This document shows, piece after piece, positions 1 through 33,028 of a stretch of DNA of 33,028 bases. A program made the translations under genes and the position numbers. Origin of the DNA: Desulfobulbaceae bacterium (lineage in GTDB: Bacteria > Desulfobacterota > Desulfobulbia > Desulfobulbales > Desulfobulbaceae); contig JAMJFO010000039.1 of NCBI GenBank assembly GCA_023544645.1, positions 1-33,028 of the forward strand, given 5' to 3'. Under the pieces are notes generated by a model. The model saw only the letters and a list, made by a program, of their open reading frames with translations. It made no database searches and was not told the DNA's origin. Each line of letters starts with the position of its first letter. Positions within the stretch are counted from its first letter, which is position 1.

Positions 1-322
1 AGCATTGGCCGTACCCGCTATGACGCAGTAGATCGGACTTTTTACGACGCCATCACTATTGAGAATACCAAATAAAGCCATTTTACGATTTATACCGATG
101 GCGCTCAACAATCTGCACCGCAATTACAACTGAATTATATCATATCACTCCCTGATCACCGATAACGAACCAGGTGCTGCTGACGGTAGCACGCCAATGA
201 TCTTTACCGGCAACAAGTATCAATCGGCACAATTCTGTGAACAATTATTCACAGGTTCGCCACGGATTGAGAATACAATTCATCTTGAATTATCAATTGT
301 TTTTACGGATAGTATAAAATAA
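1..322 (+). pseudogene. Possible decayed 3' end of an unrecognised gene
   Basis: I do not recognise this stretch. Frame 1 is open from the window edge to a TAA at 73-75, and again from 76 to a TAA at 163-165. Frame 2 is open from about 134 to a TAA at 320-322. The peptides have ordinary composition, so the region may be one C-terminal coding sequence broken by a stop and a frameshift. It is more AT-rich than the genes that follow. No start codon or ribosome binding site belongs to it. It could equally be non-coding DNA with chance open frames. I see nothing else clear between 322 and the cytochrome gene apart from the palindrome at 441-455. Confidence 0.25.
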
Positions 323-440
323 TTAATAAAAATCCCATCCTGGAAAAGAACGTATACTGAACCCATACCCCGTGTCGCCGCCAACCGGACAGGCTGGAAA
401 AGAAACTCCCTTGCGGCAAGCTGTTGTTTACAATCAGACT

Positions 441-455
441 TCCTGTATAACAGGA
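441..455. promoter_or_regulatory. Short palindrome upstream of the cytochrome gene
   Basis: TCCTGT and ACAGGA form perfect 6-bp arms around ATA, about 55 bases before the cytochrome start. The centre contains TATAAC, a possible -10 hexamer, with a poor TTGTTT at 424-429 as a -35. It may be an operator overlapping a promoter; this rests on sequence alone. Confidence 0.25.
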
Positions 456-510
456 TGTGTTGTCAAATAGAAAGAAGCTTTACCACAAACATCACAAGGA
501 GGAGTAACGT

Positions 511-1560
511 ATGATCAAAGAAGTAATTCTAACAGGCGTGTCCGCGGCAGCGGTTGTATTGGCATTCTCCCTGCCTGCAGCGGCTGACTATGTCGGCTCC
601 GACAAGTGCTTCGAGTGCCATGAAGAGCAGTTCAATGACTGGCAGGCATCAGGCCACCCCTGGAAACTGCGCAAAATGGAAAAAGCCCGCTATGCCAAAC
701 TGCCTCTGCCCCAAGGCTACAGATGGGAAGACATTTCCTATGTCATCGGGGGCGCCAACAAAAAGGCCCGGTATATTGACAAAAACGGCTATATCATTAC
801 CAGCGCCAAAGACGGATCCGAGGCAAAAAACCAGTATAATATTGAAGACGGCAGCTGGTCTTTCTACCACAAGGGAGAAAAGAAGCCCTATAAATGCGGG
901 CCCTGCCACATGACCGCCTACAGCCCTGAAGGAAATCAGGATGGTTTGGAAGGCATGATCGGCACCTGGAAGGAAGACGGCATAGGCTGCGAGGAATGTC
1001 ACGGTCCTGGCGCCGCCCATGTAAAAAACCCTACCAAGGAAACAATCAAAATCGACCGCACGGCCGAATCCTGCGGCAAATGTCATCAGCGCGGCGGCAT
1101 GGGACCGGAGCCTCCGGCAAAAGGCGGCTTCATTCAGCATCATGAGCAGATCAATGAGCTGAAGGGCGGCGTGCACAAGGATTTATCGTGCATTGAATGT
1201 CATAATCCGCACCAACGGGCAATTCTGGCCAAGGATAACTGCGTCGAATGCCACTCGGAAGTTGCTGATTCATATGCAAAAACCACCCACGGACTTCAGG
1301 GCACCACCTGCAAGGAATGCCATATGCCCAAGGCATCCAAGTCGGCGATTTCGACTGCCACCTATATCGGTGACGTCCGGACCCATTTCTTCAAGATCAA
1401 TACCGATGCTGACGCTGACATGTTCAAGGAAGTAGAGGAAAAAGGCAAGAAATCAACCTTTGCCAAGGGATTTGTCACGGTCGAGTACGCCTGTCTGAGC
1501 TGTCACGGCAGCAGGGATAAGGCATGGGCCGCCAAGAATGCCAAGGGATTTCATAAATAA
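511..1560 (+). CDS. Periplasmic octaheme cytochrome c
   Basis: This is an exported multiheme c-type cytochrome of 349 residues. Residues 1-25 form a typical Sec signal peptide ending in PAAA. Eight CxxCH heme attachment motifs are visible, beginning at Cys33, Cys129, Cys160, Cys188, Cys227, Cys244, Cys267 and Cys328, so all eight hemes should be attached in the periplasm. Heme density is highest between residues 129 and 271, as in the cytochrome c554 / multiheme NrfB-like group; I cannot assign the exact subfamily. The start has a strong GGAGGAG ribosome binding site at 498-506. The gene is monocistronic: a strong terminator follows directly. It could carry electrons between the quinone pool and periplasmic reductases such as the arsenate reductase encoded further right, but nothing in the sequence proves that partnership. 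Confidence 0.9.
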   Translation: MIKEVILTGVSAAAVVLAFSLPAAADYVGSDKCFECHEEQFNDWQASGHPWKLRKMEKARYAKLPLPQGYRWEDISYVIGGANKKARYIDKNGYIITSAKDGSEAKNQYNIEDGSWSFYHKGEKKPYKCGPCHMTAYSPEGNQDGLEGMIGTWKEDGIGCEECHGPGAAHVKNPTKETIKIDRTAESCGKCHQRGGMGPEPPAKGGFIQHHEQINELKGGVHKDLSCIECHNPHQRAILAKDNCVECHSEVADSYAKTTHGLQGTTCKECHMPKASKSAISTATYIGDVRTHFFKINTDADADMFKEVEEKGKKSTFAKGFVTVEYACLSCHGSRDKAWAAKNAKGFHK

Positions 1561-1592
1561 ACTGAAACATTGAAGAATCATCAAAAGGTGAA

Positions 1593-1626
1593 AGCGGGAA
1601 TCCTTGCCGGGATTCCCGCTTTTTTT
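1593..1626 (+). terminator. Rho-independent terminator after the cytochrome gene
   Basis: A perfect 11-bp stem (AGCGGGAATCC paired with GGATTCCCGCT) closes a six-base loop TTGCCG and runs into seven T residues. It lies 33 bases after the cytochrome stop codon. Confidence 0.92.
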
Positions 1627-1663
1627 ATGATTACTACGAAACACAGCAATGATAGATTGAACC

Positions 1664-1693
1664 TTGAGAAAATATCATAAAAAGGCCTATGAT
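1664..1693 (+). promoter_or_regulatory. Sigma-70-type promoter of the kinase/regulator pair
   Basis: TTGAGA (1664-1669) and TATGAT (1688-1693) each match the consensus at five of six positions, with an 18-bp spacer. They lie between the cytochrome terminator and the kinase start, about 50 bases before the ATG. Confidence 0.5.
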
Positions 1694-1741
1694 AAATAAT
1701 AATCCCTGCTTCACCAAAAACACTCTGTAACAGAAAGTCAT

Positions 1742-3163
1742 ATGCCGGACCACTTATACACCTATCTGCTCTACCTTATCTACGGCATGGTTTTTTTTGC
1801 CATGGGCGTGGCCATAACGTCCAGGGATACCAGGACAAGCAATCTGTCGGTGGCGCGCTGGCTGTGGCTGTTCGGCCTTTTTGCCTACGTGCATGCGTTT
1901 AATGAATGGTTTGAACTGTTCCTGATATTCCATGAACATTCTTTTCCCGCCGGCATCCCGCCTCTTGCCGAATTTACAAAACTGGCCCTGCTGTTCAGTT
2001 CATTTGGTTTTCTGCTGTTGTTCGGGATGAAGGTATTTTGCGTCATATTCCCCGGCAAATACCACCAACTCTGCCTGATACCATTATTCTTTGTTTCCAT
2101 CTGGCTGCTCTCCATGATTGTCACGCAATCAGAGTGGACGCCTTCTTTTTTCAGAGCCATTGATTTCAGGATACGCAATTTCATGGGATTCCCTGCCGCT
2201 CTCATCTCCGGCCTGGGATTTATCATCTACTCCGGAACCATCAGGCATATCAGCGACAAGGGCTCCCGCAACTTCAGCGGCGCCGGATTTTTTCTTGTCG
2301 GCTATGGAGTACTGACCGGGCTGGTCCCATCCGGAACTATTCTCCCTCTGCTCGATATCCCGGTTGAACTGGCCCGGGGTGTTTTTGCCTTTGCAGTCCT
2401 TCACTTTATCATGAACGCGCTGAACATTTTTGACGTTGAACGAAACCTGCTCATTGAAGAGCGTTTACATCGCTTTGCCAAGTCGGAAAAACTCCATTCC
2501 CTGGGAAAACTGGCTTTCGGCATTGCCCATGAAATAAATAATCCGCTCACCAATGTTTCCCTTAATGTGGAGCTCCTGAAAAAGGATCTTGTCAACAGCA
2601 ATAATCCGGCTTTTCCGGCAAAAAGATTTGATGCCATTGAACGCAATCTGGACCGGGCGACAAAAATTGCCCGGGAACTTCTCTCTTTCGCGAGCCAGAA
2701 CGAATCCAACTTCCAGGCAACCGACATTAATGATGTCATTGCCGGCACCATGGACCTTCTCGGGGCCCGCCGCAATGCATACCGGATAACCAGAAATTTG
2801 AATGAGGTGCCTTCCATATCAGCCATCCCCTGGAAGCTTGAAGAGGTATTTTTAAATGTTATCATCAATGCCATGGATGCCATGCCGGAGGGCGGCGCCC
2901 TGACGATCACCACAAAGCGGAAAGGAGATAAGGTGGTGGCGGAAATCACCGATACCGGCCATGGAATCAGCCCGAATCATCTTGACAAAGTGCTGGACCC
3001 TTTTTTTACGACCAAGGAGGTCGGCAAGGGGACCGGACTCGGCCTTTCCATCTGTTTTGCGATAATGGAAAGCCATGGAGGAAAGATAGAATTGGACAGT
3101 CATGTTGACAAGGGGACCACGGTAAGCCTCATTTTCCCCATAGGAGTTCAAAACAATGAGTAA
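1742..3163 (+). CDS. Membrane sensor histidine kinase
   Basis: A 473-residue two-component kinase. Residues 1 to about 235 contain six to seven hydrophobic segments and no recognisable periplasmic domain, so the sensor is likely the membrane bundle itself, as in 7TM-type sensors. A cytoplasmic HisKA domain follows, with the H-box AHEINNPL and phospho-acceptor His263. The ATPase domain has the N box around NVIINAMDAM, a G1 box DTGHGIS and a G2 box GKGTGLGLS. Kinases with the HEINNPL form of the H-box belong to the NtrB/ZraS-like group. The last bases overlap the response regulator gene by 8 bp, so the two are translationally coupled. The signal sensed is unknown; the next gene being a copper-type ATPase makes a metal signal possible (inference). 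Confidence 0.88.
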   Translation: MPDHLYTYLLYLIYGMVFFAMGVAITSRDTRTSNLSVARWLWLFGLFAYVHAFNEWFELFLIFHEHSFPAGIPPLAEFTKLALLFSSFGFLLLFGMKVFCVIFPGKYHQLCLIPLFFVSIWLLSMIVTQSEWTPSFFRAIDFRIRNFMGFPAALISGLGFIIYSGTIRHISDKGSRNFSGAGFFLVGYGVLTGLVPSGTILPLLDIPVELARGVFAFAVLHFIMNALNIFDVERNLLIEERLHRFAKSEKLHSLGKLAFGIAHEINNPLTNVSLNVELLKKDLVNSNNPAFPAKRFDAIERNLDRATKIARELLSFASQNESNFQATDINDVIAGTMDLLGARRNAYRITRNLNEVPSISAIPWKLEEVFLNVIINAMDAMPEGGALTITTKRKGDKVVAEITDTGHGISPNHLDKVLDPFFTTKEVGKGTGLGLSICFAIMESHGGKIELDSHVDKGTTVSLIFPIGVQNNE

Positions 3164-3806
3164 GATACTGGTAGTTGACGATGATCAGGAGCTGCGTGAA
3201 AATATCATGGAAATTCTTAACACCGAAGGGTTTGATGTCCGGGCGGCCGCAAACGGCGAAGAGGCCCTGGATTTATTTCGTGAAACTCCCTTTGACCTGA
3301 TGCTGCTTGATCTGATCATGCCGAAAATGGGAGGAATGGAAGTGCTTTCGCGCATCAAGCGTGAACATCCGGGTGTCAAGGTCATCATGATAACCGCCTA
3401 TTCAACGGTGGATAACGCCGTCGAAGCAATGAAAAAAGGAGCGGATGATTACATAACCAAGCCGTTCAAGATAAATGAGCTTTCAATGGCAGTTAAAAAA
3501 AATCTTGCTGAAGCGGAATTCCTGGCCTGCAAGACCATTCTGGATATGGATAACACATTCAGCTGCCTGGCCAATTCCATGCGTCGCCAGATCCTGGTTC
3601 TTGTCAACCAGGAAGGAAAAATACGCTTCATGGACATCACCAGAAAACTGGGCGTCGCCGATCATACCAAAGTAAATTTTCATCTCAAAGTCCTTAAGGA
3701 AGCGAATCTGATAGAGCAGGACAGCAAAAAGCTCTATTTGATTGCGAAAGAGGGCAAAAAGGTTCTGGACTGCCTCAATGTCGTCATGAAAAATTTAGCG
3801 GACTGA
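3156..3806 (+). CDS. Response regulator with ArsR-like winged-helix output
   Basis: The 216-residue protein begins with a complete receiver domain (residues 1-120): acidic pair D8-D9, phospho-acceptor Asp52, Thr80 and Lys102. Residues about 130-215 form a winged helix resembling ArsR/GntR-type DNA-binding domains (segments RRQILVLV, MDITRKLGV, VNFHLKVLKEANLI) rather than the usual OmpR, NarL or Fis output. It overlaps the kinase gene by 8 bp and is preceded by TAGGAG at 3141-3146, so it is the cognate partner of that kinase. The P-type ATPase gene starts 67 bp downstream on the same strand and is a plausible target or co-transcribed gene. The receiver assignment is firm; the output family is judged by eye. 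Confidence 0.85.
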   Translation: MSKILVVDDDQELRENIMEILNTEGFDVRAAANGEEALDLFRETPFDLMLLDLIMPKMGGMEVLSRIKREHPGVKVIMITAYSTVDNAVEAMKKGADDYITKPFKINELSMAVKKNLAEAEFLACKTILDMDNTFSCLANSMRRQILVLVNQEGKIRFMDITRKLGVADHTKVNFHLKVLKEANLIEQDSKKLYLIAKEGKKVLDCLNVVMKNLAD

Positions 3807-3873
3807 TTCAAATGGAGCATACTAACTCAGGTGAAGTTGCCCATCTCTCTTCACCCATACGGGAGAAAGCAGA

Positions 3874-6513
3874 ATGAAAGACAATGCATATACCCACAAG
3901 CATGAACAAGCGGGACTGTACGTTGATCCGGTTTGCGGAATGTCAACGGATGACGAACATGGCTTCACCCCCTACGAACATGAGGGACAAACCTATTATT
4001 TTTGCAGCGATCACTGCCTGGCAAAATTCAGGGAAGATCCGAAGCGGTATAGTTCATCGGAGAAATCCGGCGAAGAGCACGAGGTTACCTATACTGATCC
4101 GGTCTGCAGGATGTCCACCGACGATCCCGACGCATTCACCCGGTTTACCTACAACGAAAAAGAACATTTCTTCTGCAGTGAAAACTGTCTCGCGAAATTC
4201 AAGAAAAATCCGGAAAATTACCTGTCAGGCGGACCCGATAAGCCAACCCTATCAGGAAGGGAAGAACAACCTTCGGGAAGGCAGTACACCTGCCCCATGC
4301 ATCCGGAAATAATTCAGGACAAACCGGGAAACTGTCCTCGATGCGGCATGGCCCTGGAACCGATGTCTCCTGAGCAAACTTCCGCACGCACTGAATACAC
4401 CTGTCCCATGCATCCGGAAGTTGTGCAGGACACCCCCGGTTCATGTCCCAAATGCGGGATGGCTCTCGAGCCTGTTACTGTTGCATTGGACGATGGCGAC
4501 GAAAATCCCGAGTACGACTTTATGCGCAAGCGATTTATCTTCGGAGCTCTTTTCACGGTGCCGCTCGTTATCATTGCCATGCGGGACATGCTGCCGGGCG
4601 GGCATCTCATTGAAGAACTTGCCACTCCCCGAACGCTCGGTCGGCTGGAACTGCTCCTGGCAACACCGGTAGTTCTCTGGGCAGGCTGGGTTTTTTATGT
4701 TCGTGCCGTGCAATCCGTGATCAACAGGAGCCTCAACATGTTCACCCTCATAGGCCTGGGTGTCTCTGTGGCGTATATCTACAGTCTGATCGCAGTACTT
4801 TTTCCCGGAATATTTCCGGCGGCCATGCGAGGACCGCATGGTTCCGTGGGGGTCTATTTCGAAGCAGCGGCAGTGATCGTCACCCTCATTCTTCTTGGCC
4901 AGGTCATGGAGCTGAAAGCGCGCAGCCAGACCGGCGCCGCCATAAAAGCGCTGCTGGGGCTTGCTCCCAAAACAGCACGAAAGATCAATGAGGACGGCAG
5001 CGAAAACGACATACCCCTGGAACATGTCCAGGTCGGTGATGTTCTCAGAATCAGGCCCGGAGAAAAGGTGCCGGTTGACGGCATTGTGACTGAAGGCTCC
5101 AGTTCGGTGGACGAATCCATGATTTCCGGAGAGCCCATTCCGGTCAAAAAAAAGGAGGGTGACCGGGTGATCGGCGCCACCGTCAACACCACGGGATCGC
5201 TCTCCATGCGGGCCGAAAAGGTAGGGCGTGACACCCTGCTCGCCCAGATCGTCCAGATGGTGGCGGATGCGCAGCGGAGCCGGGCGCCTATCCAGAAACT
5301 TGCCGATCTTGTGGCCGGTTACTTCGTACCGGTAGTTATCGGGATCGCCCTTGCCGCCTTTGGCATCTGGTACTATATCGGTCCCGAGCCCCGCCTGGCT
5401 TACGCCCTGGTCGTGTCCGTATCGGTGCTGATCATTGCCTGTCCCTGCGCCCTGGGTCTTGCCACTCCGATGTCGATAATGGTTTCCACCGGCAGGGGAG
5501 CCACTATGGGCGTTCTGTTCAAAAATGCCGAGGCAATTGAAACAATGCGCAAGATCGATACCCTGGTGGTGGATAAGACCGGCACCCTTACCCTGGGCAA
5601 ACCGAAGCTGACCGGGGTTGAAACGGCGGGCGGCCTGTCAGAGGAAAAACTGCTCTTTTTCGCAGCAAGCCTTGAAAAAGCAAGCGAACATCCGCTGGCC
5701 GCGGCCATAGTATCAGGAGCTGCCGAGCGTGAGATGAGTCCGGTTGAAGCTGTCGATTTTGACTCTGTTACCGGCAAAGGTGTAACCGGGGTTGTCGAGG
5801 GGGCAAAAGTCCTTCTCGGCAACGTAAGGCTCATGGACGATGCCGGCGTGGATATTACGGAACTCAAAGAACGGGCGGAGGAAATGCGCAAAGAGGGCCA
5901 GACGGTCATGTTCGTGGCAGTCGACGGCCAGCTTGCCGGCATAGTGGCGGTATCAGACCCGATCAAGGAATCAACGCCGGAAGCGATAAAACAGCTGCAT
6001 GATGAAGGGTTGCGCGTTGTGATGCTGACCGGAGACAACAGGGCGACTGCCGAGGCTGTGGCGGCAAAACTTGATATAGATTCCGTACTGGCCGAGGTGC
6101 TCCCCGATGAAAAGGCGGCGGAAGTGAAACGTTTGCAGGATCAGGGAAAAATGGTCGCCATGGCCGGAGACGGAATCAACGATGCCCCTGCCCTTGCCCA
6201 GGCGCATGTGGGCATAGCAATGGGTACGGGTACTGATGTCGCAATGGAAAGCGCCGGAGTCACCCTGGTGAAAGGTGATCTGACAGGCATTGTGCGGGCC
6301 AGAAAGCTTTCCAGGGCCACCATGACCAATATCAAGCAGAACCTGTTTTTCGCCTTTATCTACAACTCGCTTGGCGTGCCGGTGGCAGCGGGTGTGCTTT
6401 ATCCTTTCCTTGGCATACTGCTGAGCCCGATCATCGCCGCGGCAGCCATGAGCCTGAGCTCGGTATCTGTTGTGAGCAATGCCTTGAGGCTGAAAATGAT
6501 CAATATTAAATAG
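3874..6513 (+). CDS. Copper-type P1B heavy-metal ATPase with two YHS and two HMBD modules
   Basis: An 879-residue heavy-metal-translocating P-type ATPase that would pump Cu+ (or a related soft metal) across the inner membrane. The N-terminus carries two YHS metal-binding domains (motifs DPVCGM near residue 18 and DPVCRM near residue 74), then two heavy-metal-binding domains with YTCPMHPE...CGMAL motifs (about 138-162 and 173-198). The catalytic core is complete: CPC at 523-525, DKTGTLT with phosphorylated Asp567, the SEHPL motif, MLTGDN and [10 protein letters not shown]. The CPC motif and the C-terminal [14 protein letters not shown] helix are typical of Cu+ (CopA/CopB-like) pumps. There is no classical MerP-like GMxCxxC domain. 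GGAGA at 3860-3864 is the ribosome binding site. The duplicated N-terminal modules are longer than usual. Copper is the likeliest substrate; silver or another thiophilic metal cannot be excluded. Confidence 0.93.
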
Positions 6514-6565
6514 TCGGTTAACATTGCCGGCGCAAGATTACTGGAGGTGCATTATTAACAATAAA

Positions 6566-7123
6566 ATGAATGCATTTGAAGGGCAACCGGCAGTTCCTTT
6601 CAACCTGGTGGATAGCGAGGGAAAAACACATAGCCTTGAAGACTATAAAGGCTGTTGGCTGCTTATGGTTTTTCATCGCCACCTTGGCTGACTCCCCTGC
6701 CGGGCTCACCTCTCGCAGTTGCGGGAGAAAGAAGAACTCTTCAGCAAACTGAACGTTCAGATAGCAGTGGTGACCTTTGAAGCAGACTATCTTGCGCAAC
6801 AGTATGCGCGGGAGACCGGGATTGCCTGGCCCCTGCTCATGGACGAAAAAAGAGAATTGTACCGGAATTATGGAATTCTTGAAGCATCATTCCTGGACAT
6901 ATGGGGACCCGGAACCTGGTGGGTTTATCTGAAAGAGCTCCTTGCCGGTCATCTGCCGAAAAAAACAACAGGCGATATTTCACAACGAGGTGGGGACATT
7001 CCGATTGATCCCAATGGTATTGTCCGCCTGCATCATGTGGGTTCCGGCCCTGCGGACCGCCCTTCAATTGAATCTCTTCTGCAGGTCATAGTTCAGTGCA
7101 ACAAGACCATCAACCAACGTTGA
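6566..7123 (+). CDS. Peroxiredoxin-like selenoprotein (in-frame UGA = Sec42)
   Basis: An ordinary ORF search breaks this gene at the TGA at 6689-6691. Reading that codon as selenocysteine gives one continuous 185-residue protein of the AhpC/TSA-like (Prx-like) thioredoxin fold. The active site is a UxxC motif: Sec42-Leu-Pro-Cys45 within RHLGULPCRAHL, where Cys homologues have CxxC. The N-terminal region (PAVPFNLVDSEGK) is typical of redoxin domains, and the downstream part (VVTFE...LLMDEKRELY) continues the same fold. A stem-loop compatible with a bacterial SECIS follows the UGA. The start is uncertain: GGAGG at 6543-6547 is 18 bases from the chosen ATG. A thiol- or metalloid-linked peroxidase/reductase role is inferred. 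The gene is 52 bp downstream of the ATPase gene and may share its transcript. Confidence 0.88.
6689..6727 (+). promoter_or_regulatory. UGA Sec codon and SECIS-like hairpin of the Prx-like gene
   Basis: After the UGA (6689-6691), CTCCC (6692-6696) pairs with GGGAG (6723-6727) and CTGC (6697-6700) with GCAG (6715-6718). The 14-base apical loop contains GGGCT, and TTGC is bulged on the 3' side. G-rich loop and bulge resemble bacterial SelB-binding SECIS elements. Structure inferred by eye. Confidence 0.6.
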
Positions 7124-7226
7124 CCGGACAGGTACCCATCAAACTCAAAAAGGGCTGTCGGGCCCAACAGACTCAACCTGAACAGCTATTGTATGGATAG
7201 TCTCTTGAAAAGCTGGCAAATTGTCC

Positions 7227-7264
7227 TTGACAGAAACAAACAAGTATATAAACATACATTTATA
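7227..7264 (+). promoter_or_regulatory. Promoter and palindromic operator for the ArsR/selenoprotein genes
   Basis: A perfect -35 hexamer TTGACA (7227-7232) is followed by an AT-rich -10 region. Overlapping that region is TATAAA-N6-TTTATA (7247-7264), a perfect 6-bp palindrome with spacer CATACA, extended by GTATA/TATAC outer matches at 7244-7265. ArsR/SmtB repressors bind AT-rich palindromes of this kind across promoters. The ArsR gene starts about 95 bases downstream, so autoregulation is likely. The exact -10 is uncertain because the spacing to TATAAA is only 14 bp. Confidence 0.6.
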
Positions 7265-7358
7265 CGATGTGCTCATTCACCCTGGTTCTGTTCTGAAAGA
7301 GCGCTGAAAATCAAACGCCATGAGATAACAGTTGAAAGAACCCCTGACCACCGGAACG

Positions 7359-7664
7359 ATGCAGTCCGTGAATCTCCAGGCAACCGCCTTCCTGGCCAAA
7401 GCCCTGGCCGATGAAAATCGGCTGCGAATTATTCAAAATCTTGCGCAAGGGAAAAAATCGGTCTCCCGGATTGTGGAAGAGCTTGGCATTTCCCAACCCC
7501 TTGCCTCGCATCACCTCAAAGAGCTCAAGCGCGCGCTCCTGGTGACCGTAGAGCGGAGCGGCCCCTTTATTTACTATGAACTCGCGGATCCCTGCATCAT
7601 GACAATCCTGACTGACTTAAACAATCTGGCAGCGAGCCTGCTGGCTGATCGAACAAAATTCTAA
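7359..7664 (+). CDS. ArsR/SmtB-family winged-helix repressor
   Basis: A 101-residue ArsR-type regulator. The pattern ALADENRLRIIQNL...KSVSRIVEELGISQPLASHHLKELKRALLV, then a wing ending in YYEL, is the classic ArsR fold. Unlike arsenic or cadmium sensors of this family there is no CxC or ELCVCDL motif in the recognition-helix region. The only Cys lies near the C-terminus (DPCIM), so a different sensing site, or a non-metal effector, is likely. An in-frame TTG at 7332 would add nine residues; I chose the ATG because the extra residues are not family-like, although neither has a good ribosome binding site. A palindromic operator lies just upstream. The gene is 18 bp before the Sec59 selenoprotein gene, with which it is surely co-transcribed. 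Confidence 0.85.
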   Translation: MQSVNLQATAFLAKALADENRLRIIQNLAQGKKSVSRIVEELGISQPLASHHLKELKRALLVTVERSGPFIYYELADPCIMTILTDLNNLAASLLADRTKF

Positions 7665-7682
7665 CGTGCATTGAGGGAACCA

Positions 7683-8132
7683 ATGAAGGAATTATCACAT
7701 ATTCTGGATGTTCTGGAACCTGCCGAGGCACTGGCGGCCATAACTCCGGAACTCAAGAAAATCCTTGCCCATCTGGACGATGAGGCCAGAGTCGCTTTTG
7801 TCACCGGCTTGATCAATGAACCCGGCGACGATAAGATTTCCAGTATGGTGGATCTCTGACTTGCGGAATGTATGGGCGAAGGTGTCGATCCCACAAAAAT
7901 GTGTCAAACTCTTGTAGATAAGGTGGCCCAATCAAAACAGTTAAAGGCTATCACGGAACCGGAGATCCTGGTTCTTTTTGAAAGCTGGCTGGATGAACTG
8001 GAAGAGGAAGTGACTTCATATATTCGGAAGCACTCGGATGCAGATCCTCTTTTTCTTGCGGAAAAATTGGGCTTATCTGAAAGCGGGGCGGTCTTCCTGG
8101 TTACAAAACTGAAAAACGAAAATAAAATCTGA
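7683..8132 (+). CDS. Unrecognised small selenoprotein (in-frame UGA = Sec59, U-x3-C motif)
   Basis: Two abutting open frames in the same reading frame are separated only by the TGA at 7857-7859. Read as selenocysteine, they make one 149-residue protein starting at ATG 7683, with GAGGG just upstream. The sequence is mostly helical. Around the codon it reads MVDLULAECMGEG, giving Sec59-x3-Cys63, with another Cys at 74. Residues about 118-149 (PLFLAEKLGLSESGAVFLVTKLKNENKI) look like a winged-helix or HTH-like segment. I recognise no family. A very good SECIS-like hairpin begins just after the UGA. The gene lies between ArsR and a thioredoxin-fold selenoprotein, suggesting a metal(loid)- or redox-sensing or -handling role. 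The alternative, two tiny separate peptides, is much less likely because the second would have no ribosome binding site. Confidence 0.82.
7857..7893 (+). promoter_or_regulatory. UGA Sec codon and SECIS-like hairpin of the Sec59 gene
   Basis: TGGG (7873-7876) pairs with CCCA (7890-7893) and CGA (7877-7879) with TCG (7885-7887). The apical loop is AGGTG and AT (7888-7889) is bulged. Loop GGU, a bulged U and a distance of about 21 bases from the UGA closely match the E. coli fdhF-type SECIS layout. Confidence 0.78.
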
Positions 8133-8135
8133 CAA

Positions 8136-8164
8136 ACACATTCCGCCCAAAAGGCGGAATGTGT
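8136..8164 (+). terminator. Terminator-like hairpin after the Sec59 gene
   Basis: A perfect 12-bp stem (ACACATTCCGCC with GGCGGAATGTGT) with loop CAAAA starts 3 bases after the stop codon. Only CTT follows rather than a long T run, so it may act as a weak terminator, attenuator or mRNA end-protecting element between the repressor pair and the genes downstream. Confidence 0.6.
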
Positions 8165-8284
8165 CTTACCATAAACTATAGGTATTTCGGATTTCAAGGC
8201 TTCGTTTAATTAATATTTTCAATACAGTTATGCAGTAATTTTTTTTCCCATCCGGTTACACCATCAAACGACAGGAGGACACAA

Positions 8285-8545
8285 ATGACCACCATACGAT
8301 TTTTTCTCAACGACCCCCAGGGGAAAACCTGAAGCCATTTCGAGGAAATGGTGCCCAGGTTGGGTGAACAGTTCGACATCGAGGTTGAAGTTGTTTCAAA
8401 ACCTCGTCAGGAATACCAGACTGATGCCTACACGCGGTCCGGTCTTCCCAAGGCTCCCGCGATCATGGTTGACAACAGCGTCATTGTCGCCGGTGGGGAT
8501 ATTGACGAAACAAACCTTATCCGCGCAATACAGGAACACCTGTAA
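8285..8545 (+). CDS. Small thioredoxin-fold selenoprotein (in-frame UGA = Sec16)
   Basis: TGA at 8330-8332 interrupts an 86-residue frame that starts at ATG 8285 with an excellent AGGAGG six bases upstream. The start codon and ribosome binding site lie before the UGA and the conserved-looking part lies after it, which argues for read-through. The protein has the beta-alpha-beta outline of a mini-thioredoxin/glutaredoxin: TIRFFLND at the N-terminus, the active-site position TUSHF, then a beta strand (DIEVEVVS), a cis-Pro-like segment GLPKAPAIMVDN and VIVAGGDID. There is no second Cys near Sec16, so it would be a mono-selenol enzyme or carrier. It resembles the small Trx-like proteins associated with metal resistance genes. 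It ends 27 bp before the RND exporter gene. Confidence 0.83.
8330..8364 (+). promoter_or_regulatory. UGA Sec codon and SECIS candidates of the Sec16 gene
   Basis: Two stems are possible after the UGA: CCATTT (8335-8340) with AAATGG (8346-8351) around loop CGAGG, and CCCA (8354-8357) with TGGG (8361-8364) around loop GGT. The first is stable but close to the codon; the second has the GGU loop at a more usual distance. I cannot tell which one functions. Confidence 0.5.
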
Positions 8546-8572
8546 ACATATGCCTTCACCACAGAGGAAAAA

Positions 8573-11185
8573 ATGACCCCCGGCAACAGAATCATCCAAT
8601 TCTCCATCAGCAAGCCCAGGCTGATTACCGCAACAATGGTGCTGGCAACCGTTATCCTCGGGGCGCTCATGGTCAACGTCCATGTTGACACGGACCCGGA
8701 AAACATGCTTTCCCGGGATGAGGCGGTGCGGATTTTTCACAATCAAATCAAAAAGGAATTCACCCTGTATGACATGGTGGTCCTCGGGGTGGTCAATGAA
8801 AAGAATCCCAACGGCGTGTTCAATGTAGAAACGCTTGCGCGGGTGGCCGAGTTGACCGATTTCGCCGAGACACTGAGCTGGCCCGATCCGGAAGATCCGG
8901 ACAAAATAATCGGCGTGGTCAGGCGGGACATCATCGCGCCCGGCAATGTCGATGACATCCGGCAGGCCGGGCCCGGGCAGGTACGGTTTGAATGGCTGAT
9001 GCCCGAGCCGCCGGCCACACAGGAGGAAGCCCTGGAGATCCGCGACCAGGCCATGGCCAATCCCATGCTGAAAGGCACTCTGGTGTCCGAGGACGGCAGG
9101 GCTTTGGGCCTGTATCTGCCCATTACCCATAAGGATCTGGCCCACAGGATCCAGAAGCAGCTCAAGGAAAAGATCGCCGGCTTTTCCGGCGAGGAAGAAT
9201 ACCACATTACCGGCCTACCGGTGGCCGAGGATACCTTCGGGGTAGAGATGTTTGTCCAGATGGCCGTGTCTGCTCCCCTGTCCATGCTGGCCATTTTCCT
9301 GCTCATGCTGTTTTTTTTCCGGAAGCTTAGCCTGATCATTTCACCGATGATCATTGCCATGGTTTCGGTGATCTGCACCATGGGGCTGCTGATCGGCACC
9401 GGCAACACCGTGCATATCATGAGTTCCATGATTCCCATTTTTCTGATGCCGGTGGCGGTGGTGGACTCCATCCACATCCTGTCGGAATTTCATGACCAGT
9501 ACCAGAAGACCGGGGACCGGCGCCTCACCCTGGAGCATGTCATGGCGCAGCTGTTCAGGCCCATGCTCTACACCTCCCTGACTTCGGCCGCCGGTTTTGC
9601 CTCCCTGGCCCTGACCCCGATTCCGCCGGTCAGGGTTTTCGGCATTTTCGTGGCCTTCGGGATCCTGCTCGCCTGGCTGCTCACCATCACCTTTATTCCC
9701 GCCTTTATAATGATGCTCCAGAAAGAAAGCCTGGCCAGTCTCGGCGGCCGGGTAAAGGGCGGAAGTTCCTTTCTTTCCCGCCACCTGCGCTGGCTGGGCC
9801 GGGTGACCATCAGCCAGGCCAAGCCCATAATCGCCTTGTCCCTGGCAGCGCTGGTGGTGGCAGGGTACGGCATCAGCCGGATCCAGATCAACGATAATCC
9901 GGTCAACTGGTTTGCCCCGAATCATCCCATCCGGGTGGCTGACCGAGTGCTGAACAGTCATTTCGGCGGCACCTACGAGGCTTTCCTGGTGCTGGAAGCC
10001 GTTGATGAGCAGGAAACCGCAGTTGATGCCGCCCAGCTGCTCAAACAGAGCATCTCCGGCCTGAAGCCATCGACCGCGCGCCAGCAAGAGATAAACGCCG
10101 AGGCAATTGGCGACGTTGATAGACAGGCCCCCCTATCGGCTACTCCTGATGAGCTGTTCGCCGCTCTGGAGGAAAAATGGGAGAAGCAGCTCGACATGAG
10201 CTCAAGCGACCAGGGGTATGACCTGTGGTCGAACATGCTCGACGTTCTGGAAACGGTGCGGGGGAGAAAACAGATCTTCAAGCAGCCTGCCCTGCTCAGC
10301 TACATGGAAGGGCTTCAGGAACATCTCCTTACAACCGGCATTGCCGGCAAGAGCAATTCAGTGGTGGATATTGTCAAGAAGGTGCATCAGGAGCTGTATG
10401 AAGGCCGGGAGGAACAGTTCCGGGTGCCCGACACCGCGGCCGGCGTGGCCCAGAGCCTTATCTCCTACCAGAACAGCCACAAGCCGGATGATCTCTTCCA
10501 TTTCGTCACCCCGGATTACCGTAAGGCCAACATCTGGGTGCAGCTGAAAAGCGGTGACAACAAGGACATGGAAGAAGTGGTCCAGGCAGTTGAAGAATAT
10601 TTTATTCAACAACCGCCGCCCATACCGGTCAGCCATAACTGGGCCGGTCTCACCTATCTCAATGTGGTCTGGCAGGACAAAATGGTCAGCGGCATGCTCA
10701 AGGCCTTCATGGGCAGTTTTGCCGTGGTCTTCCTGATGATGACCATGCTGTTCCGCTCGCCGCTGTGGGGGATCATCGCCATGGTACCCCTCACGCTCAC
10801 TATTGCCCTGATCTACGGACTGGTGGGGTTGACGGGCAAGGACTACGACATGCCCATCGCGGTTCTGTCCGCCCTGACCCTGGGGCTGGCGGTGGATTTT
10901 GCCATCCACTTTCTCCAACGCTCCCGCATGGCCTATGACAAGACCGGCAGCTGGCGCGAAGCCGCCAAAATCATGTTTGAGGAACCGGCCCGGGCCATCA
11001 GCCGAAACGTGATCGTTATCGCGGTGGGCTTTACACCGCTCCTGGCCGCGCCACTTCTGACCTACAAGACCGTGGGCTTTTTCCTGGCCGCCATCATGGC
11101 CATTTCCGGCCTGGCGACCATGATCATCATCCCGGCCCTTATCACCCTGCTGGAACCAAGAATGTTTCCAAGGAGAACATTATGA
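8573..11185 (+). CDS. RND-superfamily (MMPL) exporter
   Basis: An 870-residue inner-membrane transporter of the MMPL/HAE-type RND superfamily (COG1033-like). It has the typical duplicated layout: TM1 at about 17-35, a large periplasmic loop to about 220, a cluster of five TM helices at about 225-380, then TM7 near 420, a second periplasmic loop to about 705 and a final cluster of five helices to 860. Acidic residues in the TM4-like segments (VAVVDSIHILSEF and GLAVDFAIHFLQRS) are the expected proton-relay positions. AGAGGA precedes the start. The stop overlaps the next gene as ATGA, so a single transcript is certain. RND proteins of this class with a LolA-like partner often move lipids or hydrophobic molecules; the substrate here is not evident from the sequence. 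Confidence 0.88.
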   Translation: MTPGNRIIQFSISKPRLITATMVLATVILGALMVNVHVDTDPENMLSRDEAVRIFHNQIKKEFTLYDMVVLGVVNEKNPNGVFNVETLARVAELTDFAETLSWPDPEDPDKIIGVVRRDIIAPGNVDDIRQAGPGQVRFEWLMPEPPATQEEALEIRDQAMANPMLKGTLVSEDGRALGLYLPITHKDLAHRIQKQLKEKIAGFSGEEEYHITGLPVAEDTFGVEMFVQMAVSAPLSMLAIFLLMLFFFRKLSLIISPMIIAMVSVICTMGLLIGTGNTVHIMSSMIPIFLMPVAVVDSIHILSEFHDQYQKTGDRRLTLEHVMAQLFRPMLYTSLTSAAGFASLALTPIPPVRVFGIFVAFGILLAWLLTITFIPAFIMMLQKESLASLGGRVKGGSSFLSRHLRWLGRVTISQAKPIIALSLAALVVAGYGISRIQINDNPVNWFAPNHPIRVADRVLNSHFGGTYEAFLVLEAVDEQETAVDAAQLLKQSISGLKPSTARQQEINAEAIGDVDRQAPLSATPDELFAALEEKWEKQLDMSSSDQGYDLWSNMLDVLETVRGRKQIFKQPALLSYMEGLQEHLLTTGIAGKSNSVVDIVKKVHQELYEGREEQFRVPDTAAGVAQSLISYQNSHKPDDLFHFVTPDYRKANIWVQLKSGDNKDMEEVVQAVEEYFIQQPPPIPVSHNWAGLTYLNVVWQDKMVSGMLKAFMGSFAVVFLMMTMLFRSPLWGIIAMVPLTLTIALIYGLVGLTGKDYDMPIAVLSALTLGLAVDFAIHFLQRSRMAYDKTGSWREAAKIMFEEPARAISRNVIVIAVGFTPLLAAPLLTYKTVGFFLAAIMAISGLATMIIIPALITLLEPRMFPRRTL

Positions 11186-11979
11186 AAAAATATATTTTGG
11201 CGCTTGGTTTATTACTGTTCTGCGGCGTCTTAGCCTGGCCTCCCGCAGGAGCGGCCGAAATCCCTGATGTCGAGGAAATCGTTGATCGGGCCAACAGGGT
11301 CGCCTATTACGCCGGCGAGGATTTCCGGGCCTCGGTCAGGATGGTCATCAGCGACGCCCAGGGCCGAACCCGGGAGCGCCAACTGATCATGCTGCGGCGC
11401 GACGTGAACGACGGCGGTGAACAGCAGTTTTACCTCTACTTTGAAAAACCGGCCGATGTCCGCAAAATGGTCTTCATGGTCCATAAATTTCTCGACCGGG
11501 ATGATGACCGCTGGCTCTATCTGCCGGCCCTGGACCTGGTCAAGCGGATCGCCGGCTCGGACAAACGCACCAGCTTTGTCGGCTCCCATTTTGTCTATGA
11601 AGATGTGTCAGGCCGCGGTATTGCTGAGGACAACCATGAACTGGTCGAGGTCACGGACAGCCACTTCATTCTCAAAAACACGCCAAAGGATCCTGACAAT
11701 GTGGAATTTTCCTCTTACACCATGTGGATCGACCGGGAAAACTTTATGCCGGTGAAGGCCGAGTACTATGACAAACAGGACCGGAAATACCGGCTGATGG
11801 AGGCCCTTGAGGTGCGTTCAATCCAGGGACACCCGACAGTGGTCAAATCCCGGGCCTCCGACCTGGCAGGCGGCGGTGAAACCGTCACCGAGTTTAATGA
11901 TATCCGCTATGACCTGGGTCTGGCCGATTCGATCTTCACCGAGCGCTATCTGCGCCGGCCTCCGAGGGAAGTGAGATAA
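11182..11979 (+). CDS. Periplasmic LolA-like (outer-membrane lipoprotein-sorting) protein
   Basis: A 265-residue protein with a cleavable signal peptide (MKKYILALGLLLFCGVLAWPPAGAA) and a LolA/LolB-like fold of the COG2834 type. The segments RERQLIMLRRD, DRWLYLPALDLVKRI and MWIDRENFMPVKAEYYD are characteristic of the LolA_like family. These proteins bind lipid-like ligands in an unclosed beta-barrel and are often encoded beside MMPL-type RND exporters, acting as periplasmic carriers. Its start overlaps the exporter stop by 4 bp and its stop overlaps the next start by 1 bp. The three genes therefore form a tight export module (inner-membrane pump, periplasmic carrier, outer-membrane barrel). 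Confidence 0.82.
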   Translation: MKKYILALGLLLFCGVLAWPPAGAAEIPDVEEIVDRANRVAYYAGEDFRASVRMVISDAQGRTRERQLIMLRRDVNDGGEQQFYLYFEKPADVRKMVFMVHKFLDRDDDRWLYLPALDLVKRIAGSDKRTSFVGSHFVYEDVSGRGIAEDNHELVEVTDSHFILKNTPKDPDNVEFSSYTMWIDRENFMPVKAEYYDKQDRKYRLMEALEVRSIQGHPTVVKSRASDLAGGGETVTEFNDIRYDLGLADSIFTERYLRRPPREVR

Positions 11980-13244
11980 TGAACAGGGTCTTAAAAATCT
12001 TTTTCCTGCTGCCGCTGCTGTTATCCCCTGCCTCGGCTCCGGCATCACCGACAATGGAATGGCTGGCCGATCATGACCTGGAGCTCCATGGATTCCTTGA
12101 TGTCCGGACCGGCGCGCGCCTCCAGGACGACCCGTACGAAAAAGACTTCTCCCTTGCGGAAACCCGGCTGCAACTGGATCTGGACGGGGATGCGGCCCGG
12201 GCAATCTTCAAAATCAAGGCCGACCTGGTGGGAGATGCGGTTGCGGAAGATTTGTCGGCGGAATTGCGGGAGGCAAACCTTCTTTTTTTGCCATTGGATT
12301 TCATGGACGTCAAAATCGGCCGCCAGCCCCTTACCTGGGGCACCGGCGACCTATTGTTCATCAACGATCTTTTTCCCAAGGACTGGGAGTCGTTTTTTAT
12401 CGGCCGGGACAATGAATACCTCAAGGCGCCATCCGACGCGCTCAAGGCAAGCCTGTTTTTCGAACCGGCCAACATCGACCTCGTCTACGTGCCGATATTC
12501 AACAATTCAACCTATATCGACGGCAGCAGGCTCTCCTATTGGAATCCCCTTTTGGCGCGCGTTGCCGGCCGGGACTTCGTCTTTGCCGACCAGGAGCGCA
12601 ACCGGTTTCCGGAAGACAGCGAATTCGCCCTGCGCCTGTACCGGAACTTCCGCGGCATTGAAACCGCTTTCTATGGCTACAGCGGTTTCTGGAAAACACC
12701 GGAAGGTCTTGATCCGGCAACAATGACCCTGACCTATCCGCGCCTGGCCGTTTGGGGTGTCAGCGCCAGGGGCCCGGTCTGGCAGGGGATCGCCAATATC
12801 GAGGCCGGTTATTACGATTCCAGGGAGGACCGCGACGGTGATGACCCTTTTGTGCGCAACAGCGAATGGCGTCTGCTCACCGGGTATGAGCGGGAAGTGG
12901 CGACCGATTTTACCGCCGCCATCCAGTATTATCTCGAATTGATGCAGGATTATGACGCCTATCACCGCACGGCGGGACCCTTCGCCAAAGATGAATTCCG
13001 CCACGTCTTCACCCTGCGGCTGACCAGACTTCTTCTCAATCAGAACCTGCAGCTCTCACTGTTCTCCTATTATTCGCCCTCGGACGATGACGGCCATCTG
13101 CGGCCCAATATCCATTACAAGATAACCGATCAATGGGCCGTGGAAGGAGGAGGCAATATCTTCTTCGGCAGCGCAGACCATACTTTTTTCGGCCAGTTTG
13201 AAAACAACACGAATCTGTACGTGGGGGTGAGAAGAACTTTTTGA
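11979..13244 (+). CDS. Outer-membrane beta-barrel protein of the export module
   Basis: A 421-residue protein with an N-terminal signal peptide (hydrophobic stretch LKIFFLLPLLLSPASAPAS). It contains many alternating hydrophobic/aromatic strands and ends in a C-terminal Phe (GVRRTF), the usual BAM recognition signal. Phrases such as DVKIGRQPLTWGTGD and FINDLFPKDW resemble DUF1302-like or porin-like barrels encoded with RND/LolA pairs. It most likely forms the outer-membrane part of the export module or a partner pore. It overlaps the LolA-like gene by one base. A hairpin follows 16 bases after the stop codon. Family assignment is by architecture, not by motif. Confidence 0.78.
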   Translation: MNRVLKIFFLLPLLLSPASAPASPTMEWLADHDLELHGFLDVRTGARLQDDPYEKDFSLAETRLQLDLDGDAARAIFKIKADLVGDAVAEDLSAELREANLLFLPLDFMDVKIGRQPLTWGTGDLLFINDLFPKDWESFFIGRDNEYLKAPSDALKASLFFEPANIDLVYVPIFNNSTYIDGSRLSYWNPLLARVAGRDFVFADQERNRFPEDSEFALRLYRNFRGIETAFYGYSGFWKTPEGLDPATMTLTYPRLAVWGVSARGPVWQGIANIEAGYYDSREDRDGDDPFVRNSEWRLLTGYEREVATDFTAAIQYYLELMQDYDAYHRTAGPFAKDEFRHVFTLRLTRLLLNQNLQLSLFSYYSPSDDDGHLRPNIHYKITDQWAVEGGGNIFFGSADHTFFGQFENNTNLYVGVRRTF

Positions 13245-13259
13245 AACCACCGGCTGAGG

Positions 13260-13278
13260 CCTCCCGCCATGCGGGAGG
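13260..13278 (+). terminator. Terminator-like hairpin after the beta-barrel gene
   Basis: CCTCCCGC and GCGGGAGG form a perfect 8-bp stem with loop CAT, 16 bases after the stop codon. The T tract is weak (AGCTTTA), so termination is probably partial. Confidence 0.5.
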
Positions 13279-13335
13279 AGCTTTAATAACAATGAAGCGC
13301 CGGAACCATCAACATTAATTCAAGGGAGGCACACT

Positions 13336-13656
13336 ATGGGATGGCTTTATGTGATTTCGACAAATGACGCTGAAACCGTGTACAATGCGGTGCGGCTGGC
13401 CAATGTCAGCCTGAAGAAAGAGAAGGAGGTGACCCTGTTCATGCTCGGCAGGGGGGTCGAGTTCAACGAGATATCAACCGAGGATTTTAACGTCAACAGC
13501 CAGATCGATGAATTCTACGAGGCCGGCGGCGAACTCATTGTCTGAGGCGTGTGCCTCAAATCCCGTGGTCAAACGGGATCCTCTTCCTGTCCGATGGGCT
13601 TCATGACCGATCTGTACGAATTGATCGAAGAAAGCGAAAAAGTTCTTACGTTTTAG
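13336..13656 (+). CDS. DsrE-like selenoprotein (in-frame UGA = Sec70)
   Basis: TGA at 13543-13545 falls inside a 106-residue DsrE-family protein that continues in frame to TAG at 13654-13656. The N-terminal half (WLYVISTNDAETVYNAVRLAN...KKEKEVTLFMLGRGVEF) is the DsrE/DsrF-like sulfur-relay fold. The region GGELIVUGVCLKSRG holds Sec70-x2-Cys73, where Cys homologues have CGxC; Cys85 lies further on. DsrE-like selenoproteins are a known class in deltaproteobacteria. These proteins carry persulfide or related chalcogen/metalloid groups in the cytoplasm. GGGAGG at 13324-13329 supports the start. A textbook SECIS-like hairpin follows the UGA. The gene stands between the export module and an SQR-family flavoprotein, which fits reactive sulfur or selenium chemistry. 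Confidence 0.92.
13543..13578 (+). promoter_or_regulatory. UGA Sec codon and SECIS hairpin of the DsrE-like gene
   Basis: Fifteen bases after the UGA, TCCCGT (13561-13566) pairs perfectly with ACGGGA (13573-13578) around the loop GGTCAA. A 6-bp stem with loop GGU about 21 bases downstream is exactly the bacterial SECIS pattern. Confidence 0.85.
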
Positions 13657-13667
13657 AAACATAAGAC

Positions 13668-13800
13668 AATGTCATTAACTTAATCCATCATGCAATCCCC
13701 TCACCCCGACCCTCTCCCCAAAGGGGCGAGGGAGAAAAATCCCCTCTCCCGGGGGAGAGGGTTAGGGTGAGGGCGAAAAAATCCTTAAGCTAATGACATT
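13668..13800. mobile_element. MITE-like element with terminal inverted repeats and flanking direct repeats
   Basis: A 133-bp non-coding element. Its ends, AATGTCATTAACTTAA (13668-13683) and TTAAGCTAATGACATT (13785-13800), are inverted repeats matching at 15 of 16 positions. GAAACATAAGAC occurs directly on both sides (13656-13667 and 13801-13812), as expected of a target-site duplication. The interior holds a long imperfect palindrome of the CCCTCACCC...GGGTGAGGG type seen dispersed in many proteobacterial genomes. The left flank starts at the last base of the DsrE-like stop codon, so the insertion split the spacer before the flavoprotein gene. It encodes no transposase and would need one in trans. 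Confidence 0.82.
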
Positions 13801-13871
13801 GAAACATAAGACACAGGGGCCCCTCGTCAGGCGGTCCCTGAAAGTATTTTTACTTACATGAAGGTAGTTTG

Positions 13872-15062
13872 ATGAAAAAGAAAATTGTTGTTCTGGGAGG
13901 ATCATTCGGCGGCCTCACCGCGGCCTTGGAAGTCAAACGGCTAATGGGCGCCAAGGTTGACGTTACGGTGATCAGCGCGGACAAGGATTTTGTCTTCCTG
14001 CCGTCCCTCCCCTGGTTGATCCTGGGTTCGCGCCGGCAGGCCGACATTACCCTCGGCGTTGCCGATATCCTTGAGCCAAGGGGCATTGCATTCATCCATG
14101 AAACGGTCCAGGCGGTCAAGCCTGATGAACTGAAAGTCTGTACCGAGAAACAGGAATATCCCTACGATTACCTGGTCATCTCAACCGGGCCACATCTTTC
14201 CTGCGAAGAAATCCCGGGGCTGAGTCCGGACAAGGGCTATACACATTGCACCTTTACCATGGATTATGCCCTGAAAAGCAGGGAGGCGTGGAAAAAGCTG
14301 CTGGAAAATCCCGGTCCCATCGTTCTCGGCTCCACCCAGCTGGCCAGCTGCTTCGGCCCCTACTATGAACTGGCCTTTGAAATGGATTATGAGCTGCGCA
14401 AACGAAAAATGCGGCACAAGGTTCCCATCACCTACCTCTCCTCGGAACCCTATCTGGGGCATATGGGCGTGGGCGGTCTCGGCATGTCCAGACGTTTTCT
14501 GGAGGATGAATTTGCCCGGCTCGATATCAAGACCATCACCAGTCAGGCAATTGACGAAGTTGCCCCAGACGAAATCCGACTGGCCGGCGGCGGCAAGGTG
14601 CCGTTCAAACTGGCCATGCTGGCTCCGCCCTTCAAAGGAGTTGCAGGTGTTGCATCGCTTGGCAATCCCCGTGGTTTTATTCCGGCGGACAACTATTACC
14701 GCCACCCCGAGCATAGTAACATTTATCCCATCGGCGTGGCCATGGCCCTGGCTCCGCCGGAGCCCACCCCGGTGCCCACCGGAGTGCCGAAAACAGGGTT
14801 CATGACCGTGCGCATGGCCAAAGCCGCTGCCGCCAATATCGCCGCTGATCTGGAAAATCATGCCCTGGTCAGTGAAAAGGAGCTCAGTGTGGTCTGCCTG
14901 ATGGATATGGGCAGGACCGCGGCCTTGATGGTAGCGGATCCGGTTCTGCCGCCACGACAGAGATCATACATAAAAAAGGCTGTGTGGGCCAAATGGGCGA
15001 AAGTCCTGTTTGAAAAATACTTTCTCTGGAAGCTGCGGCATGGCTACAGTCGGTTGCCATAG
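13872..15062 (+). CDS. Sulfide:quinone oxidoreductase-like flavoprotein
   Basis: A 396-residue FAD-dependent pyridine-nucleotide-disulfide-type oxidoreductase. Residues 4-20 hold the dinucleotide-binding motif (VVLGGSFGGLTAALE); DYLVISTGP (about 99-107) and the region near IYPIGVA contact FAD. Cys126, Cys160 and Cys342 fall close to the three functional Cys of sulfide:quinone oxidoreductases (124, 156 and 347 in the Aquifex enzyme, from memory). This favours SQR over NDH-2. The basic/aromatic C-terminus (KKAVWAKWAKVLFEKYFLWKLRH) looks like an amphipathic membrane anchor. I chose ATG 13872 over an adjacent TTG at 13869 because it sits after AAGG at a good distance. Beside the DsrE-like gene it suggests (per)sulfide or selenide oxidation feeding quinone. 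Confidence 0.82.
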   Translation: MKKKIVVLGGSFGGLTAALEVKRLMGAKVDVTVISADKDFVFLPSLPWLILGSRRQADITLGVADILEPRGIAFIHETVQAVKPDELKVCTEKQEYPYDYLVISTGPHLSCEEIPGLSPDKGYTHCTFTMDYALKSREAWKKLLENPGPIVLGSTQLASCFGPYYELAFEMDYELRKRKMRHKVPITYLSSEPYLGHMGVGGLGMSRRFLEDEFARLDIKTITSQAIDEVAPDEIRLAGGGKVPFKLAMLAPPFKGVAGVASLGNPRGFIPADNYYRHPEHSNIYPIGVAMALAPPEPTPVPTGVPKTGFMTVRMAKAAAANIAADLENHALVSEKELSVVCLMDMGRTAALMVADPVLPPRQRSYIKKAVWAKWAKVLFEKYFLWKLRHGYSRLP

Positions 15063-15130
15063 GGACCGAACCTGTTAAATAAAACCACTGCCAGCCAATT
15101 CTTTAAAAGGAATATCTTCTTTGAGGGGCC

Positions 15131-16270
15131 ATGAATAAACCGATTTATCTCGACTACAACGCAACCACTCCTCACGCCCCCGAGGTAATAGAGGCCATGC
15201 GGCCTTTTCTTGAAGAGCACTTCGGCAATCCTTCCAGCAGTCACTGGTATGGAATAGAGCCCAGGCGCGCGGTTGAAAAAGCGCGGGCCCAAGTGGCCGG
15301 CCTGCTCCAGTGTTCGCCGGAGGAGATAATTTTCACCAGCGGCGGCACCGAGTCCAACAACCACGCCATTAAAGGCATGGCATGGGCGATGCGGGACAGG
15401 GGGAGACACATTATCACTTCCGCCGTTGAACATCCTGCTGTACTGGAAGTATGCCGGTCCCTGGAGGAGCATGGTTTTGAGACCACTGTCCTGCCGGTGG
15501 ACAGCCGGGGCATGGTTGCCCCGGTTGATGTGGAAAAGGCTGTTCGGCCCTCGACAATCCTCATCACCATCATGCATGCCAACAATGAGGTTGGAACGAT
15601 CCAGCCCATTGCCGAGATCAGTGAAATTGCCGGGAAACATGCCATTGCCATGCATACCGATGCCGCCCAGTCCGTGGGCAAGATACCGGCGGTGGTGGCC
15701 GATCTCGGCGTGGATCTGCTCTCCATTGCCGGTCATAAGCTGTATGGTCCCAAAGGTATTGGCGCGCTGTATGTAAGGCATCCTGCTGCTCCGGCAAAAT
15801 TCTGTCATGGCGCAGGTCAGGAAAGAGGGTGGCGGGCCGGCACCGAGAATGTCATGCACATCGCCGGTCTTGGCAAGGCCTGTGAATCGGCAGCTGTAAA
15901 CCTGCGGCAGCATATGGGAAAAATGCAGGCAATGCGGGACAGGCTTTTCGATGAATTTGCCGGCAGTGTCGCGGATGTTCAGCGAAACGGAAACCCGGAG
16001 CAGACACTTCCCAATACCCTGAGCGTTTCCTTCAAGGGGATCGAGGCGGATAAAATTCTCGAGAAGATCGCCGATACGGTGGCGGCATCGGGCGGTGCAG
16101 CCTGCCACTCCGGCACGGTGCATATTTCACATGTACTAAAGGCAATGGGTGTCCATGAGGAATGGGCTAAAGGCACCCTGCGGTTCAGCGTGGGCAGGAT
16201 GACCACCATGGAACAAGTCGACAGGGCCGCGGAAGCTGTTATCGCGGCGGTCAGGGAGATGACGCGTTAA
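15131..16270 (+). CDS. Cysteine desulfurase (NifS/IscS-like)
   Basis: A 379-residue class-V aminotransferase-fold PLP enzyme that removes sulfur (or selenium) from cysteine (or selenocysteine) as an enzyme-bound persulfide. The N-terminal YLDYNATTP, the TSGGTESNN loop, HANNEVGT, the HTDAAQ motif, PLP-binding Lys203 in GHKLYGPKG and the catalytic loop Cys325 in GGAACHSGT are all present. RAGTEN is also intact. The close GAGGGG at 15123-15128 supports the start. It is 68 bp after the flavoprotein gene on the same strand. In a selenoprotein-rich island it might supply sulfur to the DsrE-like protein or selenium to selenophosphate synthetase, but selD is not in the window and housekeeping Fe-S assembly is also possible. 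Confidence 0.92.
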   Translation: MNKPIYLDYNATTPHAPEVIEAMRPFLEEHFGNPSSSHWYGIEPRRAVEKARAQVAGLLQCSPEEIIFTSGGTESNNHAIKGMAWAMRDRGRHIITSAVEHPAVLEVCRSLEEHGFETTVLPVDSRGMVAPVDVEKAVRPSTILITIMHANNEVGTIQPIAEISEIAGKHAIAMHTDAAQSVGKIPAVVADLGVDLLSIAGHKLYGPKGIGALYVRHPAAPAKFCHGAGQERGWRAGTENVMHIAGLGKACESAAVNLRQHMGKMQAMRDRLFDEFAGSVADVQRNGNPEQTLPNTLSVSFKGIEADKILEKIADTVAASGGAACHSGTVHISHVLKAMGVHEEWAKGTLRFSVGRMTTMEQVDRAAEAVIAAVREMTR

Positions 16271-16281
16271 TATATTTGTTT

Positions 16282-16575
16282 TCAACAGGGGAGTAAAACT
16301 TTTACCGGGCTGAGATATCTGATTAATTCACTTGCAAGCACTTTCTGTTTACTGCTGATCAGCTCGAATTTCGGACACACCGGCCCGCAGAACAATGGAG
16401 CATCCTGGGGGTTATCTTTCCAGCCATGACACATTTCATTATCATCGTGATTGCAGAACGCGCAATATCGACAATGAGCAATTGCCGGAACCGGCCGGTT
16501 ATTGATAAATGGATAACATGCGGCATAAAATCTCCGGCCGTTTTCTTCAAGCCTGCAGGGTTTTATTTCAATCAT
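16282..16575 (-). CDS. Cys-rich small protein, function unknown
   Basis: A 97-residue protein read from ATG at 16575, with AAAGGTG just upstream. It has eleven cysteines, including CxxCxxC within HCRYCAFCNH, ...MCHGW, FCGPVCP and a C-terminal Cys. This arrangement suggests a zinc site or an iron-sulfur cluster. I recognise no family. The gene is convergent with the cysteine desulfurase gene, ending 12 bp from its stop. The longer upstream extension of the frame to 16650 lacks a ribosome binding site and family-like sequence. The Cys spacing and the good start make it more credible than a chance frame. Confidence 0.6.
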   Translation of the reverse strand: MIEIKPCRLEENGRRFYAACYPFINNRPVPAIAHCRYCAFCNHDDNEMCHGWKDNPQDAPLFCGPVCPKFELISSKQKVLASELIRYLSPVKVLLPC

Positions 16576-17229
16576 TTCGCACCTTTCATGAGAAAGAATT
16601 TTGACAACAATACATCCATTATTCCAATGTCTCTCCCTGGGTATTACCATAGGAAAATTGACAACCAGATCCGGTGTTGTTCAAAAAGCGGCCGGCCCCG
16701 GGGGAGTGGTTCCGGAGCCGACCTGAGGAAGGAGGAAGCAGGTTGATCTCTTTGCAGCGCCTGCTTGTCGACCAAATTGTTGCATTTCTGCCCATGATTC
16801 GGATGACATCATTACCGCACTGTAAAAGTTTGACACCGGGGTTGTACATAGGCAGTCAATCCTCAACAAAATTTCAATATTCCATGCAAAGGGCTGCGCT
16901 TTTCCTATACCAAGCAAAAAATACGCCAGTAATCAGCCGAAACCACATCTACAGGCACAACTACCCGGAAAGATGAGGTATGTTTCAACACATCGCTTTG
17001 AAAAGGAAATCTCCCCTCCCTGCAACCACCACGCAGAAATTCTGACCGACAACAATGTTTACACAATAAACAAAATTACAATTTATCCCGTCCTTCGCCA
17101 TTAACACATCTCCTGCAACAGGGAGTTATCATCTTAATTGAAAGCGATTTTTGACATTATCACCCGACAATGATAGGATAATACAAATTATCGTAAACAT
17201 TGTTACCACACGTTAACAGGGTTACCAGT
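16576..17229. other. Long intergenic region between the Cys-rich gene and the GAF activator
   Basis: I see no convincing gene in this 654-bp stretch. On the minus strand, GGCTCCGG pairs with CCGGGGCC (16694-16719) and TTTTT follows a few bases later (16687-16683), resembling a terminator or attenuator upstream of the Cys-rich gene. ACCTG and CAGGT at 16721-16743 could pair around a purine-rich loop. The right end carries the promoter at 17151-17179. Confidence 0.4.
17151..17179 (+). promoter_or_regulatory. Sigma-70-type promoter of the GAF activator gene
   Basis: A perfect TTGACA (17151-17156), a 17-bp spacer and TAGGAT (17174-17179) lie about 50 bases upstream of the ATG at 17230. Downstream, GTTAC-CACACG-TTAAC (17202-17217) is a one-mismatch relative of the palindrome found in the arsenate reductase locus. 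Confidence 0.6.
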
Positions 17230-18810
17230 ATGCAGAAAAACCACACTGAAGTCTCTCAGGCAACGGTTTCACACCGGCGGCTGGCGCTGCTGCGCAACAG
17301 GTTTTCCCAGGTAATGACATCCTGGTCCATCAGGGACTACCGCTCCTTCATCATGTTTTTTGTCCGTGTGCTGCCGACACTTTTCAGCGCTGAGCGCTGC
17401 ACTGTTTTCATCATCGAGATGGGTACGGAAAAGATATGCTCCATGTACGGCACCGGCATTGATGGCGAGAGAATCGAACCGCCAAGGGAGGGAAGCCTTG
17501 TCGGCGAAGTCATCACTTCGGGACGGGGGATGGTTGAAAACGACCTGGACCAACGCCCGGGCTATCACCTCCAGGCTGAGGAATTGACCGACTTCACCAC
17601 CCGGAACATGGTCTGCGTTCCCATTGCAAACATGAGCGAGCGCGGAGTGAGCGGCGCCATTCAGATTTTGAACAAAAATTCCGCTGGCGGTTTTGATGAC
17701 ACGGATCTTTATCTACTGCAGGAGGTTGCCGGATATCTGTCCGCTTTCATTGAAAGCATTATCCTGAACCAGGAGATCATGCGGCTTTCAACAGAGCTCA
17801 ACAGCGAAGTGTCGGAGCTTGGGCGCCAATTGGCGCAATCAACCATGCTGGTTGCCGAAAGTCGGGCAATGCGTGAAATCATCTCCATGGCCCGGGAAAT
17901 CAGCGCCTCTCCGGTTAACGTTCTCCTGCAGGGAGAAAACGGCACCGGCAAGGAGTTGATTGCGCGCCTGATCCATGAACTGAGCGACCGGCGGGACAAA
18001 CCCTTTCTTGCCGTGAACTGTGCCGCGATTCCTGAAAACCTGATGGAAAGCGAATTTTTCGGCTTTGTAAAAGGAGCTTTCACCGGGGCGGACAAAACAA
18101 CCATCGGCCGCTTCGAGGCAGCTGAGGGCGGAACCCTGTTCCTTGATGAGATTGCTGAACTGCCGCTGTCCCAACAGGCCAAATTTCTGCGTGTTCTGGA
18201 AGAGAGAGAGGGCTGCCGCCTGGGGAGCAGCAAACCGGTCCCCTATGATTTCCGGGTGATCAGCGCCACCAACAAGAAGCTGACCACGGAGATGGAAAAG
18301 GACCGGTTCCGCGAAGACCTCTTTTTCCGGCTCTTTGCCATTGAAATCGAAATACCGCCCCTGCGGGAGCGCCGGGATGACATCCTGCCCATGGCTTCAG
18401 CCTTTCTTGTTGAGACCGGCAAGCGATTCAACAAGTCTGTCTCCGGCTTTGCCCCGGAAGTCCTGTCCCTGTTCGAGTCCTACCCCTGGCCCGGCAATGT
18501 CCGGGAGCTGAAGCGGGAGATCGAGCGGCTGGTGGCCCTGACCAGTGATGGCGATATAATCGAGCCGGAAAAATGTTCGTCCCTGTTACGCTCCTCCATG
18601 GCCGAAAAGGTGACACCACTCGCTGAACCAGCGGAAATGCGCTTTTCCGGTTCCCTGCCCGCCGCCTTGCAGAAGGTTGAGACAGCCATGATCAAAAATG
18701 CATTGACCAGGGCCGGGGGCAACAAAACCCGGGCCTCGCGCGAGCTGGGGATCACCAGACAGGGACTGCTGAAGAAAATGAAGCGCCACGGCCTGGACGG
18801 AACTGCCTGA
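17230..18810 (+). CDS. Sigma-54-dependent activator with N-terminal GAF domain
   Basis: A 526-residue enhancer-binding protein. Residues about 40-190 form a GAF sensor domain (AERCTVFIIEMG, GLSLVGEVITSG-like segments, VPIANMSERGVSGAIQILNK). The AAA+ domain at about 205-435 has Walker A GENGTGKE (235-242), the sigma-54-contacting GAFTGA loop (282-287) and Walker B GGTLFLDEI. A Fis-type HTH (ALTRAGGNKTRASRELGITRQGLLKKM) ends the protein. This is the layout of NorR- or FhlA-like activators, which sense small molecules without phosphorylation. ATG 17230 is preceded by AGGG; an upstream TTG at 17200 lacks support. It converges with the MOSC gene 20 bp away. Its ligand and target promoters are not apparent. 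Confidence 0.9.
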   Translation: MQKNHTEVSQATVSHRRLALLRNRFSQVMTSWSIRDYRSFIMFFVRVLPTLFSAERCTVFIIEMGTEKICSMYGTGIDGERIEPPREGSLVGEVITSGRGMVENDLDQRPGYHLQAEELTDFTTRNMVCVPIANMSERGVSGAIQILNKNSAGGFDDTDLYLLQEVAGYLSAFIESIILNQEIMRLSTELNSEVSELGRQLAQSTMLVAESRAMREIISMAREISASPVNVLLQGENGTGKELIARLIHELSDRRDKPFLAVNCAAIPENLMESEFFGFVKGAFTGADKTTIGRFEAAEGGTLFLDEIAELPLSQQAKFLRVLEEREGCRLGSSKPVPYDFRVISATNKKLTTEMEKDRFREDLFFRLFAIEIEIPPLRERRDDILPMASAFLVETGKRFNKSVSGFAPEVLSLFESYPWPGNVRELKREIERLVALTSDGDIIEPEKCSSLLRSSMAEKVTPLAEPAEMRFSGSLPAALQKVETAMIKNALTRAGGNKTRASRELGITRQGLLKKMKRHGLDGTA

Positions 18811-18830
18811 GGGTGATCAACCGGAAAATA

Positions 18831-19268
18831 TCAGGAAATCAAATCCAGGGAATCGCCTGCCCGGACCCGGCCGCCCTTGATGACTGTGGCGAATATTCCT
18901 TCCCGGGGCATGATGCAGTCGCCGGTCGCCTTTTTAATCGCGCATCCCGCGTTATGACATTCCTTGCCTATCTGGGTGATTTCGAGAACGACCTCATCAC
19001 CAACGCCAATCCGCTGGCCGATTTGTATTCCGACAAGATCAATACCCCTGGTTATTATATTTTCGGCAAATGCGCCGTTTTTCAGGGTTGGCAGTATCTC
19101 TTTCACATTGTCTATGCTTTCCCCGGCCAGCAGCGATACCTGGCGGTGCCATTTGCCGGCATGGGCGTCATTTTCTATGCCCCAGTCAGCCTTGAGGGTG
19201 ATCTCGGACTGTTCTCTCTTGACGATCCCCTTTTTTTCACTCGTGCATACTGCTTCTACATGGGCCAT
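18831..19268 (-). CDS. MOSC-domain protein
   Basis: A 145-residue MOSC (molybdenum cofactor sulfurase C-terminal) domain protein. The pattern KADWGIENDAHAGKWHRQVSLLAGESI, then GAFAENIITRGIDL...IGQRIGVG and EITQIGKECHNAGCAI, with a late MPREGIFATVIKGG, is typical of stand-alone MOSC proteins. The Cys in GKEC is the likely sulfur-carrying residue. Such proteins bind or sulfurate molybdenum cofactor, and many are found with moa and moe genes. It is the last gene of the minus-strand arsenate reductase series, 58 bp after moeA, with AGGAGT before its start. A role in cofactor finishing for ArrA is inferred. Confidence 0.85.
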   Translation of the reverse strand: MAHVEAVCTSEKKGIVKREQSEITLKADWGIENDAHAGKWHRQVSLLAGESIDNVKEILPTLKNGAFAENIITRGIDLVGIQIGQRIGVGDEVVLEITQIGKECHNAGCAIKKATGDCIMPREGIFATVIKGGRVRAGDSLDLIS

Positions 19269-19326
19269 AGCCTAACTCCTGTATTACTGTGTGGCTTTTC
19301 AACTTTTCACCTTCAACTTGTAACTT

Positions 19327-20577
19327 CTACACAGGTTCTCTGCGAAAATCATACCGATATACATCTCCGCGCTCGCCGCGTGACAGGGTTTGCCCGGGTT
19401 CCAGAATAAGATAGCCGTCAGCCTCTGAAAGCGAGGTCAGCATGTGGGAGCCCTGTTTCTCCGCATGGGTGATACAATAGCCGCCGTTCTGCCGCCAGGT
19501 AAGCTGGACGCGGACCATATTTGTCCGGCTTCCCTTATTGGTTATATCATCAGCCGCCTCCCCGGACACTGTGGGCCAGCCGAAAGGGAGCCCGTTCAAG
19601 GCGGTTATCACCGGCCGGACATAATGGGCAAAGCACATAAATGCCGAAACCGGATTGCCGGGCAGCCCGAACAGCAGAGTCGCTTCCTTTCTGGCAAAAT
19701 AGAGGGGCTTGCCCGGCTTCTGGCGAATCTTCCAGAAAAGAGGCCGGTACCCGTTTGCCTCGGCCGCGTCCTTTACATGGTCGTGCCGGCCGACGGAGAC
19801 GCCTCCGGTGCACAGGATGATGTCGGCCCGCGCCTGCCCAATCGCTTCCACCGTTGCCTGTTCTTCATCGACAACGCGCCGGCAGCTGGTTACCTTGCCG
19901 CCGGATTCTTCAATGGCAGCCTTGAGCATAAGCATGTTTGAATCACGGATCTGGTGTTCGGCAATCTTTTCCCCGGACGAAACAAGCTCGGAGCCGGTGA
20001 CCAGGACAGCCACTTCGCACGGCCGGTACGCCTTCACCCGTGTGACGCCGACCGCAGCCAGCAGGGCCGCATGCGGAGCGGAAATTTTTGTCCGCCTGGC
20101 CAGAAGCAGATCCCCTGCCTGAAACTCTTCACCCTGATACCGGACATCCTGGCCCTGTTTTTTTACGGCCAGGATGCGCACGCGACCGTCCTGCTCTTCC
20201 GTATCCTCGACCCGGACCACGGTATCGCACCCCGGGGCAAGCATGGCGCCGGTGCTGATACGTACGGTTTCACCGGTTCGGACCATTCCCTGAAAAGGGA
20301 AGCCTGCCTGGCTCTCGCCCACCACCTTCAGGGAAACAGGTGCGTCCGGAGTCGCTTCACGTACATCTTCCCACCGCACCGCATAGCCATCCATGGCCGA
20401 ATTGGTAAAACGCGGCGATGGTTCCGGCGCCGAAATATCCTCGGCCAGCAGTCTGCCGACAGCGTCTGCAATTTCGTACTCCTGTCCCACAGGATCCGGA
20501 ATATTATTTTTGATGATCCGGAGGGCCTCTTCAATGGAAATCATTTCAGCAGTCAATCCAGGTTTATTGCTTTCCAT
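19327..20577 (-). CDS. moeA: Molybdopterin molybdenumtransferase MoeA
   Basis: A 416-residue MoeA, the enzyme that inserts molybdate into adenylylated molybdopterin in the last step of cofactor synthesis. Recognisable segments are the N-terminal GRLLAEDISAPEPSPRFTNSAMDGYAVR, GAMLAPGCDTVVRVEDT, the MoaB-like core VLVTGSELV...IRDSNMLML, DIILCTGGVSVGRHDHVKDA, FWKIRQKPGKPLYFAR, and LLFGLPGNPVSAFMCF. Domain IV forms the C-terminus. GGGAGG precedes the start. It is downstream of moaA and the TauE-like permease on the same strand and was presumably recruited to supply cofactor to the molybdoenzyme at the head of the series. Confidence 0.95.
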   Translation of the reverse strand: MESNKPGLTAEMISIEEALRIIKNNIPDPVGQEYEIADAVGRLLAEDISAPEPSPRFTNSAMDGYAVRWEDVREATPDAPVSLKVVGESQAGFPFQGMVRTGETVRISTGAMLAPGCDTVVRVEDTEEQDGRVRILAVKKQGQDVRYQGEEFQAGDLLLARRTKISAPHAALLAAVGVTRVKAYRPCEVAVLVTGSELVSSGEKIAEHQIRDSNMLMLKAAIEESGGKVTSCRRVVDEEQATVEAIGQARADIILCTGGVSVGRHDHVKDAAEANGYRPLFWKIRQKPGKPLYFARKEATLLFGLPGNPVSAFMCFAHYVRPVITALNGLPFGWPTVSGEAADDITNKGSRTNMVRVQLTWRQNGGYCITHAEKQGSHMLTSLSEADGYLILEPGQTLSRGERGDVYRYDFRREPV

Positions 20578-20725
20578 GGCCTTTTCCTCCCATCATTGGA
20601 TAAATATTCAGCAGGCCCGGGAACAACGCCTTTAAGCTTTCAAGGAAGCCCTTTGAGCTGCCGGAAGGGTATCCTTCCGCCTTGGCGTAACGCAAAGCAT
20701 TGAATTTGAGTCTCACATCAATCAT
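20564..20725 (-). CDS. Possible 53-aa small protein overlapping the moeA start
   Basis: A short open frame in the 178-bp gap between the permease and moeA. It starts at ATG 20725 and ends at TAA 20564-20566, overlapping moeA by 14 bases. It begins MIDVRLKFNALRYAKAEGY and contains GSSKGFLESLKALFPGLLNIYP, ending in a Gly/Lys-rich tail. The N-terminal strand resembles the first strand of MoaD-like sulfur carriers, but it is too short and lacks a terminal GG. The ribosome binding site is weak. The overlap with moeA would allow translational coupling. It may be a truncated or unusual small protein, or chance. Confidence 0.42.
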   Translation of the reverse strand: MIDVRLKFNALRYAKAEGYPSGSSKGFLESLKALFPGLLNIYPMMGGKGHGKQ

Positions 20726-20755
20726 AAAAATTCCATTTCAGAGCGAATGGACATA

Positions 20756-21529
20756 TCAAATCATTGCAACGGCTAACTTCCGGGTGAGAAAAATAATCGC
20801 GACAACAAGTATGGTACCGAGAATTTTTTGCATAGTCTGTGGCTCGAAACGTCCGGCGCCCAGTATTGAACCGGCCATGCCACCCACAACAGCTCCGATG
20901 ATCAGAGGCATATAAACAGCCAGGTCTATACTGTGGTATTGCAGACGAGCGGCAAGTCCGGCCACAGAATTCGCCCAGATGAAAAAAGCGCCACAGGCGG
21001 CTGCTTCTTTGGCAGAACCCAGGCCCAGAATGATTATGAGCGGCACCAGGTACACACCACCGCCAATGCCGGCAATACCTGCCACGAGCCCGAGTATGGC
21101 TCCACTGACAATAGCCAGGATAAATTTTCCCCGGTCACTGAGGGCCAGCGGCTTCGTTTTGCCCGGAAAATAAATGCGAAGAGCGGCAAAGGCCAATGAA
21201 ACAAGGAGCACAAGATAAAACAGAGTCTTGGGCAGGTGAAGCATGCCGCCCACATAGGACATGGGGATAGATGAAATGAGAAATGGAGCAATCAATCTAA
21301 GCCGGCCATGGCGGTGGAGCAGAAAAACTATGCTGCCGATGGTTGTTACCAGTACATTCAAGGTCAGCGACACCATAGGTATGACCGCGGTACCTGCACC
21401 GAATATGGCCAAAAGAGCTGTATAGGAGGAACCGCCTCCCAAGCCGACCGATGCATAAAAGAACGCTACCAGGGCAAAGATGACGGCAAGAAGAGATAGA
21501 GGAATGGCAAGCTCAGTCATGGTTGTCAC
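20756..21529 (-). CDS. TauE/SafE-family anion permease
   Basis: A 257-residue integral membrane protein with about eight hydrophobic segments and the family's glycine-rich repeats: ASVGLGGGSSYTALLAI near the N-terminus and GIAGIGGGVYLVPLIIILGLGSAKEAAA in the middle. TauE/SafE proteins export sulfite, sulfoacetate or related anions, or import small sulfur compounds. The start codon overlaps the moaA stop (ATGA), so it is translated with moaA. Its place in a molybdoenzyme/arsenic series suggests transport of an oxyanion or sulfur compound, for example molybdate-, arsenic- or sulfur-related, but the substrate cannot be read from the sequence. Confidence 0.85.
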   Translation of the reverse strand: MTTMTELAIPLSLLAVIFALVAFFYASVGLGGGSSYTALLAIFGAGTAVIPMVSLTLNVLVTTIGSIVFLLHRHGRLRLIAPFLISSIPMSYVGGMLHLPKTLFYLVLLVSLAFAALRIYFPGKTKPLALSDRGKFILAIVSGAILGLVAGIAGIGGGVYLVPLIIILGLGSAKEAAACGAFFIWANSVAGLAARLQYHSIDLAVYMPLIIGAVVGGMAGSILGAGRFEPQTMQKILGTILVVAIIFLTRKLAVAMI

Positions 21530-22557
21530 CCTCCGATATCAGCCATGGAAGGCTCGGTTGACCGGTTTGAAAATCTTTCGGCTTCATGTCCGTTGACAAA
21601 TCGGCTCCGGATACAGTCAACAATCGCCTCGCTGATTTCCCGGTCGGCAGCGCCGGTGCGGAGCAGTTCCTTCAAATCAAGGGCGCCGCTGTCGTAGAGA
21701 CATGTCTTCAGCATTCCGGCAGGTGTAATGCGCACCTTGTTGCAGGTGCCGCAGAACTGCCTGGAATAGCCCTGAATAAGTCCCAGCCTGCCCATGTATC
21801 CCGGATGGGTAAAAACACGGGCGGTCGTCGGCGCTGCGGCTTCAGCCTCTTCCAGCTCCGGAAAGATTCGATGCAGGCGGGAAACAAGGTTGCCGTTGTT
21901 GATTTTCCCTGATCGTTTGGCGCCGGAAAACGGCATAGCTTCTATGAACCGCAGGGTGACCGGGTACTGCTTTGCCAGAGCGGCCAGCCTGGTTATTTCA
22001 TCGTCACTGGTATCCTCGAGGACCACGCTGTTAATTTTAAGCGGTATTTCCCGGGACAGGGAACCGTGCAGCGTCTGCAGGACGGAATCAAGGTAGTCAC
22101 GCCGGGTGATTCGCGAAAACCGCTCAGGATCAAGGGTGTCAAGGCTCAGATTCACACCGTCAATACGGATATTCTTTAATTCATCAAGAAACCGGAAGGT
22201 CTTGACACCGTTTGTGGTGATATGCAGGGTGCGAAGACCGTTAACCTGCCGCAACTTTGTCAGAAAAGAAATGCAGCCGCGCCGGGAAAAAGGTTCTCCT
22301 CCGGTCACCCGTACCTTCGTGATACCCAGATTGCAGAACAGGGTGACAAGACGTTCAAGCTCCTCCAGCGAAAGTATCTCTTCATGCGGAATAAAGGGAA
22401 CGCCATTCTCCGGGCGGCAGTACCGGCAACGCAGATTACACCGGTCGGTGATGGCAAGCCGGAGATAGGTGATCCGCCGGCCATGATTATCCAGCAGGAT
22501 AGACGGCCGACCTGAGTGATTGGATGACGCGGGAATATCGTTATGAACGTGGCGCAT
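21526..22557 (-). CDS. moaA: GTP 3',8-cyclase MoaA
   Basis: A 343-residue radical SAM enzyme that starts molybdopterin synthesis by cyclising GTP. The N-terminal cluster motif is Cys40-x3-Cys44-x2-Cys47 (TDRCNLRCRYCRP), followed by VRVTGGEPFSRRG, a SAM-binding motif. The C-terminal cluster Cys residues are in FCGTCNKVRITPAGMLKTCLYD. The protein ends in the GG dipeptide essential in MoaA. AAGGAG precedes the start, and the stop overlaps the permease gene. About 110 bp separate it from tatA upstream. Confidence 0.95.
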   Translation of the reverse strand: MRHVHNDIPASSNHSGRPSILLDNHGRRITYLRLAITDRCNLRCRYCRPENGVPFIPHEEILSLEELERLVTLFCNLGITKVRVTGGEPFSRRGCISFLTKLRQVNGLRTLHITTNGVKTFRFLDELKNIRIDGVNLSLDTLDPERFSRITRRDYLDSVLQTLHGSLSREIPLKINSVVLEDTSDDEITRLAALAKQYPVTLRFIEAMPFSGAKRSGKINNGNLVSRLHRIFPELEEAEAAAPTTARVFTHPGYMGRLGLIQGYSRQFCGTCNKVRITPAGMLKTCLYDSGALDLKELLRTGAADREISEAIVDCIRSRFVNGHEAERFSNRSTEPSMADIGG

Positions 22558-22668
22558 GGTATCTCCTTTCCAAGTACGGGAGGCAAAGCCGTTTCCAGCT
22601 CAACCCTGTTCGGCCTCAAACCATATCCCGCCGGACTCAGGTTTTTTGGCTCGGAGTATTACTATCGG

Positions 22669-22857
22669 TTATGATGAAATCTGTTCTTTACTCTGTTCTT
22701 TCTCGGGTTCAGGCTCCTCTGCTCCCTGGATACCTTTCTTGAACGACGTTATCCCCTTTCCCAGTCCTGCTCCTATTTCCGGCAGTTTTTTCCCGCCGAA
22801 AAAAAGAAAGGCAATGCCCAGGATGACTATCAGTTCCGGTGTGCCTAATCCAAACAT
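22669..22857 (-). CDS. tatA: Sec-independent translocase subunit TatA
   Basis: A 62-residue TatA/E protein: short N-terminus, one transmembrane helix ([13 protein letters not shown]), the [18 protein letters not shown] hinge and amphipathic helix, and an acidic polar tail. It forms the twin-arginine translocation pore. GGAG precedes the start, 12 bp after the polyferredoxin gene. A tatA copy inside this series is probably dedicated to export of ArrA, whose precursor has a twin-arginine signal. No tatB or tatC is nearby. Confidence 0.93.
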
Positions 22858-22869
22858 ACGAATTCTCCT

Positions 22870-23877
22870 TCAGGCAATGGCCTGGGTTACCCCGGGATCG
22901 ATTGTTGCTCCGGGCATGATTTCCAACGCATTTTTTCGGCAGAACGCAACACAAATTCCACAGCCGCTGCACTTTGAACTGGTAAAACTGAGCTGTTTTA
23001 TTTCCCCGTCGGTTTTGCGCTTTAAGGCTCCGGTTGGGCACATGCCCGTGCATAAAGGACAGAGGTCGCAACGTTCCGTGGTTCTGGAGGTAAAAAAATA
23101 GGAATGGAGCAACTCCTTCTCCTGTACCGCATCGCCCGGAAGCTGCCTGAGAGCCTGATGCAGAAAACGTGAAACAAAGACCCCGTCCTTTTTAACCGCC
23201 GGCTCCTTTTTTATTGGTTCCTTTTCATCTTGATTATATGCTTTTGTAGCATCCTTGCCAAGATCAATCATCGAATTTTTGGCCATGCGTAAAAAATCAC
23301 GTCGCTGCTGCTCCGGGGTTGGCGCTGTAAAGTCTCCAACAGGCAGATAACGTATTTTCAAATCAACGGACTGTCCCTTCTTATTGACGATTGTTTGTAT
23401 CCTCTCGTGGAGCAGACTGAGCACATGTCCATTTTCACAATCAGCGCATTGATGAACATCCAGGTAAAATTCACTGGGCGCCAGGCAGTTCAGGGCAGCC
23501 AGCACCGGCTCGGACAGAAGACCGATGCAGGGGATCGGAATCCGACCATCACTGTGGGAGGCTGATTTATGGCAGGATAACACGAGAGGGTTCCGGGCGC
23601 GGGTATTATGGATTTCCTGGAGAAGAAACGAAATATCCGTACTTACGGTAAAAGCATCGTTGGGACACTCTGCAACACATACCATGCATCCCGTGCATTG
23701 ATCTTTATTAAAAACAATTGACCGTTCACGCAGAGTCAATGCCTTTTTCCGGCAGCGGGTCAAACAGATTTCACAGCTATTGCTGTTCAGGCGTGAGCGC
23801 AGACAGCGTTTCGGGTTAAAGATAAGGCCGGATTTATCCTGCGTATCAAGCGTTCTAAACAGAAGTTCTGCGATCAT
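22870..23877 (-). CDS. Polyferredoxin-like 4Fe-4S protein
   Basis: A 335-residue iron-sulfur protein with two ferredoxin-like regions. The N-terminal third has CxxxxxxCEICLTRC and a canonical CTGCMVCVAECP motif; the C-terminal end has CDLCPLCTGMCP and CSGCGICVAFCRKNAL. Between them are CHKSA, CIG, and CADCENGH, a middle domain I do not recognise, and a lysine-rich linker. No signal peptide is visible, so it is likely cytoplasmic. It is 22 bp downstream of the arrD-type chaperone gene. NapF-like proteins beside molybdoreductases help insert Fe-S clusters, and that is a reasonable role; electron transfer is the alternative. Confidence 0.8.
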   Translation of the reverse strand: MIAELLFRTLDTQDKSGLIFNPKRCLRSRLNSNSCEICLTRCRKKALTLRERSIVFNKDQCTGCMVCVAECPNDAFTVSTDISFLLQEIHNTRARNPLVLSCHKSASHSDGRIPIPCIGLLSEPVLAALNCLAPSEFYLDVHQCADCENGHVLSLLHERIQTIVNKKGQSVDLKIRYLPVGDFTAPTPEQQRRDFLRMAKNSMIDLGKDATKAYNQDEKEPIKKEPAVKKDGVFVSRFLHQALRQLPGDAVQEKELLHSYFFTSRTTERCDLCPLCTGMCPTGALKRKTDGEIKQLSFTSSKCSGCGICVAFCRKNALEIMPGATIDPGVTQAIA

Positions 23878-23899
23878 GGCTGTCCTCGACCTTGTGCGT

Positions 23900-24535
23900 T
23901 CAGGAGACTGGATGATGAAGTAATATTATTTCCTGTATAAAACCTTCAAGGCAGTCAGCAAGATTGAGATAAAAACCATTGTCTGTCCCCTGACGGATAT
24001 TTTCGCAAAAAGGGGGAATCCATGGGCCTAGAAGCCTGGTCATGAATTCCGTTTGCATCTTGTTGAGACGCTGGGCCTCTTTACGTTGCCTCTTTGCCCC
24101 GGCTTCTGATTCAGCAAGACAGAGATAATGCATGAATTCCAATTCCAGGGCAATATGGTCCGGCGCCTCCTTGACGTCGAGAGACAAGCCTGCCTCCTGA
24201 TACATCTTTTGCACCGCCACGGTGGAATCGCCCATCAGCCTTTTCTTCTCTTCGAGATAAACAGAACCATACGGCGGCGCGACAAGTTCAAAAGGGCCGA
24301 CAAACAACCGGGCATATTCCACCTTCAACTCATCGTCGCTCAATTCCGAAAGAGCGACCAGCATGGTGCGTGCCGCTTCGGCAGCCGGTACATACCCACA
24401 CGAGGAAAACAGAGAAACAAGGTTGTCGCAGAGTCTCTCCTGCAGGAACATTTCCCGATCAGGCTCGTAAAAACAGGCGGCCAACAGCTTGAAACAGTCA
24501 CTTTGCCGCAGCTTTTTTTCCACAACAGTGGGCAT
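23900..24535 (-). CDS. arrD: TorD/DmsD-family chaperone for the arsenate reductase (ArrD-type)
   Basis: A 211-residue all-helical redox enzyme maturation protein of the TorD/DmsD family. Family-like segments are KLLAACFYEPDREMFLQERL, ELSDDELKVEYARLFVGPFEL, APPYGSVYLEEKKRLMGDSTVAVQKMYQEAGLS and APDHIALELEFMHYLCLAE. These proteins bind the twin-arginine leader and apo-form of a cytoplasmic molybdoenzyme precursor until cofactor loading is done. It lies directly after arrB, separated by a hairpin, where ArrD-type chaperones are usually found. The gene symbol rests on that context. Confidence 0.85.
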   Translation of the reverse strand: MPTVVEKKLRQSDCFKLLAACFYEPDREMFLQERLCDNLVSLFSSCGYVPAAEAARTMLVALSELSDDELKVEYARLFVGPFELVAPPYGSVYLEEKKRLMGDSTVAVQKMYQEAGLSLDVKEAPDHIALELEFMHYLCLAESEAGAKRQRKEAQRLNKMQTEFMTRLLGPWIPPFCENIRQGTDNGFYLNLADCLEGFIQEIILLHHPVS

Positions 24536-24573
24536 AATGTACTTCCTATTTTGTCTGAATGTAAAAACGGGAA

Positions 24574-24597
24574 GGGCATCTCATCCGGGAGATGCCC
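24574..24597 (-). terminator. Hairpin between arrB and the chaperone gene
   Basis: GGGCATCTC and GAGATGCCC form a perfect 9-bp stem with a six-base loop. On the minus strand the hairpin is followed by TTCCCGTTTTT, so it could end part of the transcripts after arrB or protect the arrAB mRNA 3' end. This would give more ArrAB than chaperone. Confidence 0.5.
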
Positions 24598-24615
24598 CTC
24601 CTCAATTGTTTAAAG

Positions 24616-25380
24616 CTAGCTGACCTTGTAATTCCTGATATAAAAAACATTGGGGCTCGTACCTTCCTCGGGTTTGAGGACGGTTGCCTTATGCTTTTTC
24701 AACAGTTTGGCCACATCACTGTTGGGATCATTGCGGTCGCCGAAGATGCGGGCCCCAGCCGGACAGGAAACCACACAGTATGGCAGCTCGCCGTTTTTGA
24801 GCCGATGATCGCAGAAAATACATTTTTCAACGATATTGTCGCGGCGTACATCTTCGTAGTCCGGATGAGCATATCTGGTACGGTGCGGCGGCGTATCGCC
24901 GGCCAGTTTGGCAATCTCAGCGCCCGAAGCAGTGATCCCGGGGATCAGCTCCGCTGTATCCGCGTAAAAAGCCTGGTAAGGCTGCCCTTCTTCGTTGTAG
25001 CTGATAACACTGTACTGGCCGGTGGAACCGTCGCCTGTAACCTCTTCCTGAGAATAGGGGCAGGCTTCCTGGCAGGCCCGGCAGCCGATGCACCGTTCGT
25101 CATTGTGCATGGTAATGCCGTCTTTCGTCTTATACATGGCCTTGGGCTCAGCCGGACAGGCCGCAACGCAGGGAGCATCGGTGCAGTGGTTGCACAGCAC
25201 CGGCACGGTTTTGTACCCGGTGTTCGGGAACTTGCCGGTAGTTTCGTGCATATAGTCCGCCCAGTTGTGGGTCTGGCCGTTTTTCCTGAGCGCCGTATTG
25301 TTTTCTGTTTTGCAGGCCAAGGCGCAAGCCCCGCATCCCACACATTTCTGCAAGTCTATAACCATCGCGTATTGCGTCAT
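24616..25380 (-). CDS. arrB: Arsenate respiratory reductase iron-sulfur subunit ArrB
   Basis: A 254-residue DmsB/NrfC-type four-cluster ferredoxin subunit. Four Cys groups are visible: CVGCGACALAC, CNHCTDAPCVAAC, CIGCRACQEAC and CIFCDHRLKNGELPYCVVSC. These would bind four 4Fe-4S clusters that pass electrons to the molybdenum subunit. It has no signal peptide, as expected for a subunit co-exported with ArrA. AAAGGAGG precedes the start, 20 bp after arrA. No NrfD-type membrane subunit gene (arrC) occurs nearby, so electrons probably reach it from a cytochrome, as in the two-subunit Shewanella enzyme. Confidence 0.92.
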   Translation of the reverse strand: MTQYAMVIDLQKCVGCGACALACKTENNTALRKNGQTHNWADYMHETTGKFPNTGYKTVPVLCNHCTDAPCVAACPAEPKAMYKTKDGITMHNDERCIGCRACQEACPYSQEEVTGDGSTGQYSVISYNEEGQPYQAFYADTAELIPGITASGAEIAKLAGDTPPHRTRYAHPDYEDVRRDNIVEKCIFCDHRLKNGELPYCVVSCPAGARIFGDRNDPNSDVAKLLKKHKATVLKPEEGTSPNVFYIRNYKVS

Positions 25381-25400
25381 GATTCAATTCCTCCTTTCAC

Positions 25401-27977
25401 TTACACTCGTTCGATTTTTACGCCGGTGAAACCGCCGTTGCGCACATTGCCGCCACTCAGCCGCTCGGTATCAAAAGGCATGAGGGTGTTGTTGTTGCCC
25501 CCGCGCGGCACTGCCTTGGCATAGTCCTTACTGGCAGTCCTGCCATACGCCCAATGCCCCTGGCCAAAAGCCTTGGCCACTGTGCCGGGGCGTACTCCCT
25601 CCCAGAGGTGGGCTGTACACTCGATGGAACCGACGACCGAGGTCACCCGGATGGCGTCGCCGTCCTTGAGGCCGAGTTTTCCGGCGTCCACCGGGTTGAT
25701 CTGGAGCGAATCCTGGTGACCCACGTCGCCCGGATCGCAATGCTTGAATTCATAGTACCAGGGTGAGTTCTGGCTGCGTCCTTCGCGGTTGAGGCGCGAC
25801 TTGTAATCGATGAAGGTGAAAGGATATTCCTGCACACTGCCGTAGCGGAAAGGCGGCTCGTAATGGGGCACGAAGGCCAGTTCGCCCTTGGCCGTGTAGT
25901 TGCAGGTGGCGAGAATATCGTCCACCGTGGTTTTGTGCTTTTCGGCGTGTTTGCCGAGGGCTTTTTTCAGCGTCTCGGAGTAAAACTCGAACTTATGGGA
26001 AACGGTACCCTTGGTAGTTTTTTTGCCGTCCTTTTCTTCATCCTTGCCGAATTTGCCACCCCAGCGCGTCTTGTAGGGTTGCGGATCAGAGTTCCACATG
26101 CCACGCTTCTTGAATTCCGCCCAGCCGTTGATCTTGTCGCCGCCTACATCCTTGCCGTTCCACATGTCCTGGGTGTAGTACTTGACCGCGTATTCGGTGA
26201 ACTCCTTGGAATTGGTAGCCTCCTTGCCGGTTTCCGGGTCCTTGAATTCTTTTTTCAGAAAATCGATCAGGTTGGGGAAGCCGCGCTCGGCGAATTTTTC
26301 TCCAAGCATCCACGGGAACTCTGTTTCATCGTTAATGGCCTCCCACATGGGCTCGACTACCGGCTGCAGCAGGGTGCACTGGGCGTAGCGGTTCTGTTTC
26401 TGCTTCACCCAGCAGAGCTTTTCGTACTTGGAAATGGCGCCGGGCAGGACAATATCGGCGTACTGAGTCATTTCCGCGGCGTTGGTGGTGATGTGGACGA
26501 AAAAGGGAATCTTTTCCATGGCCTTTTCCCAGCGCTCGGCGCCGGAGCAGGAAAAAGCGAAGTTGTTCATGTACCCCACCACCACCTTGATATCGTAAGG
26601 ATCGGCGTCGAGGATGCCGGTGGCCGTGTTGTTGGTGACTACGCCACCGCCTGGTTTACCTTCCTTGAGGGCCGGAAAAGCTTTAGAGCCGCGCTGATCG
26701 ATCTTCTTCAGCTTGCTGTGTTTCTTGGCCAATTCGTCCTGATAGGCTGACAGGCTCGGCATTTTTTTAACCGGCACCTTGTTTGAAGGCAGAGTGCCGC
26801 CGACATTGTCGACGCCTCCCACCAGGCCGTTCAGCGCGTTGACCGCCATGGCGGAATAAGCCCCGCGCACCTGCATGGCCGCGCCCGGTCCCATCCAGAC
26901 CGCCACATTCGGAGCGGCCTTGGCCATGCCCCGGGCCACCCGGATGATCTGGTCAGCCGGTACCTGGGAAATTTCAGCAGCCTTGGCGGGGGTCATATCC
27001 TTGACCGCGATGTTCCACCATTTTACCACACCATGGGATTCCTTTTCGGCAAAGGCGGTTTCATCGACGATGGCGCCGGCCTTGAAGAGATTTTCACCAT
27101 CCTTGAAGTCGCCGACAAACTCCTTGTACCAGAGCCCTTCGGTCAACAGCACATGGGCAATGGCCAGGGCCACGGCGCCGTCGGTGCCGGGCAGAAGCGG
27201 CAACCACTCCTGGGCCTTGGCCGCGGTGTTATTCAACTTGGGATCGACCACTGCCACGGTGGCATTGTCAAGCACGTCGCCCAGACGCGATATGGCTGCC
27301 GGAATCATGCGGTTGGAACTTACCGGATCGCAGCCCCAGACCAGAAGGTATTTTGAATTGCTGATGTCATAATCCCGGTAGCCCCACATGCCTTCGGTGA
27401 ACATGGCGCCGAAGTTCTCCGCCTCGGCGCATATGGCGCTGTGGGATATATTATTGGGCGAGCCGAAGATCTTGGTTACCCCGTCATAAATAAGATCGCG
27501 CATATAGGTATAGCGGCCGCGCATGAGCAGATATTTCTCCGGCTCTCCGGCCTTGCGCAGCTCCATCATTTTGTCGGCGATGGTGCTGAATGCCTCGTCC
27601 CAGGAGACGGGTACGAATTTCGGATCAATTCCGCGGCCTTTCTTCGGATTGGTCCGCTTCATCGGCATCTTGACCCGGTCGGGATCATAGACCTGCTGCA
27701 GCGACATATGGCCGCGGGGACAGACGTAGCCGTCATTCTGTTTGGAATGAGGATTGCCACGGACCTTCACGGCCCGGCCATCCTGAACGAAAACTTCCAC
27801 CGGGCACCAGGTGGTGCAGCCCTGACAGGTGGATGCCTTCCATTCACCCGGCAGTTCGCCGATTGATCCGGCCTTTTTCGTTGTCGCGGCAAAGGCGTTC
27901 AGAGTCGGTTTGCCCACCGTGGCAGCAGCGCCTGCCGCCACTGACAATTTTAAAAAGTCCCTGCGTTTGATTTTCAT
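25401..27977 (-). CDS. arrA: Arsenate respiratory reductase catalytic subunit ArrA
   Basis: An 858-residue DMSO-reductase-family molybdoenzyme that would reduce arsenate to arsenite in the periplasm as terminal respiratory oxidase. It opens with a twin-arginine signal (KRRDFLKL). The 4Fe-4S site is Cys51-x2-Cys54-x3-Cys58-x27-Cys86, within CQGCTTWCPVEVFVQDGRAVK. The sequence RGRY at 153-156 is the ArrA-type substrate-pocket signature; ArxA arsenite oxidases carry GRGWG instead. Cys183 in SHSAICAEAENFG matches the Mo-ligating Cys (193 in the Shewanella enzyme). Phrases such as MKRTNPKKGRGIDPKFVPVSWDEA and ISHSAICAEAE are strongly ArrA-like. The start has GGAGGAG. A -24/-12 promoter and two GTTAC-N6-GTAAC palindromes lie upstream. 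The assignment is firm to family; direction of catalysis is inferred. Confidence 0.93.
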   Translation of the reverse strand: MKIKRRDFLKLSVAAGAAATVGKPTLNAFAATTKKAGSIGELPGEWKASTCQGCTTWCPVEVFVQDGRAVKVRGNPHSKQNDGYVCPRGHMSLQQVYDPDRVKMPMKRTNPKKGRGIDPKFVPVSWDEAFSTIADKMMELRKAGEPEKYLLMRGRYTYMRDLIYDGVTKIFGSPNNISHSAICAEAENFGAMFTEGMWGYRDYDISNSKYLLVWGCDPVSSNRMIPAAISRLGDVLDNATVAVVDPKLNNTAAKAQEWLPLLPGTDGAVALAIAHVLLTEGLWYKEFVGDFKDGENLFKAGAIVDETAFAEKESHGVVKWWNIAVKDMTPAKAAEISQVPADQIIRVARGMAKAAPNVAVWMGPGAAMQVRGAYSAMAVNALNGLVGGVDNVGGTLPSNKVPVKKMPSLSAYQDELAKKHSKLKKIDQRGSKAFPALKEGKPGGGVVTNNTATGILDADPYDIKVVVGYMNNFAFSCSGAERWEKAMEKIPFFVHITTNAAEMTQYADIVLPGAISKYEKLCWVKQKQNRYAQCTLLQPVVEPMWEAINDETEFPWMLGEKFAERGFPNLIDFLKKEFKDPETGKEATNSKEFTEYAVKYYTQDMWNGKDVGGDKINGWAEFKKRGMWNSDPQPYKTRWGGKFGKDEEKDGKKTTKGTVSHKFEFYSETLKKALGKHAEKHKTTVDDILATCNYTAKGELAFVPHYEPPFRYGSVQEYPFTFIDYKSRLNREGRSQNSPWYYEFKHCDPGDVGHQDSLQINPVDAGKLGLKDGDAIRVTSVVGSIECTAHLWEGVRPGTVAKAFGQGHWAYGRTASKDYAKAVPRGGNNNTLMPFDTERLSGGNVRNGGFTGVKIERV

Positions 27978-28064
27978 TCTACTCCTCCATTTGGTTCATG
28001 GTTTGCCAGCATATGGCTACAGTATCCACCAGACAAATCAGTGAGTTTATTCCACTCGCTTTAA

Positions 28065-28080
28065 TGCATAATTCATACCA
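28065..28080 (-). promoter_or_regulatory. Sigma-54 -24/-12 promoter of arrA
   Basis: On the minus strand TGGTATGAATTATGCA has GG and GC separated by exactly 10 bases, as sigma-54 promoters require. Expected transcription start is near 28054, giving a leader of about 77 bases. It closely resembles the element at 32881-32896. Confidence 0.58.
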
Positions 28081-28100
28081 TGGGCTTTTGGAGCAAATCT

Positions 28101-28116
28101 GTTACGCAAACGTAAC
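28101..28116. promoter_or_regulatory. Palindrome GTTAC-N6-GTAAC, copy 1 (arrA proximal)
   Basis: GTTACGCAAACGTAAC, with six-base arms GTTACG/CGTAAC, about 54 bases upstream of the inferred arrA transcription start. Likely binding site of the NtrC-type regulator encoded next to it. Confidence 0.6.
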
Positions 28117-28269
28117 AACAAAAAACGACGAGCATCAAAATGTTCTTTATCATCAAGATGTTATCAGCTCTAAAGTCGCAAAAGTGTTTCATGGCTATAT
28201 GCAAATGACGAGCAACGTCCCTGTGACACGGAGTAGCAGGCGGATTCGGAATTAAGTGCGAAAAAACTT

Positions 28270-28285
28270 GTTACTTTGACGTAAC
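28270..28285. promoter_or_regulatory. Palindrome GTTAC-N6-GTAAC, copy 2 (arrA distal)
   Basis: GTTACTTTGACGTAAC, about 223 bases upstream of the inferred arrA transcription start and 26 bases after the regulator stop. A normal enhancer distance for a sigma-54 activator. Confidence 0.6.
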
Positions 28286-28310
28286 AGTTCTGCAAGGGAA
28301 GGAATTGTTT

Positions 28311-29654
28311 TTAGTCAAGACCGTAGTTGGTCATCTTCTCCCACAGTGTTTTTCTGCTGATGCCCAGAATCTCGGACGCCTGAGTCCTGTTTCCATTGGT
28401 GAGCTTGAGAATGCGCACTATATGGGCTTTTTCGGCGTCAGCCGCCACTTCGGCAAGAGGCAACAGCCGGGTCTTGGTCGCCTTGCCTTTGAGGATATGG
28501 GGCGGGAGGTCGCTCTTTTTGACTGTACCGGAGCCGGACAAGGTGAGGCACCGCTCCACGATATTAATCAGCTCTCTCACATTGCCGGGGAAAGAATAGT
28601 TGCAGAGTTCGGCGATAGCGCCATGATCAAACTTGACGCGGGTCCCGTACCGGTCATTAAACTGCCGCAGAAACCTGTCTATCAGCAGCGGAATGTCATC
28701 GTGCCGATGCCGCAGGGGCGGGAGTTCAATGGGAATAACATTGAGGCGGTAAAACAGGTCTTCCCGGAAAGCTCCTTTCTTGATTTCTTTTGCCAGATCC
28801 TTATTGGTGGCGGCAATGACCCGCACATCAACATGGAGGGAGCTGGTCCCGCCAAGGCGTTCAAAACACCGTTCTTCCAGCACCCGCAAAAGCTTGGTCT
28901 GGGTCAGCGACGGCAGGTCGCCGATTTCGTCAAGAAAAATGGTGCCGCCCTCGGCCATCTCAAAACGTCCCGGCTTGCGGGAATCAGCGCCGGTAAAAGC
29001 TCCTTTTTCATAGCCGAATAATTCCGATTCGATCAGATTGTCCGGCAGGGCCGCACAATTAACCCGTATCAGGGGCTTGTCCTTACGACTGCTCTGATAA
29101 TGAATGGTGGAGGCTATCAGTTCCTTGCCGGTTCCGGACTCCCCCAGCAACAACACCGTGGAATCGGTCCTGCTCACTTTCTGGAGCAGAACGAGTACGT
29201 TCTGCATGCTCCTGCTTTCAGCAACGATGTTGGGAAAATTAAGCAGCTCGGAGATATCCTTTTTCAGGCGAAGATTTTCCTCGGTCAGCAGGCGCGCCTC
29301 TACCGCCCGTTTTACCGCAATGAGCATCTCGTCCGGCGAAAAAGGCTTGGTGATGTAGTCAAAAGCCCCCAGGCGCATGGCTTCAACGGCGTCGTCAATG
29401 GTGCCGTAAGCAGTGATGATAATAACCGGTATGGAAGGATTTTCCCTGATCGTCTCCTTAAGGATGGCAATCCCGCTCACATCCGGCAGGCGGACATCGG
29501 TGACCACCAGGGAAAAATCACCCTGTTTAAGGGCTGAAAGACCGCCGGCTCCGTCAGAGGCGGAAAAAACGGTATATCCCTCTGCCTTGAGCATATCAGC
29601 CAGGCTGATCCGCATAATTTTTTCGTCTTCAATGAGAAGAATGCTGACGCTCAT
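28311..29654 (-). CDS. NtrC-family sigma-54 response regulator of the arr locus
   Basis: A 447-residue enhancer-binding response regulator. The receiver domain (1-120) has phospho-acceptor Asp53. The AAA+ domain (about 140-375) has GESGTGKE, the GAFTGA loop, [12 protein letters not shown] and the FYRLNV sensor segment. A Fis-type HTH ([21 protein letters not shown]) is at the C-terminus. GGAGGT precedes the ATG, which overlaps the kinase stop as ATGA. With the upstream kinase and PhnD-like protein it forms a three-component signalling unit like AioXSR, which controls arsenite oxidase. It probably binds the GTTAC-N6-GTAAC sites before arrA and before its own operon. Confidence 0.92.
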
Positions 29655-31108
29655 GCAACCTCCGGAAAAATAACGGTGAAGACGGAGCCTTGTCCCTTCC
29701 GGCTGTCCACCTGGATATCGGCATTATTTCGCTGAACAAGCTCATAGGTCATCCACAAGCCAAGCCCGGTGCCTTCTCCGGGTTTTTTGCTGGTATAAAG
29801 AAGATCAAAAATTTTATCAATTTCCGAGGGATCAATCCCGCACCCGGTATCGGCAACCGTAATTGCGATTTCATGCCCGACCCGCACAGCCGTGACCGTA
29901 AGCTCTCCCCCGTCCGGCATGGCCTGAATCGCGTTGATCAACAGGTTGACCAGTATCTGATTGAGATCATGGGGGCTGACCGGCACGAGAATATCCGAGG
30001 AGACGTCTTTGCGAAAAACAATCCCTGATTTTCTGATACGGTAATCAACGAAGCGCATGACCGTGTCAAGGACATCGGCCACCCTGGCCCGGGGCTCCTC
30101 TCCCCTGCTCTTGCCGGCGCTCCACAGGAGCTGGGCGACAGTCTGCTCAATGCTTTCAACCCCTTCCTGCATGAGGTTAAGGTAGTTTGTGCGAAATTGC
30201 GGGTCATCACCCTGGCGCTTCAGCATGGCAATACAGTTCTGCAGTCCGCCAAGGGGATTATTGATCCGGTGCGCCACACTTGAAGACAGAATACCCAGGG
30301 TGGCCAGTTTTTCGGATTGCAGCAGTTTATCGTGGGCCAATTTCATTTCATCGTTGGCAAGGCTCAGGCGGGCTATCATGGCATTAAAATTGCCGGCCAG
30401 CTGCGCCAGTTCATCCTTGCCCCGGACAGGCACTGTTTCCTGGGGCAATTCAGCGTCAACTTTCTGCATGGCTGCGGCAAGTGTTGATATGGGCCGGATG
30501 AACCTCCTGCTCAAAAACCAGATAAGAGCAAAACCAAAAAGAAATGCGGCCAGGGCCACGGACCATATTTCCAGAAGCACCTTCCTGACTTCCGCCTTAA
30601 CATGCTCAAGGGTAACGGCAAAGAGGAACACGCCCCAGTTTTTGCCCCCGATGGCAAGAGGTGCGGCAAATTCAAGCGCTCCGTCTTTTTTTCCCGCATA
30701 TGATATTTTGCGGACGATAACATTGTCATTGGTGGAAAAATCAAAAACCTTTTCGTGATACCGTTTGCCGTATTCCCTGAAATCACTGTGGGAAAGTACC
30801 GTATTGCCCTCATCGAGTACGGCCAGGTAGACATACTCCATCTCACGGCGCTTGAACAGTTCCTGGAGGTAATTGTCAATCAGACCGCCCTCTTCCACCA
30901 GCCCGAGTTTCTCGTAAATGAGTTCATTGATGATGAGGGCCGCAACCGTCTGGGCCAGCACTTTGCCCTGTTTTTCCGTGGCGTCGAAAAGCACCGCCTG
31001 GTTGCGGGAAGCGGCAAAAAAACCGAAAATAGCAGTAAAAATAATAATCGCCGCAGTGGCGATCCCGATAAACTTCCATTGCAGGGGGATATAACCGGGG
31101 AAACGCAT
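29651..31108 (-). CDS. Sensor histidine kinase of the arr locus
   Basis: A 485-residue membrane kinase. TM1 at about 12-32 and TM2 at about 185-205 flank a periplasmic double-Cache/dCACHE-like region (33-183). A HAMP domain follows, then HisKA with AHRINNPL and phospho-acceptor His280, then an ATPase domain with DTGCGID and GEGTGLGLW boxes. Arg in place of the more common Glu after the His (HRINNPL instead of HEINNPL) is unusual, though it also occurs in some kinases of this group. The gene starts 1 bp after the binding-protein stop and overlaps the regulator start. It probably receives the signal from the periplasmic PhnD-like protein. Confidence 0.9.
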   Translation of the reverse strand: MRFPGYIPLQWKFIGIATAAIIIFTAIFGFFAASRNQAVLFDATEKQGKVLAQTVAALIINELIYEKLGLVEEGGLIDNYLQELFKRREMEYVYLAVLDEGNTVLSHSDFREYGKRYHEKVFDFSTNDNVIVRKISYAGKKDGALEFAAPLAIGGKNWGVFLFAVTLEHVKAEVRKVLLEIWSVALAAFLFGFALIWFLSRRFIRPISTLAAAMQKVDAELPQETVPVRGKDELAQLAGNFNAMIARLSLANDEMKLAHDKLLQSEKLATLGILSSSVAHRINNPLGGLQNCIAMLKRQGDDPQFRTNYLNLMQEGVESIEQTVAQLLWSAGKSRGEEPRARVADVLDTVMRFVDYRIRKSGIVFRKDVSSDILVPVSPHDLNQILVNLLINAIQAMPDGGELTVTAVRVGHEIAITVADTGCGIDPSEIDKIFDLLYTSKKPGEGTGLGLWMTYELVQRNNADIQVDSRKGQGSVFTVIFPEVA

Positions 31109-31109
31109 A

Positions 31110-32825
31110 TCAGAATGTCACTTTCGGATGGCAGCCCATGCCGCATCCTGCGGGCACATCATTGATCATCTTCCGGATACCGCTGTAATCCGCATCGGAC
31201 GCAGAAATAAATCCACCCTGCAGGTCCGGGTCCAGCTGTTGCAGGACCAGCCTGCCGTTTTCCTTGTCCTTCATTGAGAGCAGGGCATCCTGAATTTTTC
31301 TTACAACCGCATACGGTGTTTCCGGTGATACCACTACCGGACCGGTGGGGATGGGTTCGGAGGTGGCAATGATTTGCAGGCCGTATTGCAGATACCTGTC
31401 GGCAATGGACTTCCTGATACCGCCGGCATCATATTCCTGGCTCAGCACTTTTTTTACCACGGTCTCATGATAATTGAAGTTATTGTAGGTCTCGAGCTTG
31501 TCCAGATGAATGCCGCCCCAGGCGAGCATATAGCGAGGCATGAGGTTGCCCGAAGTAGACCAGAGGGATGCGAAGGCCAGTTTTTTTCCCCTGAGATCGG
31601 AGAGGTCCCGGAATTCATTACCCGACGGAGCCACCATGACACTGAAATAAAAGGGTTCACCCTCTTCGGTAATGCTTTTGACTATGGGAGGCGTTCCGAA
31701 ACGGTTATAGGCGTCAAGATAGGTAAGAGGTCCCAAAAGGGCGAAATCTATCTCACCGTCCCCAAGGCTTCTTACTGTTTCCTCATAGGTGTTTTTTAAC
31801 AGCAGTTCAATCTGCAAGCCGGTTTCCCTGCCGAGATAATCAAGCAGAGGTTGATATTTTTCATAGGCGAGGCGGGGATTATCCCTGGGGATTACCCCGA
31901 AATGAAAAATAAGTTCAGCATTAGCCGACTGAAGAGCTCCTGAAGGAATTTCCTTCTCTGATTCGTTTTCTTTTTTCAGGAAATCACGCATTTCCCGTAT
32001 AAGGTCGTAACTGCTGTCCTCCACCACCACAAAACTATCAATGCGCATCCCGGAGAGTATCTCCCGGCCGGCCGGATCAAGATGCATGGTGAGAAATATC
32101 TCCTGAATCTTCTTCTTCAAATACAGAGGAAGTCCCGGCGGCACGACCACAGGAGGGATCCCGAATTCGGGCGACTGGTGAATGATCCTGGTCTGCTGGG
32201 AATATGGAGAATCCTCGGCCTGCATGAATGCATAGACTGCTGAATCAACCGCGGCGGCATCAACTTTTCTTTTGGCCACCATTTCCACCGACTTGTTATG
32301 GCTGTAGCTGAAAAAATACCTGCTGAAAAACCGGTCCGGCGACCGGCCCTGTTTGGCCAGCAGATAAAGGGGGTACAACCTGCCGCTGTTTGATTTCGGA
32401 TCGACAAAGGCGAATGTTTTGCCGGCAAGATCGTCAATGGTGGAAATCGCACTGTCTCTGTGCACAATGATATTGGACTGATAGGAAGTCTTCCCCGCCA
32501 CCACCGGGCCAACAAGAAGTTCAACGCCGAAACTGTCCTTGTCATGTACATAAGGGGCGGAACAGATAAAAGCGACATCGACCTCTTTGTGCTCGAGCAT
32601 CCGGTCAATTTCATCATAGGTTGTGCGATGAACCATTTCTCCCTGCATCTCAAGCTTGTCGGCCAGGTAGTCAACAATCTGCTGGTAATAGCGAACCGCG
32701 CTGACCGGCGTGATCATGCTGGCCACCCCGACCCGGAGGACGGATTTCTGACTGTCGGCGATGGCGACCGGCAGAAAAAGCCCGGTCAGCAGGACGCAGC
32801 AGCATGTGAGAAGATATTTTTTCAT
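31110..32825 (-). CDS. Periplasmic binding protein with two tandem PhnD-like domains
   Basis: A 571-residue exported protein from ATG 32825 (MKKYLLTCCCVLL signal peptide). A longer frame to 32885 is rejected because the sigma-54 promoter overlaps it. Two PhnD/phosphonate-binding-type domains are fused in tandem: residues about 28-285 (LRVGVASMITPVSAVRYYQQIVDYLADKL...) and about 310-560 (FHFGVIPRDNPRLAYEKYQPLLDYLGRE...). There is no ABC permease or ATPase gene beside it, so it is a sensor rather than a transporter. AioX, the arsenite sensor for arsenite oxidase, is a single PhnD-like domain using one Cys. Here Cys88 (FICSAPYV) lies where the second domain has GP (LLGPLTYL). The C-terminus AGCGMGCH is another possible thiol site. 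It heads the kinase and regulator genes. Confidence 0.85.
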   Translation of the reverse strand: MKKYLLTCCCVLLTGLFLPVAIADSQKSVLRVGVASMITPVSAVRYYQQIVDYLADKLEMQGEMVHRTTYDEIDRMLEHKEVDVAFICSAPYVHDKDSFGVELLVGPVVAGKTSYQSNIIVHRDSAISTIDDLAGKTFAFVDPKSNSGRLYPLYLLAKQGRSPDRFFSRYFFSYSHNKSVEMVAKRKVDAAAVDSAVYAFMQAEDSPYSQQTRIIHQSPEFGIPPVVVPPGLPLYLKKKIQEIFLTMHLDPAGREILSGMRIDSFVVVEDSSYDLIREMRDFLKKENESEKEIPSGALQSANAELIFHFGVIPRDNPRLAYEKYQPLLDYLGRETGLQIELLLKNTYEETVRSLGDGEIDFALLGPLTYLDAYNRFGTPPIVKSITEEGEPFYFSVMVAPSGNEFRDLSDLRGKKLAFASLWSTSGNLMPRYMLAWGGIHLDKLETYNNFNYHETVVKKVLSQEYDAGGIRKSIADRYLQYGLQIIATSEPIPTGPVVVSPETPYAVVRKIQDALLSMKDKENGRLVLQQLDPDLQGGFISASDADYSGIRKMINDVPAGCGMGCHPKVTF

Positions 32826-32880
32826 TTTCACGGATCCCTTGGGTTTGTTCCCATCCGGCACACACATGATAAAGATGCAA

Positions 32881-32896
32881 TGCAATAATTAAACCA
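32881..32896 (-). promoter_or_regulatory. Sigma-54 -24/-12 promoter of the binding-protein/kinase/regulator operon
   Basis: On the minus strand TGGTTTAATTATTGCA has GG and GC 10 bases apart and a perfect TTGCA -12 element. Transcription would start near 32871, 46 bases before ATG 32825, which also supports that start codon. Confidence 0.62.
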
Positions 32897-32949
32897 TATT
32901 TCGCTTATGCGCACTACAGGGCTATGCCGTACTTCGCATCAATCGCAAC

Positions 32950-32965
32950 GTTACTTTTATGTAAC
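32950..32965. promoter_or_regulatory. Palindrome GTTAC-N6-GTAAC, copy 3
   Basis: GTTACTTTTATGTAAC, centred about 86 bases upstream of the inferred transcription start of the binding-protein operon, the standard distance for an enhancer site. Suggests autoregulation by the NtrC-type regulator. Confidence 0.62.
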
Positions 32966-33028
32966 ACTTATTATCATGGTACTGCCCAACATGATCTTGC
33001 GCCAGTTATGCCTGGGGTTGCGCAGCAG

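Follow-up and report, generated by a model that had tools for sequence, protein, structure and literature searches.

A TsoA-family selenoprotein beside an ArsR-type regulator in a Desulfobulbaceae bacterium: selenocysteine decoding, a probable operator and a possible sensing role

Introduction

The window analyzed in our study, a stretch of 33,028 nucleotides from a Desulfobulbaceae bacterium, contains a gene whose reading frame crosses a UGA codon shortly downstream of an ArsR-type regulator. The question raised by this locus is whether the codon is a stop or is translated as selenocysteine, to which family the resulting protein belongs, and what such a protein might do next to a transcription factor. 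An earlier note on this DNA had presented the gene as a candidate new selenoprotein family with a U-x3-C motif. Our results uphold the selenoprotein and its motif and assign the gene to a family that is already catalogued. Taken as a whole, a reading in which a selenocysteine-decoded tsoA belongs to a TsoR-TsoA-TsoC locus, TsoR represses at 7246-7265, and TsoA acts as the ligand-sensing partner has, in our judgment, an even chance of being correct.

The gene is a member of the TsoA family

The gene and the codon in question are the following:

7683-8132, forward strand: tsoA, a selenoprotein gene with Sec59-x3-Cys63, identified from its read-through frame, NF045695 and its homologues
7857-7859, forward strand: UGA codon, almost certainly read as selenocysteine (Sec59), with TGA at this column in 109/109 core homologues

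The frame is continuous, as had been noted earlier, and 7683-8132 is open apart from UGA 7857-7859; its read-through product of 149 residues carries Sec59 and Cys63 (U-x3-C) within the sequence LULAEC (residues 58-63), in which the LULAxC family motif is present. This is the single occurrence of TsoA in its genome. Against the NCBIfam model NF045695, named "LULAXC motif selenoprotein TsoA", the protein scores 211.5 bits (cutoff 170) over residues 5-146 of 149. In the passages of a 2026 review that deal with these proteins (PMC13188914), TsoA, TsoB, TsoC, TsoX and TsoY are listed with credit to Haft & Tolstoy 2025, and Tso is given as three selenoprotein operon. The product of 7683-8132 is a member of this catalogued family, reported in 2025, and the family cannot be called new, as others had described it before: NF045695 (TsoA) and NF045707 (TsoR) already cover both genes, and together with the review they rule that reading out. 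A Pfam search returned nothing meaningful for the 149-residue protein, and a PDB sequence search with the single TsoA sequence gave no match; when the PDB was searched with the TsoA A1 profile, only weak HTH matches and one designed repeat protein were obtained.

The UGA codon and the hairpin that follows it

TsoA homologues were searched for in a phylum-wide sample of 395 genomes, and matches far above chance were found in 46 of them (45 besides the genome studied here), nearly all reading through one TGA; a scan of GTDB species genomes contributed 80 further tsoA loci. The distribution of the family is patchy even inside a genus, since a family-profile search detected it in 23 of 57 relatives. 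The residue aligned with Sec59 is a stop in 122 of 131 homologous stretches. Among the 109 core members, a set restricted to proteins with one TGA wherever that TGA might lie, the Sec59 codon is TGA in 109/109 and the residue at +4 is Cys in 109/109. The invariant columns of the 70-row TsoA alignment are V56, Sec59, C63, G67, P70, F99 and W102, with C74 nearly invariant. The earlier note had looked to homologues with Cys or Sec aligned to position 59: aligned Sec was indeed found, but the hoped-for Cys form did not appear among the homologues examined, and the family is almost uniformly Sec. One tsoA copy (L062, 2446 region) has AGA (Arg) as its Sec codon with the hairpin intact; the same metagenome assembly has a TGA copy (L086), and the AGA version may reflect an error or gene decay.

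Purifying selection is stronger on the downstream half of tsoA than on the upstream half, as the median dN/dS (Nei-Gojobori) is 0.39 upstream of the UGA vs 0.23 downstream; the latter value indicates that the downstream half is coding and constrained. Two contrary outcomes had been foreseen, namely that homologues would all end at the UGA or that the downstream half would be unconserved, and neither occurred: the aligned stop is read through to an invariant Cys63, and the second half is the more constrained.

The codon is followed by this element:

7874-7891, forward strand: SECIS-like hairpin supported by covariation, with a stem of 7874-7879 paired with 7885-7887 and 7889-7891, a loop at 7880-7884 (AGGUG) and a bulged A at 7888

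The hairpin thus sits 17-34 nt past the UGA; with the U of UGA numbered 0, the stem joins 17-22 to 28-30 and 32-34, the loop spans 23-27, and the bulged A is at 31. The folding energy of the single sequence around the UGA is not unusual (z = 0.29), and covariation was therefore used, so that the evidence for the hairpin is comparative and not energetic. In a 32-row alignment, 98.4% of the cells pair (columns 18-23 with 29-35, taking the U of UGA as 1), and three pairs and 20 cells have changed on both sides. This covariation score was reached by none of 500 shuffles and was destroyed when the partner strand was slid. For the pair 19-32, the distinct core rows include 52 G-C, 14 A-U, 3 G-U and 0 mismatches (Fisher P 4e-12, a value that ignores shared descent). 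The wobble bases of the hairpin codons are fixed (GAA in 92/92, GGT in 90/92 and GTC in 91/92 distinct rows), whereas those of the flanking codons vary. Distant members (L122, L124 and L125) present a different stem in the same place, made of GGAUUC/GAAUCC or a close variant, and their loop contains GGU or GGG. These comparisons indicate that the hairpin after the UGA is real. Its earlier description stands as regards the hairpin itself and the GGU in its loop (7881-7883); the bulged U placed at the canonical position on the 5' side does not, the sole bulge of the covariation-supported structure being A 7888 on the 3' side.

The genome also encodes SelB (378 bits) and tRNA-Sec (74 bits). On these comparative grounds, UGA 7857-7859 is almost certainly decoded as selenocysteine by SelB and tRNA-Sec, aided by the hairpin at 7874-7891. 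A true stop at UGA 7857, with the second half translated as a separate small protein from ATG 7872, would agree with the ATG that lies five codons past the UGA in 94 of 109 homologues; however, residues 60-63, which separate the UGA from that ATG, are conserved and include the invariant Cys63, the codon is never TAA or TAG, a covarying hairpin comes after it, and the genome decodes Sec, so that this reading has next to no probability and, on the sequence comparisons, is already refuted. Less credible still is a sequencing error at UGA 7857 or a pseudogene. Nothing was found in its favor, and it is already refuted by the recurrence of this codon at the equivalent position across genomes from many families.

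The Tso locus and its neighbors

Downstream of tsoA, two features were identified:

8136-8164, strand not assigned: inverted repeat in the gap from tsoA to tsoC, with perfectly matching 12-bp arms around a 5-nt loop and no T-run after it
8285-8545, forward strand: tsoC, a NEPxGxxU-type selenoprotein gene with the UGA at residue 16, identified by NF045708

TsoC scores 132.3 bits against NF045708 (cutoff 45) and begins about 150 bp past tsoA, the order on one strand being TsoR, TsoA, TsoC. The repeat between the two selenoprotein genes is possibly an attenuator or an mRNA-processing hairpin. No TsoB (NF045694) above the cutoff was found in this genome, which is 99.92% complete (best score 76 bits vs a cutoff of 805). 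Where flanking DNA was taken, TsoC was found downstream in 59 loci, within 800 bases of tsoA in 28/59 and 1.7-2.5 kb away in 31/59; the gap in these 31 loci is room for TsoB. The gene at 7683-8132 is classed as TsoA, and its locus is not classed as a complete three-selenoprotein operon.

Genes for an MMPL/RND-type transporter, a LolA-like protein and a beta-barrel-like protein follow tsoC (8573-13244, forward strand). Only a few other loci have counterparts of the window's MMPL transporter, LolA-like, DUF1302-like and CopA genes close to tsoA, and we therefore left these genes out of the Tso system. At 13336-13656 (forward strand) there is a recoded gene for which no ORF had been listed; it is DsrE-like (Pfam DsrE 36.1 bits, cutoff 22.7), with a UGA at residue 70 (UGVC, U-x2-C). 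Every homologue with more than 50% identity carries the TGA, and there are also versions with Cys. In 27 other loci, a relative is encoded close to tsoA on the same strand; the Sec column holds a stop in 22/27 and Cys in 3/27. DsrE-like selenoproteins are already known.

Two further observations concern other parts of the window. A SelL-related redox selenoprotein gene is present at 6518-7123 (forward strand; NF040769 183 bits, cutoff 120), with its UGA at residue 58 of the frame (GULP); a gene caller would place its start late, at TTG 6719. A Molybdenum cofactor riboswitch (RF01055, 74.6 bits) is located at 22546-22668 on the reverse strand, and the ORF just downstream of it (21526-22557, reverse strand) looks, by its translation, like a MoaA-type radical SAM protein.

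TsoR and its probable operator and promoter

The region upstream of tsoA contains:

7227-7232, forward strand: TTGACA, likely -35 element of the tsoR-tsoA promoter, judged from its sequence and its recurrent spacing to the operator
7246-7265, strand not assigned: ATATAAACATACATTTATAC, probable TsoR operator, a palindrome ATATAAA-N6-TTTATAT with one mismatch, supported by conservation upstream of tsoR
7332-7664, forward strand: tsoR, an ArsR-type transcriptional regulator gene whose start is not fixed (TTG as listed), identified by NF045707 and Pfam HTH_5

TsoR scores 156 bits against NF045707 (cutoff 115) and 84 bits against NF033788 (cutoff 55), and its ArsR-type HTH is recognized by Pfam HTH_5 (48.3 bits). 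Its stop at 7664 is separated by 18 bp from the tsoA ATG at 7683, in agreement with the distance given earlier, and the coupling that had been proposed to an ArsR gene is borne out by the presence of tsoR upstream of tsoA in 105/109 loci. Of 120 TsoR sequences, 46 have no cysteine, and there is no conserved Cys column; consequently, the usual thiolate sensing sites are absent.

The pattern ATATAAA-N6-TTTATAT occurs upstream of tsoR in 44 of 98 distinct regions with at most one mismatch; when up to three mismatches are allowed, the count rises to 58 of 98. The corresponding numbers from 40 rounds of dinucleotide shuffling were 0 and about 3. A pattern with a 5-nt spacer had also been considered and is wrong, the spacer being 6. 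The genome has two sites only with at most one mismatch, one of them 7246-7265. Matches with two mismatches number 14 vs 22 in a reversed control, no more than expected from that control, and a wider TsoR regulon is therefore not claimed. Of 55 operator-bearing loci, 41 have an exact TTGACA nearby, mostly ending 13-16 nt before the operator; here, TTGACA 7227-7232 ends 13 nt before 7246-7265. A sigma-70 scan did not report this candidate promoter, owing to the spacing rule of the scan. Given that the operator comes after TTGACA, binding of a repressor there would mask the -10 region. From the position and conservation of the site, it is likely that TsoR binds the palindrome at 7246-7265, through which it probably controls the tsoR-tsoA operon.

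The C-terminal domain of TsoA

7965-8129, forward strand: predicted C-terminal winged-helix-like domain of TsoA (residues 95-149) with a reduced wing, supported by AlphaFold, VIA-align and Pfam HTH_24 in homologues

AlphaFold, run with the 70-row alignment, predicts an all-helical TsoA (pLDDT 82, pTM 0.42), with pLDDT 91-94 for residues 101-149. Sec59 and Cys63 are placed one turn apart in a helix of residues 51-65, the pLDDT of the Sec region being only about 70, and Cys74 is near both in sequence. In Foldseek, the C-terminus resembles the winged-helix domains of Lrp/AsnC, DeoR and Z-alpha (probability about 1.0, E 0.17 at best). The VIA-align rows consist almost entirely of HTH or winged-helix domains, at Z 6-8 and with rmsd values of mostly 1-2 across 45-58 residues; such Z values are common for small helical domains. 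The TsoA of 7683-8132 itself has no winged-helix profile match above the Pfam cutoff; two homologues exceed the HTH_24 cutoff of 21.9 by sequence (L121 with 34.7 bits and L111 with 23.4 bits), and these matches favor an HTH assignment for the family. The last approximately 50 residues of TsoA are thus predicted to form a winged-helix-like HTH.

The places through which an HTH normally contacts DNA are taken in TsoA by Gly135, Phe138 and Leu139, which hardly vary, and the protein has an acidic character (median net charge -11). These two properties make DNA binding by TsoA itself improbable. Neither the NCBIfam models nor the pertinent passages of PMC13188914 mention the HTH-like C-terminus, the operator or the RNA covariation, nor the ArsR genes beside relatives without selenocysteine, the lack of a conserved cysteine in TsoR or the lack of TsoB in this genome; Haft & Tolstoy 2025 may report the first three.

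Relatives without selenocysteine

Another set of relatives (L111-L118) matches the second half of TsoA only, with no UGA at the Sec place, and scores 56-60 bits to the TsoA model (three tested). In L116-L118, the stretch before the TsoA-like half is Met-rich and has one Cys; these genes (L116:1349-1765, L117 and L118) each come right after an ArsR-type gene, and their products look like soft-metal-binding proteins. A TsoR-like ArsR-type gene lies upstream on the same strand in L111-L113 and L115-L118, and L114 is without it; the gene adjoins directly in L115-L118, and a TVP38-like gene intervenes in L111-L113. The occurrence of ArsR beside these non-Sec relatives indicates that the pair of ArsR and HTH is older or wider than the selenoprotein.

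Sensing partner or carrier

A sensing or carrier role had been suggested in the earlier note, and we infer the same pair of roles. For the first of them, TsoR, a small ArsR-type repressor, would occupy the palindrome at 7246-7265 over the promoter and hold tsoR-tsoA down; the selenol/thiol site of TsoA would bind a soft ligand, be it sulfane sulfur, selenide, or a soft metal or metalloid; and the ligand-loaded TsoA would alter the grip of TsoR on its operator. The redox work would be done by TsoC, together with TsoB in other genomes. Two considerations lead us to view TsoA as the sensing partner: TsoR has no conserved cysteine while TsoA has Sec59, Cys63 and usually Cys74, and the ArsR and the HTH domain stay together where a Met/Cys-rich stretch replaces the Sec part. 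We hold this role tentatively, at somewhat less than an even chance. Points that weigh against the overall reading are the occurrence of the operator in 58 of 98 loci and not in all, the modest confidence of the model around Sec59, and the joint conservation with TsoB, TsoC and a DsrE-like selenoprotein, which would fit a carrier as well.

The alternative, in our view only slightly less probable, is that TsoA is a redox or sulfur/selenium carrier with a DsrC/TusE-like role. Its HTH-like part would then serve for docking to other proteins, and the part of TsoR would be confined to regulating the operon. Sec59/Cys63 would hold sulfane sulfur or a selenenylsulfide and pass it between the rhodanese domain of TsoB, the thioredoxin-like TsoC and the DsrE-like selenoprotein. 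This alternative accords with the 59 loci with TsoC downstream, 31 of them with a TsoB-sized gap, with the description of TsoB as a rhodanese/DsbD-like fusion in the relevant passages of PMC13188914, with the DsrE-like protein near tsoA on the same strand (of 27, 22 have a stop where Sec aligns and 3 have Cys), and with the invariant hydrophobic residues on the HTH recognition face. However, the pair of ArsR and HTH persists in the non-Sec relatives, TsoB is missing in the genome studied here, and, judged from the AlphaFold model, residues i and i+4 of the predicted helix would be badly placed for a dithiol bond.

The sensing-partner reading can be taken further, to a two-protein ArsR switch in which the TsoA selenol senses the ligand and a cysteine-less TsoR answers at the DNA, with selenium as the sensing atom and an older pair of ArsR and Met/Cys-rich HTH as its origin; in this specific form, we regard it as unlikely.

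It is important to note that the gene at 7683-8132 adds a member to a named family and not a new kind of protein. The locus offers a way into the function of TsoA, as it combines a candidate operator, a presumed repressor without the usual cysteine sensor, and an adjoining selenoprotein with a winged-helix-like domain. Two small proteins and a DNA site of 20 bp would thereby suffice to test directly whether a selenocysteine protein signals to a transcription factor, and the operator and the HTH domain are the parts most worthwhile for further work. In addition, the locus exemplifies a Tso arrangement that lacks TsoB.

Comparison with known systems

With respect to the TsoA family (NF045695), the gene at 7683-8132 shares a whole-length score above the cutoff, the LULAEC motif, Sec encoded by UGA and the adjoining TsoR, and it differs in nothing essential. 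Its locus resembles the Tso three selenoprotein operon in that TsoR, TsoA and TsoC follow one another on a single strand, and it differs from that operon in the absence of a TsoB above the cutoff. Compared with Lrp/AsnC and other winged-helix DNA-binding domains, TsoA has a predicted tri-helical HTH (residues about 95-149), but its wing is short or missing and the face of its recognition helix carries Gly, Phe and Leu instead of polar residues. Finally, while TsoR differs from the ArsR/SmtB metalloregulators and persulfide sensors (SmtB, ArsR, BigR and SqrR) by its lack of conserved cysteine ligands, it shares with them the fold, the family score and, probably, a palindromic operator that overlies the promoter of its own gene.

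Follow-up and report, generated by a model that had tools for sequence, protein, structure and literature searches.

A cysteine-free member of the TsoC selenoprotein family, with a conserved SECIS-like hairpin and a neighbouring tsoA gene, in a Desulfobulbaceae bacterium

The small selenoprotein TsoC already has a name and a family model, namely, NCBIfam NF045708 'NEPxGxxU motif selenoprotein TsoC'. The passages of a 2026 review that deal with it give its motif as GxxU, describe Tso as a three-selenoprotein operon, and credit TsoC to Haft and Tolstoy (2025, mSystems); in these passages, the Tso genes are named but carry no assigned function (PMC13188914). A literature search, with most journals outside its coverage, returned no text on the function of TsoC.

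We analyzed a contig of 33,028 nucleotides from a Desulfobulbaceae bacterium (JAMJFO010000039.1), hereafter the window, in which a preliminary description, made from the sequence alone, had proposed that positions 8285 to 8545 encode a small selenoprotein with a thioredoxin fold. The features of this gene are as follows.

8285..8545, plus strand: tsoC coding sequence, 86 codons, with ATG at 8285 and TAA at 8543-8545
8273..8278, plus strand: AGGAGG, Shine-Dalgarno-like, six bases 5' of the tsoC ATG, as read from the sequence
8330..8332, plus strand: UGA codon for Sec16 (codon 16), shared by 51 of 52 homologues, with UGC (Cys) in one
8353..8365, plus strand: bacterial SECIS-like hairpin GCCCA-GGU-UGGGU, inside the tsoC reading frame, pairing conserved

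When the UGA is read as Sec, the product is MTTIRFFLNDPQGKTUSHFEEMVPRLGEQFDIEVEVVSKPRQEYQTDAYTRSGLPKAPAIMVDNSVIVAGGDIDETNLIRAIQEHL, which matches NF045708 with 132.3 bits (cut-off, 45) from residue 3 to residue 86, that is, over model positions 2-85 of 87. Its motif reads N9-D10-P11-Q-G13-K-T-U16, with Asp in place of Glu, a substitution shared with four other of the 52 sequences. This match, together with a confident fold model, bears out the proposal of a small thioredoxin-fold selenoprotein. The further claim of an 86-residue product with a lone Sec at residue 16 (in the context T-U-S-H-F) and no Cys was likewise correct, with coordinates exact to the base. We consider the identity of TsoC and the insertion of Sec at residue 16 to be nearly certain. 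The protein is thus a further member of an already named family, rather than a new kind of protein, and what we add is the hairpin frozen at the nucleotide level, the pairing of Sec with Cys at residue 16 among homologues, a reading of GxxU that puts Sec at position two of CxxC, and the linkage to TsoA. Since there is no N-terminal extension before the thioredoxin fold, the sequence layout suggests that TsoC is probably cytoplasmic.

A search of 57 related genomes, that of the organism itself among them, found TsoC homologues over the cut-off in 13, and a search of 395 genomes from the phylum found them in 30; the 14 control genomes gave no match in either search. The homologue set comprises 52 sequences from 42 loci (the window plus 41) in 41 genomes, many of which have tsoC in two copies. 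All homologues start 5' of the UGA, and residue 16 is encoded by UGA in 51 sequences and by UGC in the remaining one (L101), so that Sec or Cys occupies this position in 52 of 52; both observations speak for the preliminary description, and residue 16 shows the classical Sec/Cys pair. In the alignment of the 52 sequences N9, P11, G13 and U/C16 are invariant, and F7, R25, L26, E35, Y44, L54, P55, A57, P58, A59, G70, I82 and L86 are nearly so.

The claim that a resolving Cys is missing holds for the window, and no Cys outside column 16 is invariant or nearly invariant in the 52 sequences; however, only 10 of the 52, window included, are free of Cys within the first 86 residues. The absence of Cys is thus the trait of a subgroup, not of the family. 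Where Cys does occur, it is most often at column 83 (24/52) or at column 12 (6/52). All six sequences with Cys12 come from two-copy loci, and in those homologues this residue, located four positions before Sec, could resolve in cis.

Two outliers deserve separate mention. The Cys form, at L101:1715-2716 (minus strand), is a TsoC-like domain joined in one protein with DUF5714 (164 bits); the TsoC domain itself scores 29 bits, under the family cut-off, and our literature search found no mention of DUF5714. The second, L100, is a divergent TsoC with UGA (52.7 bits), adjoined by an ArsR-type regulator that carries a fused rhodanese domain (L100:7215-7979, minus strand) and by a TauE/SafE exporter. 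Together these outliers may hint at redox or sulfur chemistry for TsoC.

To evaluate whether the stretch 5' of the UGA is coding, codons 3-15 of the window were compared with those of 49 homologues, leaving out L100 and L101. In the tsoC frame, 172 codons were identical, 194 differed by synonymous and 267 by non-synonymous changes, and in the two other frames the ratios of synonymous to non-synonymous changes were 44/438 and 10/464; these sequences are related by kinship and the counts are not independent. Synonymous changes are thus far commoner in the tsoC frame, so the stretch before the UGA is coding. In addition, the organism's own genome encodes the means to read UGA as Sec, namely, tRNA-Sec (74.2 bits; gathering threshold, 47), SelB (378 bits) and SelA (642.1 bits), each above its cut-off.

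The SECIS-like hairpin consists of a 5-bp stem and a GGU loop, with the loop located 25 nucleotides after the UGA. It was evaluated in an alignment of 50 sequences, from which L100, which has the UGA, and L101 were left out, both lacking the hairpin motif. First, 97.2% of cells retain pairing across the five pairs, and RNAalifold, unaided, predicts the identical stem with one further pair on the outside. Second, the pair of columns 26 and 34 is C-G in 50 of 50 sequences, and three pairs include substitutions at both positions; for instance, the C-G pair of columns 25 and 35 becomes U-A in L070 and L095, where Pro24 changes to Ser and Gly27 to Asp together. Third, the third codon positions within stem and loop are nearly fixed (49 of 50 at +26, +29 and +32), and elsewhere in tsoC third positions mostly agree in 18-35 of 50, with a few exceptions, some of which adjoin the hairpin. 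Fourth, Arg25 is encoded by AGG in 47 of 48 cases, as against 33 of 199 for the other Arg codons of the same genes (Fisher p = 1.2e-27, kinship ignored). Given the frozen nucleotides, the AGG bias and the paired changes, what is conserved as the peptide PRLG is largely a signal at the RNA level.

The bacterial SECIS model, as given in the review, has a loop of 3-9 nucleotides, a stem of 4-16 bp, a G in the first two loop positions, a distance of 16-37 nucleotides from the UGA, and a free energy of at most −7.5 kcal/mol (PMC13188914). The tsoC hairpin agrees with this model in its loop, stem, loop G and distance, and the energy is −13.4 kcal/mol for a stretch of 40 nucleotides, but −4.8 kcal/mol for the 13-nucleotide hairpin alone. 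Folding of this region against bacterial SECIS models, which the preliminary description had proposed as a check, gave a divided outcome: the geometry agrees and is conserved, whereas the window sequence taken alone gives a weak signal, with fold z-scores of −1.26 and −1.99 and a motif count near chance. Similarly, in the single-sequence folds of L072 and L079 the hairpin is not a clear minimum, and a search of Rfam gave no match for the element. The RNA case for a SECIS is thus a comparative one, single-sequence evidence being weak. Another hairpin, at 8334-8352, is paired in 74.0% of cells as against 97.2% for the SECIS-like hairpin, and given this poor conservation it is not claimed as an element.

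A structural model of TsoC was obtained with AlphaFold2, using the 52-row alignment and Cys standing for Sec, with a mean pLDDT of 92.0 and a pTM of 0.80. The model has a strand (3-9), a helix (14-29), a strand (33-39), two further strands (59-62 and 65-69) and a helix (75-85), and we confidently assign the predicted structure to the thioredoxin fold. The top VIA-align match to the model is the SelW-like 2p0g (Z 9.8, rmsd 1.9, 71 residues), with thioredoxins right behind it from Z 9.7 down, in effect a tie; the best E-value in Foldseek was 1.1e-3, and sequence searches of the PDB gave no usable relative. As to the comparison with glutaredoxin or MerP-like folds suggested in the preliminary description, the Pfam Glutaredoxin model, at E up to 0.1, matches 4 of the 52 TsoC members (Thioredoxin_3, 19 of 52). 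No MerP-like fold is among the matches listed for the model, most of them thioredoxins or SelW-like proteins, although a fold missing from such a list is not thereby ruled against.

The position of Sec16 within this fold was addressed by aligning TsoC with 15 MTH895/ArsE-like proteins of relatives using hhalign, which pairs the two Cys of CxxC with Gly13 and Sec16, in that order, with a probability of 92.8 in local and 89.4 in global mode; this is a one-to-one comparison, and its E-value is not a database E-value. Sec16 had been described as occupying the active-site position, and it does lie at the motif site, but on the second position of CxxC, normally the resolving one, Gly13 being on the first, a placement taken from this one profile comparison. 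We thus read the active site of TsoC as a degenerate CxxC, namely GxxU, in which Gly would replace the attacking Cys and Sec would occupy the resolving position.

The genes immediately 5' of tsoC are two further members of the Tso system.

7332..7664, plus strand: tsoR, ArsR/SmtB-type regulator (NF045707, 156.2 bits; cut-off, 115)
7683..8132, plus strand: tsoA, LULAxC selenoprotein with Sec59 at 7857-7859 and UGA as stop (NF045695, 211.5 bits; cut-off, 170)

The preliminary description had also invoked neighbouring selenoproteins, and these do exist: TsoA, which adjoins tsoC, has Sec59, Cys63 and Cys74 invariant in an alignment of 33 sequences. Among the 57 relatives, TsoA is over its cut-off in all 13 genomes with TsoC and in seven more that have TsoA only. 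In the phylum, 25 of 395 genomes have both proteins, five have TsoC only and eight have TsoA only, TsoA being present in 33 in total; this overlap was counted by hand, taking both searches to cover the same 395 genomes, whose handles agree. Four of the five genomes with TsoC but not TsoA are at least 98% complete. At the level of loci, TsoA is found at more than 100 bits in 33 of the 42, and TsoB (rhodanese, DsbD membrane domain and thioredoxin domain, with two UGA codons) at more than 300 bits in 23; both counts are lower bounds, since several loci end at contig ends. No TsoB over the cut-off of 805 bits was found in the genome studied here, the best score being 76.4 bits, and because of the absence of tsoB we file the locus as TsoR-TsoA-TsoC, and not as the full three-selenoprotein operon. 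A profile alignment of TsoC with the thioredoxin domain of TsoB gave a probability of 0.6%, too weak to serve as a second test of where Sec16 falls in the motif.

The structural model of TsoA is poor (pLDDT 72.9, pTM 0.37). A PDB search with its sequence found a tendon repeat protein at one low E-value, 0.00015, matched across 38 residues with no stretch passing alone; we take this match as chance or composition. Between tsoA and tsoC, at 8136-8164, there is a perfect 12-bp inverted repeat (ACACATTCCGCC/GGCGGAATGTGT) with no T run, which may separate or process the messages of the two genes.

The genes 3' of tsoC are as follows.

8573..11185, plus strand: MMPL/RND family transporter (PF03176, 123 bits), near tsoC in four other loci
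11182..11979, plus strand: LolA-like outer-membrane lipoprotein-sorting protein (PF17131, 183.1 bits)
11979..13244, plus strand: 421-residue protein with no family match, a neighbour in the same loci as the MMPL/RND transporter
13336..13656, plus strand: DsrE-like selenoprotein candidate with UGA at 13543-13545 (U-G-V-C; PF02635, 33.1 bits)
13869..15062, plus strand: FAD/NAD(P) oxidoreductase (Pyr_redox_2; PF07992, 52.3 bits), near tsoC in three other loci

Neighbours were counted with targeted profiles over all 42 tsoC loci; a separate search for related loci gave just one. The set 3' of tsoC recurs in two loci (L069 and L072) and is partly present in three more (L061, L081 and L098); the DsrE-like candidate is also found near tsoC in L069, L072 and L098. 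In 16 loci, tsoC is followed on its own strand by a VTT-domain membrane protein (PF09335; for example, L073:9445-10134), a 17th match, in L099, being weak. Elsewhere in the window, 5' of tsoR, a gene for a SelL-related redox protein (6566-7123, plus strand; NF040769, 183.8 bits; cut-off, 120), with an in-frame UGA at 6689-6691 and a UxxC motif, represents a further selenoprotein, and a molybdenum/tungsten cofactor riboswitch (RF01055, 74.6 bits) is located at 22546-22668 on the minus strand.

A selenol standing alone at the helix start in a thioredoxin fold is both strongly nucleophilic and a good leaving group. We propose that TsoC is translated through the UGA by the bacterial Sec machinery, aided by the in-frame SECIS-like hairpin; that Sec16 would then form a transient selenenylsulfide with a substrate or partner; and that a partner would resolve this bond. 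As TsoC of the window has no Cys of its own, its selenol has no intramolecular bond to form and would have to act in trans, and on these chemical grounds we lean moderately towards the view that TsoC works in trans through Sec16. With its invariant Sec59, Cys63 and Cys74, TsoA could resolve a bond made by TsoC and would be the best candidate; that it is the direct partner is nevertheless a tentative suggestion, and the five of 30 TsoC genomes in which TsoA is missing count against it as an obligatory partner. Taken as a whole, the explanation, from Sec insertion and GxxU to an in-trans selenenylsulfide with TsoA as best partner candidate, seems to us evenly poised. Among the modes of action considered, this transient relay through TsoA is the one that we favour; a role as chalcogen carrier is its chief competitor, and one as metal chaperone comes behind.

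The main rival holds that Sec16 carries sulfane sulfur or selenium, in a perselenide-type form, and passes it on in a sulfur or selenium relay, as a persulfide carrier would. Sulfur-type genes near tsoC are consistent with this possibility, which we regard as having an appreciable but minor chance: TsoB, with its rhodanese, DsbD membrane and thioredoxin domains, occurs in the 23 of 42 loci already mentioned, the DsrE-like selenoprotein lies near tsoC in four loci, window included, the ArsR-rhodanese fusion and the TauE/SafE exporter lie beside the TsoC of L100, and SelD matches 2 of 66 downstream proteins. However, the genome studied here has no TsoB over the cut-off, the neighbourhood varies, and none of the sulfur-type genes is constant. 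It is tempting to speculate on a more specific version, rather unlikely in our judgment, in which TsoC would be a dedicated mono-selenol chalcogen carrier that lost the attacking Cys (Gly13) and uses Sec at the formerly resolving position. If true, TsoC would relay sulfur or selenium among TsoA, TsoB or the DsrE-like selenoprotein, where present, in an all-selenoprotein relay.

In the case of metals, TsoC would bind a metal or metalloid via its selenolate and deliver it to an exporter, an idea to which the adjoining regulator of the ArsR/SmtB metalloregulator type, the RND-type transporter 3' in the window and the VTT-domain membrane protein of 16 other loci lend themselves. Yet a single soft ligand, with no conserved Cys and no His at any invariant or nearly invariant position, makes a poor site; no metal-binding family matched TsoC in our family profile searches; and regulators of the ArsR type also sense sulfur species. 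We therefore consider metal delivery improbable. Finally, that the UGA is a plain stop, so that tsoC is either a pseudogene or a 65-residue protein starting from the ATG at 8348, can be practically dismissed, for although the frame 8348-8545 is open without recoding and the RNA evidence from the single sequence is weak, the UGA falls at the same codon in 51 of 52 homologues with Cys in the other, residues 9, 11 and 13, all before the UGA, never vary, codons 3-15 change in the manner of a coding sequence, the hairpin nucleotides are frozen, the genome has tRNA-Sec, SelA and SelB, and a protein starting at 8348 would have neither the active site nor the initial strand of the fold.

TsoC is of interest for its simplicity, with 86 residues, one reactive atom and no Cys. 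Any adduct of the thiol/selenol type must therefore sit on Sec16, which makes trapping experiments unusually easy to read, and trapping with TsoC could reveal the function of the whole Tso system. Moreover, the alignment of Sec16 with the resolving position of CxxC, and of an invariant Gly with the attacking Cys, makes a claim about chemistry that is exact enough to be tested.

How, then, does this protein compare with known systems? First, like other TsoC proteins of NF045708, it matches the family over its full length and above the cut-off, with GxxU, a single Sec, and linkage to TsoA and TsoR; it differs in having NDPxGxxU instead of the literal NEPxGxxU, in the absence of TsoB, and in the RND transporter 3' of tsoC, where 16 other loci have the VTT-domain protein. 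Second, compared with MTH895/ArsE (TIGR00412) and Pfam Thioredoxin_3, TsoC shares the order of fold elements and a similar PA-V/I-x-V/I-D/N segment, but CxxC is theirs and not TsoC's; with 16.6 bits against a cut-off of 62 (E 0.008) it is not a member of the former, and it scores 12.1 bits against a cut-off of 24.8 (E 0.21) in the latter. Third, selenoprotein W/Rdx (2p0g) has the same small thioredoxin-like fold of about 80 residues, in TsoC according to the model, and Sec at the second motif position, with 13% identity over the structural alignment and no PDB match at the sequence level. The motif of SELENOW is given as CXXU (PMC8508763), whereas that of TsoC is GxxU, with Gly13 in 52 of 52 sequences, that is, CxxU minus its Cys.
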